Assembly (NCBI RefSeq): GCF_027484945.1
Contig: NZ_JAIXRZ010000013.1
Coordinates: 1 to 64,000, forward strand
Direction of reading: 5' to 3'
Length of the DNA: 64,000 nucleotides
From: Flavobacterium sp.
Lineage (GTDB): Bacteria > Bacteroidota > Bacteroidia > Flavobacteriales > Flavobacteriaceae
Position 1 is the stretch's first letter, and every line of letters begins with the position of its first letter. The notes under the pieces are model-generated. The model saw only the letters and a list, made by a program, of their open reading frames with translations. It was not told the DNA's origin and did not search any database. Made by a program: the position numbers and the translations under genes. This document shows positions 1-64,000 of the stretch, in pieces.

Positions 1-758
1 AGGCCTATTTGGATGTGACGGTGAATAAAAAAGGCAATCCGAGTGCTTCATTGCTAGCTCAAGAAATTCGTTCACGTATTTATAATGAAATTGGGTTAAC
101 CGCTTCGGCAGGGATTTCCAACACCAAATTTGTTGCCAAGGTAGCAAGTGATTACAACAAACCCAACGGTCAAAAAACAGTCCCTCCCGATGAAGTGGAG
201 GCATTTTTGGAGGTGTTGGATATCAAGAAGTTTTATGGCATTGGCAAAGTGACTGCAGAGAAAATGTACCATCACGGAATTTTTACTGGGAAGGATTTAA
301 AAGCCCGCTCGCGAGAATATTTGGAGCAGCATTTTGGCAAAAGCGGGGGCTTTTATTACACTATTGTTCGTGGGATTCATTACAGTGAAGTCAAACCCAA
401 TCGCGTATCCAAATCGGTTGCCGCCGAGCACACCTTTCGGGAGAATTTGACTTCGGAGCTGTTTATGGAAGAAAAGTTGCAACGAATTGGCGAGGAATTG
501 GAACGTCGTTTGAAAAAACATTCGATTTCGGGCAAAACAGTGACATTAAAAATCAAATACAGTGATTTTACCACCCAAACCCGGAGCAAGACCTTACCCT
601 ATTTTATTGCCGATAAAGGTTTATTGTTTGAAACAGCTAAGGAACTGTTGTACCAAGAGCGTTTGAAAGAGTCAGTGCGGTTGTTGGGCATTTCGTTAAG
701 CAATTTAAATACTGAAGTTAAAAAAACGGTAGCCGTACAGTTGAAGTTTGCCTTTTGA
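1..758 (+). CDS. dinB: DNA polymerase IV (Y-family), 5' end truncated by window edge
   Basis: Frame is open upstream of the listed ORF (AYLDVT...); SAGISNTKFVAKVASDYNKPNGQ and YGIGKVTAEKM are typical of DinB. Confidence 0.92.
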   Translation, partial: AYLDVTVNKKGNPSASLLAQEIRSRIYNEIGLTASAGISNTKFVAKVASDYNKPNGQKTVPPDEVEAFLEVLDIKKFYGIGKVTAEKMYHHGIFTGKDLKARSREYLEQHFGKSGGFYYTIVRGIHYSEVKPNRVSKSVAAEHTFRENLTSELFMEEKLQRIGEELERRLKKHSISGKTVTLKIKYSDFTTQTRSKTLPYFIADKGLLFETAKELLYQERLKESVRLLGISLSNLNTEVKKTVAVQLKFAF

Positions 759-782
759 GATTACAGCTATAACTATTTTACT

Positions 783-811
783 GATAGCGCGTATTGTAAA
801 TACGCGCTATC
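783..811. repeat. Perfect 13-bp inverted repeat GATAGCGCGTATT-GTA-AATACGCGCTATC
   Basis: Read directly; no clear T-tract on the + strand. Confidence 0.8.
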
Positions 812-859
812 TGAAATTTTCTTCACTAAAACTGCAAATTTCAAATCCGGCGTATAAAA

Positions 860-881
860 AAACCACCCCGAAGGATGGTTT
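860..881 (-). terminator. Hairpin AAACCACCCCGAAGGATGGTTT 3' of the minus-strand BI-1 gene
   Basis: Inverted repeat with A-run on + strand (T-run on -). Confidence 0.6.
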
Positions 882-905
882 AGAGCTATTTTTATACGAC
901 TATTT

Positions 906-1658
906 TTAGTCTCTACTATTCAATTTAGACAGCAAGCGTAAGAATTCAATGTACAACCAAACGAGCGTGATCATCAAGCCCATAGCACCATACCATTCCA
1001 TGTATTTCGGTGCGCGGTTGGCAACTCCTCGTTCAATTTGATCAAAATCCAAAAAGATATTTAAAGCTGCAATAACAATCACAAATACGCTGATTCCTAT
1101 ACTCATTAGGGAACTACCGTGGTGAACGGGTTGAAAGTTTAAAAATAACGAAAGCAACCATGAAATTAAGTAATAGGCCGCGATTGCCAGTGTAGCCGCG
1201 ACAACAACCGAACGAAATCGTTCAGTTACTTTTACAATTTGGTATTTATAAAGTACCAAACAAATAAAAAAGGTCACAAAAGTAGCGCCAACAGCTTGAA
1301 TAACGATACCAGGATACATCGCTTCAAAGAAGGCAGATATTCCGCCAATAAAAAGGCCTTCAAACAGCGCATAACCTGGAGCTAAATACGGCGATAAATG
1401 CGGTTTAAAAGTAGCAACCAATACGGCTATTAAACCTACGATTGCACCTCCTATTATAAGCACGATTGCGTCAGATCCCGATCCAATTAGTGTCCAAGTA
1501 GCAGTTGCGCCAGCTACCAATAACAATAGCATAATGAACGCTTTGTTCATCGTGCCGTTTAACGTCATGGTTTGATTGTAATCGATTAGTACAGCATCGT
1601 GAACTTTTTCAGAATTGTTGTACGATTTAGTGTTGAAAAAAGGGTTTTTTGATTCCAT
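906..1658 (-). CDS. Bax inhibitor-1/YccA family membrane protein
   Basis: Multi-TM; ALFEGLFIGGISAFFE and FLDFDQIERGV motifs. Confidence 0.9.
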   Translation of the reverse strand: MESKNPFFNTKSYNNSEKVHDAVLIDYNQTMTLNGTMNKAFIMLLLLVAGATATWTLIGSGSDAIVLIIGGAIVGLIAVLVATFKPHLSPYLAPGYALFEGLFIGGISAFFEAMYPGIVIQAVGATFVTFFICLVLYKYQIVKVTERFRSVVVAATLAIAAYYLISWLLSLFLNFQPVHHGSSLMSIGISVFVIVIAALNIFLDFDQIERGVANRAPKYMEWYGAMGLMITLVWLYIEFLRLLSKLNSRD

Positions 1659-1757
1659 AATAGTGCTATTTGTTTCTCAAAGATAATTTGATTTTTTGTA
1701 AAAAAAAAGGATTATCAAAATACTAGAATTTTGGCACCCACTTTTTGATTTTAGTTT

Positions 1758-3191
1758 TTATTCAATTTCTGAAATGCGAAGTGTATTGACCATCCCTCGC
1801 TCAACTACGGGCATTGCGGCCAAATTGATTAGAATATCGCCTTTTTTAACAAACCCTTGCTCTTTTGCCATTTGGTTGATATCGTCAACGGTGTCATCGG
1901 TGGTAACTAATTTGTCATAAAAAAAAGCTTTTACACCCCACAACAAGTTCAATTGGGTTACAATTTTTTTATTGGAAGTATACACCAAAATATGGGCAGA
2001 AGGACGCCAAGCGGAAATTTGAAACGCAGTGTAACCACTATTGGTTAAGGTCGAAATTGCCTTGGCTTTTATATCATTGGCCATTGTTGCGGCATGGTAA
2101 CAAATCGATTTTGTAATAAAACGTTTGGTACGTACATACGGAGGGTTTTGAGGCACTTGAATAAGTGGCGAATCTTCAACGGCTTCGATGATTTGCGCCA
2201 TTTTTTCAATAACTTGTACAGGAAAATTCCCCACAGACGTTTCGCCAGAAAGCATAACAGCATCGGCACCATCCATAACTGAGTTGGCCACGTCATTTAC
2301 TTCGGCGCGTGTAGGGGTTAAGCTCGTAATCATCGTTTCCATCATTTGAGTAGCCACAATTACAGGGATACGTGCAGTTTTGGCGCGATGGATTAATTTT
2401 TTCTGAATTAACGGTACTTCATGGGCCGGAATTTCAACGCCAAGATCCCCCCGAGCAACCATTAACCCATCACAATAGGCTACGATTTTATCAATATTTT
2501 CTACTGCTTCTGGTTTTTCGATTTTGGCTACAATCGGAATTTTATGATTGGTGTGTTCGCTGATTAATTCTTGCAACTCCATCAAGTCTTTGGGTGTACG
2601 CACAAATGAAAGTGCAATCCAATCTACGTTATTTTCAATGGCAAAAATAGCGTCTTTGATGTCTTTTTGTGTGAGTGCAGGAAGTGATACTTTGGTGTTC
2701 GGAAGATTTACCCCTTTTTTAGATTTCAAAGGCCCGCCTTGTATTACTTTGGTTTTTACCTCGTCTTTCCCGTCGGTTTCTACCACTTCGAAGATCAATT
2801 TTCCATCGTCTAATAAAATACGCTCACCTGGATTAACATCGCTAGGAAATGCTTTATAGTTCATATATACGCGTTCGGCATTTCCGGGAACATCTTCGGC
2901 TGTTTGAAAAGTAATGATATCACCGGGATTAACCACTACATCTTCTTTCATTACCCCCACACGCAATTTTGGACCTTGAAGGTCGGCTAGAATAGCTGTG
3001 GTATACCCAAATTCTTCGTTTAGTCCACGGATAATAGCAATTCGTTCTTTTACATCGGCATAATCGGCATGTGAAAAGTTGATGCGAAACACGTTTACTC
3101 CGGCGTCAATCATTTCTTTAATCACTTCACGCGTGCTACATGCCGGTCCTAATGTGGCTACAATTTTGGTCTTTTTTCTGGTGGTTGGCAT
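1758..3191 (-). CDS. pyk: Pyruvate kinase
   Basis: KTKIVATLGPA..., MVARGDLGVEIP, VIVATQMMETMI. Confidence 0.97.
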   Translation of the reverse strand: MPTTRKKTKIVATLGPACSTREVIKEMIDAGVNVFRINFSHADYADVKERIAIIRGLNEEFGYTTAILADLQGPKLRVGVMKEDVVVNPGDIITFQTAEDVPGNAERVYMNYKAFPSDVNPGERILLDDGKLIFEVVETDGKDEVKTKVIQGGPLKSKKGVNLPNTKVSLPALTQKDIKDAIFAIENNVDWIALSFVRTPKDLMELQELISEHTNHKIPIVAKIEKPEAVENIDKIVAYCDGLMVARGDLGVEIPAHEVPLIQKKLIHRAKTARIPVIVATQMMETMITSLTPTRAEVNDVANSVMDGADAVMLSGETSVGNFPVQVIEKMAQIIEAVEDSPLIQVPQNPPYVRTKRFITKSICYHAATMANDIKAKAISTLTNSGYTAFQISAWRPSAHILVYTSNKKIVTQLNLLWGVKAFFYDKLVTTDDTVDDINQMAKEQGFVKKGDILINLAAMPVVERGMVNTLRISEIE

Positions 3192-3194
3192 TCT

Positions 3195-3689
3195 TTAAAA
3201 AATTAAATTGTTTTTTGACTTTAATTTGTCTTTATCAATACAGTATGCGAGGCTTACCCATTCAATGTCACTTATTTTTCGGACTACGGTATCCAAGTCT
3301 AAATTAGCTTCTAAGTTTTCGATTTTTAACAGGTAATCTACTTTTTTAAATTCGGGCAAAAGATATACTTTAGCTGCCATGCCATGGTCTATTCCTGCAA
3401 ATAAATCACTTGTTACAGTTGTAACGCTATTGATCTCGCTTTTATTTTGTACCAAGTTCCAAGTAATAAATTGGCCCTCATCATAAAATTCAAAGCGGGA
3501 AAGTCCGGTCAACCCATCTTTAACTTGAATCTGAAGTTCTTCTTTAGTGCGGGCTAGAAGCACTTCGAGTTGGCGATTAATATGGTAAGCCAACCGTGAA
3601 TCTTCCAAAGTCGTATGAATTGCAATTACTTCATAATCGCTTTCCTCAAACTCATGGATGTAGATTTTTTGAGTTGCCATTTGCGCCAA
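3195..3689 (-). CDS. IPExxxVDY family protein
   Basis: Position next to pyk/rnc and length; LLPEFKKVDYLLKIE matches the family signature loosely. Confidence 0.75.
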   Translation of the reverse strand: MAQMATQKIYIHEFEESDYEVIAIHTTLEDSRLAYHINRQLEVLLARTKEELQIQVKDGLTGLSRFEFYDEGQFITWNLVQNKSEINSVTTVTSDLFAGIDHGMAAKVYLLPEFKKVDYLLKIENLEANLDLDTVVRKISDIEWVSLAYCIDKDKLKSKNNLIF

Positions 3690-3792
3690 AATAAGTTGTA
3701 AATATAAGCTTTATCGGGTATGATTTTACGGAATGAAAGTTAGATTAACGTTATTTTATGAACGAAAACGTTGTAGGTTTTTTGAATTTGGT

Positions 3793-4539
3793 CTACGCTC
3801 GGTTCATTTTTTCCTGAAAAGCAAAGTAGGCTCGTTTCGCTGCAATTTCTTCCGCTTTTTTCTTGGATGTAGCGCGCGATTTGGCTACAACCTTATCGTT
3901 GATCCGTAAACGAACACCAAAATACTTTTGTCCGTCGTTACCATTATCATCAAAAACATCAAAATGAAAATGCTGTTTTTCTTTTTGACACCATTCGATA
4001 ACTAAACTTTTATAACTAATTACTTTGCCTTCAAGTTTTTCGATATCAACATAAGGAATGATGACTTTTTCTCGAATAAATTGTTCACAATAGCCATACC
4101 CTTTGTCCAAAAAAATGGCGCCAATTAGGGCTTCAAAGATGTTGCCGTGAATATTTTCACCAAAGTGATGGGTTGGCACTTTGCTTTCTACAAACTGAAC
4201 CAAGTTGAGGTCGCGTCCAAGTTCGTTTAAATGTTCGCGACTCACAATTTTTGAACGCATTTTGGTGAGGTAACCTTCGTCACCAGAGGGGGCTTCTTTA
4301 TAAAGATGCGCAGCAATTACAGATCCGAGCATGGCATCGCCCAAAAACTCCAAACGTTCATAATTGAATGGGCTTCCTTTATCATCTGTAATGTTGGATG
4401 AGCGGTGGGTAAATGCTTTTTTGTAATAGTTTAAATTGCCCGGTGCAAATCCCAGTATTGAATGGATGGAATCAAAAAAAATCCCGTTCTCAGCCTGTGG
4501 ACGGGATTTTTTTCCAAATATTTTAGTTATAATTCGCAT
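3793..4539 (-). CDS. rnc: Ribonuclease III
   Basis: YERLEFLGDAMLGSV motif and C-terminal dsRBD. Confidence 0.95.
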   Translation of the reverse strand: MRIITKIFGKKSRPQAENGIFFDSIHSILGFAPGNLNYYKKAFTHRSSNITDDKGSPFNYERLEFLGDAMLGSVIAAHLYKEAPSGDEGYLTKMRSKIVSREHLNELGRDLNLVQFVESKVPTHHFGENIHGNIFEALIGAIFLDKGYGYCEQFIREKVIIPYVDIEKLEGKVISYKSLVIEWCQKEKQHFHFDVFDDNGNDGQKYFGVRLRINDKVVAKSRATSKKKAEEIAAKRAYFAFQEKMNRA

Positions 4540-4546
4540 ACAGGAA

Positions 4547-5800
4547 TTACGCGTCTACTTTTTTGAAAAGCACACAAGCATTATGTCCGCCAAAACCAAA
4601 CGTATTGCTCATCGCTACTTTAATTTCGCGGTGTTGTGCCTTGTTAAGCGTTAAATTCAAGGAAGGATCAATATTTTCATCTACCACTTCATGATTGATC
4701 GTTGGGGGAACAATACCGTGTTGCATTGCTAATATTACCGCAATTGCTTCAATTGCTCCTGCAGCACCCAATAAATGCCCTGTCATGGACTTGGTTGAGT
4801 TAATATTCATGGATTTAGCATGATCCCCAAATACTGCGCTAATCGCTTTTAATTCGGCTACATCACCCAGAGGTGTAGAGGTGCCGTGAGTATTAATATG
4901 ATCTACTTCATGAGGTTGCATTCCTGCATCGCGTAGCGTATTCTTCATTACAGCGATTACACCCACACCTTCAGGATGGGGAGCAGTTAAGTGGTAGGCA
5001 TCTGAAGACAAACCACCACCTCCGATTTCGCAATAAATTTTTGCTCCACGGGCTTTTGCATGTTCGTATTCTTCTAAAACTAAAGCACCGGCACCTTCCC
5101 CTAATACAAATCCGTCACGGGTAGCATCAAATGGACGTGAAGCCGTTGACGGACTTTCATTTCGAGTGGAAAGTGCATGCATGGAGTTGAATCCACCCAT
5201 GCCGGCTATGGTAACAGCTGCTTCAGAACCACCTGAAATAATTACATCACACATCCCTAAACGGATGTAATTGAAGGCATCAATCAAAGCGTTTGCCGAA
5301 GAAGCACAGGCAGAAACAGTAGTATAATTAGGCCCCATATAACCATTGCGCATTGAAATGTGCGCTGGTGCAATGTCGGCAATCATTTTCGGTATGAAAA
5401 AAGGATTGAATTTTGGAGTTCCATCACCTTTGGCATAGTTCAACACTTCATCTTGAAAGGTTTCTAAACCGCCAATTCCAGCTCCCCAAATAACTCCAAC
5501 CCGACTTTTATCCACATTTTCGTCGGAGATCCCCGCATCTTTTATGGCTTCATCGCTGGCCGCAATAGCATATTGTGAAAATTTATCCAAACGGCGGGAC
5601 TCTTTGCGGTCCATGTATTGCTCCACATCAAAGTTTTTCACTTCACAAGCAAACTTTGTTTTGTGTTTCTCGGTATCGTAATACGTAATCGGTGCAGCAC
5701 CGCTTCGGCCATTTACCAAACCTTCCCAATATTCCGCAATGGAATTTCCAATAGGAGTAAGGGCTCCAAGTCCGGTTACAACAACACGCTTTAATTGCAT
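4547..5800 (-). CDS. fabF: Beta-ketoacyl-ACP synthase II; start revised to MQLKRVVVTG at 5800
   Basis: VVVTGLGALTPIGN, SACASSANALIDA, NTHGTSTPLGD; listed ORF is over-extended 5'. Confidence 0.96.
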   Translation of the reverse strand: MQLKRVVVTGLGALTPIGNSIAEYWEGLVNGRSGAAPITYYDTEKHKTKFACEVKNFDVEQYMDRKESRRLDKFSQYAIAASDEAIKDAGISDENVDKSRVGVIWGAGIGGLETFQDEVLNYAKGDGTPKFNPFFIPKMIADIAPAHISMRNGYMGPNYTTVSACASSANALIDAFNYIRLGMCDVIISGGSEAAVTIAGMGGFNSMHALSTRNESPSTASRPFDATRDGFVLGEGAGALVLEEYEHAKARGAKIYCEIGGGGLSSDAYHLTAPHPEGVGVIAVMKNTLRDAGMQPHEVDHINTHGTSTPLGDVAELKAISAVFGDHAKSMNINSTKSMTGHLLGAAGAIEAIAVILAMQHGIVPPTINHEVVDENIDPSLNLTLNKAQHREIKVAMSNTFGFGGHNACVLFKKVDA

Positions 5801-5932
5801 AGAGATGATTTTTATTTTGTTGCTAATATAAAGAATACCCGTGTTCCTTTTTTGGGTTAGCGCAAAGAGACAGGGGTATTTATAGACATGATTGATTTCC
5901 AATCATAAAATCGTAATTTTAAAATAATAAAA

Positions 5933-5960
5933 ACCCGTATAAACGTTGCGATTATACGGG
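5933..5960. repeat. Hairpin CCCGTATAA...TTATACGGG between fabF and acpP
   Basis: Perfect inverted repeat. Confidence 0.6.
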
Positions 5961-5974
5961 ATAGTTATATTTTA

Positions 5975-6211
5975 TTATTTTTTAGCTTCTTCGATGTAAG
6001 AGATAGCTTGACCAACAGTTGAAATATTTTCTGCCTGATCGTCTGGAATTTGGATGTCAAATTCTTTCTCGAACTCCATGATAAGCTCAACAGTATCTAA
6101 TGAATCCGCTCCTAAATCGTTAGTGAAGCTTGCTTCAGATACAACTTCATTTTCGTCAACTCCTAGTTTGTCCACGATAATCGCTTTAACTCTTGATGCA
6201 ATGTCTGACAT
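5975..6211 (-). CDS. acpP: Acyl carrier protein
   Basis: [17 protein letters not shown] phosphopantetheine site. Confidence 0.98.
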
Positions 6212-6395
6212 AGTTTCTAATTTTTAATTTTAAATTGATGGCAAAAATAAAAAACTTTATTTTATTTCTACATTTTGAAACACAAATGTTGTAACGAAGA
6301 TACTAAAAAATTTTAAGAATCCTTTAAGCATCGGTGATTTATCTCGTGATTTATTTGTTTTTTTGCAGAAGAAAAACGACTAATTATTTTCCAAT

Positions 6396-6971
6396 ATGTC
6401 ACAAATTGTGATTTTTGCCTCCGGTTCAGGCACGAATGCCGAAGCGATTATTCGCTATTTTTCAACGAAATCGGTTCGTGTAGGGGCGGTTTTTTGCAAT
6501 AATCCACAAGCGGGTGTAGTTGATAAAGCAAAAAGCTTGGGCGTTCAGTTGGAATTTTTTGATAAAACACAATTAGTTGAAGGTGATGTGCTGTCGCGTT
6601 TACAGGCATTTCGACCCGATTTAATTGTTTTAGCCGGATTTATTTGGATGTTCCCAAAGGCAATTTTAGAAGTATTCCCAAAAGTTGTTAATGTTCATCC
6701 CGCATTATTGCCTAAATATGGGGGAAAAGGAATGTATGGAACGTATGTGCATCAAGCAGTCCTCGAAAATCAAGAATTGAAAACCGGAATTACGATACAT
6801 TATGTCAACGAGCATTATGATGAAGGGGCAATTATCGCACAATTTGAAACCTCGATTGAAACATGTACCACGGTAGCATGCATTGCAGCTAAAATTCATG
6901 AATTGGAACAACAGCATTTTCCAAAAGTTATAGCTCAAATATTAGAGACCAAAAAGGATTACAATTTATAA
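6396..6971 (+). CDS. purN: Phosphoribosylglycinamide formyltransferase
   Basis: IVIFASGSGTNAEAII; VNVHPALLPKYGGKGMYG. Confidence 0.95.
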   Translation: MSQIVIFASGSGTNAEAIIRYFSTKSVRVGAVFCNNPQAGVVDKAKSLGVQLEFFDKTQLVEGDVLSRLQAFRPDLIVLAGFIWMFPKAILEVFPKVVNVHPALLPKYGGKGMYGTYVHQAVLENQELKTGITIHYVNEHYDEGAIIAQFETSIETCTTVACIAAKIHELEQQHFPKVIAQILETKKDYNL

Positions 6972-7034
6972 CACTCAAAAACAATCCAACGCATAATTTA
7001 TAATTTCTAATTCAAAATTTAAAATAATTTTTCC

Positions 7035-7511
7035 ATGCATCAAATCCACTTATACACCGATGGCGCAGCCAAGGGAAATCCTGGCCCAGGCGGATATGGA
7101 GTGGTATTAGAACAAGTAGGAACAAATTATCGCAAAGAGTTTTTTGAAGGATTTCGGTTGACGACCAATAACCGAATGGAATTGTTGGCAGTGATCGAAG
7201 GTTTGGAAAAATTGCGCCAACCAGGGATGACTGTTTTGGTTGTATCTGATAGTAAATACGTTGTCGATGCCGTTGTAAAAGGTTGGCTTTTGGATTGGGA
7301 GAAAAAAGGATTTAAAGGAAAGAAAAATCCCGACCTGTGGATTCGTTTTTTAAAGCAATTCCGGCAACATAAGGTCGATTTTCAATGGGTAAAAGGGCAC
7401 AATAACCATCCTCAAAATGAACGCTGTGATCAATTGGCCGTCATGGGTTCGATGCAACCGAATTTATCAGTAGACACCTATTATGAGCAACATCAGAATG
7501 AATTATTCTAA
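7035..7511 (+). CDS. rnhA: Ribonuclease HI
   Basis: YTDGAAKGNPGPGGYG, NNRMELLAVIEGL, WVKGHNNHPQNERCD. Confidence 0.96.
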   Translation: MHQIHLYTDGAAKGNPGPGGYGVVLEQVGTNYRKEFFEGFRLTTNNRMELLAVIEGLEKLRQPGMTVLVVSDSKYVVDAVVKGWLLDWEKKGFKGKKNPDLWIRFLKQFRQHKVDFQWVKGHNNHPQNERCDQLAVMGSMQPNLSVDTYYEQHQNELF

Positions 7512-7834
7512 TCGTTTTTTAAATTTTTGAGAAGCGTATTGTACTCTTCAAGCAAGTTTATATATTTTGCTTTCCAATATTCTGAAGTAGTAGTATTTTC
7601 AGGATAGGCTGAACGTTCTTCCTGCACTACATTTTTCCGAAGTTCATAGATCTCGGAACTAAAATCATAATTGATAACTTTTCCTATAGCTAGCACTACA
7701 TCAATCGATACGTTTTGGTTTTCAAACATCAGATAAACCCAACGTCTGCTTCGGTTTAAGCGTAATGCCAATTGACTAATGGGCATTCCACTTTCGTATA
7801 CCGCTTTTTTAATTATTTCGCCTCGATGTTGCAT
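7508..7834 (-). CDS. Small helix-turn-helix protein
   Basis: MPISQLALRLNRSRRWVYLMF HTH-like. Confidence 0.6.
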   Translation of the reverse strand: MQHRGEIIKKAVYESGMPISQLALRLNRSRRWVYLMFENQNVSIDVVLAIGKVINYDFSSEIYELRKNVVQEERSAYPENTTTSEYWKAKYINLLEEYNTLLKNLKND

Positions 7835-8152
7835 GGCGCAAAGTTTTACACCTATGTGAGAAAAATAATGCTCAATTATTACCCAGATGTGTTAAGTTCT
7901 TCTAATTTAGTGATTTTAAATGGAATATTCATATTTATTATATAAGTAACCACTTTCTGAGGTTCAAATGCGTATTGAATTAAACACGATTGATTTTTTC
8001 CTAAAAAAAATAGATTCCTGAAACGTTTCACAAATCGATTTAGGCCGGGTTTTTCTTTAGAAAAGTAAAGACAAAAAAACCTTTTCCAAGCGAAGTTTTT
8101 ATTCTTAATAAATGAATACGTATCTTTGCGCCTTCACTATAAAAACGTGTTC

Positions 8153-9076
8153 ATGAACAAGCTTTTAATCGTTGGGACAGTGGCTTTTGATGCCATCGAA
8201 ACTCCCTTCGGCAAAACCGACAAAATATTAGGAGGCGCAGGTACCTTTATTGGGTTATCGGCAGCGCATTTCAACCTGCAATCCGCAATTGTTTCAGTTG
8301 TAGGGGATGATTTTCCACAAGCGTATTTGGATTTATTAACGGCACGCAACATTGATATTTCGGGTTTGGAAATTGTTAAAGGCGGAAAAACGTTTTTTTG
8401 GAGTGGTCGCTACCATAACGATATGAATTCGCGCGATACTTTGGCTACAGAACTTAATGTTCTGGCCGATTTTAATCCTATTGTGCCAGAAAACTTCAAA
8501 GACGCCGATGTAGTGATGTTGGGCAATTTGCATCCGTTAGTACAAACCGGTGTTTTGAATCAATTAACAAAAAAACCAAAATTGGTGGTGTTGGACACTA
8601 TGAATTTCTGGATGGATTGTGCATTACCCGAATTAATGGAGGTGATTAAACGCGTAGACGTGATTACCATTAACGATGAAGAAGCCCGTCAATTATCGGG
8701 AGAATATTCTTTGGTAAAAGCAGCTGCAAAGATCCATACGATGGGCCCAAAATACGTAGTGATTAAAAAAGGAGAACATGGTGCCTTATTATTCCATAAT
8801 GAACATATTTTCTTTGCACCCGCATTACCGTTAGCCGATGTATTCGACCCAACGGGAGCAGGTGACACGTTTGCAGGTGGATTTGCAGGCTATATAGCAC
8901 AACAAGGCGATGTTTCGTTTGAAACACTAAAAACAGCGATTATTCAAGGATCCAATTTAGCGTCATTCTGTGTGGAGCAATTTGGAACTGAGCGCATGGT
9001 TAATTTGACGAAGGAAGATGTCGCGCAACGATTGAAACAATTTAAAGCGCTGACCCAATTTGAAATAGAATTATAG
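8153..9076 (+). CDS. PfkB-family sugar/nucleoside kinase; start revised to MNKLLIVGT
   Basis: VFDPTGAGDTFAGGFAGY PfkB signature 2; GGAGTFIGLSAAHF. Confidence 0.9.
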   Translation: MNKLLIVGTVAFDAIETPFGKTDKILGGAGTFIGLSAAHFNLQSAIVSVVGDDFPQAYLDLLTARNIDISGLEIVKGGKTFFWSGRYHNDMNSRDTLATELNVLADFNPIVPENFKDADVVMLGNLHPLVQTGVLNQLTKKPKLVVLDTMNFWMDCALPELMEVIKRVDVITINDEEARQLSGEYSLVKAAAKIHTMGPKYVVIKKGEHGALLFHNEHIFFAPALPLADVFDPTGAGDTFAGGFAGYIAQQGDVSFETLKTAIIQGSNLASFCVEQFGTERMVNLTKEDVAQRLKQFKALTQFEIEL

Positions 9077-9082
9077 TAACTT

Positions 9083-9105
9083 TATGCCTCGAATTTTCGG
9101 GGCAT
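9083..9105 (+). terminator. Hairpin ATGCCTCGAATTTTCGGGGCAT followed by T-run
   Basis: Inverted repeat plus T-run. Confidence 0.7.
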
Positions 9106-9189
9106 TTTTGTTTACTTAAAATATAATTTCCCGAAAATTTCATTGATTTTCAGAGTACTAAACAACAACACACAACACAACAACATTTT

Positions 9190-11088
9190 ATGAGTGATGC
9201 AGTAAAACACGAATGTGGAATTGCACTTTTACGGTTGAAGAAACCGTTGGATTACTACAAACAAAAATACGGTTCGGCTTTCTATGGCATACAAAAAATG
9301 TATTTGCTCATGGAAAAACAACATAACCGCGGGCAAGACGGAGCTGGATTTGCATCGATTAAATTTGATGTCGATCCCGGGGAACGGTATATCAGTCGTA
9401 TCCGTTCCAATGAGGCACAGCCGATTCAGGATGTGTTTGCTCAAATCAATCAACGAATCAATAGTGAGCTTGAATCCAATCCCGATAAAGGCGATGATGT
9501 GGCTTGGCAAAAAGCAACGATCCCCTATATTGGCGAATTGTTTTTAGGTCATGTTCGCTATGGCACTTTTGGGAAAAACAGCATTGAAAGTGTTCACCCT
9601 TTTTTACGTCAAAACAATTGGATGCATCGTAATTTAATTGTTGCGGGTAATTTTAATATGACTAATGTTAAGGAACTCTTTGCTAGTTTAGTCGAGTTAG
9701 GACAACACCCAAAAGAAATGGCAGATACCGTTACGGTCATGGAAAAAATTGGTCATTTTTTGGATGATGAGGTAACTGAGTTGTACCAAGAATGTAAAAA
9801 TGAAGGACTAACCAAGCGTGAGGCTTCTCCTGTAATTGCCGAACGTTTAAATATCAATCGTATTTTAAAACGTGCTTCTCGCGGATGGGATGGCGGTTTT
9901 GCGATGGCGGGGTTATTTGGTCATGGTGATGCTTTTGTGTTGCGGGATCCTGCAGGTATTCGTCCGGCCTTTTATTATGAAGATGATGAAGTCGTGGTGG
10001 TGGCATCAGAACGCCCGGTGATACAAACGGTATTTAATGTTGCTTTTGACGCTGTTAAAGAATTACAACCTGGAAATGCACTAATTATTAAGAAAAACGG
10101 AACGGTTACCGAGGAAGAAATCATTGTTCCGGTTGAAAAAAGAGCCTGTTCGTTTGAGCGAATTTATTTTTCACGTGGGAGTGATGCCGAAATTTATCAA
10201 GAACGAAAAGCTTTAGGTAAATTAATTTTACCCGATGTTTTGGATTCTATTGATCAAGATACCGACAATACAGTGTTTTCATATATTCCCAATACGGCTG
10301 AAACTTCTTTTTTTGGTATGATAGAAGCCGCGAATGACTTTTTAAACCAACGCAAAAATCAATACATTTTAGACAACCGAAAGACGTTAATTAAAGAAAA
10401 ACTAGAAGAAATCTTGGCGGTTAAAATCCGAACGGAGAAAATCGCTATTAAAGATGCTAAATTGCGCACTTTTATTACTGAAGACAGTAGTCGGGATGAT
10501 TTAGTAGCCCATGTATATGATGTAACGTATGGTGTGATTCAGCCTTCGGATAATCTCGTAATCATAGACGATAGTATTGTGCGGGGAACAACCCTAAAAA
10601 ACAGTATTCTTCGCATGATGGATCGTTTGAATCCGAAAAAAATCGTTGTGGTTTCCTCAGCGCCACAAATTCGTTACCCGGATTGTTACGGAATTGATAT
10701 GGCAAAATTGGAAGGGTTAATTGCATTTCGAGCAGCAATTGAATTATTGAAAGAGCAAAATCAGTATTCAATTGTTGATGAAGTCTATGCTAAGTGTAAA
10801 GCGCAAGAAGGAAAACCCGACACCGAAATTGTTAATCATGTGAAAATGATATATGCATCCTTCAGCGATAAAGAAATTTCAAATAAGATCGCACGACTTT
10901 TAAAGCCTGAGGGAATTAGAGCCGAAGTGACACTTATTTTTCAATCGGTAGAAAACCTACATCACGCCTGTCCAAAGCATCTTGGGGATTGGTATTTTAC
11001 AGGTGATTATCCCACTCCCGGAGGCAATCGAGTTGTGAATCGGGCCTTTATGAATTTTTATGAAGGGAAAGATGCGCGCGCGTACTAA
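9190..11088 (+). CDS. Class II glutamine amidotransferase / amidophosphoribosyltransferase (PurF-like, 632 aa)
   Basis: ECGIALL N-terminal Cys; RGQDGAGFASI; PRPP loop VIIDDSIVRGTTL. Confidence 0.88.
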   Translation: MSDAVKHECGIALLRLKKPLDYYKQKYGSAFYGIQKMYLLMEKQHNRGQDGAGFASIKFDVDPGERYISRIRSNEAQPIQDVFAQINQRINSELESNPDKGDDVAWQKATIPYIGELFLGHVRYGTFGKNSIESVHPFLRQNNWMHRNLIVAGNFNMTNVKELFASLVELGQHPKEMADTVTVMEKIGHFLDDEVTELYQECKNEGLTKREASPVIAERLNINRILKRASRGWDGGFAMAGLFGHGDAFVLRDPAGIRPAFYYEDDEVVVVASERPVIQTVFNVAFDAVKELQPGNALIIKKNGTVTEEEIIVPVEKRACSFERIYFSRGSDAEIYQERKALGKLILPDVLDSIDQDTDNTVFSYIPNTAETSFFGMIEAANDFLNQRKNQYILDNRKTLIKEKLEEILAVKIRTEKIAIKDAKLRTFITEDSSRDDLVAHVYDVTYGVIQPSDNLVIIDDSIVRGTTLKNSILRMMDRLNPKKIVVVSSAPQIRYPDCYGIDMAKLEGLIAFRAAIELLKEQNQYSIVDEVYAKCKAQEGKPDTEIVNHVKMIYASFSDKEISNKIARLLKPEGIRAEVTLIFQSVENLHHACPKHLGDWYFTGDYPTPGGNRVVNRAFMNFYEGKDARAY

Positions 11089-11164
11089 AATTCTGAAAAG
11101 ATGCACTTTATCGTTTTTATTGGTAATTCGTCAATAATTTTGTGATGGTAATTACAGAACTATA

Positions 11165-11172
11165 TACATTTG
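11165..11172 (+). promoter_or_regulatory. Putative Bacteroidetes -7 box TACATTTG (TAnnTTTG) of sRNA copy 1
   Basis: Exact consensus match, 4 nt before the conserved ACCATAG. Confidence 0.6.
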
Positions 11173-11176
11173 AATC

Positions 11177-11254
11177 ACCATAGCATTAGTAGGTTAAGTT
11201 TATGGTAGATTTGGGGCAAAAAGGGTGAGAAGAAATTTTCACCTTTTTTATTTT
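11177..11254 (+). ncRNA. Candidate small RNA, copy 1
   Basis: Conserved body ACCATAGCATTAGTAGGTTAAGTTTATGGTAGATTTGGGGCAAAAAGG shared with copy 2, then hairpin GGTGAGAA-GAAA-TTTTCACC-TTTTTT. Confidence 0.65.
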
Positions 11255-11357
11255 TACGAAATTCATGTGTTCTCTTTTATTTTCGTACCATTCACTCTCA
11301 AAACAATTCATTTCGCACATTTATTTTCAAATAGCACCTGAACAAAAGGCTGTTGTA

Positions 11358-11365
11358 TAATTTTG
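11358..11365 (+). promoter_or_regulatory. Putative -7 box TAATTTTG of sRNA copy 2
   Basis: Same TAnnTTTG consensus and same 4-nt spacing to ACCATAG as copy 1. Confidence 0.6.
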
Positions 11366-11369
11366 CTCT

Positions 11370-11446
11370 ACCATAGTATTTAGTAGGTTAAGTTTATGGT
11401 AGATTTGGGGCAAAAAGGCGTTCGCTAGAACGCCTTTTTATTTTTA
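11370..11446 (+). ncRNA. Candidate small RNA, copy 2
   Basis: Same conserved body; different terminator GGCGTTC-GCTA-GAACGCC-TTTTT. Confidence 0.65.
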
Positions 11447-11451
11447 TAAAT

Positions 11452-11476
11452 AAAAAAACCCCAATAATTGGGGTTA
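11452..11476 (-). terminator. Terminator of sod (AACCCCAATTATTGGGGTTTTTTT on - strand)
   Basis: Inverted repeat with T-run on - strand. Confidence 0.75.
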
Positions 11477-11495
11477 AAGTATTGATTTCTAATTC

Positions 11496-12104
11496 TTATT
11501 TATTAGCTTCATATAATCGTGAAACTTCGTTCCAATTGATTACATTGAAAAAGGCTTCAATATAATCTGGGCGACGATTTTGGTAATTTAGGTAATAGGC
11601 GTGCTCCCAAACATCCATTCCTAATATAGGGAACCCTTGGCATGCAACACCAGGCATAAGCGGGTTGTCTTGATTGGGAGTAGCGCAAACTTCCAATTTT
11701 CCGCCTTTGTGTACGCATAACCACGCCCAACCAGAACCAAATTGCGTAGCTCCTGCTTTAGCAAATTGCGCTTTAAATTCATCAAATGATCCAAAATCAC
11801 GGGATATTGCAGCGCCTAATTCACCAGTTGGAGTGCCGCCTGCATTAGGAGCCATAATATTCCAAAACAAGTTATGGTTGTAAAAGCCACCGCCGTTGTT
11901 GCGAATAGCCGCTTTACTCATATCTAGGTTTTCTAATAGTTCTTCAATGGTTTTTCCTTCTAAATCAGTGCCAGCTATGGCAGCGTTTAGGTTAGTTGTG
12001 TACGCATTATGATGTTTGCTATGGTGAATTTCCATAGTACGCGCATCAATATGGGGTTCCAATGCATCGTGAGCATAGGGTAATTGTGGTAACTCAAAAG
12101 CCAT
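11496..12104 (-). CDS. Superoxide dismutase (Fe/Mn type)
   Basis: [18 protein letters not shown]..., [25 protein letters not shown]. Confidence 0.96.
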
Positions 12105-12213
12105 AATTTTTTTGTTTAAATGAATATTAATTTAAATTCAAATTTATACATTTAACTTCGGAATAGAAAATACAATTTCTCGATTTAACGTTAGTTTTAA
12201 CAAATAATAAAAG

Positions 12214-12750
12214 ATGCATTTTTCGGCACAGCCCACCCATCTCGAAGGCGACAAAATTCGATTGATTCCATTAAGCGAAGATCATTTTGAAGCATTATAT
12301 GCAGTGGCTGCAGATCCGCTTTTGTGGGAACAACACCCAAACCCCAACCGTTATCAAAGAACTGATTTTGAAATTTATTTCAAAGGCGCCTTAGAATCGA
12401 AAGGCGCTTTTTTGATACTCGAAAAAACGACAAATGCCGTTGTGGGTTGTAGCCGGTATTATGACTATAACGCAATACACAACACTATATTAATTGGATA
12501 TACTTTTGTAGGAAGAGCCTACTGGGGTTCGGGATACAATCGCCAATTAAAGAAAATAATGTTAGGATATATATTTCAATATGTAGCAACGGTTTTCTTT
12601 CATATTGGTGCACAGAATTTTCGTTCACAAAAAGCTATTTCTAAACTCGGAGCCGAAAAAATAAATGAAATTGAGGTAGCCTATTTTGGCGAACCTGAAA
12701 AGATTAATTTTGTCTATGCGTTTCAACGCCATCAATTAGCTGCTTTATGA
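12214..12750 (+). CDS. GNAT family N-acetyltransferase
   Basis: RLIPLSEDHFEALYAV; IGYTFVGRAYWGSGYNRQ. Confidence 0.85.
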   Translation: MHFSAQPTHLEGDKIRLIPLSEDHFEALYAVAADPLLWEQHPNPNRYQRTDFEIYFKGALESKGAFLILEKTTNAVVGCSRYYDYNAIHNTILIGYTFVGRAYWGSGYNRQLKKIMLGYIFQYVATVFFHIGAQNFRSQKAISKLGAEKINEIEVAYFGEPEKINFVYAFQRHQLAAL

Positions 12751-15700
12751 AAACTACTGCCTTTTCTCTTTATGATGCTTCTGCCGGATCGGGGAAGACC
12801 TATACATTGGTCAAAGAATACTTGAAAATTTTATTGTGTTCTCCCCAACCCGATGCCTACCGAAATATTTTAGCAATCACATTTACCAATAAAGCGGTAC
12901 ACGAAATGAAGAGCCGAGTTGTGGAAAATTTGATGCAATTTGCAAGCCCCACACCCTCGTCCAAAGCGCTTGATTTTATGCGTGATATTGCTCAAGATAC
13001 TGGGTTGTCGTTGTCGGCAATAGAAGAGAAGGCACGTGTAATCATCAAGCATTTGATTCATAATTATGCGGCTTTTGATATTTCAACCATTGATAAATTT
13101 ACCCACAAAGTTATCCGTGCATTTGCACACGATTTGAATTTGCCGATAACCTTTGAGGTTTCTTTAGATACCGATAGTTTACTAACGGAAGCGATTGATA
13201 CAATCATTGCTCAAGCTGGTGAAGACGAGATCTTGACCCAGCTTCTGGTGAACTATACGATGGAAAAGACCGATGATGATAAAAGTTGGGATATTTCTAA
13301 AGAAATTTTCGAAACCGGTAAGTTAATGTTAAATGAAAATAATCGGGAGGAAATTGCACAACTTCAGGAAAAATCAATTGAAGATTTTGTAGTATTAAAA
13401 AATAAATTAATTGAACTTACAGCAGATTTAGAGACGCAAGCTGTAGGTTATGCACAGCGTATTTTTCAGCTTTTAGATCAACATGGGGTAGACTTGAAAT
13501 CGTTCTCTGGGGGATATTTCCCGAATCATTTGAATGGAATTATTGAAAAAAAATACAATCCCAACACTAAAACGTATCGTGAAGTTGATGCAATCAAGAT
13601 TAATAAAACAGCGCCCGATCGGAATACTATTGAGTTGTTGATTCCAGAAATTATGGATCTATTGCAAGACATGTACGCCTGCTTGGATAAAAAATTGTTT
13701 TATACCGCCTTTTTAAAAAACGTTACACCACTATCGCTATTAAATACGTTGCAGAAAAAACTAAAAGCGTTACAAGAGGCACAAAATATTCTTTCGATTA
13801 CCGAGTTTAATAAGCTAATTCATGAGCAAATTCAGCACCAACCGGCTCCTTTCATCTATGAGAAATTAGGTGAAAAATACCGTCATTTTTTCATTGACGA
13901 ATTTCAAGACACTTCTGAATTACAATGGAAAAATTTAATTCCATTAATCGACAATGCTTTAGCTGGTGAAGTGTTTGGCGTCTCGGGGTCATTGCTTTTG
14001 GTTGGTGATCCAAAACAGTCTATTTACCGCTGGCGTGGTGGTAAAGCCGAACAATTTATCCGTTTAGGTAAAGGGGAAAATCCGTTTTCGAATAAAGATT
14101 TTTCCCGTGAAACGCTAGAAACCAATTACCGAAGTTATGCTGAAATTATTCAATTTAACAATGATTTCTTTCATTTTCTCAGTGGTAAATTTGAAAATAC
14201 CGACTATAAAACCTTATATCAACACTACAGTAAACAAAAGATCAATTCCAAAAAAGGCGGTTTTGTATCTTTTGAATTTTTACCCGTTGTTCCCAAAAAT
14301 GAACTGGAAGATGATGCCTTAGATAAAGCAGAACAATACCTTTTAGCCATTGCAAAGACAATTTCAACGATTCGAAATCAAGGCTTTGCCTATAGTGATA
14401 TCGCAATTTTGATTCGCAATAACCGACATGGAGCAATGATTGCACAATCGTTAACCGAACAAAGAATCCCTATTATCTCCTCCGAAAGTTTACTTCTGGA
14501 AGCTTCTGGTGAAGTTCGTGTAATTATAGCTGCGTTACGTTATATAAGCAATCCTACTGATTCGGGAGCAAAAGCACAATTATTGTATTATTTGGCAAAA
14601 AATGCATTTCCCAATGCTATCCATTCTTTTATTTCAAGAGGCATGGCTTTAAAGTCGGAAGAACAATGGGAAAAAATGTTGCAAACGGAATTAGGTGCAA
14701 AATGGAGCCAATTTTCATTTCAAAATTTACGAAAAAAGGCCTTGTTTGACGCTGTTGAATATTTGTCGGAGTTAATTATTCCCGCCGATAAACACAATGC
14801 TTATTTGCACTATTTTCAAGATGTAGTTTTGGAGCAAGATTTACGAAAACAATCCGGTTTGTCTGATTTTTTAAGTTATTGGGACAATCACGCACACAAG
14901 CTTAGCATTCCTTCCCCTGAAGGAAATGATGCCATCCGAATTATGACGATACACAAGTCAAAAGGATTGGAGTTTCCTGTTGTTTTGTTTCCTTTTGCAG
15001 AAGAAAATTACGCATTGACTAAAGGAGATAAATTATGGCTAGATGCCGATAGTGAAGAAATCGGTGTGCCAAAAGCATTGGTAGCCAAAAACAAAGAAGT
15101 GGAAGGGTTTAATCCGCATGCAGCAGCAGTGTATAACCAACGCAAGCAAGAAGATTTGTTAGATCATATCAATGTGCTCTATGTCGCTTTAACGCGTGCT
15201 GTTGAGCAATTGTATGTAATTTCGGCCAACAATCGTTCTTCCAAAGGGGTGCTGCCCAACAATTTATCCTCTTTTTTTATTGAATTTTTAGAAAACCGGG
15301 GATATACAATTGGAGTCGATCCTATACTAATGGGGGAATCGCAACGCGTTTCTACTCCCGAGGAGACTATACAAGCTTCGCAACTTATGCCTAAAGTAGC
15401 GCATAAATTTGATATTAATAAGATCAAAATTGCACAACGCGAAAGTTTAATGTGGGGGACACTTCAGCAGGAGGCCATTGCTTTTGGGAATTTAATTCAC
15501 GAAATCATGGCTAAAATTCAGACGCCTTCCGATATAGATTGGGCTTTAGAGCGTTCCGTTGAAGAGGGACTAATTACGGTAATCCAATCCCAAGCGATTC
15601 GAAAAACGTTGCTGCAAATTGTGACTCATAAAGAATTAACAGATTTCTTCTCACCAGATGGGAAAGTGTATAGTGAGCAAACCATTGTTCAACCTCAAAA

Positions 15701-15914
15701 AGGGATTTTATTAAAGCCTGACCGGGTTGTAATCAAAGGTAATCAAGCGTATTTGTTGGATTACAAAACGGGAGAGCATCATGAAAACTATAAATTGCAA
15801 CTGGAAGGATATGAAAAGGCTCTTCAAGATATGGGTTTGCAGGTAGCGAAAAAAACACTTGTTTATATTGGTGAGAACATCGAAATTGTACATTTGCACG
15901 AATCAATTACTTAA
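12747..15914 (+). CDS. UvrD-type helicase-nuclease (AddA/RecB-like)
   Basis: [17 protein letters not shown] Walker [31 protein letters not shown]-terminal LLDYKTG nuclease motif. Confidence 0.93.
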
Positions 15915-15918
15915 TTTT

Positions 15919-17112
15919 ATGTACGGAAAAATTCAGCAGCATTTGCAAAATGAAATCCAATCGATTAAAGACGGTGGGTTATACAAGAAAGAACGAATTA
16001 TTACTTCGCCTCAAGGTGCCGAAATAACGGTTAATGGGACGACTGTTTTAAACTTTTGTGCGAACAATTATTTGGGATTATCTTCTCATCCTGAAGTAAT
16101 TCAAGCGGCCAAAGATGCAATGGATTCGCATGGGTTTGGGATGTCATCGGTACGGTTTATCTGCGGTACGCAAGATATTCACAAATCATTGGAACAAAAA
16201 ATTGCCGATTTTTATGGCACGGAAGATACAATTTTATATGCCGCAGCATTTGATGCTAATGGTGGGGTTTTTGAACCTTTGCTTGGTGAGGACGATTGTA
16301 TTATATCCGATAGTCTAAACCATGCCTCTATTATTGACGGTGTTCGATTATGTAAGGCAGCCCGCTATCGTTATGAAAACAACAACATGGCCGATTTGGA
16401 AACACAACTTCAAAAGGCAACAGCAGCAGGGCACCGTTTTAAGTTAATTGTTACTGATGGAGTGTTTTCTATGGATGGTCTAGTTGCACCATTGGATAAA
16501 ATATGCGATTTAGCGGATCAATATGATGCAATGGTTATGGTAGATGAATGCCATGCCGCAGGTTTTATAGGAACTACGGGTAAAGGAACATTGGAAGCAA
16601 AAGGAGTTATGGGTCGCGTAGACATCATTACGGGAACACTTGGTAAAGCCTTGGGTGGAGCAATGGGTGGTTATACTACCGCAAAAAAAGAAATAATTGA
16701 ACTCTTGAGACAGCGTTCGCGTCCGTATTTGTTTTCAAATTCGCTGGCGCCAAGTATTGTTGGTGCTTCGCTTAAAGTTTTTGAATTATTAGAAAAAGAT
16801 ACTTCCTTACGCGATCAATTGGAGTGGAATACCAACTATTTTAAAAAAGGAATGAAAGCCGCTGGATTTGATATCATTGATGGTGACTCTGCCATTGTTC
16901 CAGTGATGCTTTATGATGCAAAATTATCACAAGTAATGGCCGATGAATTGTTAAAAAAAGGGATTTATGTTATAGGCTTCTTTTATCCGGTTGTGCCTAA
17001 AGAAAAAGCGCGCATTCGCGTACAACTTTCCGCTGCACATACCCAAATTCATTTGGATAAAGCGATAACCGCATTTACTGAAGTTGGAAAAAGCTTAGGG
17101 ATAATTCATTGA
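15919..17112 (+). CDS. kbl: Glycine C-acetyltransferase; start revised to MYGKIQQ
   Basis: [44 protein letters not shown]. Confidence 0.95.
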
Positions 17113-17195
17113 AATATGGGATAACATTTTGATATTTCATTATTTGGTTATAATTTTGCGCACTATTCATATATAATAATCTAACAAAATTAAGT

Positions 17196-18611
17196 ATGAG
17201 ACATCTTAACAAACTATGTGCTATTTTGATGCTTGCTGGCTTAACCGTTCAAGCTCAAGATTATAACAACAAATGGTCGGTTACTATTGGTGCCAATGCA
17301 TTTGATGGCGGAAGAGTTAGCGCTGCTTCCACAATTAAAGATCAATTCTCTCAATTCTTCAATGCAAGAGAGTATTGGAGTGTAATGCCGGCAGTGAGCT
17401 CAGTAAACGTTTCACATTATGTAGGAAATAACTTCTCTTTTGGAGTTACAGGTTCTATTAACAAAATCAACAAAATGGTTGGTGAACGTGTATACGACGC
17501 GGCTACAAATACGAGTGAGTATACCGTAGCTAACCCAGGGGATTTAATGTATTACAGCTTTGATGGTGTGGTTCGCTATAGCTTTATGAGCTTAATCAAA
17601 TCTAAATCATTTGATCCATCAGCTCAATTTGGTGGTGGTTACTCATGGTTAGGTAATGCTTCAGCAGGTACTGTAAACGCAGGTCTAGGTTTGACTTACT
17701 GGTTTGGAAAACAAATTGGTTTTAGCTATTCAGCTACTTACAAGCATTCTTTTGATGACACTCGTTTTGCTAATGTTGATGTACCAACACACATTTTACA
17801 TTCTGCAGGTTTAATCTTTAAATTTGGTGCAAAAGATACAGACAACGACGGAATTTATGATAATGACGATGCTTGTCCAGATGCTGCGGGTACAATTGAA
17901 TTTAAAGGTTGTCCAGATTCTGACGGAGATAAAATTATTGACAAAGATGATTCTTGTCCAGATACTCCAGGTTTAGCTCAGTTTGCAGGTTGTCCTGATA
18001 CAGATGCTGATGGTATTCAAGATAAAGAAGATGCTTGTCCAGATGCAGCTGGTGTTGCTGCTTTAGGAGGATGTCCAGATGCTGACGGTGATGGTATCGC
18101 TGATAAAGAGGACAAATGTAAAGATGTTAAAGGTCCAAAAGAAAACGGTGGATGTCCTTGGCCAGATAGAGATGGGGATAAAGTTTTAGATAAAGATGAT
18201 CAGTGTCCAGATGTTGCGGGTACAGCTGCTAATAAAGGATGTCCTGAAGTAACTGAAGAAGTTATGAAACGTTTGAACGATTATGGAAAAACAATCTTGT
18301 TTGATACTGGTAAAGCATCATTCCAAAAACAAACATATCCAGTTCTTGAGGCGATGACAGCTATCTTTAAGGAATATCCAAATTCACAATTCTCTATTGA
18401 AGGTCATACAGACAACAAGGGTGCAGATGCTACCAACTTGAAATTGTCTGAAGAAAGAGCAGCAGCTATTAAAAACTTTTTAGTAACTAATGGTATTGAT
18501 GCTTCGCGTTTATCTTCGAAAGGTTTTGGAGAGTCAATGCCTGTTGCTTCAAACAAAACAAAAGCAGGACAAGCACAAAACAGACGTGTTGAAGTGAAAT
18601 TAATAAAATAA
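17196..18611 (+). CDS. OmpA-family outer-membrane protein with thrombospondin type-3 repeats
   Basis: Signal peptide; repeated D.DGD.I.DKDD.CPD; C-terminal [11 protein letters not shown]...[13 protein letters not shown]. Confidence 0.93.
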
Positions 18612-18632
18612 TTTCTTTTTAAATATTTTCAG

Positions 18633-18668
18633 AAAACGCTCCGAAATTTCGGAGCGTTTTTTATTTTT
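18633..18668 (+). terminator. Terminator AAAACGCTCCGAAATTTCGGAGCGTTTT + T-run
   Basis: Perfect inverted repeat. Confidence 0.85.
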
Positions 18669-18673
18669 ATACA

Positions 18674-21439
18674 ATGCAAACAGATTCTTTTTTACATCAA
18701 CTCGCTACCACTATTTTAAAAGATTATTCCACTCAATTGAGTGATGTAGTCATTATACTGCCCAACAAGCGCGCGCGAATATTTTTAATAAACGCATTTC
18801 AAAAACAAACGCAGTCAACATTTTTTGCTCCCAAAATTATTAGCATTGAAGATTTCGTTCAAGATATTTCAGGGCTACAATACATCGATGGAATTGAACA
18901 GTTGTTTGTATTTTATGAGGTTTATTGTTCGCTAACACCAGATCAGCCAGAACCTTTTGAAACCTTTGCCAATTGGGCAAAAACATTAATTCAAGATTTT
19001 AACGAGATTGATCGCTATTTGCTCGATCCGGATAAAATTTTGAAGTATTTAGAAAATATCAAGGAAATCGAACATTGGTCAGTAACCATTGAAAAACAGA
19101 CCGAATTAATCGAAAAACACTTGGCTTTTTGGCGAAAACTACCCGAATACTATCATGCGTTCTACCAACATTTGCGTTCAGCCAAAAAAGGATATCAGGG
19201 ATTGATTTACCGTGAAGCAAAAGATAACTTAAATCATTTTACCAACAGTTTACAAAACGAAATTTATCTTTTTGCAGGTTTTAACGCCCTGAACAAAGCC
19301 GAGGAGGTTATCGTACAACATTTATTAGCACTTGATAAAGCTAAAATTTACTGGGATATAGATCAAATATTTTTAAATGATCCCTTACATGATGCCGGAC
19401 ATTTTTTACGCCGTTTTCAAAAAGAGTGGCCGTATTATAAAAATAATTCGCTGCAGTGGATTCAAAATGATTTTGATACTCCAAAAAAAATTCAGGTCAT
19501 GGGAACTTCCAAGTCGATTGGTCAAGCAAAACTCGCAGGACATCTTTTGGAACAACATATAAAAAACCAACCCGAATCCAATCTTCAAAATTGCGCTGTG
19601 GTTTTGGGCGATGAAACAATGTTGATGCCGCTACTCTATCATTTACCAGCAGAAGTTCAGGCTTTAAACATCACGATGGGGTATTCGAGTAAAAATAATC
19701 CGGCTCAATTGCTCGTTAATAAATGGTTTAAAATGCATATTAATGCGCTTTCTCGAAATGCCAATTCCTATGTGTTTTATTATAAAGAAGTTCTGGATTT
19801 ATTAACCCACCCGTTGCTCGAACCGTATCTTAAAACACAAAGTCTCGTAAGTCGTATTCGAAGCTATAATATTTCCTTTATTCCTCAACATCGATTGATG
19901 GAAATGCAAGGTCAATGTTCCCCCTTGTTCCAACTCGTTTTTGGGGCATGGGAATCCACTCCCTTAGCTATTTTAGAACAGCTTTCAAAGTTGTTATTGT
20001 CAATTAAAGAAGAATTCAATTATACCAATACAGAAGAAAAAATAGCCAATGCCTTTTTATATTCGGTTTATAAGGTTATCAATAAATTGATTAGTTATTA
20101 CCAAACTCATTCGGTAGATAGTAACCCCGAAACGCTCTATGCCTTATATAAACAAGTCATCGACTTGGCCGAAGTTTCATTTGAAGGCGAACCCCTTGAA
20201 GGACTCCAAATTATGGGCGTTTTAGAGAGTCGTGTACTCGATTTTGAAACGGTAATTATTACTTCTGTCAATGAAGGTAAATTTCCATCTGGGAAATCTG
20301 GAAATTCTTTTATTCCCTATGACGTAAAGCGCGAATATGGATTGCCAACCTACAAAGAAAAAGATGCCATTTATACCTATCATTTCTATCATTTGCTCCA
20401 AAGGGCTAAAAACATATACCTAATTTACAATTCCGACTCCGAAGGATTAGATGCTGGGGAACGAAGTCGTTTCATTACTCAATTGCAAGTAGAAAATCGG
20501 GATAATCATACCCTTTCATTTGAAATGTACCATCCCGAAGTACCTCAAACCGCTTATGAGCCCATAGTAATTCCAAAAGATGTAGCTGTACTCCAACAAT
20601 TACAAGATATTGCAACCCATAAGTACTTTTCTCCCTCAGCGCTTACGAATTATGTTCGCAATCCAATACAGTTTTATTTTCAGCGGTTATTACGTGTTTT
20701 CGAGGCAGAAGAAGTTGAAGAAAATATTGCCGTCAATACTTTGGGAACTATTATTCACGCGGTATTAGAAGATTTGTATGAGCCCTTTATTGGACAAGTC
20801 TTAACCGAAGCTGCTATTATGCAATGTTTCGCGCTGATAGATGAAAAAGTGTTGGAGAAATTCAAAGACGTGTATAAAGAAGGTGAAATAAAAAAAGGGC
20901 GCAACTTGCTTGCATTTGAAGTAGCCAAACGCAATGTCTATAATTTCCTTAAACTCGAACTCGATGCGCTACAACAAGGTGATGTTGTACAAATCATTGC
21001 TTTAGAACAACCATTCGAACGAGAGTTGATACACCCAAAATTGCCATTTCCAATAAAAATAGGGGGTAACGTCGATCGTATCGAACTCCGAAACCAGCGC
21101 ATTCGTATTATCGATTACAAAACCGGAAAGGTAGACGCTAATGCAGTTATGTTGTCCAAATGGGAGGGTTTAACCGAAGACATCAAAAATGATAAAATCA
21201 TCCAAGTGTTAGCCTATGCTTTCTTATACGAACAACAGGCCAAAGGACAACCTGTAGAAGTAGGGATTATTTCTTTTAAAAATTTAAAAGCAGGATTTTT
21301 ACCCTTTGCGTTTAAAGTAGATAAAGAAGTACACACAGAAGTGACCCCTGCAATAATAAGTGCTTATTTAGATGAGTTGGCAACTTTATTGGCCGAAATC
21401 ATTAATCCAGACATCCCATTTGTTGAAAAGGTGAATTAA
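18674..21439 (+). CDS. PD-(D/E)XK nuclease family protein (AddB-like)
   Basis: ILPNKRARIFLINAF; GTIIHAVLEDLYEP; RIIDYKTGKVD. Confidence 0.9.
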   Translation: MQTDSFLHQLATTILKDYSTQLSDVVIILPNKRARIFLINAFQKQTQSTFFAPKIISIEDFVQDISGLQYIDGIEQLFVFYEVYCSLTPDQPEPFETFANWAKTLIQDFNEIDRYLLDPDKILKYLENIKEIEHWSVTIEKQTELIEKHLAFWRKLPEYYHAFYQHLRSAKKGYQGLIYREAKDNLNHFTNSLQNEIYLFAGFNALNKAEEVIVQHLLALDKAKIYWDIDQIFLNDPLHDAGHFLRRFQKEWPYYKNNSLQWIQNDFDTPKKIQVMGTSKSIGQAKLAGHLLEQHIKNQPESNLQNCAVVLGDETMLMPLLYHLPAEVQALNITMGYSSKNNPAQLLVNKWFKMHINALSRNANSYVFYYKEVLDLLTHPLLEPYLKTQSLVSRIRSYNISFIPQHRLMEMQGQCSPLFQLVFGAWESTPLAILEQLSKLLLSIKEEFNYTNTEEKIANAFLYSVYKVINKLISYYQTHSVDSNPETLYALYKQVIDLAEVSFEGEPLEGLQIMGVLESRVLDFETVIITSVNEGKFPSGKSGNSFIPYDVKREYGLPTYKEKDAIYTYHFYHLLQRAKNIYLIYNSDSEGLDAGERSRFITQLQVENRDNHTLSFEMYHPEVPQTAYEPIVIPKDVAVLQQLQDIATHKYFSPSALTNYVRNPIQFYFQRLLRVFEAEEVEENIAVNTLGTIIHAVLEDLYEPFIGQVLTEAAIMQCFALIDEKVLEKFKDVYKEGEIKKGRNLLAFEVAKRNVYNFLKLELDALQQGDVVQIIALEQPFERELIHPKLPFPIKIGGNVDRIELRNQRIRIIDYKTGKVDANAVMLSKWEGLTEDIKNDKIIQVLAYAFLYEQQAKGQPVEVGIISFKNLKAGFLPFAFKVDKEVHTEVTPAIISAYLDELATLLAEIINPDIPFVEKVN

Positions 21440-22218
21440 ATGGATTTCAAAAAAGACAAAAGGGTTTGTCCTACTTCTTTTTCATTTTCCAAATGACTCA
21501 TGTGGCCGTCAGGAAAGGTAGTCAGTGCAACTCGTGTATTTTCGATTTGGGTACAATTTTCTTCATAGGGAAGCACGCTGTCCTTTTTTCCTAAAATCAA
21601 TGCAATGGGATAGGGTCCAAAATGTAACAATACTTCGCGGTCATTTCGGATTTTCATCCCTTCTAATGCGGCGACAATTCCTTGAACAGGGGTTTTTAAG
21701 GCTTCTAATTTTACTTGTTCGATGACGTCGGCCAATTTTTCTCGGTTGTCTTCACTAAATAAATTCGCAATCGACATGCGCACAAAAGCCGTGTAGTTTT
21801 GTTTCACTGCAGCAATTGCCCGATCACGGTTCTGTTTACGTTCATCACTATCGGCACGCGAAGTCGAGTTGAGTAACACCAATCCCTTGACATTATCGGG
21901 ATAGCATTCGGCAAAGGCCAGAGCGATATAGCCGCCCATGGAATGTCCAATTAGTACCGATTTTCGAATTTTCAATTCATGCAAAACATGATGTACCATA
22001 TCGGCTTGATCTTCCATGGTATGCACATAACCGAGGCAACTCGTATTACCATGCCCTAATAAATCAATCGTAATGACCCGGTATTTAGCAGCAAGAACAG
22101 GAACCAAATGGTGCCACATGGTTTGGTTTTCTAAAAAACCATGGAGCAAAACCACAGCACTGCCTTTACCCGTTGAGGTATAGTCAATAGTGATATTTTT
22201 ATAATGCAATTGCGCCAT
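21436..22218 (-). CDS. Alpha/beta hydrolase; start revised to MAQLHYKN
   Basis: VVLLHGFLENQTMW; LIGHSMGGYIAL. Confidence 0.92.
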   Translation of the reverse strand: MAQLHYKNITIDYTSTGKGSAVVLLHGFLENQTMWHHLVPVLAAKYRVITIDLLGHGNTSCLGYVHTMEDQADMVHHVLHELKIRKSVLIGHSMGGYIALAFAECYPDNVKGLVLLNSTSRADSDERKQNRDRAIAAVKQNYTAFVRMSIANLFSEDNREKLADVIEQVKLEALKTPVQGIVAALEGMKIRNDREVLLHFGPYPIALILGKKDSVLPYEENCTQIENTRVALTTFPDGHMSHLENEKEVGQTLLSFLKSI

Positions 22219-22403
22219 GATTAATAGCAAAAATACAGCTTAAGATGAAATGGCTACAGGGTGTTTATAACTTTTCAATTATCATTAAAATATAAATAGT
22301 CAAAAAAGATTGCTGCATAAAAAAACGGCCAATAAGGCCGTCTTTATCAATTAGTGCAATTCCGACTTTTCACGATAAACAAATTGATCACTGCGACTGC
22401 AAA

Positions 22404-23699
22404 CTAGTTTTCATTCATCAATTGTTCAATTTCTTCGGCTTCAATCGGGATGTTGCGCATTAAATTGAATGGTGCGCCGCTTTTTTGAATCACTACATCG
22501 TCTTCTAAACGAATCCCAAAACCTTCAGCAGGAATATAAATGCCTGGTTCAACGGTAAACACCATATTGGGTTGCATTGGCTCGTATAATAAACCGTAAT
22601 CGTGGGTATCTAAGCCCAAGTGGTGCGAAGTTCCGTGCATGAAATACTTTTTGTAGGCTGGCCATGCGGGATCTTCGTTTTGTACATCGGCTTTGTCCAA
22701 TAAGCCCAAACCGAGCAATTCGGAAGTCATGATTTTACCCACTTCTACGTGGTATTCTTTCCAAAGGGTGCCCGGAACTAACAATTTTGTTGCTTCGTTT
22801 TTAACCTTCAATACAGCATTATAAACCGCCCGTTGACGTTCGGTAAAACGGCCAGAAACAGGAATCGTGCGACTCAAATCACTAGAGTAATTGGCATATT
22901 CAGCACCGACATCCAAAAGCAATAAATCGCCGGCCTTACATTCTTGGTTGTTTTCGATGTAATGCAACACATTGGCATTGGCACCACTTGCGATAATCGG
23001 CGTGTAAGCAAAGCCTTTGGAACGGTTACGCAAAAATTCGTGTGCAAACTCGGCTTCGATTTCATATTCCATAACACCCGGTTTTACGAAATTTAAGATG
23101 CGACGAATTCCTTTTTCGGTGATGTCGCAAGCGGTTTGCATTAGTGCAATTTCCTGGGATTCCTTAACCGAACGTAAGCGTTGTAAAATTGGATTAGACT
23201 TTTCTACTTTATGGGCAGGGTATGTTTCTTTCCACCATTTGATAAAACGATCTTCTCGGGTTTGCGTTTCTACTGAAGCACGGTAGTGTTCATTGGTATT
23301 AATATAAATTGTGTCGGCATAAGCCATGACTTCTTTTAGCGTTTTTTGAAAATCTTGGAGCCAAATAACCGAGCGTATACCAGATACTTCGAACGCGCGT
23401 TCTTTAGTCAGTTTTTCACCTTCCCAAATGGCGATATGTTCGTTAGTCTCCCGTAAAAATAAAATTTCGCGAAGGTGGGCATAAGGAGCATCTGGAAAAA
23501 GCAACAAAATACTTTCTTCTTGATCAGCACCCGATAAATAAAAGATATCACGGTGTTGTGCAAAGGGTAAGGTGCTGTCTGCAGATATAGGATAAATGTC
23601 GTTGGAGTTAAATATAGCGACACTGTTCGGTTTCATTTGCGCCGTAAATTTGGCCCGATTAGTACTAAACAATTCGCGGTCAATAGCATGATATTTCAT
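22404..23699 (-). CDS. Aminopeptidase P family protein
   Basis: LLLLDVGAEYANYSSDLSRTIP; MHGTSHHLGLDTHD; VFTVEPGIYIP. Confidence 0.94.
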   Translation of the reverse strand: MKYHAIDRELFSTNRAKFTAQMKPNSVAIFNSNDIYPISADSTLPFAQHRDIFYLSGADQEESILLLFPDAPYAHLREILFLRETNEHIAIWEGEKLTKERAFEVSGIRSVIWLQDFQKTLKEVMAYADTIYINTNEHYRASVETQTREDRFIKWWKETYPAHKVEKSNPILQRLRSVKESQEIALMQTACDITEKGIRRILNFVKPGVMEYEIEAEFAHEFLRNRSKGFAYTPIIASGANANVLHYIENNQECKAGDLLLLDVGAEYANYSSDLSRTIPVSGRFTERQRAVYNAVLKVKNEATKLLVPGTLWKEYHVEVGKIMTSELLGLGLLDKADVQNEDPAWPAYKKYFMHGTSHHLGLDTHDYGLLYEPMQPNMVFTVEPGIYIPAEGFGIRLEDDVVIQKSGAPFNLMRNIPIEAEEIEQLMNEN

Positions 23700-23879
23700 A
23701 TTCTTTTATTTGAAGATTTTTTATTTGAAGATTTGAAAATGGTTTACCAAAATTACGGATAAGTCTGAAGTGATTCGAGACCAAATGACCTTATTTTACA
23801 TTTTTTCGAAATTAAGTTTCAATATTAGGGAATTTTTCGGAATGAAATGAAAAGTGTACTTTTAGAAAAAAATTAATCC

Positions 23880-24731
23880 ATGAAAAAGGGAATCCTTTCT
23901 TTTTTGTTGCTCATTGGCATTATGTTGCACGCACAAGACAAGTCCGTCTATCAATTATTTGATAAAAACGGAAAAAAAGTGGCCTATAAAAAGCTATTAA
24001 AAGCGGCCTTGGAAACTGAAGTTGTTTTGTTTGGCGAATACCACAACAATCCCATTTGCCACTGGCTCGAATTGGAGTTAGCCAAAGGTGTAGCTGCTGA
24101 TAAAGCTATTGTTATGGGTGCAGAAATGTTTGAAGCCGATAATCAGAAAGCCGTAAATCAGTATTTAGCGGGGAGTATCGATCAGAAAAAATTGGACAGC
24201 ACCGCGCGGTTATGGCCCAATTATACAACCGATTATAAACCCTTATTGGATTTTGCAAAAGATAATGCAATTAAATTTGTAGCCACTAATATACCACGAC
24301 GCTATGCTTCTCAGGTCGCTAAAAAAGGATTTGAAGCATTGGAATTACTCTCTCCCGAGGAGAAATCTTGGATGGCACCCTTACCGATGCCTTACGATGC
24401 TTCGTTGTCGGGGTATGTCAACATGATGAAAATGATGGGCGAGCATACCAGTCCGAACATGCCCAAAGCTCAAGCATCAAAAGATGCAACTATGGGTTAT
24501 TTTATTGTTCAAAATTTGCAACCCAACACGGTCTTTTTACACTACAACGGCACCTATCATTCAGATTATTTTGAGGGAATTAGTTGGTATTTACAATCCT
24601 ATAAGCCCGGAACAAAGATTATTACAATTGCGACAGTTGAGCAAAAGGATATTGATAAATTAGATTCAGAGCATTACAATAAAGCCGACTTTATACTCGT
24701 TATCGATGAAGATGTAACAAAGAGTTACTAG
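23880..24731 (+). CDS. ChaN family lipoprotein-like protein
   Basis: VVLFGEYHNNPICHWLELEL; MGAEMFEADNQ. Confidence 0.85.
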   Translation: MKKGILSFLLLIGIMLHAQDKSVYQLFDKNGKKVAYKKLLKAALETEVVLFGEYHNNPICHWLELELAKGVAADKAIVMGAEMFEADNQKAVNQYLAGSIDQKKLDSTARLWPNYTTDYKPLLDFAKDNAIKFVATNIPRRYASQVAKKGFEALELLSPEEKSWMAPLPMPYDASLSGYVNMMKMMGEHTSPNMPKAQASKDATMGYFIVQNLQPNTVFLHYNGTYHSDYFEGISWYLQSYKPGTKIITIATVEQKDIDKLDSEHYNKADFILVIDEDVTKSY

Positions 24732-24763
24732 GTTTGTCTTGTTTATATCTTAATCGAACTCGT

Positions 24764-25633
24764 ATGAAGAAACTGATTGCGCTTGTAGTTGCAGTGTTGC
24801 TTTTTTTACCGTTTTATTCGTGTGAAAAAGAAGAGACGCCAAATACCCATTATTTAATCTTAAAATTTAAGTTCGATCCCACGCAAGAGCGATTGAATAA
24901 TTTGGGTCAAATTGCATCCGTCCCTACTGGACATGCTGCCCAATCTCCCGTTTTTAATACAATTTCTTCACATTATGTAGAATTAGCTCCAACCGCCAAT
25001 ACCCAATTGGGCCAAGGCACCATTTTGTATCATGCGCCCGAAACAATTGCAGGCGGTGCAAATGCAATTGATTTTAATCAGGCAAAGGTAGTGGCAGAAG
25101 ATGAAGTTTTTTTGAAAATACCACTAAAACAAGTTGCTGCTGGAAGCTATCAATGGATGCGTGTTTCGTTATCATATCAAAATTATAGGATTGCTGTACG
25201 GCATTCGGGAGCTGATTACTTGGGGACTTTAGCAAGTTTTGTGGGATTTAAAACCTATATAACCAATCATTCAATAGGCAATAATTTTTTTACTGTTAAC
25301 GGTAATCGCGCTCAAGGTTATTGGGCATTTGCTTTAAATGATTTTCCGTATTCAAGTTCGGGTCAAGCCCCCGAAGGCGCTACAACTGTACCTAATCCGT
25401 TAGCTGCTACATCACCTATACCGGCGGGTTCCTGTGTGGTAACTGGACAATTTGCTGTGCCTTTACAAATTTCTGGAAATGAAACGAACGATGTAGTAGT
25501 AACCATGTCGCTTTCGACCAACCAAAGTTTTGAGTGGATAGATACAACACCCGATGGAAAATACGAACCTTCTGCTGGGGAGTCGGTTGTCGATATGGGT
25601 TTACGTGGATTAATTCCAACCTATGTTAAATAA
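24764..25633 (+). CDS. Lipoprotein, probable MbnP family; start revised to MKKLIALV
   Basis: Lipobox FYSC; LILKFKFDPTQERLNNLGQ N-terminus resembles MbnP-like proteins. Confidence 0.65.
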   Translation: MKKLIALVVAVLLFLPFYSCEKEETPNTHYLILKFKFDPTQERLNNLGQIASVPTGHAAQSPVFNTISSHYVELAPTANTQLGQGTILYHAPETIAGGANAIDFNQAKVVAEDEVFLKIPLKQVAAGSYQWMRVSLSYQNYRIAVRHSGADYLGTLASFVGFKTYITNHSIGNNFFTVNGNRAQGYWAFALNDFPYSSSGQAPEGATTVPNPLAATSPIPAGSCVVTGQFAVPLQISGNETNDVVVTMSLSTNQSFEWIDTTPDGKYEPSAGESVVDMGLRGLIPTYVK

Positions 25634-25787
25634 ATCTTCCAATTTTCGGTCATAAATAGTTGATTTTCAATAGGCGTTAAACGCTTTTTAAATTCATTAT
25701 AAATTAGCCTCAAAAGGTTGTAGTTAAGTACAAGAAGCCTTATTTTTGTTTGATTTTTTAAAAAACAGTTATAATCAACGAATAATT

Positions 25788-26648
25788 ATGGCAAAATCTG
25801 CACTTTTGAAGTCGTCCATCACAAAAAAATACTGGATGGCTCTTACGGGTTTATTTTTATGCTTGTTTTTGACAGGTCACTTGTTGGGAAATCTACAATT
25901 GATTTTCAGCGATGCAAAACATTTTAATGAGTATGCATTGTTCATGACCTCAAATCCAGCAGTTAAAATTTTATCGTATTTAACGTACCTCTCAATTATC
26001 TTCCATGCAATCGATGGGATTATGTTGGCTTTTCAAAATAAGGCAGCGCGCCCTGTGGGTTATGCAAAATCCAATCCTTCGGCTAACAGTTCATTTGCAT
26101 CACGTAATATGGCGGTTTTAGGGACTGTTATTTTAATTTTTATTGTAACACACATGGTAAATTTCTGGGCTAAGATGCATTTTGATAAAAATATGCCTCT
26201 AGCAAGTAAAGAAATTTCAAATATGGGGGTTACGCAAAAAATGGCTATTGGTATTTTAGGTTCACCCAATCCAATGTTTCCATTAACTCCAGAAGGAACT
26301 ATTGATCCGATGACTTTGAAGCAATACCGTTTGGTGCAAAAGGATCTTACCACAATTACGGATGAAAAAGGAGAAGTCATTTTTGTTGGAATGAAAGATT
26401 TGCACAAAATTACAGTAGCGTTTTTCAAAGATGCCAAAACGGGTTTGATGGCTACATTGTTGTATGTTGCAGCAATGTTGGTTTTAGCCTTCCATTTATT
26501 ACATGGTTTTCAAAGTGCCTTTCAATCTTTGGGAGCAACTAGTCGTAAATTTACTCCAGCAATCAAATTCTTCGGAACAGCGTTTGCCATTGTAGTTCCG
26601 GCTTTATTTGCTGCCATTCCTGTTTACATTCACTTTTTCTTAAAATAA
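25788..26648 (+). CDS. sdhC: Succinate dehydrogenase cytochrome b subunit; start revised to MAKSALLK
   Basis: Multi-TM protein directly upstream of sdhA-sdhB. Confidence 0.9.
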
Positions 26649-26661
26649 TCAACATCGCATT

Positions 26662-28671
26662 ATGAAGTTAGATTCGAAAATACCGGTAGGTCACATTTCA
26701 GAGAAGTGGACCAATCACAAGAATAACTTAAAATTAGTGGCTCCTAATAACCGTCCAAAAATTGACATTATTGTTGTAGGAACGGGTTTAGCTGGGGCAT
26801 CCGCAGCGGCTTCTCTAGGTGAAATGGGGTACAATGTAAAAGCGTTTTGTTTTCAAGATTCTCCACGTCGCGCGCACTCGATTGCTGCTCAAGGTGGAAT
26901 TAATGCTGCTAAAAATTACCAAAACGATGGGGATTCAACCTACCGTTTATTTTACGATACAATTAAAGGTGGTGACTACCGTGCGCGTGAGGCAAACGTA
27001 CACCGATTAGCCGAAGTTTCAGGAAATATTATTGACCAATGTGTAGCACAAGGTGTCCCCTTTGCTCGTGAATACGGAGGTATGTTGGACAATCGTTCTT
27101 TTGGAGGAACACAAGTGCAACGTACATTTTATGCAGCTGGACAAACGGGTCAACAGTTGTTGCTAGGAGCCTATTCGGCATTGTCACGTCAAATTGGTTT
27201 AGGACGTGTTCAAATGTTTCACCGTCATGAGATGTTGGATTTAGTAAAGATCGATGGTAAAGCTCGAGGAATAATCGCACGCAACTTAGTTACGGGTGAA
27301 ATCGAGCGTCATTCTGCACATGCAGTGATCATTGCATCGGGAGGTTATGGAAATGTTTATTTCTTGTCGACCAATGCAATGGGAAGTAACGTTACAGCAG
27401 CATGGAAAATTCACCGTCAAGGAGCTTTATTTGCAAACCCTTGTTTTGTTCAAATTCATCCTACTTGTATTCCTGTTCATGGAACGAACCAATCCAAATT
27501 GACCTTGATGTCTGAATCGCTTCGCAATTCAGGGCGTATTTGGGTACCTAAGAAAAAAGAAGATGCAGAAGCCATTCGTGCGGGTCAGTTAAAACCCACT
27601 CAAATAGCCGAAGAAGATCGCGATTACTTTTTAGAAAGAAGATATCCAGCATTTGGTAACTTAGTTCCGCGTGACGTGGCGTCGCGTGCTGCAAAAGAGC
27701 GTTGTGATGCAGGATTTGGTATTGAGGCAAATGACACCAACGAAGGAGTTTATTTGGATTTTTCTACTGAGATTCAAAACAAAGGAAAACAAGCGGCTTA
27801 TGCAGCAGGTAATCATAATCCTTCCGCGGAAGAAATTACGCGTTTAGGGAAAAAATGGTTGGAAGAAAAGTATGGTAACTTGTTTACGATGTACCAGAAA
27901 ATTACCGACGAAAATCCATATGAAACGCCTATGAAAATCTATCCTGCGGTTCACTATACTATGGGTGGAGTTTGGGTTGACTACAATTTACAATCAACTA
28001 TTCCAGGTTGTTTTGTCGCAGGGGAAGCAAATTTCTCTGACCACGGAGCAAACCGTTTGGGAGCTTCTGCTTTGATGCAAGGACTAGCTGATGGTTATTT
28101 TGTTTTACCGTATACCGTTTCTAATTACTTGGCAGACGATATTCGTACAGGGAAAATTTCTATAAATTCTCCAGAATTTGATGAAGCCGAGCAACGAGTA
28201 AAAGATCAAATCAACAACTTCTTAAACAACAACGGTTCAAAATCAGTGGATCACTTCCATAAACGTTTAGGATTGATCATGTGGAATAAAGTAGGGATGG
28301 GTCGTAACACTGAAGGCTTGAATGAAGCTATCCGTGAAATTGCCGCTTTACGCGAAGAATTCTATAAGGAAGTTTATGTTCCTGGAAGCGCAGATGAATT
28401 AAATCCTGAATTAGACAAAGCGATGCGTGTTGCTGATTTTATCGAATTAGGACAGTTAATGGCGATGGATGCACTACAACGTAATGAGTCTTGTGGAGGG
28501 CACTTCCGTGAAGAGTACCAAGATGCTGAAGGCGAAACTTTGCGCGATGATGCCAACTTTTCATTTGTTGGAGCTTGGGAATATAAAGGTCAAGATATTA
28601 GTAAAGCAGAACTTCATAAAGAAGAACTGAAATACGAGTTTATTAAAATTGCAGCTAGAAACTATAAATAA
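26662..28671 (+). CDS. sdhA: Fumarate reductase/succinate dehydrogenase flavoprotein subunit
   Basis: [53 protein letters not shown]. Confidence 0.97.
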
Positions 28672-28679
28672 TCGGAGAC

Positions 28680-29441
28680 ATGGCTTCTAAAAAGAACATC
28701 AACATAAATTTGAAAATTTGGCGTCAAAAAAATGGCAATGCCAAAGGTCAATTGGTAGACTATAAATTAGATAATGTATCTACCGATAGCTCATTCTTGG
28801 AAATGTTAGACCAATTAAATGAGCAATTAATAGCACAAAAACAAGAGCCAATAGCGTTTGATCACGACTGTCGTGAAGGAATCTGCGGAATGTGTTCGTT
28901 GTATATCAACGGTCGCGCCCATGGACCCGACACAGGAATCACTACGTGTCAATTGCATATGCGTATGTTTAAAGATGGCGATACTATTTATGTAGAGCCC
29001 TGGAGAAGTCGCGCATTTCCTATCATCAAAGACTTGGTGGTAGATCGCAGTTCCTTTGATCGTATCCAACAAGCGGGTGGTTTCGTTTCGGTTAACACTT
29101 CGGGTCGTACGATTGATGCAAATACCATTCCCATACCAAAAGACGATGCCGACAAAGCATTTGAAGCAGCCGCTTGTATCGGTTGTGGCGCTTGTGTTGC
29201 CACATGTAAGAATGGTTCTGCAATGTTATTCGTAGGGGCAAAAGTGTCTCAGTATGCATTATTGCCACAAGGTAAAGTAGAAGCAACGCAACGGGTTTTA
29301 AATATGGTACGCCAAATGGACGAAGAAGGATTCGGAAATTGTACCAATACGGGAGCTTGCGAAATTGAATGCCCAAAAGGAATTTCTTTAGAAAACATTG
29401 CACGAATGAATCGTGAATATTTAAAAGCAAGTATTAAATAA
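28680..29441 (+). CDS. sdhB: Succinate dehydrogenase/fumarate reductase iron-sulfur subunit
   Basis: [37 protein letters not shown]. Confidence 0.97.
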
Positions 29442-29468
29442 GTCCCACATAAAAGGTTAATTCATACG

Positions 29469-29500
29469 AAAGCACTCCATAACGGGGTGCTTTTTTTATT
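29469..29500 (+). terminator. Terminator AAAGCACTCC-ATAAC-GGGGTGCTTTTTTT
   Basis: Inverted repeat + T-run. Confidence 0.75.
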
Positions 29501-29580
29501 TTTGACGACTTGCTCATAGGGCAATACTACCGCTTAAACGCACAAAAAAACGTATATTTGAAAATAACAAATGATTACCT

Positions 29581-32445
29581 ATGAAATTCCTATTCTCCCT
29601 ATTGTTGAGTGGATGGGCGTTAACTGCAACGGCTCAGCATTTATCGCAGTATGTTAACCCAATGATTGGCACTGATGGTCACGGACATACCTTTCCTGGC
29701 GCAACTTTACCCTATGGCATGGTGCAACTTTCTCCCGATACCCGTATCGATGGAAGCTGGGACGGATGTTCAGGCTACCATTATTCTGATCCGGTAATCT
29801 TCGGGTTTTCCCATACGCATTTAAATGGAACCGGCTGCTCCGATTACGGTGACATCATGCTTATGCCTACGATGGATAACATTTCATTTGTACCCAGTCA
29901 ATATTCTTCGCCATTTTCACATAAAAAAGAAAAAGCGGCAGCTGGATATTATCAAGTACATTTAGATAAACACCAAATAGACGTTCGTTTAACCGCATCC
30001 ACTCGAGTTGGATTTCATGAATATACATTCTCTAAATCTGGAAAAGCTAGTTTGATTATCGATTTGAATCATCGGGATAAGTTGCTCTATGGGGCTATTC
30101 GTCTAGTAGATGCCACAACTATTGAAATTTTACGTCGCAGTGAAGCTTGGGCAAAAGATCAATATGTGTATGCTCGAATTGAATTTGATACACCGATGAC
30201 CGTTACGAAAGCATTAGGTAATGCTGAAAATAAAAATGGATTTTATTCGGGGACCGAAGTGAAAATTGCATTGAGTAAAAAAGTAAATACCGGAGATAAG
30301 ATTAAAGTTAAAGTCTCACTTTCTCCGACATCTTATGAAGGCGCAAAGCTAAATAGCGCTGAGATTCCGCATTGGGATTTTGAAAAAGTGGTGCAAGAAG
30401 CGGCTCGTTCGTGGGATCAAGAACTGGCTAAAATTCAGATTACATCAACGGATACCGATAAAAAAGCCATTTTTTATACTGCTTTATACCACACAATGAT
30501 GCAGCCCAATGTGGCGCAAGATATTGACGGTTCCTATAGAGGTCGCGACAACTTAATTCATAAAGCGGAAGGATTTACTTATTATTCGGTGTTTTCGCTA
30601 TGGGATACCTTTCGTGCAGCGCATCCTTTATATACCTTAATTGATAAAAAACGTACTGCCGATTATATTAATACATTCCTCAAACAATATGAACAAGGGG
30701 GACGTTTACCCGTTTGGGAATTGGCCTCTAATGAAACCGATTGTATGATTGGGTACCATGCCGTTTCGGTTATTGCTGATGCGATGGCTAAAGGAATTCA
30801 AGGATTTGATTATGAAAAAGCTTTTGAAGCTTCAAAACATTCGGCAATGCTGGATCATTTGGGATTAGCAGCTTATAAACAACAGGGCTTTATAGCTATG
30901 GACGACGAACACGAAAGTGTTTCTAAAACTTTAGAATATGCTTATGATGATTGGTGTATTGCGCAAATGGCAAAAATTTTGGGCAAATCAGAAGAGTATA
31001 CCTATTTTATGAAGCGTTCACAATCGTGGAAAAATGTTTTTGATTGGAACGTTGGGTTTATGCGACCCAAAAAGAATGGCGGTTGGGACAAGCCTTTTGA
31101 TCCACGGGAAATCAACAATAATTTCACGGAGGGCAACAGTTGGCAATATTCATTTTTTGTACCTCAAGACATCCCTGGTATGATTGAAGCCTATGGTGGT
31201 CCTGCTCAATTTGAAGCTAAATTGGATGAAATGTTTACAAGTGAAAGTAAAACAACCGGTCGCGAACAAGTTGATGTAACGGGACTTATTGGGCAGTATG
31301 CCCATGGAAACGAACCCAGTCACCACATGACCTATTTATATAACTATATAGGCAAACCCGAGAAAACCCGAGAAAAAGTTCATTATATTCTTCATAATTT
31401 TTACAAAAACACCCCAGATGGTTTGATTGGAAATGAAGACTGCGGACAAATGAGCGCTTGGTATGTGTTGAGTTCAATGGGAATTTATTCGGTTACCCCT
31501 GGTGAGGAAAAATGGGAGAGTATAACGCCTTTATTTGATGGGATTGTCATAAAAGATGAAACCGGAAAAAGTATTGTTGAGTACCAAAAAGAGGTTGTAA
31601 ATGGGATATCCAATCGAATTTTTTTATTGCCTAGTAAAATGAAAGAACAACTGCTTCAAAGTAGAAGTTCAACCTATTCCCAATTCACAAAAGTAGAAGA
31701 AATTAGTGCCGCAATCCCGCTACTTCCTGTCCCCGTGTTTCAAGCAACAAGTAAATCGTTTAAAGATACTTTGCGCGTTGAATTGATGTCCCAAAACCCT
31801 AAGGATGAACTTTACTATTCTATTTCATATCCAGATGAGGTTCAAAAAATAGTTGGAGTTTCTTTTCAATATACCCAACCTCTTACGATTTCCAAAACGG
31901 CTACGATTAAAGCTTTTTCTAAAAATAAAACTACCCAAAGCGCTACCGTTGAGGCTACTTTTTATAAAAAACCCAATACATATACGATTGCCATTCAATC
32001 CAAATACAACCCGCAATATCATGCCGGTGGTCCAGAAGGATTGCTTGATGGTATCCACGGTACGACCAATTGGAGGAAAGGCGATTGGCAAGGCTATCAA
32101 TCACAAGATTTTGAAGCTATAGTAGATATGCAAGCAGTCAAACCTGTTTCAAGTATTAAAGCTTTTTGCTTACAAGATAGCCGTTCGTGGATTTTAATGC
32201 CGAGCAAAGTTGAGTATTTTTCATCATTAGATGGGATAAACTTTACTTTAGTTGGAACAGTCCACAATACCTTAGACCCAAAAAACGACACCAATTCAAT
32301 TCAAGATTTTGCCTTTAATTTGGATAAAATATTATCTGCTCGCTACATCAAAGTAAAAGCGTATAATTTTGGAAAATTACCCGATTGGCATATAGGTGTA
32401 GGCGGCGATGCATTTATATTTATTGACGAAATCGAAATCAAGTAG
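29581..32445 (+). CDS. GH92 family glycoside hydrolase (alpha-mannosidase-like) with C-terminal F5/8-type domain
   Basis: YVNPMIGTDGHGHTFPGATLPYGMVQLSPDT; GNEDCGQMSAWYVLSSMGIYSVTPG. Confidence 0.93.
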   Translation: MKFLFSLLLSGWALTATAQHLSQYVNPMIGTDGHGHTFPGATLPYGMVQLSPDTRIDGSWDGCSGYHYSDPVIFGFSHTHLNGTGCSDYGDIMLMPTMDNISFVPSQYSSPFSHKKEKAAAGYYQVHLDKHQIDVRLTASTRVGFHEYTFSKSGKASLIIDLNHRDKLLYGAIRLVDATTIEILRRSEAWAKDQYVYARIEFDTPMTVTKALGNAENKNGFYSGTEVKIALSKKVNTGDKIKVKVSLSPTSYEGAKLNSAEIPHWDFEKVVQEAARSWDQELAKIQITSTDTDKKAIFYTALYHTMMQPNVAQDIDGSYRGRDNLIHKAEGFTYYSVFSLWDTFRAAHPLYTLIDKKRTADYINTFLKQYEQGGRLPVWELASNETDCMIGYHAVSVIADAMAKGIQGFDYEKAFEASKHSAMLDHLGLAAYKQQGFIAMDDEHESVSKTLEYAYDDWCIAQMAKILGKSEEYTYFMKRSQSWKNVFDWNVGFMRPKKNGGWDKPFDPREINNNFTEGNSWQYSFFVPQDIPGMIEAYGGPAQFEAKLDEMFTSESKTTGREQVDVTGLIGQYAHGNEPSHHMTYLYNYIGKPEKTREKVHYILHNFYKNTPDGLIGNEDCGQMSAWYVLSSMGIYSVTPGEEKWESITPLFDGIVIKDETGKSIVEYQKEVVNGISNRIFLLPSKMKEQLLQSRSSTYSQFTKVEEISAAIPLLPVPVFQATSKSFKDTLRVELMSQNPKDELYYSISYPDEVQKIVGVSFQYTQPLTISKTATIKAFSKNKTTQSATVEATFYKKPNTYTIAIQSKYNPQYHAGGPEGLLDGIHGTTNWRKGDWQGYQSQDFEAIVDMQAVKPVSSIKAFCLQDSRSWILMPSKVEYFSSLDGINFTLVGTVHNTLDPKNDTNSIQDFAFNLDKILSARYIKVKAYNFGKLPDWHIGVGGDAFIFIDEIEIK

Positions 32446-32447
32446 CC

Positions 32448-33212
32448 ATGAAAATCGCCATTGTACAGTCAGAATCTATTTGGGAAAATCCAAGTGCAAA
32501 TCGCACACTATTTGATGAAAAATTCAATACAATTTTGCCAGAAACCGACTTAATTGTACTCCCGGAAATGTTTACTACAGGTTTTACCATGCAACCGCAA
32601 TTTTGTGCAGAATCAATGGATGGTCCAACGGTAGTTTGGATGCAATCTTGGGCAAAAAAGTTACATGCAGCACTAATAGGAAGTATAGCCGTGGAAGACA
32701 ATGGACACTTTTACAACCGATTATTTTTTGTTCATCCTGACGGTAAACTAGAAATTTATAATAAACGGCATCGATTTACTTTAGCCGGTGAACATCAGGT
32801 ATACACAGCTGGAAAAGAACGCTTAATCGTAACTTATAAAGGATGGAAAATTTGTCCATTAATTTGCTATGATCTTCGATTTCCCGCGTATTCCCGCAAT
32901 ACTGAAAATTATGATATCTTACTTTACGTGGCCAATTGGCCGCAGCCTAGAATACAAGCCTGGGATCTATTATTGCGCGCTAGAGCTGTCGAAAACATGT
33001 GTTATACGCTTGGCGTCAACAGGGTTGGCCAAGATGGAAATAACCATTGCTATGTAGGCCATTCACAAGCTATCGATTGTTTTGGAAACTATAGTTTAGC
33101 GCCCCAACAAAACGATGCTATTTACTATGTGGAATTGAATAAAAAAACATTAGAAGAAAATCGCAAAAAATTTCCTTTTTTAGAGGATCGCGACACCATA
33201 CATTGGGATTAA
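32448..33212 (+). CDS. Nitrilase-superfamily amidohydrolase (omega-amidase-like)
   Basis: LIVLPEMFTTGFTM; YNKRHRFTLAGEH; PLICYDLRFPAYSRN. Confidence 0.92.
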   Translation: MKIAIVQSESIWENPSANRTLFDEKFNTILPETDLIVLPEMFTTGFTMQPQFCAESMDGPTVVWMQSWAKKLHAALIGSIAVEDNGHFYNRLFFVHPDGKLEIYNKRHRFTLAGEHQVYTAGKERLIVTYKGWKICPLICYDLRFPAYSRNTENYDILLYVANWPQPRIQAWDLLLRARAVENMCYTLGVNRVGQDGNNHCYVGHSQAIDCFGNYSLAPQQNDAIYYVELNKKTLEENRKKFPFLEDRDTIHWD

Positions 33213-34813
33213 TTTCCGTTTAAATCGATCAGCTGTTCCGCATCCCAATTCATGCGGACGTCGATCGTTTCGGGATAATAAAATACCTCTTCACTTTGCC
33301 GTTGTTCAATAAAATTTCCAGGCGTCCATTTTTGATCTTTGTCGTCATCATAAATGATGCGAACAGTAAAAGCATTAGGTTGTACTAAATCGAAGTTGAT
33401 TTCATTGGATTTTTCACTATAGGAAGAAGCTAAAATTTTACCGGTTTTGTCGGTCAATTCAACCAATATAGGAAATCGTTTTACATTTTGGAGGACCAAT
33501 TTTAAATTGCCATAATCGGCATAATCTAATGTGTTGGTTTCATATTTTATGGTATCGTTTTGTTTCCCGAAATCATCGAGTAGTGCCCCAGGTAAAAGGT
33601 GTAATTTGTACTTCTGATTGGGTTCTTTATCAAAAATTAACGCCAACTCTTTATTAATTTCTGAATAAAAAGGTTTGTAATTTACTAGGGTAGAATCTTT
33701 TCGATACAATTTTATTTTTGAGACCTCCCAAGATTGAAGTGGAATACTCGTCCGAATACGTAAGGTATCTCTAAAATGCAAGGTCCCTTTCGGTTCAATA
33801 GCAATGGATAAACTATCTTTTTTAAAATCTTTTACTCGAAATCCAAATTGTTTTTTATACTTATTTTCAAGCACGGTTAAGGTAAGGGAATCGTTTTTTT
33901 GGGCAGCAAACCAAACTTCAACCGAATCTTTTCCCTGTAATTTTGTTACTTTATGAGGGATGATTTCCGTTCCGCGATTTAATGTGATTTTATTTTTTTC
34001 AAGGGTTCCTTGGTGTCCAAGTAATACTCTAGAAGCTTTTACATGGGCGGAAGTTGTGATTTTTAAAGGTTTCCGTTCTTTAAATAATTCCAATTCAAAA
34101 ACCGTATCATTTGGAATCGATACAATATCTTTTTGAAATCCGATTTTTTCATTTTTAGGATCAAACGTATTGTTTTTATTCAAATCAGTTACAGCGATAA
34201 GTCGGTATTTACCCGCTTTAATGTTTTCAAATCGCATTATTTTCAAGCTATCAAGACTATTGACAATATATTGAGGCGGTTTTTTAAATACAATTGAATC
34301 ATTATACGTGTCATTAACTTCATAAAGCATTATCGAAACGAAATTATCGGTGTTTTGGGCCAATGCATCTTTAATTTTAACGCTTAATTGTAAAGAATCA
34401 AGGGTTGGTCCGGTTGCGACCACATAGCGAAATTGGGGATACGGATTTCCTTCGTTATTATCTTGTATGCTCCGCCCAAAATTAAAACTGTATGTGGTGT
34501 TGGGCTTTAACGTATCTTTAATTTTAATTGTTAATGTTTTACTTGCCGTTTGCGGACTAACTTCAGGCGCTATTTTCATGGGTGGAGAAACCACAAGTTG
34601 CTTCTGAATATCTTTTAGCTTAACATATTCATCAAATTGAATTCGGATTTCATTCCCATTAAAGTTTGTGCTTAAATTTTTAGGAATACTAAACAACATT
34701 CGGGGTGGAATGGTGTCTTTTGGTCCACCAGATATAGATCCACGACGAGCACAAGAAGGAATGAGTACGGTCAACAAAACCAAGGAAGCAAATACGGCTA
34801 CTTGTTTGCGCAT
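33209..34813 (-). CDS. Ig-like domain lipoprotein (SbsA Ig-like family)
   Basis: Lipobox IPSC; GGPKDTIPPRMLFSIPKNLSTNFNGNEIRIQFDEYV. Confidence 0.88.
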   Translation of the reverse strand: MRKQVAVFASLVLLTVLIPSCARRGSISGGPKDTIPPRMLFSIPKNLSTNFNGNEIRIQFDEYVKLKDIQKQLVVSPPMKIAPEVSPQTASKTLTIKIKDTLKPNTTYSFNFGRSIQDNNEGNPYPQFRYVVATGPTLDSLQLSVKIKDALAQNTDNFVSIMLYEVNDTYNDSIVFKKPPQYIVNSLDSLKIMRFENIKAGKYRLIAVTDLNKNNTFDPKNEKIGFQKDIVSIPNDTVFELELFKERKPLKITTSAHVKASRVLLGHQGTLEKNKITLNRGTEIIPHKVTKLQGKDSVEVWFAAQKNDSLTLTVLENKYKKQFGFRVKDFKKDSLSIAIEPKGTLHFRDTLRIRTSIPLQSWEVSKIKLYRKDSTLVNYKPFYSEINKELALIFDKEPNQKYKLHLLPGALLDDFGKQNDTIKYETNTLDYADYGNLKLVLQNVKRFPILVELTDKTGKILASSYSEKSNEINFDLVQPNAFTVRIIYDDDKDQKWTPGNFIEQRQSEEVFYYPETIDVRMNWDAEQLIDLNGN

Positions 34814-34888
34814 GAAATCAAAATTTTACGTTGCAAAGTAACAATTATAATTGGTGTTTGGGAAATCTTTTTCATCAGAATTAACGAT

Positions 34889-35626
34889 TTATTGACTCAT
34901 GGCCATACAAAGAACACTAATTTTTGCGCCAGGAATCTTTAATAGTTCACGCGCACAAGCTTCAAGAGTAGAGCCCGTAGTAATTACATCATCAACCAAA
35001 ACGAAATGTTTATGGTAGTGATTTTCGTTGAAGTTAACGCTAAAAATGGACTGTACAATTTCAGCGCGCCCAATAATTGATTTTTTAGTTTGCGTTTTCG
35101 AATATAAATTTCTCCTAAGGATAGTGTCCTCAAATGGGATGGACCAACTTTCAGCTAATGCCTTGCCATAGGAAGTCACTTGATTATAACCCCGTTGCCT
35201 TTGTTTTCTGGGGTGTAACGGTACAGGAATGATATAATCGGGTGCTGGGTTGAGTATGCTTGAATTAAGTACGGAACTATGCCATAAGCCTAGGGCGGTT
35301 CCTACAGCTTCATTTCCTTTCTATTTGAGTTCATGAATCAACGATTGTACTAAACTTTCTTTGTGGAAATAAAGTAATGAGCCTCCAAAAACAATAGGGA
35401 TTCGTCCATAAAATTTTCGAACAATTTCATTTTCAGCAACAGCATGGTGAGAAGTTACAGGGAGTACATGCCGACAATGACTGCAGAGCACCCATTCTTC
35501 AGAAATTAAAAAACCACGACAAGCGGCACATGTCTCTGGATAAAAGAGGCGAATAAGATGTGATAACATAGGCGTATAAATAAAGTCATAAAGATAGAAA
35601 ATTCCTTGATTAACATACGATTTCAC
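34889..35626 (-). pseudogene. comF: ComF family protein interrupted by one in-frame TAG (35321-35323)
   Basis: Zn-finger N-terminus (CAACRGF..C..C) and PRTase VLVDDVITTGSTLEACA lie in the same frame, separated only by TAG in ...LIHELK*KGNEAVGTALG... Confidence 0.88.
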
Positions 35627-35652
35627 GGCACTTTTTATATTTTTGCACCACT

Positions 35653-37197
35653 ATGGCAAAACAAGAAGATCTATTCAAAAATGTAATTTCGCATGCAAAA
35701 GAATACGGGTTTATTTTCCCTTCTAGCGAAATTTATGACGGTTTAAGCGCCGTATACGATTATGCTCAAAATGGAGTAGAATTAAAGAAAAACATCCGCG
35801 AATATTGGTGGAAAGCAATGGTGCAGATGCACGAAAATATTGTGGGAATTGATGCGGCAATACTAATGCATCCTACCACTTGGAAAGCTTCTGGTCACGT
35901 TGATGCATTCAATGATCCGTTGATTGATAATAAAGATTCCAAAAAACGCTTTCGCGCCGATGTGCTAATTGAAGATTATTGCGAAAAATTGCAACAAAAA
36001 GCACAAAAGGAAATCGATAAAGCCCGTGAACGATTTGGAGCTTCATTTGATGAACAGCAGTTTATTACTACAAATGGACGTGTAGTTGAGTATTTAACCC
36101 AAAAGAAAACCATTTTAGAACGCATGGCACGTTCTTTAGACAGTGGTGATTTGGAGGATGTAAAAGCATTGATTGAAGAATTAGCGATTGTCGATCCCGA
36201 TACGGGTTCCAAAAATTGGACTGAAGTACGGCAGTTCAATTTGATGTTTGGCACTAAATTGGGCGCAGCAGCAGAAAATGCGATGGATTTATACCTCCGT
36301 CCCGAAACGGCACAGGGAATTTTTGTGAATTTCTTAAATGTTCAAAAAACGGGTCGTATGAAGATTCCTTTTGGAATTGCCCAAACGGGTAAAGCATTTC
36401 GTAATGAAATTGTGGCACGTCAATTTATTTTCCGTATGCGTGAATTTGAACAGATGGAAATGCAGTTTTTTGTCAAGCCAGGTGAAGAGATGAAATGGTA
36501 TCAATATTGGAAAGAAACGCGTTTAAAATGGCACCAATCGTTAGGTTTAGGCGCTGAAAATTACCGCTTTCATGATCATGAAAAATTAGCACATTATGCG
36601 AATGCCGCCGCCGATATTGAGTTCAATTTTCCATTTGGATTTAAAGAGTTGGAAGGGATTCATTCGCGAACCGACTTTGATTTGAAAGCCCATGAGCAGT
36701 ATTCAGGAAAAAAATTACAATATTTTGACACTGAAGAAAACAAAAACTATGTTCCCTATGTCGTTGAAACTTCGGTGGGTTTAGACCGTATGTTTTTGGC
36801 GGTATTTTCAAAATCGTTACAGGAAGAAACACTAGAAGATGGAAGTACGCGAACGGTGTTGCGTTTACCGAGTGTTTTAGCTCCTACAAAAGCAGCGGTA
36901 TTGCCCTTGGTTAAAAAAGACGGACTACCCGAATTGGCACGCGAAATTATTGAAGAATTAAAATGGGATTTTAACGTAGCGTATGATGAAAAAGATGCGG
37001 TTGGTCGTCGTTACCGCCGACAAGATGCTTTAGGAACCCCATTTTGCATAACCGTAGATCATCAATCGTTAGAAGACCAAACGGTAACCCTACGTCATCG
37101 AGATACAATGATTCAAGATCGTGTTAAAATAACTGAATTACGAGCAATAATCAATACTGAAGTTTCTATGCGCAATTGGTTATTACGTTCGAAATAA
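35653..37197 (+). CDS. glyS: Glycine--tRNA ligase
   Basis: GFIFPSSEIYDGLSAVYDYAQNGVELK; LYLRPETAQGIFVNF; FCITVDHQSLEDQTVTLRHRD. Confidence 0.95.
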   Translation: MAKQEDLFKNVISHAKEYGFIFPSSEIYDGLSAVYDYAQNGVELKKNIREYWWKAMVQMHENIVGIDAAILMHPTTWKASGHVDAFNDPLIDNKDSKKRFRADVLIEDYCEKLQQKAQKEIDKARERFGASFDEQQFITTNGRVVEYLTQKKTILERMARSLDSGDLEDVKALIEELAIVDPDTGSKNWTEVRQFNLMFGTKLGAAAENAMDLYLRPETAQGIFVNFLNVQKTGRMKIPFGIAQTGKAFRNEIVARQFIFRMREFEQMEMQFFVKPGEEMKWYQYWKETRLKWHQSLGLGAENYRFHDHEKLAHYANAAADIEFNFPFGFKELEGIHSRTDFDLKAHEQYSGKKLQYFDTEENKNYVPYVVETSVGLDRMFLAVFSKSLQEETLEDGSTRTVLRLPSVLAPTKAAVLPLVKKDGLPELAREIIEELKWDFNVAYDEKDAVGRRYRRQDALGTPFCITVDHQSLEDQTVTLRHRDTMIQDRVKITELRAIINTEVSMRNWLLRSK

Positions 37198-37213
37198 TCA
37201 AGAAAAGCAAAAT

Positions 37214-37243
37214 AAAAAGCGGCATTAAACGGCCGCTTTTTTT
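37214..37243 (+). terminator. Terminator AAAAAGCGGC-ATTAAACG-GCCGCTTTTTTT
   Basis: Inverted repeat + T-run. Confidence 0.8.
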
Positions 37244-37569
37244 GTTTATAAAATTGTTCAAAAATAGTAATTGTTTCACTTTTCACTAGAGTCATAATGT
37301 TTCTAAATTCATTGAAGCAAATTCATAGGTTAAATTGGTTGAATTGCTGCAGTATTTTCAGTTGATTAGCCAATAAAAGCGCTTCAAGTTTTCTACGAGT
37401 AACGGGTCTTTTGATATTAAATAAGGGAGCGTTGAAATAGAAATAGAGGTTATAAAAGCTAGTTATTTTACCAATTGAATCCGTTAGCCCCAGCTATCAA
37501 TGATTTTTATAATTAAACTTAATCCATTTTGAAAAAAAGGACTAACGCTTTGCTAAAAAGTAAAAGCAA

Positions 37570-38529
37570 TTGAGGACGTTTACCTTTGTTATTATCGATG
37601 ATAATCCAAATCATATAAAGAAAACTATGGCAACTGCTGTTAATTTTCCTTATATGAGATGTATGGGAAGTGCCGCCAACAGTGATGCGGGTGTCGATCT
37701 CGTATTGGAACATCGGCCGGATTTTATCTTTTTAGAAATTAATCCTAAAGAGCAAGAATCTGGCTTATCCTTGCATTTCATCAGTGAATTACATCGGTAT
37801 CTTTTACAACTTCCAAAAATAATTATCACTACGAAAGATCATACCCAATGCCCTACGGCATTCCAATTTGGCGTTTTTGATTATTTGATACATCCTATTG
37901 CTGTTAAAGATCTTCGTAAAACACTTTTGCGTTTTGAAAAAGAAATTGGTGAAGGGCAGCCTATAAAAAATCAAATGGTGCCTCCCAATAATATCAACCA
38001 TGTTGCTGATGAAGCCCGAACAATTTTAGTTGATAATGATTTGCCCGAACCGATTCAAGAACAAAGCGAACTACCTGAGGAAGCGACACATTTACCAGAA
38101 AATAATGAATTAGCCAAGACTCTGGATGAATCCGGTGAGAAAAACACAACGCAAAGAATTGCCGAGCAACCCATTCAAAAACCCTTGGTGATATGCGTAA
38201 AATCGTATGGGGATTACCGCTATATTGATGCTGCAGAAATTTGTTATTTGCAAGCCGATAACAATTCAACAGATATTCATTTAAATTCAGGAGAAATGAT
38301 AACAGCATTCAAAACTTTAAAACATTTTGAAAGTGTGCTTCAACATCCTTTTGTACGAATCCATAACAGTTATATTGTAAACTGCAATTACATTGCTCGT
38401 ATTCACACAGGGAATTCCGTTTGTCATATAAAAAATTCTTCGGTCAAAATTCCCTTTTCAAAATCGTACAAAGACAATATTGAGCAGATAATCAGTAGCA
38501 TAGCGTCTGGAAATTATTTGGAGATATAA
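37570..38529 (+). CDS. LytTR-type response regulator with atypical receiver (TTG start)
   Basis: N-terminal receiver FVIIDDNPNH; C-terminal LytTR (ICYLQADNNSTDIHLNSGE...HPFVRIHNSYIVN). Confidence 0.9.
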   Translation: MRTFTFVIIDDNPNHIKKTMATAVNFPYMRCMGSAANSDAGVDLVLEHRPDFIFLEINPKEQESGLSLHFISELHRYLLQLPKIIITTKDHTQCPTAFQFGVFDYLIHPIAVKDLRKTLLRFEKEIGEGQPIKNQMVPPNNINHVADEARTILVDNDLPEPIQEQSELPEEATHLPENNELAKTLDESGEKNTTQRIAEQPIQKPLVICVKSYGDYRYIDAAEICYLQADNNSTDIHLNSGEMITAFKTLKHFESVLQHPFVRIHNSYIVNCNYIARIHTGNSVCHIKNSSVKIPFSKSYKDNIEQIISSIASGNYLEI

Positions 38530-38564
38530 ATTATTTTCCTTTTTTTTGTTCAAATTTATAAGCC

Positions 38565-39227
38565 ATGGATATACAAATTTTAATTATTGATGACCACATG
38601 TCAATTATTGAAGGATATAAAACGATCCTTTCAAACAACCGTTTAAATGCAACCTTGCACATTACAGAGGCTCTTGATGCCCAGCAAGGATATGAAGCCC
38701 TAAGCAACCCAGCAAACAGTCAAAAGTTTGACGTAATTATTTTAGATTACACCTTGCCGCCTTATGAAGCGCTGGAAATTCAAAATGGGTATGATTTAGT
38801 GCAATTTGTTCGCCAATTTCAGCCTCAAGCTAAATTAATGATATTAACGTCACATTCTGAAGCTTTGATGTTGTATAAAGTCATTGTCGAATCGCGCGCG
38901 GAGGCGATTATGATTAAAAGTGATTTCACTTCAATGGAATTATTAGAAGCATTTGAGGCGGTTTACCAAGGCGGTAAATGTTATACGAAAACCGTTTTAG
39001 AATTGAAAAATCAATTACTGTCAAATTATCGCATATTTGACACGACCAATAGGGAGTTGATTAAGTTAATTGCTAAAGGATTAAAAACAAAAAACATCAT
39101 GGCCGAATTAAATCTATCTAAAAGCGCCATTGATAAACGAAAAGCTCAAATTCGCGATTTTTTTGAGATCGAAAAAGGGAATGATGAGGATATCATTCAA
39201 ATAGCCAAAAAGAAGGGATATATTTAA
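38565..39227 (+). CDS. NarL/LuxR-type response regulator
   Basis: ILIIDDHMSIIEGY; VIILDYTLP; C-terminal HTH. Confidence 0.9.
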   Translation: MDIQILIIDDHMSIIEGYKTILSNNRLNATLHITEALDAQQGYEALSNPANSQKFDVIILDYTLPPYEALEIQNGYDLVQFVRQFQPQAKLMILTSHSEALMLYKVIVESRAEAIMIKSDFTSMELLEAFEAVYQGGKCYTKTVLELKNQLLSNYRIFDTTNRELIKLIAKGLKTKNIMAELNLSKSAIDKRKAQIRDFFEIEKGNDEDIIQIAKKKGYI

Positions 39228-39251
39228 CAAATTGTACACTTTTTGTATACC
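39223..39251 (+). repeat. 29-bp direct repeat copy 1 TTTAACAAATTGTACACTTTTTGTATACC
   Basis: One mismatch to copy 2 at 39759-39787. Confidence 0.85.
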
Positions 39252-39312
39252 TAAAGGTTAATTTAAGATTCTATATTTGTAGTGTTAAAAGCCTTATAAT
39301 TCAAGTTAATTC

Positions 39313-39756
39313 TTGAATAGTGTAAATTTGATGTTGAAATTTAAAACCTATAAATGCCATGATTACAAAGTTCATTATTTATTATTTGCCTTATTTGTTT
39401 ATTCTTTACCTGTAGCACAGGAAACAGCTAACATTGAATCCGGGAAAATTATGTTCCGGCTTACCGTTCAGTCTGATACATTACTTTTTTATTTTGATTC
39501 CAAGCCGATTTTTGAAAAAGCCTTGCAGGAGTTTGTTTTTAATTATACGGACTTTTCAATTGAAAATTTTAACAAAATCCAAAATGATCAGCTACCAATT
39601 ATTGTTATCGCGTTGTATATTCAAAACGATAAAAAGGATTGGGTTGATGGGCCTGATGAAGCATGGAGGTGTATTGGGTTAAAATCTTGCGAAATGGAAT
39701 GTATTGAACAAGAAATCAATGGGTTGTGGATGGATTGGAAGTGTAAAAAGCTTTGA
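39313..39756 (+). CDS. Predicted exported protein with Cys-rich C-terminus; start uncertain
   Basis: Hydrophobic LLFALFVYSLPVAQE; C-terminal WRCIGLKSCEMECIEQEINGLWMDWKCKKL. Confidence 0.55.
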   Translation: MNSVNLMLKFKTYKCHDYKVHYLLFALFVYSLPVAQETANIESGKIMFRLTVQSDTLLFYFDSKPIFEKALQEFVFNYTDFSIENFNKIQNDQLPIIVIALYIQNDKKDWVDGPDEAWRCIGLKSCEMECIEQEINGLWMDWKCKKL

Positions 39757-39758
39757 AA

Positions 39759-39787
39759 TTTAACAAATTCTACACTTTTTGTATACC
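39759..39787 (+). repeat. 29-bp direct repeat copy 2 TTTAACAAATTCTACACTTTTTGTATACC
   Basis: One mismatch to copy 1. Confidence 0.85.
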
Positions 39788-39861
39788 AATAGTAAAGTTC
39801 AGGTAGTATAATTTTACGATATCTAAGCGCCAGTTGTAAGGTATAAGCCAAACATAAGTTC

Positions 39862-39957
39862 AAATCCCTTTCCTCGGAATTGTCACTTTCGTTAATTCTG
39901 TTGTATAAGCCCGGATTCTTTGTTTTTTCTACGCCTGTCCGAGGAGGGGATTTTTTA
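39862..39957 (+). ncRNA. Candidate structured RNA / long-range terminator hairpin
   Basis: AAATCCCTTTCCTCGG pairs with CCGAGGAGGGGATTT across ~61 nt, followed by T-run. Confidence 0.45.
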
Positions 39958-40015
39958 AATTTTTATTAATAAGTAGGATTGATTAACTTATGCATTGTAA
40001 AACTGTTTTTTAATT

Positions 40016-42016
40016 ATGAAAAAAGCACTTATTATAACTTCTTTAATTTTTATTCTTTTGTCATGCAATAATAACAATGTAGAGATAAATGATGTACAAA
40101 AAATAGAAAGTCAATTAAAAGAAATAGAAAAAGTCAACTCAAAAAGTAAAAAATATTTTATTTTGAATAAACTTTATTTTTCAGCATTAAAAATAGAAGT
40201 TGATAGTCAAAGAATTAGATTGTTAAATCAAATTTTCAAAGAATCAAATTTTAATAATAATTATAATTTATCTCGAAAAATCAATATTGCTTTTGCTAAG
40301 CAACCAGTTAAAAAAAACGTATTAGAACAAGCAAATTTATTTAAAAATAAAGCTTCATATTTCAGAATGATAGGGATGCTTGACTCTGCATATTATTTTT
40401 TTAATGAGTCAAAAAAAGATTATGATATTCTAAAAAAATATAATGAATATGGATCTTCATTGTATGGTTTAGCAGAATTAGAATCTAAATTTAATGACTA
40501 TAATAGTTCTGAAATCAAGTTAAAAAAAATAATTGAATTATCTAAACAGATTGACGACAAAAAATTATATTATATTTCATGTATTGCTCTTGGTAATAAT
40601 TATAAAAGTAGCGGCGATTACATTTCCTCTATTAAATATCACAAAATTGCTTATAAGTACTATATAGATAATAGGGATAAAATTCACATGAGTTATCTTC
40701 ATAGACAAGCTTTTTTAAATAATATTGGAAATGTTTACAAGGAGATGGGACTTTTCGATACCGCTAAAACATATTTTAAAAAAGCACTATCTAATAAAAA
40801 AGTTTTATTGGATAGTGACTTAGAATTATTTGGTTTGTTAAAATCAAATTTAGGATATTGTTATTTGCAAAATAATCAACTGGAAAAAGCATTAGAGAGT
40901 TTTGAAGAAGCAAAAAAAGCATTTTTTAAAGTAAATAATTTTGAAGAGTTATCTTATTTATTGATAAATGAATCAAAAATATTTTTAAAAAATGGAAATA
41001 CTTTAAAGTCAAATGAATTGTCAAAACAATCATTAAATTTTGCAAAAAAATCTAAAGCTAATAGATGTGAGTTATATATTTTAGAGAAGATAATTGAGCA
41101 GAGTGAAGATAATAAAAGTTTATTTTTTGACTATCTTAAATTAAAAAATAAAATAGAGAATAATGAAAATCTATCCAGAAATAGATTTTATAAAATTGAA
41201 CTTGAGACAAATCAAATTGAACAAGAAAAAAAGCAACTAGAAACCCAAAGAAATCAAGCAATATGGGTAGGGGTTATAATTTTTTTAATTTTAGCAATTA
41301 TATTTATTAATTACAGAAATCGTATCATAAAAAGTAAATATGAACTAAATAAGAAACATCAAAAAAGTAATGAGATTATTCAAGAATTAATTACCCAAAA
41401 TCAAGCTATAGAAGTTGAATCGCGCCAAAAAGAACAACGCCGAATAGCTATGGAAATCCATGATAATGTGTTAAATCAATTGGCTAGCGTGCGTTATAGA
41501 TTGTTTAAATTGAATTTTACGCAAGACCCTAATGCTTTAAATGATGCGCTCTACGGTATCGAAAACATTCGACAAGTAGAGGTTGAACTTCGGAATCTCA
41601 CACACAACCTCACGAACCAAAGTCAACTTGAACATATATCCTTAAAACAAATGATTGAACAACTCATAGTTGTTCATCATGAAATATACGGTCAAAATGT
41701 AATTTTTGAAATGGATACTTGGGATTGGGAAAAATTACCAGCGGAAACTAAATTATGTTTGGTGCGTATGATCCAAGAAGCATTGTTTAATACAGCCAAA
41801 CATGCTAAAGCGGATAATATTTTAATTGCCTTTACGCAAATTGACGGTCGAATAAAATTGAGGATTAAAGATGACGGAAAAGGATTTGAATTGCACTCCA
41901 TACAAAGAGGAATAGGATTGCAAAACATGGAGACAAGAGCAGCCCAAATTCAAGCCAAAATAGAAATCCTAACCAATCGAAATCAAGGAACCGAAATTAT
42001 AGTTGAATCCCATTGA
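40016..42016 (+). CDS. TPR-containing sensor histidine kinase (HisKA_3 type), lipoprotein N-terminus
   Basis: Lipobox ILLSC; TPR region; TM; RRIAMEIHDNVLNQLASVR; IKDDGKGF, GIGLQNM. Confidence 0.92.
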   Translation: MKKALIITSLIFILLSCNNNNVEINDVQKIESQLKEIEKVNSKSKKYFILNKLYFSALKIEVDSQRIRLLNQIFKESNFNNNYNLSRKINIAFAKQPVKKNVLEQANLFKNKASYFRMIGMLDSAYYFFNESKKDYDILKKYNEYGSSLYGLAELESKFNDYNSSEIKLKKIIELSKQIDDKKLYYISCIALGNNYKSSGDYISSIKYHKIAYKYYIDNRDKIHMSYLHRQAFLNNIGNVYKEMGLFDTAKTYFKKALSNKKVLLDSDLELFGLLKSNLGYCYLQNNQLEKALESFEEAKKAFFKVNNFEELSYLLINESKIFLKNGNTLKSNELSKQSLNFAKKSKANRCELYILEKIIEQSEDNKSLFFDYLKLKNKIENNENLSRNRFYKIELETNQIEQEKKQLETQRNQAIWVGVIIFLILAIIFINYRNRIIKSKYELNKKHQKSNEIIQELITQNQAIEVESRQKEQRRIAMEIHDNVLNQLASVRYRLFKLNFTQDPNALNDALYGIENIRQVEVELRNLTHNLTNQSQLEHISLKQMIEQLIVVHHEIYGQNVIFEMDTWDWEKLPAETKLCLVRMIQEALFNTAKHAKADNILIAFTQIDGRIKLRIKDDGKGFELHSIQRGIGLQNMETRAAQIQAKIEILTNRNQGTEIIVESH

Positions 42017-42266
42017 ATTAATTAAAAGCCTGAAATACAATTAGTTGAGTTAAAATAGTTCTTTTATTACGGTGAAATACAAAAAATAGCGCATTCACCA
42101 AAATTTGAGTATCATTTACTACCAAACGACATACATTCACATAAAACGCCCACGGAAATAGCAATTGACTTCCCGTGCTATACTAGTTTTACTCCGTTGA
42201 AATACCCTCAAATCAAAGGCAATTCAACCATTTAAAATTTAATAATAACTAGTAAAGCATACGATT

Positions 42267-42494
42267 ATGAGAAAGTCAGCAATTATTTCTGCATTATTTA
42301 CAATGATGTTAATATTAACATCCTTTAGTACTCCTTCTGAAATTGGTGGTAGAGGCCAAGTAGGAACAGGTAGTTATGAAATTGGTGGTAGAGGCCAAGT
42401 GGGAACAGGTAGTTATGAAATTGGCGGTAGAGGCCAAGTGGGTACAGGTAGTTTGAGTATTGGTGGCCGTGGTCAAGTGGGTACTGGGAGTTAA
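42267..42494 (+). CDS. Small exported peptide precursor with four 13-aa tandem repeats
   Basis: MRKSAIISALFTMMLILTSFSTPS signal-like start, then (E/S)IGGRGQVGTGS(Y/L) x4; synonymous differences between units. Confidence 0.75.
   Translation: MRKSAIISALFTMMLILTSFSTPSEIGGRGQVGTGSYEIGGRGQVGTGSYEIGGRGQVGTGSLSIGGRGQVGTGS
42339..42494 (+). repeat. Four 39-bp tandem units (42339, 42378, 42417, 42456)
   Basis: Exact 39-bp period, in frame, fills the ORF through its stop codon. Confidence 0.95.
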
Positions 42495-42519
42495 TATATT
42501 TAATAAAAAGTATTAAGAA

Positions 42520-42552
42520 AGTCAACATTTTATGTTGGCTTTTTTTATTTTT
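42520..42552 (+). terminator. Terminator AGTCAACAT-TTT-ATGTTGGCT-TTTTTTT after the peptide gene
   Basis: Inverted repeat + T-run. Confidence 0.8.
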
Positions 42553-42565
42553 GTAAAAACGATAA

Positions 42566-44608
42566 TTGAAAAACTTTATAAAAATATTTAACCTTGTGTT
42601 GCTTGTTTCTTTTTTTTCGTGTGAGAAAAAGGGAACAAGTAGTGATGATCAATTTTCTTCAAAAGATTTAAATTTTTTTAATAGTAAAATTTATAACAAA
42701 GATTTAAGTTTAACGGAAAGATTAAAATATAATGATAAGGCTATTAATAAATTATCAAAGGAATTAAAAAAAAAAGATTTAAAAGATTTTGATAGATATT
42801 TAAATAATTATTTTGAATTTCAAGATTGGGGGAAGTATAAAAGTGCGTCTTTAGTTTTATTAGAAAATTCATTAAAATATAATGACAGCTTATATTATGG
42901 TTTGTCTTTAAGATACATAGGTAATTATTATTATCAAAAAAATAATTTGGATAGCACATTTTATTTTTACACTAGATCTGAAAAGGTTTTCAATAAAATA
43001 AAAGATAAAAAAAATTACCCTATTATATTATTAAAAAAAGGAATTGTTCAGTTAGAGATTAATGATTTCTTAGGTGCAGATTTATCTTTAAGAAAAGCAT
43101 ATCAAATATTTAAGAATGGTAATGATTTTCAAAAATTATATGCAACTCTAAATACTTTGGGTTCAGTTTCTGCTGAATTGAAAGAATATAGTAGGGCAAT
43201 TTATTATTACAAACAAGCATTAAATGTAATAAAAAAAGGAAATTTAAATAATCTTGAACATCAAGAATCTAATTGTTTGAACAACTTAGGATTATTATAT
43301 AATGATTTAAAAGATTATAAAAAATCAATTTATTATTACAATCTTGCTTTAAAGAGTAGAAATTTAATTGATGATAATCCTAGATTGTATTCTATAATAA
43401 TTGATAATTTAGCATACTCAAAGCTAAAGTCAAATCAATTTTCAGGTTTACCAGATTTATTTTTTGAATCTTTAGATAAAAAAGATTCAATTGAAGATTT
43501 AAGTACAATTACAATTGTTAATATTCATTTGTCAGAATATTATGCTAGTATAAAAGACACAATAAATTCTGTATACTATTCTGATATTGCAATAAAAAAT
43601 GCTTTAAAGCTTAATACACCTTTATATAAAATTGCAGCTTATAAGCAGGCTTCAAATGTTAATAAAAAGAAAAGTTTAAATTATTCTGATTATTACATTA
43701 AATTAAATGATAGTCTACAAATGCTGGAGAGAAAATCAAAGGATCGTTTTGCTAGAATCGAGCTCGAAACCGATGAAATTCTTCAGCAAAAAGACTCACT
43801 CGAGCAAAAAAATCGAAGTATTCTCAATTATTTTATCGGAACCATTGCTATTGGGACTTTATTGTTTTTTATGCGCGCCCAACGGGCAAAAAGTCGTGAG
43901 CTTTTGTTACGTCAGGCACAGCAACGCGCGAATGAAGATATTTATAAGCTTATCATTTCGCAACAAAACAAACTTGAAGAAGGACGTGTACTTGAAAAAA
44001 ATCGGATTGCAAAAGAATTACATGACGGTGTTTTAGGTCGTTTATTTGGCCTACGCCTAAACCTTGATGGCCTCAATCACCGGGAAGATGAAGCAGCCAT
44101 TCAAGAACGAATTCATTGCCTAGAAGAATTAAAAGTTATTGAACAAGATTTACGAGAAATCTCTCATGAACTTTCCCGAGAAAAGTATGTATTGGTCAAT
44201 AATTTCGTTGCTATCGTCAATAATTTATTTGAAGAACAAGCCAAAATTAATCCAGCCAAACTTACTACGATTCTCGATGAGCAGGTCGATTGGGACATAT
44301 TAAGCAATACAACCAAGATCAATCTTTATAGAATTCTTCAAGAATGTTTACAAAACATCAACAAGTACGCCAAAGCAAATACTATAAAAGTTGAATTCCG
44401 TAAGGATAAAAAGGGTAATTTAGTGCTGAATATAACCGATGATGGCGAAGGATTTGAAGTTGATAAGAAAAGTAAGGGGATCGGCCTTAAAAATATTGTG
44501 ACCCGAACCCACGAAAGTGACGGAATTATCGAAATCAAATCTGCCCCAGGAAAAGGTACCCGTATCAGTATAACAGTTCCATTGGAGCAAAAAAACATCA
44601 AACATTAA
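42566..44608 (+). CDS. TPR-containing sensor histidine kinase (HisKA_3 type), lipoprotein N-terminus, TTG start
   Basis: Lipobox SFFSC; TPRs; NRIAKELHDGVLGRLFGLR; ITDDGEGF, GIGLKNI. Confidence 0.92.
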   Translation: MKNFIKIFNLVLLVSFFSCEKKGTSSDDQFSSKDLNFFNSKIYNKDLSLTERLKYNDKAINKLSKELKKKDLKDFDRYLNNYFEFQDWGKYKSASLVLLENSLKYNDSLYYGLSLRYIGNYYYQKNNLDSTFYFYTRSEKVFNKIKDKKNYPIILLKKGIVQLEINDFLGADLSLRKAYQIFKNGNDFQKLYATLNTLGSVSAELKEYSRAIYYYKQALNVIKKGNLNNLEHQESNCLNNLGLLYNDLKDYKKSIYYYNLALKSRNLIDDNPRLYSIIIDNLAYSKLKSNQFSGLPDLFFESLDKKDSIEDLSTITIVNIHLSEYYASIKDTINSVYYSDIAIKNALKLNTPLYKIAAYKQASNVNKKKSLNYSDYYIKLNDSLQMLERKSKDRFARIELETDEILQQKDSLEQKNRSILNYFIGTIAIGTLLFFMRAQRAKSRELLLRQAQQRANEDIYKLIISQQNKLEEGRVLEKNRIAKELHDGVLGRLFGLRLNLDGLNHREDEAAIQERIHCLEELKVIEQDLREISHELSREKYVLVNNFVAIVNNLFEEQAKINPAKLTTILDEQVDWDILSNTTKINLYRILQECLQNINKYAKANTIKVEFRKDKKGNLVLNITDDGEGFEVDKKSKGIGLKNIVTRTHESDGIIEIKSAPGKGTRISITVPLEQKNIKH

Positions 44609-44626
44609 CAAAAAATATATATTGCT

Positions 44627-45295
44627 ATGTCCCAAACAATCAATATTTTAATTGTCGATGATCACCAGTTTATCATCCAAGGCTATAAAAATGTAATTAA
44701 CCTATTTCCCGATAAATCTATAACCTTTAATTTTATTGAAGCTTCAGATTGCAAGTCTGGTTTTGAAACGATTAGCAATAGTCCACAACCCTTTGATGTT
44801 GCATTCCTAGATGTTAGTATGCCAGAATATCCTGAGAAAAACATTAATACAGGTGAAGATTTGGCCAAATTGATTAAGGAAACGATGCCAGAATGTAAAA
44901 TTGCCCTTCTAACTATGCATTCCGAAAGCTTGAAAGTCATGTCCATTATCGAAGAAATCAATCCCTTGGGATTAGTTATTAAAAATGATCTGACTTTTGA
45001 TAGTATGATTTTAGCCCTTACCTCTATACTTAATGGTGATACGTATTATAGTGATTCGGTGATTAAATTCTTAAATAACCAACAAAAAGAAAAAGTATAC
45101 ATCGATGTAATCGACCGCCAAATATTACACTATTTAAACAAAGGGGTCAATTACGATGATATCCCATTATACATCACGATCTCATCTAGTTCGGTAAAAA
45201 CACGAAAAGAAAACTTGAAAGACCTTCTCGGAATTTCAGGTAGTGACGATGCCTCCTTAGTATCCGTAGCGCGCGATCGCGGATTATTATTGTAA
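44627..45295 (+). CDS. NarL/LuxR-type response regulator, paralogous to 38565-39227
   Basis: ILIVDDHQFIIQGYKNVI; VAFLDVSMPE; C-terminal HTH. Confidence 0.9.
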   Translation: MSQTINILIVDDHQFIIQGYKNVINLFPDKSITFNFIEASDCKSGFETISNSPQPFDVAFLDVSMPEYPEKNINTGEDLAKLIKETMPECKIALLTMHSESLKVMSIIEEINPLGLVIKNDLTFDSMILALTSILNGDTYYSDSVIKFLNNQQKEKVYIDVIDRQILHYLNKGVNYDDIPLYITISSSSVKTRKENLKDLLGISGSDDASLVSVARDRGLLL

Positions 45296-45298
45296 TTA

Positions 45299-46354
45299 TT
45301 ATTCGGTTTCGGTTTGAAGTGCATTCCAACCACGTGCCTTCAATTCAATCTTTGTATTAGCACGTGTGACTAAATGCATGCCCTCACTTTCTGGGGTCAT
45401 GTGTCCGATTACAGTTAAATGGGGATTCCCTTTGATTTTGTCAAAATCTTCTAATTTAATCGTAAATAACAATTCATAATCTTCGCCCCCGTTTATGGCC
45501 AAGGTTGTGCTGTCAATAGTAAATTCTTCACATGTAGCAATAAATTGAGGGTCCAAGGGTAATTTTTCTTCAAACAAGTTACAACCAACGGAACTGTTTT
45601 TACACAAATGAAGCAATTCTGAGGATAAACCGTCAGAAATATCAATCATGGAAGTGGGTTGAACCTCTAATTGCGCCAATAATCCTTTGATATCTGTGCG
45701 CGCCTCTGGTTTCAATTGACGTTCAATTAAATAAGTATAGTTGTCTAGGTCAGGTTGATTTAATGGATTCACTTGAAAAACTTGCTTTTCTCGTTCCAAA
45801 ACTTGTAAGCCCATATAGGCCGAACCCAAGTCGCCCGTTACTACAATCAAATCGTATTCTTGGGCTCCGTTGCGATAGACCAATTCGTTTTCTTGGGCAG
45901 TTCCAATTGCAGTAATTGAAATAATCAATCCTTTTTGTGATGAAGTGGTGTCGCCACCGATAATATCAACTGAATAGGTTTTGGCCCCTAAACGAATACC
46001 TTCATACAGTTCTTCTAAAGCTTCCAAAGGAAATCGGTTGGAAACCGCAATTGAAACCGTAATTTGCGTTGGTGTTGCATTCATCGCGCAAATATCAGAG
46101 AGATTAACAACCACCGCTTTATATCCTAAATGCTTTAACGGCATATACGACAAATCAAAATGTACGCCTTCTATCAACAGGTCGGTTGAGACTACTGTTT
46201 TGGTGTTTTCAAAGCTTAAAACAGCAGCATCATCGCCTATACCTTTTAGGGTAGTGGGCTGGCTAACTTCCACTTTTTCCGTAAGATGTGCAATTAAACC
46301 AAATTCGCCCAATTGCGATAGCGGTGTTCGTTGTGGGGCTTTATCTTCCAACAT
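45299..46354 (-). CDS. thiL: Thiamine-phosphate kinase
   Basis: GIGDDAAVLSFENTKTVVSTDLLIEGVHFDLSYMPLKHLGYKAVVVNLSDICAMNATP. Confidence 0.95.
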   Translation of the reverse strand: MLEDKAPQRTPLSQLGEFGLIAHLTEKVEVSQPTTLKGIGDDAAVLSFENTKTVVSTDLLIEGVHFDLSYMPLKHLGYKAVVVNLSDICAMNATPTQITVSIAVSNRFPLEALEELYEGIRLGAKTYSVDIIGGDTTSSQKGLIISITAIGTAQENELVYRNGAQEYDLIVVTGDLGSAYMGLQVLEREKQVFQVNPLNQPDLDNYTYLIERQLKPEARTDIKGLLAQLEVQPTSMIDISDGLSSELLHLCKNSSVGCNLFEEKLPLDPQFIATCEEFTIDSTTLAINGGEDYELLFTIKLEDFDKIKGNPHLTVIGHMTPESEGMHLVTRANTKIELKARGWNALQTETE

Positions 46355-46452
46355 GGTTTTATGTGTTTTAAGCGGTAAAGGTACATTAACCCTTATGGAA
46401 ATCCAATACTAAAACATCGGGTTTATATTTTTGAAATGGGTGTTGTGTATTC

Positions 46453-46526
46453 AGCCCCGATCGCAGCGGCATCCTCTGGTGATTCCTTGCCAAAGGGGTC
46501 GCCAGAGATACAGCTAAGAGCGGGAG
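46453..46526. repeat. Structured intergenic element AGCCCCGATCGCAGCGGCATCC-[hairpin]-GATACAGCTAAGAGCGGGA
   Basis: Central TCTGG(T)GA...TCGCCAGA hairpin with conserved-looking flanks; resembles a motif I recall from Flavobacterium intergenic regions. Confidence 0.5.
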
Positions 46527-46621
46527 GATACGCGTAAAAAAGGACAGGTGTCTGCTGCCCAAAAAAAAGTCCGGCAAAAACCGAACTTCATTTATAATTC
46601 AAAATTTAAAATAGTCAAAAT

Positions 46622-48424
46622 CTAGTCGTTCAACTTCAACACCGCCATAAACGCCGACTGTGGGATTTCTACGTTACCTACCTGACGCATACGTTTTTTA
46701 CCGGCTTTCTGTTTTTCTAATAACTTACGCTTTCGCGAAATATCTCCCCCGTAACATTTTGCGGTTACGTCTTTACGCAAGGCTTTAATAGTTTCACGGG
46801 CAATGATTTTGGCCCCAATCGCGGCTTGAATCGGAATATCAAATTGCTGTCTTGGGATCAACTCGCGTAATTTCTCACACATTTTCTTACCAATATGATA
46901 GGCGTTGTCTTCATGGATTAAGGCCGATAAAGCATCTACTGAATTGGCATTCAACAGTACATCTAAACGCACTAATTTAGAAGTTCGCATTCCTATGGGG
47001 TGGTAATCAAAAGAAGCATAACCTTTGGAAACGGTTTTTAATCGGTCGTAAAAGTCGAAAACAATTTCTGCCAAAGGCATATCAAAATTCAACTCAACCC
47101 GTTCCGTAGTTAAATAGGTTTGATTGGTAATGATTCCTCTTTTTTCAATACACAAACTCATTACATTTCCTACGAAATCTGATTTGGTAATGATTGTAGC
47201 TTTGATAAACGGCTCCTCAACCCGGTCCAGTTTTGAAGGTTCCGGCAAGTCGGATGGATTGTTAACAATAATTGCTGTTTCCGGATCTTTTTTGGTATAG
47301 GCTAAATACGAAACGTTGGGGACGGTTGTAATTACAGTCATATTAAATTCCCGTTCCAAACGCTCTTGAATAATCTCCAAGTGCAACATTCCCAAGAACC
47401 CACATCGAAAACCAAAGCCCAAAGCGGCCGAACTCTCAGGGGCAAAAACCAACGAAGCATCGTTCAATTGTAATTTTTCCATCGAAGCGCGTAAGTCTTC
47501 ATAATCTTCGGTATCAACGGGATAAATTCCGGCAAAAACCATCGGTTTTACATCCTCAAATCCTTGAATCATTTGGGTAGTCGGCGTTTTTGCATCGGTA
47601 ATCGTGTCACCCACTTTTACGTCTTTCGCCTCTTTAATCCCAGAAATTAAATACCCTACATCGCCACAACTAATCACTTCTTTTGGAACCTGATTCAGTT
47701 TCAAGGTACCAATTTCGTCTGCAAAATATTCATTGCCTGTGGACATGAATTTGATTTTCTGACCCTTACGTATTTCTCCATTTTTCACACGAAAAATAAC
47801 TTCAATACCACGAAACGGATTATATACCGAGTCAAAAATCAAAGCTTGCAAGGGCTCTTCTTTATTGCCTTTTGGTGCAGGAATTCGCTCGATTATTGCT
47901 TCCAAAATTTTATCTACACCAAATCCCGTTTTCCCCGAAGCATGGATGATGTCTTCCAATTTACAACCCAACAAATCCACAATATCATCGCTCACTTCTT
48001 CAGGGTTGGCACTAGGTAAGTCAACTTTATTCAATACAGGAATAATCTCCAAGTCGTTTTCTAAAGCTAAATACAAATTGGAAATGGTCTGTGCTTGAAT
48101 ACTTTGTGCTGCATCTACAATCAACAAGGCTCCTTCGCAAGCAGCAATTGAACGTGAAACTTCGTACGAAAAGTCAACGTGACCCGGGGTATCAATTAAG
48201 TTTAAAATATATTTTTCCCCATTTTGGGTATATTCCATTTGAATGGCGTGACTTTTAATCGTAATGCCTCGTTCCCGTTCCAAATCCATATTGTCTAGCA
48301 ATTGCGCTTGAGCTTCGCGCGCAGTTACAGTCTGAGTTTGGTCCAACAAGCGATCCGCCAACGTACTTTTTCCGTGGTCAATGTGGGCAATAATGCAAAA
48401 ATTCCGAATATTTTTCATCGTCAA
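46622..48424 (-). CDS. lepA: Elongation factor 4
   Basis: [21 protein letters not shown]-terminal [23 protein letters not shown]. Confidence 0.97.
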
Positions 48425-48480
48425 TAGTCCTTTTATGGTCGCGCATTAAAATTTAAAATACATCATTTAAAATAATACTT

Positions 48481-48575
48481 GGGACGCTTCCGTCGTGCCT
48501 CCGTACCGGGCTTTTCGCAGTACACGCCTGCCTAGCGGCAACGGCGGGGTACTTAGCTGCAATCCCTAGCGCAAC
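48481..48575. repeat. GC-rich structured intergenic element upstream of lepA
   Basis: Imperfect hairpin GTACaCGCCtGCC-TAGC-GGCaaCGGCGgGGTAC in an otherwise AT-rich gap. Confidence 0.5.
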
Positions 48576-48758
48576 ACCTTGCAAATATAACGCAAAGTTT
48601 AGAATATCGCGTGTATTGCGTCGGTTTAGCTAGGGATATTTTTGCGCTTAATTTTAAGTTTTAGCAGTTGATTTACAATGGGTTAACTTCTTTTCGGTTG
48701 ATTTTCACTTTATTAATGCGAGAATAGTTTTATTTTTGCCTCCTGAATTGTATTCTTT

Positions 48759-49748
48759 ATGGTCAAAATCGGAAACATTGAACTCCCAGATTTTCCTTTA
48801 CTACTCGCGCCGATGGAGGATGTGAGTGATCCACCGTTTCGCCGATTGTGCAAAACGCATGGTGCCGACCTTATGTATTCCGAATTTATTTCGTCTGAGG
48901 GCCTCATTCGCGATGCGATTAAGAGTCGGATGAAATTGGATATTTTCGATTATGAACGTCCTGTAGGCATTCAAATTTTTGGTGGTGATGAAGAAGCGAT
49001 GGCGCTCAGTGCCAAAATTGTAGAAACGGTTCAACCCGATTTATTGGATATTAATTTTGGGTGTCCAGTAAAAAAAGTAGTTTGCAAAGGTGCCGGTGCC
49101 GGTGTTTTGAAAGATGTTGACTTGATGGTTCGTTTGACAAAAGCGGTTGTAAAAAGTACGCATTTACCCGTAACGGTGAAAACCCGTTTGGGCTGGGATG
49201 AAAATTCGATCAATATCGATGAAGTAGCCGAACGGTTGCAAGATGTGGGGATACATGCCTTAACGGTTCATGGCAGAACCCGCGCCCAAATGTATAAAGG
49301 TCACTCGGATTGGTCGCATATTGCGCGCGTCAAAAACAATCCGAGAATTCATATACCCATATTTGGAAACGGCGATATTGATTCTCCTGAAAAAGCGCTG
49401 GAGTACAAGAATAAATATGGTTTAGACGGAATAATGATTGGCCGCGCGGCGATTGGTTATCCTTGGATTTTTAATGAAATCAAACAGTATTTCGCTACAG
49501 GTCAACACTTGCCAACACCCACAATTACAGATCGTATAGAAGCAGCGCGCAATCATTTGTTATGGTCGATGGAATGGAAAGGAGAACGTTTAGGAATAGT
49601 GGAAATGCGCCGTCATTATACCAATTATTTTAAGGGGATTCCCAACTTCAAAGAATACAAAACCCGATTGGTGACAACCGATGGCCGTGATGATTTGTTA
49701 CGCGTGTTTGAAGATATAGCGACCCATTTTATGGGTTTGGTGATTTAG
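48759..49748 (+). CDS. tRNA-dihydrouridine synthase (DusB-like)
   Basis: LLAPMEDVSDPPFRRLC; DINFGCPVKKVVCKGAGAG; GIMIGRAAIGYPWIF. Confidence 0.95.
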   Translation: MVKIGNIELPDFPLLLAPMEDVSDPPFRRLCKTHGADLMYSEFISSEGLIRDAIKSRMKLDIFDYERPVGIQIFGGDEEAMALSAKIVETVQPDLLDINFGCPVKKVVCKGAGAGVLKDVDLMVRLTKAVVKSTHLPVTVKTRLGWDENSINIDEVAERLQDVGIHALTVHGRTRAQMYKGHSDWSHIARVKNNPRIHIPIFGNGDIDSPEKALEYKNKYGLDGIMIGRAAIGYPWIFNEIKQYFATGQHLPTPTITDRIEAARNHLLWSMEWKGERLGIVEMRRHYTNYFKGIPNFKEYKTRLVTTDGRDDLLRVFEDIATHFMGLVI

Positions 49749-50944
49749 TCCATTATCTTTTTTGAAACCCGGCTGCTCGCAATCCAACTCGAGATAAAAC
49801 CAAGAGTTACCACAGTCCCAAAAACTAAAACCAAGTTTTCCCAGTGAAATTCGATCGGATAGGCAAGCGATGGTGTAATCATTATAAGTTGAAACTTTTG
49901 TTGAAGAAGAACCAAAATTGAACCCAATCCGAGTCCTAATATCCCGCCCAAAACACTCAGTATTGTTCCTTGAAGCAAGAAAATACGCCGAAGTTCTTTT
50001 ATTTCCACACCTAGATTATAGAGGGTTTTTAAATTTCCTTTTTTGTCCAACACCATCATGATTAAAGCACCGGCCAAACTAAACAACGCCATGATAATCA
50101 CTAAGGTAAAAATTAAATAAACAGCAATATTTTCAGAGTTTAACATCTTGTATAACGTCTCGTTAAGCTGGGCCCGGTTTTTTACCAAAGCGGTTGGAAA
50201 AATCGATTCAATTTGTGTCATGACCGCTTTTTCATTCGCATTTGGTTTGAGTTTAATTTCCAAACTAGAAACCTGATTTGGCTTTAATTGCAACAACTCT
50301 TGGGTTAATCGTAAGTCTGCAAAAACATATTTAGAGTCCAATTCTTCATTAATTGCATAAATTCCAACAGGAAATAGAATTAAGGTATTGAAAGCGTCTT
50401 CTGGATTTAAACTCAAGTCACCACGACCCGGTTTTGGAACATATACCTCAAAGGGATTGTTGTAATCCATAAGTCCTAATGAAAGTTTTTCAGAAAGTCC
50501 ATAGCCAATTACAACCTGCGTAGAATTTGGGCTCAACCACTGCCCGTTAAACAACTTTTCAGAAGCATTAGATACTTTTGAAAATTGATTATCGACTCCC
50601 TTTAAATAAGAAAATTGGGTTTTTCCATCAAAAAGAAACATCACCCTTTTCTCTACTACTTTGCTGAAATGATCCAAACCTTCTACTTGTTGAAGTTGTT
50701 GGATTTGCGCTGGAAGTAGGGTAAAATATTCTCCTTTTTTAGCAAATAATTTAAGGTCGGGGTCCAATTCATTAGAAAATGAGAGGCTGAAGGTGCGCAA
50801 TCCACTAAAAACCGATAAAACTACAAAAAGAGCCATTGCGCCTACAATAATACTTAAGGAGGCAATACCCGTAATGATATTTATTGAGGTGTTTTTGCTC
50901 AATGAAAATAAATAGCGACGGGCAATGTAGAGCGAAATATTCAC
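49745..50944 (-). CDS. ABC transporter permease (FtsX/LolE-like)
   Basis: N-terminal TM plus periplasmic domain and C-terminal TMs; SLAGALIMMVLDKKGNLKTLYNLG. Confidence 0.88.
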   Translation of the reverse strand: MNISLYIARRYLFSLSKNTSINIITGIASLSIIVGAMALFVVLSVFSGLRTFSLSFSNELDPDLKLFAKKGEYFTLLPAQIQQLQQVEGLDHFSKVVEKRVMFLFDGKTQFSYLKGVDNQFSKVSNASEKLFNGQWLSPNSTQVVIGYGLSEKLSLGLMDYNNPFEVYVPKPGRGDLSLNPEDAFNTLILFPVGIYAINEELDSKYVFADLRLTQELLQLKPNQVSSLEIKLKPNANEKAVMTQIESIFPTALVKNRAQLNETLYKMLNSENIAVYLIFTLVIIMALFSLAGALIMMVLDKKGNLKTLYNLGVEIKELRRIFLLQGTILSVLGGILGLGLGSILVLLQQKFQLIMITPSLAYPIEFHWENLVLVFGTVVTLGFISSWIASSRVSKKIMD

Positions 50945-51337
50945 TTACGATTTTTTGCGTTTAGCTAATAATTCACGATTTTCAATAGGATTTTCTTGAC
51001 CAGAAAGCGCGCGGTCAATTTGCTCAATGTATTCTAATGAGTCGTCAATATAGAAAATTAAATTGGGCACTTTTCGCAATTGTAGTTTAACCCGTTGGGA
51101 TAAATCGTGCTTGATTAAAGGGGTGTTAGAACGAATAGCAGTTAATAATTCAGGGCCTTTTTCAGCCGGGAAAACACTTAAAAATACTTTAGCAATAGAA
51201 AGATCTGTAGTGACATTAACTTTAGAAACAGAGATGATTAAGTTGGCAATTCCGTTTTTACGCACTTCGCCTTGTAAGATGTCGACTAAATCTTTTTGCA
51301 GTACACTCCCTATTTTTTTCTGTCTATTTGATTCCAT
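50945..51337 (-). CDS. rbfA: Ribosome-binding factor A; start revised to MESNRQKK
   Basis: RQKKIGSVLQKDLVDIL; VSVFPAEKGP; LRKVPNLIFYIDDSLEY. Confidence 0.93.
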   Translation of the reverse strand: MESNRQKKIGSVLQKDLVDILQGEVRKNGIANLIISVSKVNVTTDLSIAKVFLSVFPAEKGPELLTAIRSNTPLIKHDLSQRVKLQLRKVPNLIFYIDDSLEYIEQIDRALSGQENPIENRELLAKRKKS

Positions 51338-51441
51338 TTGACAAAAATACAACTTTAATCGGAATTTGAATTTTTCCCGATTTGATAAAATCCGTATTAT
51401 ACCCATTAGCTATTTTCTATCTTTGTGGTAAATGAAATGGT

Positions 51442-51843
51442 ATGAGAAAAATAGAACATATTGGAATTGCTGTGAAATCACTTAGTACATCAAATGCTTT
51501 GTTTGAAAAACTATTGGGCGTCCCAGCCTATAAAGAAGAAGAAGTAGAAAGTGAGGGTGTGAAAACTTCTTTTTTTATGAATGGACCCAATAAAATTGAG
51601 TTGTTAGAATCCACTCGTGAAGACAGTCCGATTGCCAAGTTTATTCAGAAAAAAGGTGAAGGGATTCATCATATTGCTTTTGACGTGGCCAACATTTATG
51701 AAGAGATAGAACGGTTAAAAGGCGAGGGTTTTATAATATTGAATGAGCAGCCCAAGCTGGGTGCTGACAATAAATTAGTTGTTTTTTTGCATCCTAAATC
51801 GACCAATGGCGTATTGATCGAGCTGTGTCAAGAAGCGGAATAA
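51442..51843 (+). CDS. mce: Methylmalonyl-CoA epimerase
   Basis: KIEHIGIAVKSL; GEGIHHIAFDVANI; NGVLIELCQ. Confidence 0.94.
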   Translation: MRKIEHIGIAVKSLSTSNALFEKLLGVPAYKEEEVESEGVKTSFFMNGPNKIELLESTREDSPIAKFIQKKGEGIHHIAFDVANIYEEIERLKGEGFIILNEQPKLGADNKLVVFLHPKSTNGVLIELCQEAE

Positions 51844-51968
51844 TCGTAAAAAGTTATCTCTTGAATCGTTTGCAGAATCGCAGAAATAGTTTTAATATTG
51901 CATCCGCTACAAAAGCCTTGGCTTTATTCACAAAACACAATTATTAATTGAAGTTAGTGAAGTAGATG

Positions 51969-52045
51969 GGTCCTATAGCTCAGTTGGTTAGAGCACCTGA
52001 CTCATAATCAGGTGGTCCTTGGTTCGAGCCCAAGTGGGACCACCA
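51969..52045 (+). tRNA. tRNA with CAU anticodon (Met or lysidine-type Ile), CCA encoded
   Basis: GGTCCTA acceptor pairs TGGGACC; anticodon loop CTCATAA; TTCGAGC T-loop. Confidence 0.95.
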
Positions 52046-52047
52046 CA

Positions 52048-52081
52048 AAACCCTTGTAAGTATCAGTATTTACAAGGGTTT
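52048..52081 (+). terminator. Terminator AAACCCTTGTAAgTA...TAtTTACAAGGGTTT after the tRNA
   Basis: Long inverted repeat. Confidence 0.75.
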
Positions 52082-52194
52082 CTTATTAAAAAGTTGAGCA
52101 AAAAGTTGAGCAAAACATCGTGCTCAACTTTTTTAAACTCCAATATTTATAGTGTTTTTTGATTATGTGAGATATTTATTTTTAAAGATATCTT

Positions 52195-52413
52195 ATGAAA
52201 AATCCTAAAACTTCAACCCTAGTGTTCAAAATTCATTTAGAAGATTTTGAAAACAATGAACAATTTACAGACGCTTTGATTTATGCTATTGAAACAACTT
52301 TAAAGTTGAATGACGATAAAAGTTTTGTATGTTCAATGCGAGATAGACCAAATGGCTATTTCCTTGGTTTAAATAAAAAAATAAGAATTGAAATCCGGAA
52401 TTGTGATTGTTAA
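52195..52413 (+). CDS. Hypothetical protein
   Basis: 72-aa ORF followed by strong hairpin at 52417-52460. Confidence 0.5.
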   Translation: MKNPKTSTLVFKIHLEDFENNEQFTDALIYAIETTLKLNDDKSFVCSMRDRPNGYFLGLNKKIRIEIRNCDC

Positions 52414-52416
52414 ATA

Positions 52417-52460
52417 AATAACCCCCAATATAAGTCTATAAGCTTATACTGGGGGTTATT
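52417..52460. terminator. Bidirectional terminator AATAACCCCCA...TGGGGGTTATT
   Basis: Long inverted repeat between convergent ORFs. Confidence 0.8.
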
Positions 52461-52478
52461 TATTTTGAATAGTATTTA

Positions 52479-52808
52479 TCAGAATACCACCTCAACTTTA
52501 AGTTTTTTAGAGATGCGTTGAATAGCTGAATTAAACCCTTTAATATCTTTATTGGTTACAACATAAATATCATTAAGGGGTTTGTATAACTTCTGTTTTA
52601 GTACTGATTCAGGTAATTCATTATAATCTAAACAGATTGTTCTTCCCAATGCTATTGAAGCATCTTTTTTAGTTGCAAACTCCCCGTGTTTGCCCTCAAG
52701 GACATCTTTAACCAAGTCATAGTATGCCATTGCGTATGATTTGTTGTTGTACTTTGTTTTGTTGAATTCAAATTGTGAATCAGGGAATAATGTTTTGAAA
52801 GTTGTCAT
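52479..52808 (-). CDS. Hypothetical protein
   Basis: 109-aa ORF, coherent composition. Confidence 0.55.
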   Translation of the reverse strand: MTTFKTLFPDSQFEFNKTKYNNKSYAMAYYDLVKDVLEGKHGEFATKKDASIALGRTICLDYNELPESVLKQKLYKPLNDIYVVTNKDIKGFNSAIQRISKKLKVEVVF

Positions 52809-53415
52809 AATAATTAATTTTTAAATTGTTCTTTAAATTGTTTTTTGAATGGGTGGCCACCTGAATTCTTTGACAAAAATATAGAGACTAATTTTGCTGT
52901 ACTGCATAAAATAAATTTTTTTATTTGGAAAGTTTGTACAGCATTATAATAAAGTTAAATGAAGATAATTTAAGTAAATCAACCTCTCGCTAGGTGGCTT
53001 GAGGTTATTAAATAATTTATTAAAATTATAATTAATAAAAGGAAGTTCTATAATCTCCTCTTTCGCTCTGGGCTGGGCTCCTTACTGTTTGTAAGGACAT
53101 CCAATAATTAAATTGAATGTGGTTGCTCAACTGATTTCTCAGCCCAACAGAGTTTTTGCGGTATGACCCGACCTTCTTTATCCAGAACCGTTCAAGAAGG
53201 ATTTTTTTAAATAATAGAAACATCTTCCCCCACTTCATATCCTCTTCTTCTCGTGGTGGGGTTTGCCAGTTGATTTAATTTCAACTCATATATTCTATAC
53301 TATAATAAATATAGTAATATTTCAAAAAGTCATCATTTAGGGTGATTTTTTTCAAAAAAAAGTTTAGAAAATAATTAAAGAACCAAATGGTTTATATTAG
53401 CTATAATTTTTTTTA

Positions 53416-54966
53416 TTATAATTCCGCAACAGGCTTACCGTCCATTGTTAATTTTACCAAATCTCCAATAAATTTAGCGAATGGTTCTATATCTTGTTTG
53501 ACGCTAGCCATTTCAAGGGAATTCATATATTCATCTCTTTTTTGAACAGGTATTACCATCCATTTATAACCTCCCGATGCTAATAATGTATTCATTAAGA
53601 ATCTGCCCATCCTACCATTTCCATCCATATAAGGGTGAATATAAACAAATATGAAATGTCCTAAAACTGCTCTTACAGATGCTTCAGGTTCTTCGGCTAT
53701 TAATTCAAATAAAATTGGCATTACGTCTCTTACAGCATCCACATTTACTGGTACGTGTTGTGATTGTCCAATATAAACTTGATGTCTTCTGTATCCTGCT
53801 AAATCAGAAGGTTTTAAAATACCTGAAGTTACACTTGGCGAAAATAATTCTCTAAACCAATCACTATGTTCTTCAGAAAGTATCTTACCTAAATCACCGC
53901 CATCAATAATTTTTTCAATACTATTTTTTACACTATTAAAAGCAAGCCAATAACCTCTTGCAGCCATAGCGTCTCTATGTTTTTTATCTTCTTCATTATC
54001 ACCTAAATTCCATTTGCCACTTTTGACTTTTTCAATTAGTTCCGGAGTGACTTTATATTTTTCAATTGATAAAGAGTGGTACGCATCGGTTACGTAGATA
54101 TCGTCAATATTTTTTAGAAAAGTCGCTTTGTCTATCAAATTAATATTTAATGGCTTTGGGAAAGCTTTAATTACTTCATCTCGCATTTCAACCCACATTA
54201 AACGGATTCTATTGCAATATGGGGAACGTTCTCTTGAATATAATGGTATTGCCGTTTTCTGCTCAAATGGGTCTGTTTCTCGCACATCATAACCTGCTGA
54301 CTTCATCGTTTTCAAAATCTCATCTGCTATTTTAGAATTTCCTATATTTCTAAATGCCCCCACTATTCTTCCGGCTTTCAAACTATGCCCGCCATCTAAT
54401 AATAATCCTAAAATTTCAGAAGCATCATTTATCATACTTAATGCCGTTCTCACATCTATTGGATTACTAACAAAAATTGTTGGAGAACAATAAATAATAG
54501 AGGAAGATAGATTTAATATTCTCAATCCGTTTTTAACCTCTACACCTTCTAATTCTGATAGTGGCGATTTCATACAGAATAACGAAGTATTGAATAATAA
54601 AGAAGTGTTGTTATTTTTACCCTTAACTGACCGCACTATCATCTGATTTGGAACTACCTCGTTACCTGAATGAAGCAACAATGACTGTTCGGCAGAAATA
54701 CAATAATCATCACCGTATCGGTCTTCCAAAAACTTCGAGCAAAACCCCCAATAAGAAGTGAACCAAGAGGTACTATTACCTTTATTTTCTTCAGGATTTA
54801 CCGCAATGTACCAGCCTCTAATAACTTCTCTTATGAAACCATTAGCAATAAGTCGGTCTTTATGAGTTCTACTTAAATCTTCCGATTTAATAGCTACAAT
54901 GCCCTTACTTTGTATTGCTTGGAGAACTTTTAGTGATTCTGCTAGTTTTTCTGCCGGTTTTGCCAT
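53416..54966 (-). CDS. Fic family protein with N-terminal AbiEi-like winged-helix domain
   Basis: HPYMDGNGRMGRFLMN Fic motif; N-terminal LQAIQSKGIVAIKSEDLSRTHKDRLIANGFIREVIRGWY. Confidence 0.88.
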   Translation of the reverse strand: MAKPAEKLAESLKVLQAIQSKGIVAIKSEDLSRTHKDRLIANGFIREVIRGWYIAVNPEENKGNSTSWFTSYWGFCSKFLEDRYGDDYCISAEQSLLLHSGNEVVPNQMIVRSVKGKNNNTSLLFNTSLFCMKSPLSELEGVEVKNGLRILNLSSSIIYCSPTIFVSNPIDVRTALSMINDASEILGLLLDGGHSLKAGRIVGAFRNIGNSKIADEILKTMKSAGYDVRETDPFEQKTAIPLYSRERSPYCNRIRLMWVEMRDEVIKAFPKPLNINLIDKATFLKNIDDIYVTDAYHSLSIEKYKVTPELIEKVKSGKWNLGDNEEDKKHRDAMAARGYWLAFNSVKNSIEKIIDGGDLGKILSEEHSDWFRELFSPSVTSGILKPSDLAGYRRHQVYIGQSQHVPVNVDAVRDVMPILFELIAEEPEASVRAVLGHFIFVYIHPYMDGNGRMGRFLMNTLLASGGYKWMVIPVQKRDEYMNSLEMASVKQDIEPFAKFIGDLVKLTMDGKPVAEL

Positions 54967-54967
54967 C

Positions 54968-55063
54968 GTGTATTTGTTATAGTATAGTGCTGTGTGTTTA
55001 TTATAATAAGTCGTCGTGTGTTTATTATAATTTAACGATGTGTGTTTATTATAATTTGATGCA
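54968..55063 (-). promoter_or_regulatory. Four 24-bp direct repeats (GTGTGTTTATTATAAT...) at the Fic gene start
   Basis: Units at 54968, 54992, 55016, 55040, exact 24-bp spacing; first unit diverged. Confidence 0.8.
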
Positions 55064-55149
55064 AATATATGTAAATAATAATAAATGGATGAAAAATAAA
55101 TTCTTTAAATAAAAATCAATAACTAACCTCAAGCTAAAACGCAACAGGT

Positions 55150-55257
55150 TGTCTCAATTTAATTACTGTCTCAAAAAAATATCAAAAACAGGCGCCGACA
55201 TATAGGTTTTCCGCTGTATGTTAGCCTCAACGAAATTCAAAGGATAAAATTGAGACA
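55150..55257. repeat. 11-bp inverted repeat TGTCTCAATTT / AAATTGAGACA plus direct half-copy TGTCTCAAAAA (55167), upstream of recombinase
   Basis: Read directly. Confidence 0.75.
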
Positions 55258-55259
55258 TT

Positions 55260-55904
55260 ATGATAAAAGCAGTAATCTATTCCAGAGTGAGTTCTGAAGG
55301 CAATCGTCAGGACACCGAAAGACAAACAAATGAACTTATTGAGTATGCAAACAAAATGGGTTACAAACTCGTTGAGGTATATGAAGAAAAAGTTAGTGGT
55401 TATAAGAAAAATGAAGACCGACCAATATTCTCAAAGATGTTAGAAGAGATTGAAAAGGGTGCAATTGATAAAGTATTAGTATGGGAATTAAGTAGAATTG
55501 GTCGTTCGGTAATTCAGTCCTTGCAGAACATTCAACTATTGACAGATAAAAAAGTATCTATTTACATTAAAAATTTCAACTTGGAAACATTGAACGATGA
55601 TAAAACCCCCAATTCATTATCTATGTTTATGGTTCAGATTTTGTTTAGTGTTGCTAATATGGAAGCACAACTAACTAAAAGCAGGATGGTTTCCGGCTAT
55701 CGTAATCATATTAATAATGGCGGTAAAGTGGGAAGAAAATCAGGTTCTATTGAAACCGAGGAAGAAACAATCCAAAAACATTCGGATGTTTTGAAATTAT
55801 TAAAAAAGAAATTATCAATCCGGCAAATATCCGGGCTAACAAATAAATCAACAAACACCGTCTTGAAAGTGAAATCAACCGCACATAAACTTCAAATGAT
55901 ATGA
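55260..55904 (+). CDS. Serine recombinase (resolvase/invertase family)
   Basis: AVIYSRVSSEGNRQDTERQTNEL; VLVWELSRIGRS. Confidence 0.95.
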   Translation: MIKAVIYSRVSSEGNRQDTERQTNELIEYANKMGYKLVEVYEEKVSGYKKNEDRPIFSKMLEEIEKGAIDKVLVWELSRIGRSVIQSLQNIQLLTDKKVSIYIKNFNLETLNDDKTPNSLSMFMVQILFSVANMEAQLTKSRMVSGYRNHINNGGKVGRKSGSIETEEETIQKHSDVLKLLKKKLSIRQISGLTNKSTNTVLKVKSTAHKLQMI

Positions 55905-56248
55905 TTGACCAACCTATATCTATTTCAAAAGTTTATGTCCTATTAAATAAAGTATTGAATACTTTAATAAAAAGAAAGTTTGGTAAACATTATTCCATTC
56001 GATTAAACTCATTAACTTTTATTTCTAACCGAAGTAATGTAAATTATTTTCTAACTTCTTCAGAGAAAATCACTATAAAATCATTAAAACCCATTCATTT
56101 GAATGAACTACTATTGATTAAAGAGTTTTTATTGTTTAATATCAATACTGCATTGTTATGTATAGATACAGTATATTATATTGAAGTTGTGGAGCTTGAC
56201 CTTAAAATAGCAACAACCAATAATTATTTATTTATTAAACAATTTTAA
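55901..56248 (+). CDS. Hypothetical protein, overlapping 3' end of recombinase
   Basis: ATGA overlap suggests coupling. Confidence 0.5.
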   Translation: MIDQPISISKVYVLLNKVLNTLIKRKFGKHYSIRLNSLTFISNRSNVNYFLTSSEKITIKSLKPIHLNELLLIKEFLLFNINTALLCIDTVYYIEVVELDLKIATTNNYLFIKQF

Positions 56249-56472
56249 TAAAAAAGACTATATTTGAAATAAATAATGCGATACAAACTTTCGCCAATCT
56301 ACCCAATTTTGGGGTGATAAGTCGGACTTTGTCAGGCGTATATACTAGTTGGTTGCTATTTTATCCTAAAAATGACGATTCATCCTAGAAAATCAACATT
56401 TAAGAATAATTTATTTAAAAAGAATATTCAAAATTCAGAAGTTTGAACTTTGTAAACTCTAAAAAATAAAAA

Positions 56473-57228
56473 ATGACTTTAAAAAACAATTCATTAGGAA
56501 TAAATAGTATTTTAATAGCAATTTCTACATCATTAATTTCAATAATTTTGCACGAATCAGCGCATTATTTAATTGCAGAATATTTTAATTTGAATCCTGA
56601 ACTGCATCATAATTATGTTAAACCTTTAATTGAACCATCAGAAAAACAATTAATGTTAATTGCTTTAGCAGGACCAACTTTCTCATTAATAATTGGAATA
56701 TTGATTCTTTTTATATCTATAAAACTTATTAAACCATCTTTAATGAAACTTTTTTTATTATGGTTTGGTATGAGTAATATTCTAAATTTTTTGGGTTATA
56801 TGTTAATTGCTCCATTTATAAAAGATGGTGATACTGGTCGAGTTTTTAATTACTTTAAAATGCCATTTTTCATTTCAATAATTATTGCAGTTATCACATT
56901 TCTAATTACAAAAAAATTATTCCAATATTTATCTAAAGAGTTTATATTCTATAAAAATGAAGAACTATTTGATAAAAAAGAGTGTCAAAAACAACTATTA
57001 ATTTTTCCAATCATTTTTTTAATTATTGGAGTATCATTACTTAATTTACCAATTGCTGTTTGGTTTAGTTTATTGCCTACTGTTTTTGTACCTATGACTT
57101 ATTTAAGTACATTAAGATTATATAAAAAGATGGAAATAATTGACGCAGAAATAACTATAAATAAAATCTCGATTACATTATTAATTTTAACGACATTAGT
57201 TATTATAATATTTAGAAATTTAATATAA
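56473..57228 (+). CDS. Membrane protein with HExxH motif, possible site-2-type metalloprotease
   Basis: ISIILHESAHYLIAEYF in TM; second NFLGYMLIAPFIKDGDTGR. Confidence 0.65.
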   Translation: MTLKNNSLGINSILIAISTSLISIILHESAHYLIAEYFNLNPELHHNYVKPLIEPSEKQLMLIALAGPTFSLIIGILILFISIKLIKPSLMKLFLLWFGMSNILNFLGYMLIAPFIKDGDTGRVFNYFKMPFFISIIIAVITFLITKKLFQYLSKEFIFYKNEELFDKKECQKQLLIFPIIFLIIGVSLLNLPIAVWFSLLPTVFVPMTYLSTLRLYKKMEIIDAEITINKISITLLILTTLVIIIFRNLI

Positions 57229-57234
57229 AAAACA

Positions 57235-57372
57235 GCTACCAACACAGGTTTTAGGCTATTGCGGGTTTTGGGCTTAATTTAAAGTTTCTTTTGAATCTTT
57301 GAAGTCAGTGCAAAACCGAAAGTTAAGGTTTATTTAATCCGCAACAGACGTAAAGCCTGGGAACGTTAGGCG
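57235..57372 (+). repeat. attC-like imperfect inverted repeat
   Basis: CAGGTTTTAGGCTATTGCGG (57245-57264) vs CCGCAACAGACGTAAAGCCTG (57339-57359), then GTTAGGC (57365-57371), a GTTRRRY core. Confidence 0.55.
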
Positions 57373-57435
57373 TCAGTTTACGAGAAATGAACACAAAAAA
57401 TTAATATCAAATCAATAACAAATAAAAAAAACATT

Positions 57436-57816
57436 ATGAAAACAAAAATCTTTTTTTTCTTGACTTTACTAATTATTACTATTAGTTGTAACAAAAGTGA
57501 AGAAGTTACGATTTCGCCAAATACTAATGGAAATTATACCGGAATTTTTGAACGAAATGGAAATAGTTCAAATGTACAATTGAATTTAATAAATGGTTCG
57601 TTTAATGGACAAAGCGCCATTCAAAAATTTCCAGCACTTTGTAATGGAACCTATTTGATTTCAGGCAACACAATAACTTTTGATAGTAATTGCGCGTGGA
57701 CTGCTGATTTTGACTGGACATTAATCCTAAACGGGCAATGGAACTACAATATGAATGGCAACGTTTTGATATTGACAAAATCAAATGGGGATAAATATAC
57801 ACTTACTCAACAATAA
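57436..57816 (+). CDS. Small lipoprotein, unknown function
   Basis: Lipobox TISC; compact beta-rich sequence. Confidence 0.65.
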   Translation: MKTKIFFFLTLLIITISCNKSEEVTISPNTNGNYTGIFERNGNSSNVQLNLINGSFNGQSAIQKFPALCNGTYLISGNTITFDSNCAWTADFDWTLILNGQWNYNMNGNVLILTKSNGDKYTLTQQ

Positions 57817-57839
57817 CATTAAAATTAAAATACATTATT

Positions 57840-58124
57840 ATGGAAACAAAAAGAAATCGACATAGAATATTAATTGCAAGTTTGCTTTTAGTGGCAATTA
57901 TATTAATAACTGTTTTTTGGCTTACGGGCAAAAATGTGAATGTATATCAGGCAAGTTTTGTTGGTGCTATTTTTGAAATTATCTGGCTACCAATGATACT
58001 TTTTACATTTATATTGCCATTAGTATGTATCTATTTTTGGAGCTCTGAAAGGTGGAGTTATAAATCACCATTTCTATATTTAACAATTGCATCCTCGCTA
58101 TCTTTAAATTTGTTTCTTTTCTAA
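57840..58124 (+). CDS. Small membrane protein, unknown function
   Basis: Three hydrophobic segments. Confidence 0.55.
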   Translation: METKRNRHRILIASLLLVAIILITVFWLTGKNVNVYQASFVGAIFEIIWLPMILFTFILPLVCIYFWSSERWSYKSPFLYLTIASSLSLNLFLF

Positions 58125-58399
58125 AAAGGGAAAATTGCTTGATAGTTTGTTTAACAGACTAATACTTAAAAAGCACAACTAATATAAAGAATTAAACTTA
58201 TTCTTTAAATAATTGTAGAAATGAAACGTCAAATATAAAAAAGTAGATGCCTAATTACAAATTTGGCATTATACCTGTGCAGAATGGAGTAAAGGGACTT
58301 TTTTGGTGAAAACAGGCTCGTAATATAATGATACACAATAATAAGATATTAAATACAAAAAAAAACAATAAAGAATTAAAGAGCATTTTATTTAAGTTA

Positions 58400-58428
58400 A
58401 AAACCACAGTTCAAAAGCTGTGGTTTTT
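58400..58428. terminator. Bidirectional hairpin AAAACCACAG...CTGTGGTTTT
   Basis: Inverted repeat with flanking A/T runs. Confidence 0.8.
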
Positions 58429-58456
58429 TTATAACCTAATGTTATTTGTCTAGAGG

Positions 58457-58930
58457 TTAAAAAGGTAATTCCGTATTTCTTTTAATATCTCCAAACACCT
58501 CTGTTTTAGGTTCATATTGTTGGTAATACTCCCTCTCAAAAGCCAATTCAAATTCATATTCTTTTTGCTCTTTAGTTCCAATACTAATCTCAAGGTAGGG
58601 AACTATTTTTTTGGCCCTTGCTTTAAATTCAATTTCATTTAGTTTTGCTTTAGTTTCCATTACGAATGATAAAACAATAATATCCTTATTTGGAGTAAAA
58701 TCATAAAATCCGGAGGGACTCAATTTGCTCCACCATTCACGGTTGGAAGATTGACCTACTAATCCTGTTTTGGAATTGGATAATCTTTTATAGAACTCAC
58801 TAACACTATTAACTCTTCGGTAAAATGTTTCGGTTGAAAAGGTAATTGTCGCAACATACCAATACCTATTTTCTTTTTGTTCTTTTATTTCACGAAGTAA
58901 TGACTTTATCTTCTGTTGTAGCTTATTCAT
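58457..58930 (-). CDS. Hypothetical protein ending in ELPF
   Basis: 157-aa ORF. Confidence 0.6.
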   Translation of the reverse strand: MNKLQQKIKSLLREIKEQKENRYWYVATITFSTETFYRRVNSVSEFYKRLSNSKTGLVGQSSNREWWSKLSPSGFYDFTPNKDIIVLSFVMETKAKLNEIEFKARAKKIVPYLEISIGTKEQKEYEFELAFEREYYQQYEPKTEVFGDIKRNTELPF

Positions 58931-59059
58931 AAATATTGATTGATTGTTGTAATGGGGATAATCCCCCAGACCTGTTTTAGACCGATTTTAGTTTATTACT
59001 TTAATATTACTAGCGGTGTTTCCCAGCAAAAAAGGTCAGTATTCACCCCATTAAAGGTA

Positions 59060-59677
59060 TTAAAATGGTAGTTCTACACTCTTTAACATACGCATTTGTT
59101 GAGGGAAGTCAAGGATGTTATCCCCATTTTCAATATCAAATACTACCAATTCCATTGGGAAAAAGGACATTATTTGTAGTTCTAATGCATTAACATATTT
59201 TTCCAAATCTGATAATCTTTTTTTGGTAAACTGTTTGGTGTTCGCATAATATATAAAACAGGATTCTATCATATCCTGAATATCCATAATTTCTATTCCA
59301 ACATCTTCTGAAACTTGATAAAAATGGATGTGAAGATTGGGGTATTTAGCTTTTTTGTTATATTGAACTTCCGGTTTTACAAAAGTTATCTTATCTATTA
59401 GTTTGGATTTATTCTCCTCAACAATTTTTTTAATTCCATCAATTCTAAAATAATTCATAATTGTAAATTTATCAGTTGGATTGATTGTTACCGTCCAATG
59501 TTTTAATCGCAGAGGAAATTCAATCTTGCTTTCAACAATTTTTAACTCTTCTAACCTGTTATACAGCTTAAGGCAATTGTCCCGCTGTTGTGGAAATTCA
59601 CAATCCACCTCTATTGAAATTAATCCTTCTCCGTCTGATTTACATCCAAATCCAAATAATGGCTTTAACTTTTTCAT
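59060..59677 (-). CDS. Hypothetical protein ending in ELPF
   Basis: 205-aa ORF. Confidence 0.6.
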   Translation of the reverse strand: MKKLKPLFGFGCKSDGEGLISIEVDCEFPQQRDNCLKLYNRLEELKIVESKIEFPLRLKHWTVTINPTDKFTIMNYFRIDGIKKIVEENKSKLIDKITFVKPEVQYNKKAKYPNLHIHFYQVSEDVGIEIMDIQDMIESCFIYYANTKQFTKKRLSDLEKYVNALELQIMSFFPMELVVFDIENGDNILDFPQQMRMLKSVELPF

Positions 59678-59973
59678 AATACTCTTTTATTATAAGTATT
59701 CGTAAAAATGGGAAAAGTCATTTTTTGACTAAATTTTTCTATAAATTTTTTTAAGTTTTGACCCAATATTTTTTTAAATAGAGTTCTAATATATTAATTT
59801 TTTGAGTTGATGTTTATAAGCAATATTATCACCCATATATAATTAGGTTAGGGAAGGGGCTACTTATGGAAGGATACCCCCAGCGGGGGGAGGACTATCC
59901 CCATAGGGAGTATGGTATTTGGTATGTATGCTTTTTATTATTACATTGCATAAAATTAATTAATGTATTAGAT

Positions 59974-60423
59974 ATGAAAAAAGGGAATAGAAAAGAATTT
60001 GATTTTAGAGGTTACGGGTTTGATTCTTCATCTTCAAGCATACCATTTATTATTCCATTAACCACGATTGCTTTTAATGAATTTTGTAATAACAATAAAC
60101 AAGTTCTTGAAACTTATAACTTTTGGAAAGAAAAGATTGATGAACTTCATTATAGATTAAATTACACCTATAAATTATCGGTTGTAAAGAATAGAGATGC
60201 AAATAAAAGTATATTGGCAAGAGTTAAATGGCAATATAAATATAAAGGAGAATATAGAAAACCTGCTTATATAGGAGTTTATATAGGTTCATTAAAAGAT
60301 TTTCCAAAGGGACTAGATGAAATCAATATAAATGAAGTAGCAAAAATGAAAATTGAAGAGTATTTTACCAATAAAATACCACTACTATTCAAGGATATTA
60401 ATGGAAATGAATATCAATTATAA
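59974..60423 (+). CDS. Hypothetical protein; start revised to MKKGNRKEFDF
   Basis: Coherent coding from this Met; 5' extension covers GC-rich hairpins. Confidence 0.55.
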   Translation: MKKGNRKEFDFRGYGFDSSSSSIPFIIPLTTIAFNEFCNNNKQVLETYNFWKEKIDELHYRLNYTYKLSVVKNRDANKSILARVKWQYKYKGEYRKPAYIGVYIGSLKDFPKGLDEININEVAKMKIEEYFTNKIPLLFKDINGNEYQL

Positions 60424-60448
60424 AATAATTCAATAATTAATTATACTT

Positions 60449-60476
60449 AAACCGCTGTAATTCAGCGGTTTTTTAA
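60449..60476 (+). terminator. Terminator AAACCGCTG-TAATT-CAGCGGTTTTTT
   Basis: Inverted repeat + T-run. Confidence 0.85.
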
Positions 60477-60741
60477 TTTTATGAAAAAATAATTTCATTA
60501 CTGCATTGCATATTAAAATAGAATGTACTAGATTTGTACCCGAATAGCAATACAAACAAAGTTTAGTTATTTAAGTTCTTTAAAATATGACTTTATAATT
60601 TTTAGATTTAATTATTATTCTATAATAAATCTATGGACGAAAGAGCCGTCCTTAAACCCTGTCTTCAGTGAGGACTAACACTTCAAAAACCCGTTTCAAC
60701 CAGTCGTAAAGGTTCATTTTTTAACTCTAAAATCTGAACTA

Positions 60742-62196
60742 ATGAAAACAATTTTTGACCAAAGTGTGGTAAGTGTAGCCACCGAAAAATTACACAAAAA
60801 CGAATTCTTAAATTCAATTTATCTTGTTCCTGAAAACTATGATGTAATTAAAAACAACATCAAAGAGTTTGGACTTCTTACCCCATTATTAGTGGATGAA
60901 AACTATTGTGTTATTTCAGGTAATCTTCGCCTTCAAATTGCAATAGATTTAAAGATGGGAGAAGTTCCTGTGGTATTTGTATCCACACCAACTGAAAAAA
61001 GTGATGTTATCGCATTAGCTACAAATCATTTTAGAAAAAAATCTTGTATTGAGATTCTTCGTGAGATTGACTTTTATGCAAAGTATTATTCTATTAAACC
61101 AGGAGACAGAACTGATATCAATCCTGAACTAAAATTAGCGAAGGTTGAAAAGGATTTGGCTTATAAAGAATTGGGGACTTATAAAGTAAGAAAATTAAAA
61201 TCTATCCAAACATTAGGTGCTCAACTTTATGGTAATGATTCAACTAAAGTGGATGAATTATTATTAAAGGTGGATAAGGGAGCATTAACTTTAAATAAAG
61301 TTGAGGAGAGATTAAATAATGAAATCATTAAAAAGACAAATAATGATGTAGTTCCAAAGGTTTATGATTTTATTACAGAGAAGGTTAAAATATATAATCA
61401 TACTTGTGAAGTAATGTATGAACTTGAAAATAATTCAATCAATACGATTGTAGTTTCCCCTCCATATTTTGGAATGTTTGATTATGGTACCGGTAAAACT
61501 CAACTTGGATTTGAAAAGGATGTTGAAGAGTTCGTGGATAAATTGGTTTCTATTTTCAAAGAAGCATTTAGAGTATTAAAAGAGGATGGTTCCTTGTTTG
61601 TTAATTTGAATGATTGTGTTAGAGAAGGGCAATACCAATGCGTACCTGAATTGTTTTTGATTAAAATGATTCAAACGGGTTTATGGAGATATAACGATAA
61701 ATTAATGTGGTTGAAAAATAATAGTCAATATACTTTTGGAGATAGAAGTGTTAGAAATTTTGAACCAATATTTCACTTTACAAAATCAGCAAATCACTAT
61801 TATGATTCCACTTGGTTAGAATCATTTGTTGATGAAAAAAATGATATTTCGTTTGGAACTACAGGAATTAAGCCAAAAATTATTTCTGCAATTGATTTTA
61901 GAGATGGGGTTCTTCAATCTAATGGTTCTAACACATTAGAGTTAAGAAGAAAATGTGCAGAAAAAGGCTTTTTTATGGAACACTCTTGTACGTTTCCAAT
62001 TGATTTGCCATTAATCTGTGTACTTTCAACAACAAGACCAGGCGATACCGTTTTGGACTTGTTTAATGGAACTGCAACAACCGGAGAAGTTTGTGTTCTT
62101 ACAGATAGAAAATATGTTGGATATGAATTGAATCCTCAATTTGTAATGGCTTCAGAGGTTAGATTGTCAAATTATGAATTAGGTCAAGTAGCATAA
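60742..62196 (+). CDS. ParB-like N-terminal domain fused to a beta-class amino-methyltransferase (m4C/m6A)
   Basis: LLVDENYCVISGNLRLQIAIDLKMGEVPVVFV; VVSPPYFGMFDYG (motif IV); DLFNGTATTGEV (motif I). Confidence 0.88.
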   Translation: MKTIFDQSVVSVATEKLHKNEFLNSIYLVPENYDVIKNNIKEFGLLTPLLVDENYCVISGNLRLQIAIDLKMGEVPVVFVSTPTEKSDVIALATNHFRKKSCIEILREIDFYAKYYSIKPGDRTDINPELKLAKVEKDLAYKELGTYKVRKLKSIQTLGAQLYGNDSTKVDELLLKVDKGALTLNKVEERLNNEIIKKTNNDVVPKVYDFITEKVKIYNHTCEVMYELENNSINTIVVSPPYFGMFDYGTGKTQLGFEKDVEEFVDKLVSIFKEAFRVLKEDGSLFVNLNDCVREGQYQCVPELFLIKMIQTGLWRYNDKLMWLKNNSQYTFGDRSVRNFEPIFHFTKSANHYYDSTWLESFVDEKNDISFGTTGIKPKIISAIDFRDGVLQSNGSNTLELRRKCAEKGFFMEHSCTFPIDLPLICVLSTTRPGDTVLDLFNGTATTGEVCVLTDRKYVGYELNPQFVMASEVRLSNYELGQVA

Positions 62197-62269
62197 TTTG
62201 TTTTATTCGAGGAAACCGATTAAACCCCGCATTTGGTAAGGCGTATTTTACCTCTAAAAATTTAGAGAT

Positions 62270-62872
62270 ATGATAAACAATAATGTAATATGGGTTAATA
62301 CTTCAAGTTTAATTTTTAATCCTTTATGGGTTGATAAAACAATAAATAATAGTTGGGAATATTCTTGTTTAATGACTGAAGTGTCAGTTTATGGAATTCA
62401 ACTACCAATAGAAGTATCAGTAGATAATGTTGTTATAAACGGTAATAAAAGATTAAAAATTGCAATTGACTTGAAGATGGAAAAAGTCCCGATAATTCTT
62501 TATCAAGATGATAAATTAAATGATTTAATCACTTCATCTTTTAAACCCTCAGATTTAGTTAAGATACTTGAAGTTTTTGACTCTAAATATGGATTAAAAT
62601 ACTCTACAAGATATAATAAAAAAAAGTTGCCTAAAGTTATAATTTCATTAAGATTATTTTTAATAGGAAGTAATGAAAGGATAAGTCAAATATATCAACT
62701 TAAAGAATATTCGAAACAGGTTAGAAAATCCTATTCTTTTGAAACAAATGAAATATGGGACCAACTTGATAGTTTTAATATTTCATTAGATGAGGGAATT
62801 GAAAGAATGAAAGATTTATTTGAAAGAAAGACAACAATTAATTTTTCTTTAGAAAATAAAATGGTCGCTTAA
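62270..62872 (+). CDS. Stand-alone ParB-like protein, paralog of the preceding gene's N-terminus
   Basis: VVINGNKRLKIAIDLKMEKVPIILY matches VISGNLRLQIAIDLKMGEVPVVFV. Confidence 0.7.
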   Translation: MINNNVIWVNTSSLIFNPLWVDKTINNSWEYSCLMTEVSVYGIQLPIEVSVDNVVINGNKRLKIAIDLKMEKVPIILYQDDKLNDLITSSFKPSDLVKILEVFDSKYGLKYSTRYNKKKLPKVIISLRLFLIGSNERISQIYQLKEYSKQVRKSYSFETNEIWDQLDSFNISLDEGIERMKDLFERKTTINFSLENKMVA

Positions 62873-64000
62873 ACTTTATACAAGGTATTCATATCCTTGT
62901 AAAATTTATCGGTATCTTCATATAGTTCCAATGTTTCAAAGGCTTTAAGGTAATTTTCAGTAATAGTTGTGCTGGAATGACCTAAAGCCTTTGATACTTT
63001 ATACAAGTCGTTAGTGGTTTTTCTAAAATTGTGGGCAAAAGTATGTCTTGCTGAATAATACGAGAATGGTTTAATGTCTTTTTCTCTTGCTATTATTTTT
63101 AACATCTTATTGGTTTTGGCATTTATGGAACTAATTTTTTCATAGATTTTTTGTGCATCAGTCGCATCTTCAAAGTAATCACTAAAAATAAATTCATTTC
63201 TATTTCTTGAATATTTTTCAATTACAAGCCGTAGTAATTTATCTCTATTTCCAATTATATCTTGAAATTCTTTAATTTCTTGTTCTGTTAACTCACGATG
63301 ATTTATATAATTACGGTACTCACGATATTTAACTTCAAGCTCAAAGATGTTTTTTCCATCTTTATTTTTACAAGCAGTATATTGTTCCGGATTTCTCGGG
63401 AATACTGTTTCGGGGAGGTAATATTTCAATATATTCAAGGTTTTATCATTAAGATAACAATGCATTACCTGCCCTGTTTTAGACATAGTGTATACCAATT
63501 CATTATATTTAAGGTTGGACCAAGTTAACCTAATGAGGTCGTTGAACCTAATGCCCATTAGATAGAATGCCATTAAAAAATGAGTTAATGCATAAAATTC
63601 ATTTGACATTGGTTTTATATCAAAATGTAATGATTCATCTAATGTATGTATGTCTGATAATTTTAGTGTGATTTTTGTCCCCCCATTTTCTTTTATCGGG
63701 TCAAACTTATGATATGGATGAACCCGAGGCAAAGTAAATCTTGGGTTGTCTTCCGCATAAGTTAATGAAGTTTTTAATACTTTATTATAATTTTTTAGTG
63801 CTGCACTTGATAACTTTCTTTTGTTTATTAAATATTGATTGAATAACCTAATATGTTCTTTATTGATATCTTGAAGTGGTAATAAAATCAATTGTAATTC
63901 TTTCAGGTGTTTAATTATTGTTGTGTATCTTTTTACCGCTGAGATTCTGTTTTTTGATTGAAAATCTCTAATTCTCTCGTTGAATAAATCCCCAAGAGTT
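62869..64000 (-). CDS. Tyrosine recombinase/integrase, 5' end beyond window
   Basis: GIRFNDLIRLTW; SARHTFAHNFRK; ALGHSSTTITENYL; frame stays open upstream of the listed start (TLGDLFNERIRDFQSKNRISAVKRYTTIIKHLKELQL). Confidence 0.93.
   Translation of the reverse strand, partial: TLGDLFNERIRDFQSKNRISAVKRYTTIIKHLKELQLILLPLQDINKEHIRLFNQYLINKRKLSSAALKNYNKVLKTSLTYAEDNPRFTLPRVHPYHKFDPIKENGGTKITLKLSDIHTLDESLHFDIKPMSNEFYALTHFLMAFYLMGIRFNDLIRLTWSNLKYNELVYTMSKTGQVMHCYLNDKTLNILKYYLPETVFPRNPEQYTACKNKDGKNIFELEVKYREYRNYINHRELTEQEIKEFQDIIGNRDKLLRLVIEKYSRNRNEFIFSDYFEDATDAQKIYEKISSINAKTNKMLKIIAREKDIKPFSYYSARHTFAHNFRKTTNDLYKVSKALGHSSTTITENYLKAFETLELYEDTDKFYKDMNTLYKV

Follow-up and report, generated by a model that had tools for sequence, protein, structure and literature searches.

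A likely peptide-pheromone locus with a TPR-domain histidine kinase in Flavobacterium

We describe a locus of Flavobacterium that we consider likely (probability roughly 0.78) to encode a peptide-pheromone system read by a tetratricopeptide-repeat (TPR) histidine kinase in Gram-negative Bacteroidota, a reading for which no expression, peptidomics or binding data are available. The locus lies in the window, by which we mean the whole stretch of 64,000 nucleotides that was analysed (Flavobacterium sp., assembly GCF_027484945.1, contig NZ_JAIXRZ010000013.1, positions 1 to 64,000 of the forward strand). Sequence comparison establishes a small precursor with a Sec-type leader, a repeated peptide core under selection, a kinase and a regulator fixed beside it, and covariation of the peptide with the sensor domain of that kinase.

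Results

A repeated peptide core under purifying selection

The precursor gene (42267..42494, + strand) encodes 75 residues, with a Sec-type signal peptide at about residues 1-23 followed by four copies of a peptide unit, and is single-copy in its genome. The reading frame and translation given by the original prediction, which had been made without database searches, proved exact, while its description of four exact 13-residue repeats held only in part. The array (42339..42491, + strand) consists of four 39-bp units starting at 42339 (42339-42377, 42378-42416, 42417-42455 and 42456-42491, the last lacking its 13th codon), in which the exact part is an 11-residue core, IGGRGQVGTGS, invariant across all four units. 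The remainder is a variable linker of two junction residues (YE/LS), the sole place where amino acids change between units, and the end of the last core is also the C-terminus of the precursor. All 9 nucleotide sites that vary among the four cores do so synonymously, a pattern with a chance of about 8e-6 under random changes by a simple estimate that assumes independent changes.

Related precursors were sought first by searching 199 relatives with the precursor protein and second by running a profile against 400 Flavobacterium genomes. At a loose threshold (E 0.1), the profile found them in 281 of these 400 and in 249 of the 335 genomes of good quality, and about 160 of the listed places had E < 1e-14. 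The closest named match is Flavobacterium stagni, with further named matches in F. aquatile, F. fontis, F. xanthum and many others. Throughout the family the signal peptide is conserved (MKKs..LFSLMMVLTSFTTP) and the repeat unit varies between species, with 106 distinct units in 111 arrays. Each array carries 2-6 near-identical copies with a core of about 8-18 residues, and the last copy forms the exact C-terminal end of the protein in 94 of the 111.

The original prediction had read the unit differences as mostly synonymous, with amino-acid changes only at the junctions, and had inferred selection on IGGRGQVGTGS rather than a fresh duplication; it had proposed dN/dS between units as a check and frame-disrupted repeats at homologous loci as a refutation. 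These claims held. Computed on aligned repeat units without the non-repeat spacer, pN was 0.047 against a pS of 0.334 over the 111 arrays, pN was the smaller value in 110 of them, and no frame-disrupted repeats were found among the homologues at 120 loci. Together with the synonymy of the window's own cores, this shows purifying selection on the peptide core. The suggestion that the recurrent GG could be a processing signal found no support, as GG is confined to some peptide types and is absent in other genera. A double-glycine leader peptide was likewise rejected, the leader being of Sec type and GG not family-wide, and no double-glycine (C39) peptidase/ABC transporter was recognised among the ORFs neighbouring the precursor.

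Viral contigs held no relatives of the precursor, plasmid records gave no match to the locus and phage records matched nothing but the kinase domain, so that a mobile decoy is not indicated by the phage and plasmid collections searched. This Flavobacterium locus also occurs in two metagenome bins with the titles Candidatus Nitrotoga and Bifidobacterium breve, which are probably mislabelled or mixed.

A TPR histidine kinase fixed beside the precursor

Downstream of the precursor lies the putative receptor, HK2 (42566..44608, + strand; 680 residues), a histidine kinase with a lipobox cysteine (Cys19), a TPR superhelix (about 42656-43735, predicted to be periplasmic), a single transmembrane helix (about 43817-43876) and a HisKA_3/HATPase kinase region with His486 (Pfam). 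Both Cys19 and His486 are invariant in 70 homologues, and the location of the TPR domain outside the cytoplasm is inferred from this topology. The AlphaFold2 model of HK2 has a pLDDT of 84.6, exceeding 90 in the TPR part, and among its fold matches are TPR proteins that bind peptides, such as those in LGN complexes and Rap proteins with bound Phr-type peptides; RapF and RapH were also matched at the sequence level by profile.

This arrangement is not peculiar to the window. Among 120 loci fetched, a TPR histidine kinase is the next gene downstream of the precursor in all 119 that could be tested (those where the contig continues), a NarL-like response regulator follows the kinase in 115/120, and a LytTR regulator stands directly upstream of the precursor in 99/120. 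At one locus, recorded here as a side observation, the precursor is intact while the downstream TPR kinase is split into several fragments and followed by a short response regulator, for which decay or sequencing error are both possible.

In the window, HK2 is followed by RR2 (44627..45295, + strand), a NarL-like response regulator that keeps its phospho-acceptor aspartate. The LytTR receiver carries glutamate at that position in nearly all loci, and RR2 is therefore the likely partner and output of HK2. A second TPR histidine kinase, HK1 (40016..42016, + strand; Pfam), sits just upstream of the precursor, a place occupied by a second TPR kinase in 20/120 loci, and by gene order it is probably paired with a second NarL-like response regulator, RR1 (38565..39227, + strand; Pfam). 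Just upstream of HK1 is an ORF of 147 residues (39313-39756) with a possible signal sequence and no Pfam or NCBIfam match, which could be a partner of HK1. The window also holds a Flavo-1 sRNA at 46449-46531 (Rfam RF01705, 50.3 bits), which to our knowledge has no assigned function. In some Flavobacterium genomes there is a second TPR kinase, like those found in other genera, accompanied by a gene of its own for a small exported peptide, with cores ending ..PRKD or ..TRKD.

Peptide and sensor domain diversify together

The divergence of the peptide follows that of the TPR domain and not that of the signal peptide, response regulator or kinase domain. In a partial Mantel test over 105 loci, peptide distance correlated with TPR distance given kinase and response-regulator distance (r 0.53, permutation p 0.0005). 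In 26 independent, non-overlapping species pairs chosen for a kinase distance below 0.10, peptide and TPR divergence gave a Spearman coefficient of 0.91 (p 1.6e-10), against values near 0.1 for peptide and kinase (0.10), peptide and response regulator (0.13) and signal peptide and TPR domain (0.08).

One cluster of five loci illustrates the pattern, with mean distances of 0.08 for the kinase and 0.02 for the signal peptide but 0.58 for the TPR domain and 0.68 for the peptide; the response regulator is conserved as well, and the TPR domains and peptides are unrelated. The divergent DNA forms one unbroken tract, which begins at the repeats, takes in the intergenic region and stops where the TPR domain ends; the sequence on either side is conserved, and by analogy this is the pherotype pattern of agr. 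Since peptide and TPR domain share this contiguous variable tract, linkage may carry part of their correlation.

Two further observations point to specificity. The four TPR domains nearest to that of the window belong to four loci with peptides of the IGGRG.(V/L)GTG type, although three of these loci have kinase domains distant from the window's (0.37-0.44), while kinases nearer to the window's (0.22-0.26) go with different peptides and with TPR domains further from the window's. In addition, of the 40 TPR positions that best track the peptide, 21 fall in helix A and 4 in helix B (hypergeometric 1.7e-4), without any complex having been modelled or measured. Helix A lines the concave groove of TPR proteins. 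The sequences thus indicate, in the absence of binding data, that peptide and TPR sensor diversify together as species-specific matched pairs.

Probable separate control of peptide and receptor

Upstream of the precursor are promoter-proximal direct repeats (42094..42151, + strand; TTCACCAAAATTTG / TTTACTACCAAACG / ATTCACATAAAACG), about 21-22 bp apart. Direct repeats at this spacing are the layout of LytTR binding sites, as in sites of the AgrA type. They are kept upstream of precursors with or without an adjacent LytTR gene, the window being a case where it is not adjacent. In the 17 genomes where a stringent direct-repeat pattern matches, it is confined to precursor promoters; used to look for a regulon, the promoter pattern returned these promoters as sole matches and no other targets. 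The LytTR-domain regulator of the window (37570..38529, + strand; Pfam) is likely to bind the direct repeats and set peptide expression, DNA binding being inferred. Its receiver has glutamate instead of the phospho-acceptor aspartate in 97 of the 99 loci, which suggests that the regulator may act without phosphorylation.

The precursor was also predicted to have its own terminator, and this held. An intrinsic terminator (42515..42552, + strand; folding z = -4.5 for 42515-42545), 20-50 nt past the precursor stop, separates the precursor from HK2. Under a strict criterion, 78 of the 120 loci have a terminator between precursor and kinase, against 0.1 expected from Markov shuffles; a looser criterion was uninformative, being satisfied by 119/120 loci but also by 102/120 shuffles.

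The system beyond the genus

Outside Flavobacterium the precursor profile found nothing convincing. Orthologues of the kinase are present in 145 of the 237 Flavobacteriaceae genera sampled, and none of comparable strength was found in other families of the phylum. Just upstream of the kinase, 58 of 60 loci from other genera have a small ORF (48-135 residues) with a signal peptide, compared with 3 in the reverse-strand control and 2 in shuffles. Most of these ORFs carry a lipobox in the leader, so the peptide could be membrane-tethered in other genera. Most encode one C-terminal core, and the single-copy precursors are short and acidic. Outside the family, two TPR kinases were examined at this stringency, and neither had a recognisable upstream peptide.

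Repeat arrays have arisen separately in several other genera (loci L287; L321, L329, L330, L337 and L344). In one Flavobacterium genome without a repeat array, it is the whole small lipoprotein-like gene that stands in tandem copies upstream of the kinase, three of which end in an identical core, VETDPIIIPKKD. The C-terminal segment has thus been multiplied repeatedly and by different routes, and is therefore likely to be the active part and under selection for dosage.

Discussion

The original prediction compared the multi-copy layout to that of processed pheromone precursors, and this is supported by the synteny with a receptor, the hypervariability of the peptide, its covariation with the receptor and the amplification in separate lineages. 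Mechanistically, the precursor would be exported by Sec into the periplasm, where proteases would release copies of a linear peptide, here approximately the 11-residue IGGRGQVGTGS. The peptide would leave the cell and reach, in that cell or its neighbours, the periplasmic TPR groove of HK2, and peptide-bound HK2 would alter the phosphorylation of RR2 and the response of its target genes; whether by activation or inhibition is not settled. Tandem repeats would raise the yield of peptide per transcript, the terminator would hold the receptor below the level of the peptide, and the LytTR regulator, acting on the promoter direct repeats, would control precursor expression. Signal and sensor would co-diversify as pherotypes. 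Parts of this scheme have no candidate: neither a protease nor an outer-membrane exporter was identified, and the linkers have no obvious shared cleavage motif. The missing phospho-acceptor of the LytTR regulator also counts against a signalling loop, whose closure remains unexplained.

The proposed system resembles several known ones. As in the RRNPP(A) systems of Firmicutes (Rap-Phr, NprR-NprX, PlcR-PapR, PrgX), a small Sec-exported propeptide stands beside a TPR receptor, and the precursor meets the criterion of a Sec-exported propeptide of 10-100 residues adjoining the receptor gene (PMC10075063). By the same likeness the peptide is expected in the concave TPR groove, Rap-peptide structures being among the fold matches of HK2, although there are no binding data. 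RRNPP(A) receptors, however, are cytoplasmic proteins of 250-500 residues that require re-import of the peptide (PMC10075063), with TPRs joined to an HTH or phosphatase function. HK2 does not fit this description, having a predicted periplasmic TPR sensor on a lipidated histidine kinase of 680 residues in a Gram-negative member of the Bacteroidota.

With agr, ComCDE and ComQXPA the locus shares a hypervariable peptide, a co-varying sensor domain beside a conserved kinase half, a LytTR-type regulator nearby and an allele-like variable tract between conserved flanks. It differs in that no processing or export gene like AgrB, ComQ or ComAB was recognised, a negative that rests on the conserved neighbours of the precursor (kinase and response regulators only) and not on a full domain scan of the flanks. 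It differs further in the sensor, a TPR superhelix with one transmembrane helix instead of a polytopic membrane domain, in the multi-copy precursor of Flavobacterium and in its LytTR regulator without the phospho-acceptor aspartate. The system thus joins the two-component pheromone logic of agr and ComCDE with an RRNPP-like TPR receptor fold, yet fails one defining feature of each, because of the place and architecture of the receptor in the case of RRNPP and of the lack of a dedicated export gene in that of agr/ComCDE.

The yeast alpha-factor is also made from a multi-copy secreted pheromone precursor, with tandem copies of one peptide after a signal sequence, but the Flavobacterium linkers lack a KEX2-like cleavage motif, and here the organism is bacterial and the receptor a histidine kinase. 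Within the Bacteroidota, the best-studied TPR kinase is FimS of Porphyromonas gingivalis, a histidine kinase that, like HK2, has its TPR sensor in the periplasm and whose signal is unknown (PMC11053733); FimS is not known to have a peptide partner. Its profile (NCBIfam NF053520) gives HK1 a weak partial match of 24.6 bits against a cut-off of 600, and HK2 is not listed.

Among other explanations, the one most in need of an answer is that the peptide acts privately on the kinase, as a co-ligand or inhibitor in the periplasm, autocrine or tethered and reporting export or proteolysis, with no role between cells. The predicted periplasmic sensor, the lipoprotein signal of most other-genus precursors and the failure to find an outer-membrane exporter all speak for it. 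It offers no obvious reason for the species-specific hypervariability with exchange of alleles between conserved flanks, or for the amplification of arrays in separate lineages, both of which would be expected if signals are under diversifying selection for specificity. We therefore regard it as unlikely.

There is less still to favour a secreted bacteriocin or other antimicrobial, with the kinase sensing its production. Bacteriocin loci do hold small, exported, variable and repeated peptides beside two-component systems, and such a system adjoins the precursor in every locus. Against this, the conserved neighbours include no recognised gene for immunity or dedicated transport, the single-copy precursors of other genera are short and acidic, and the peptide covaries with the sensor domain, which together make this reading very improbable. 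That the repeats are neutral or structural and lie beside the kinase by chance, as a recent tandem duplication or a Gly-rich peptide of the surface or of adhesion, would suit their near-identity and glycine content, but is contradicted by purifying selection across the repeats, by the fixed synteny and by the covariation with the TPR domain, and can be all but dismissed.

The pheromone system thus remains our preferred reading. No prior description of such a system was found in the open-access literature searched; subscription journals and preprints were not covered, and an earlier description is not excluded. A quorum-sensing review from 2026 is silent on both Bacteroidetes and Flavobacterium.

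On balance, though by a modest margin, we favour a bolder reading, in which the locus represents an undescribed class, spread across the Flavobacteriaceae, of linear ribosomal peptides sensed outside the cytoplasm by TPR histidine kinases as species-specific pherotypes, and in which peptides may likewise be the ligands of related Bacteroidota TPR kinases whose signals are unknown, FimS among them. Peptide pheromones have been described mainly from Gram-positive bacteria. If the pheromone reading is true, an orphan class of sensor kinases would gain predicted ligands, more than 100 natural ligand-receptor pairs would become available for studies of specificity, and the receptor architecture, an extracytoplasmic TPR domain on a kinase, would unite the principles of RRNPP and agr. 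The Flavobacteriaceae, a large Gram-negative family of ecological importance, would then have a peptide language of their own.
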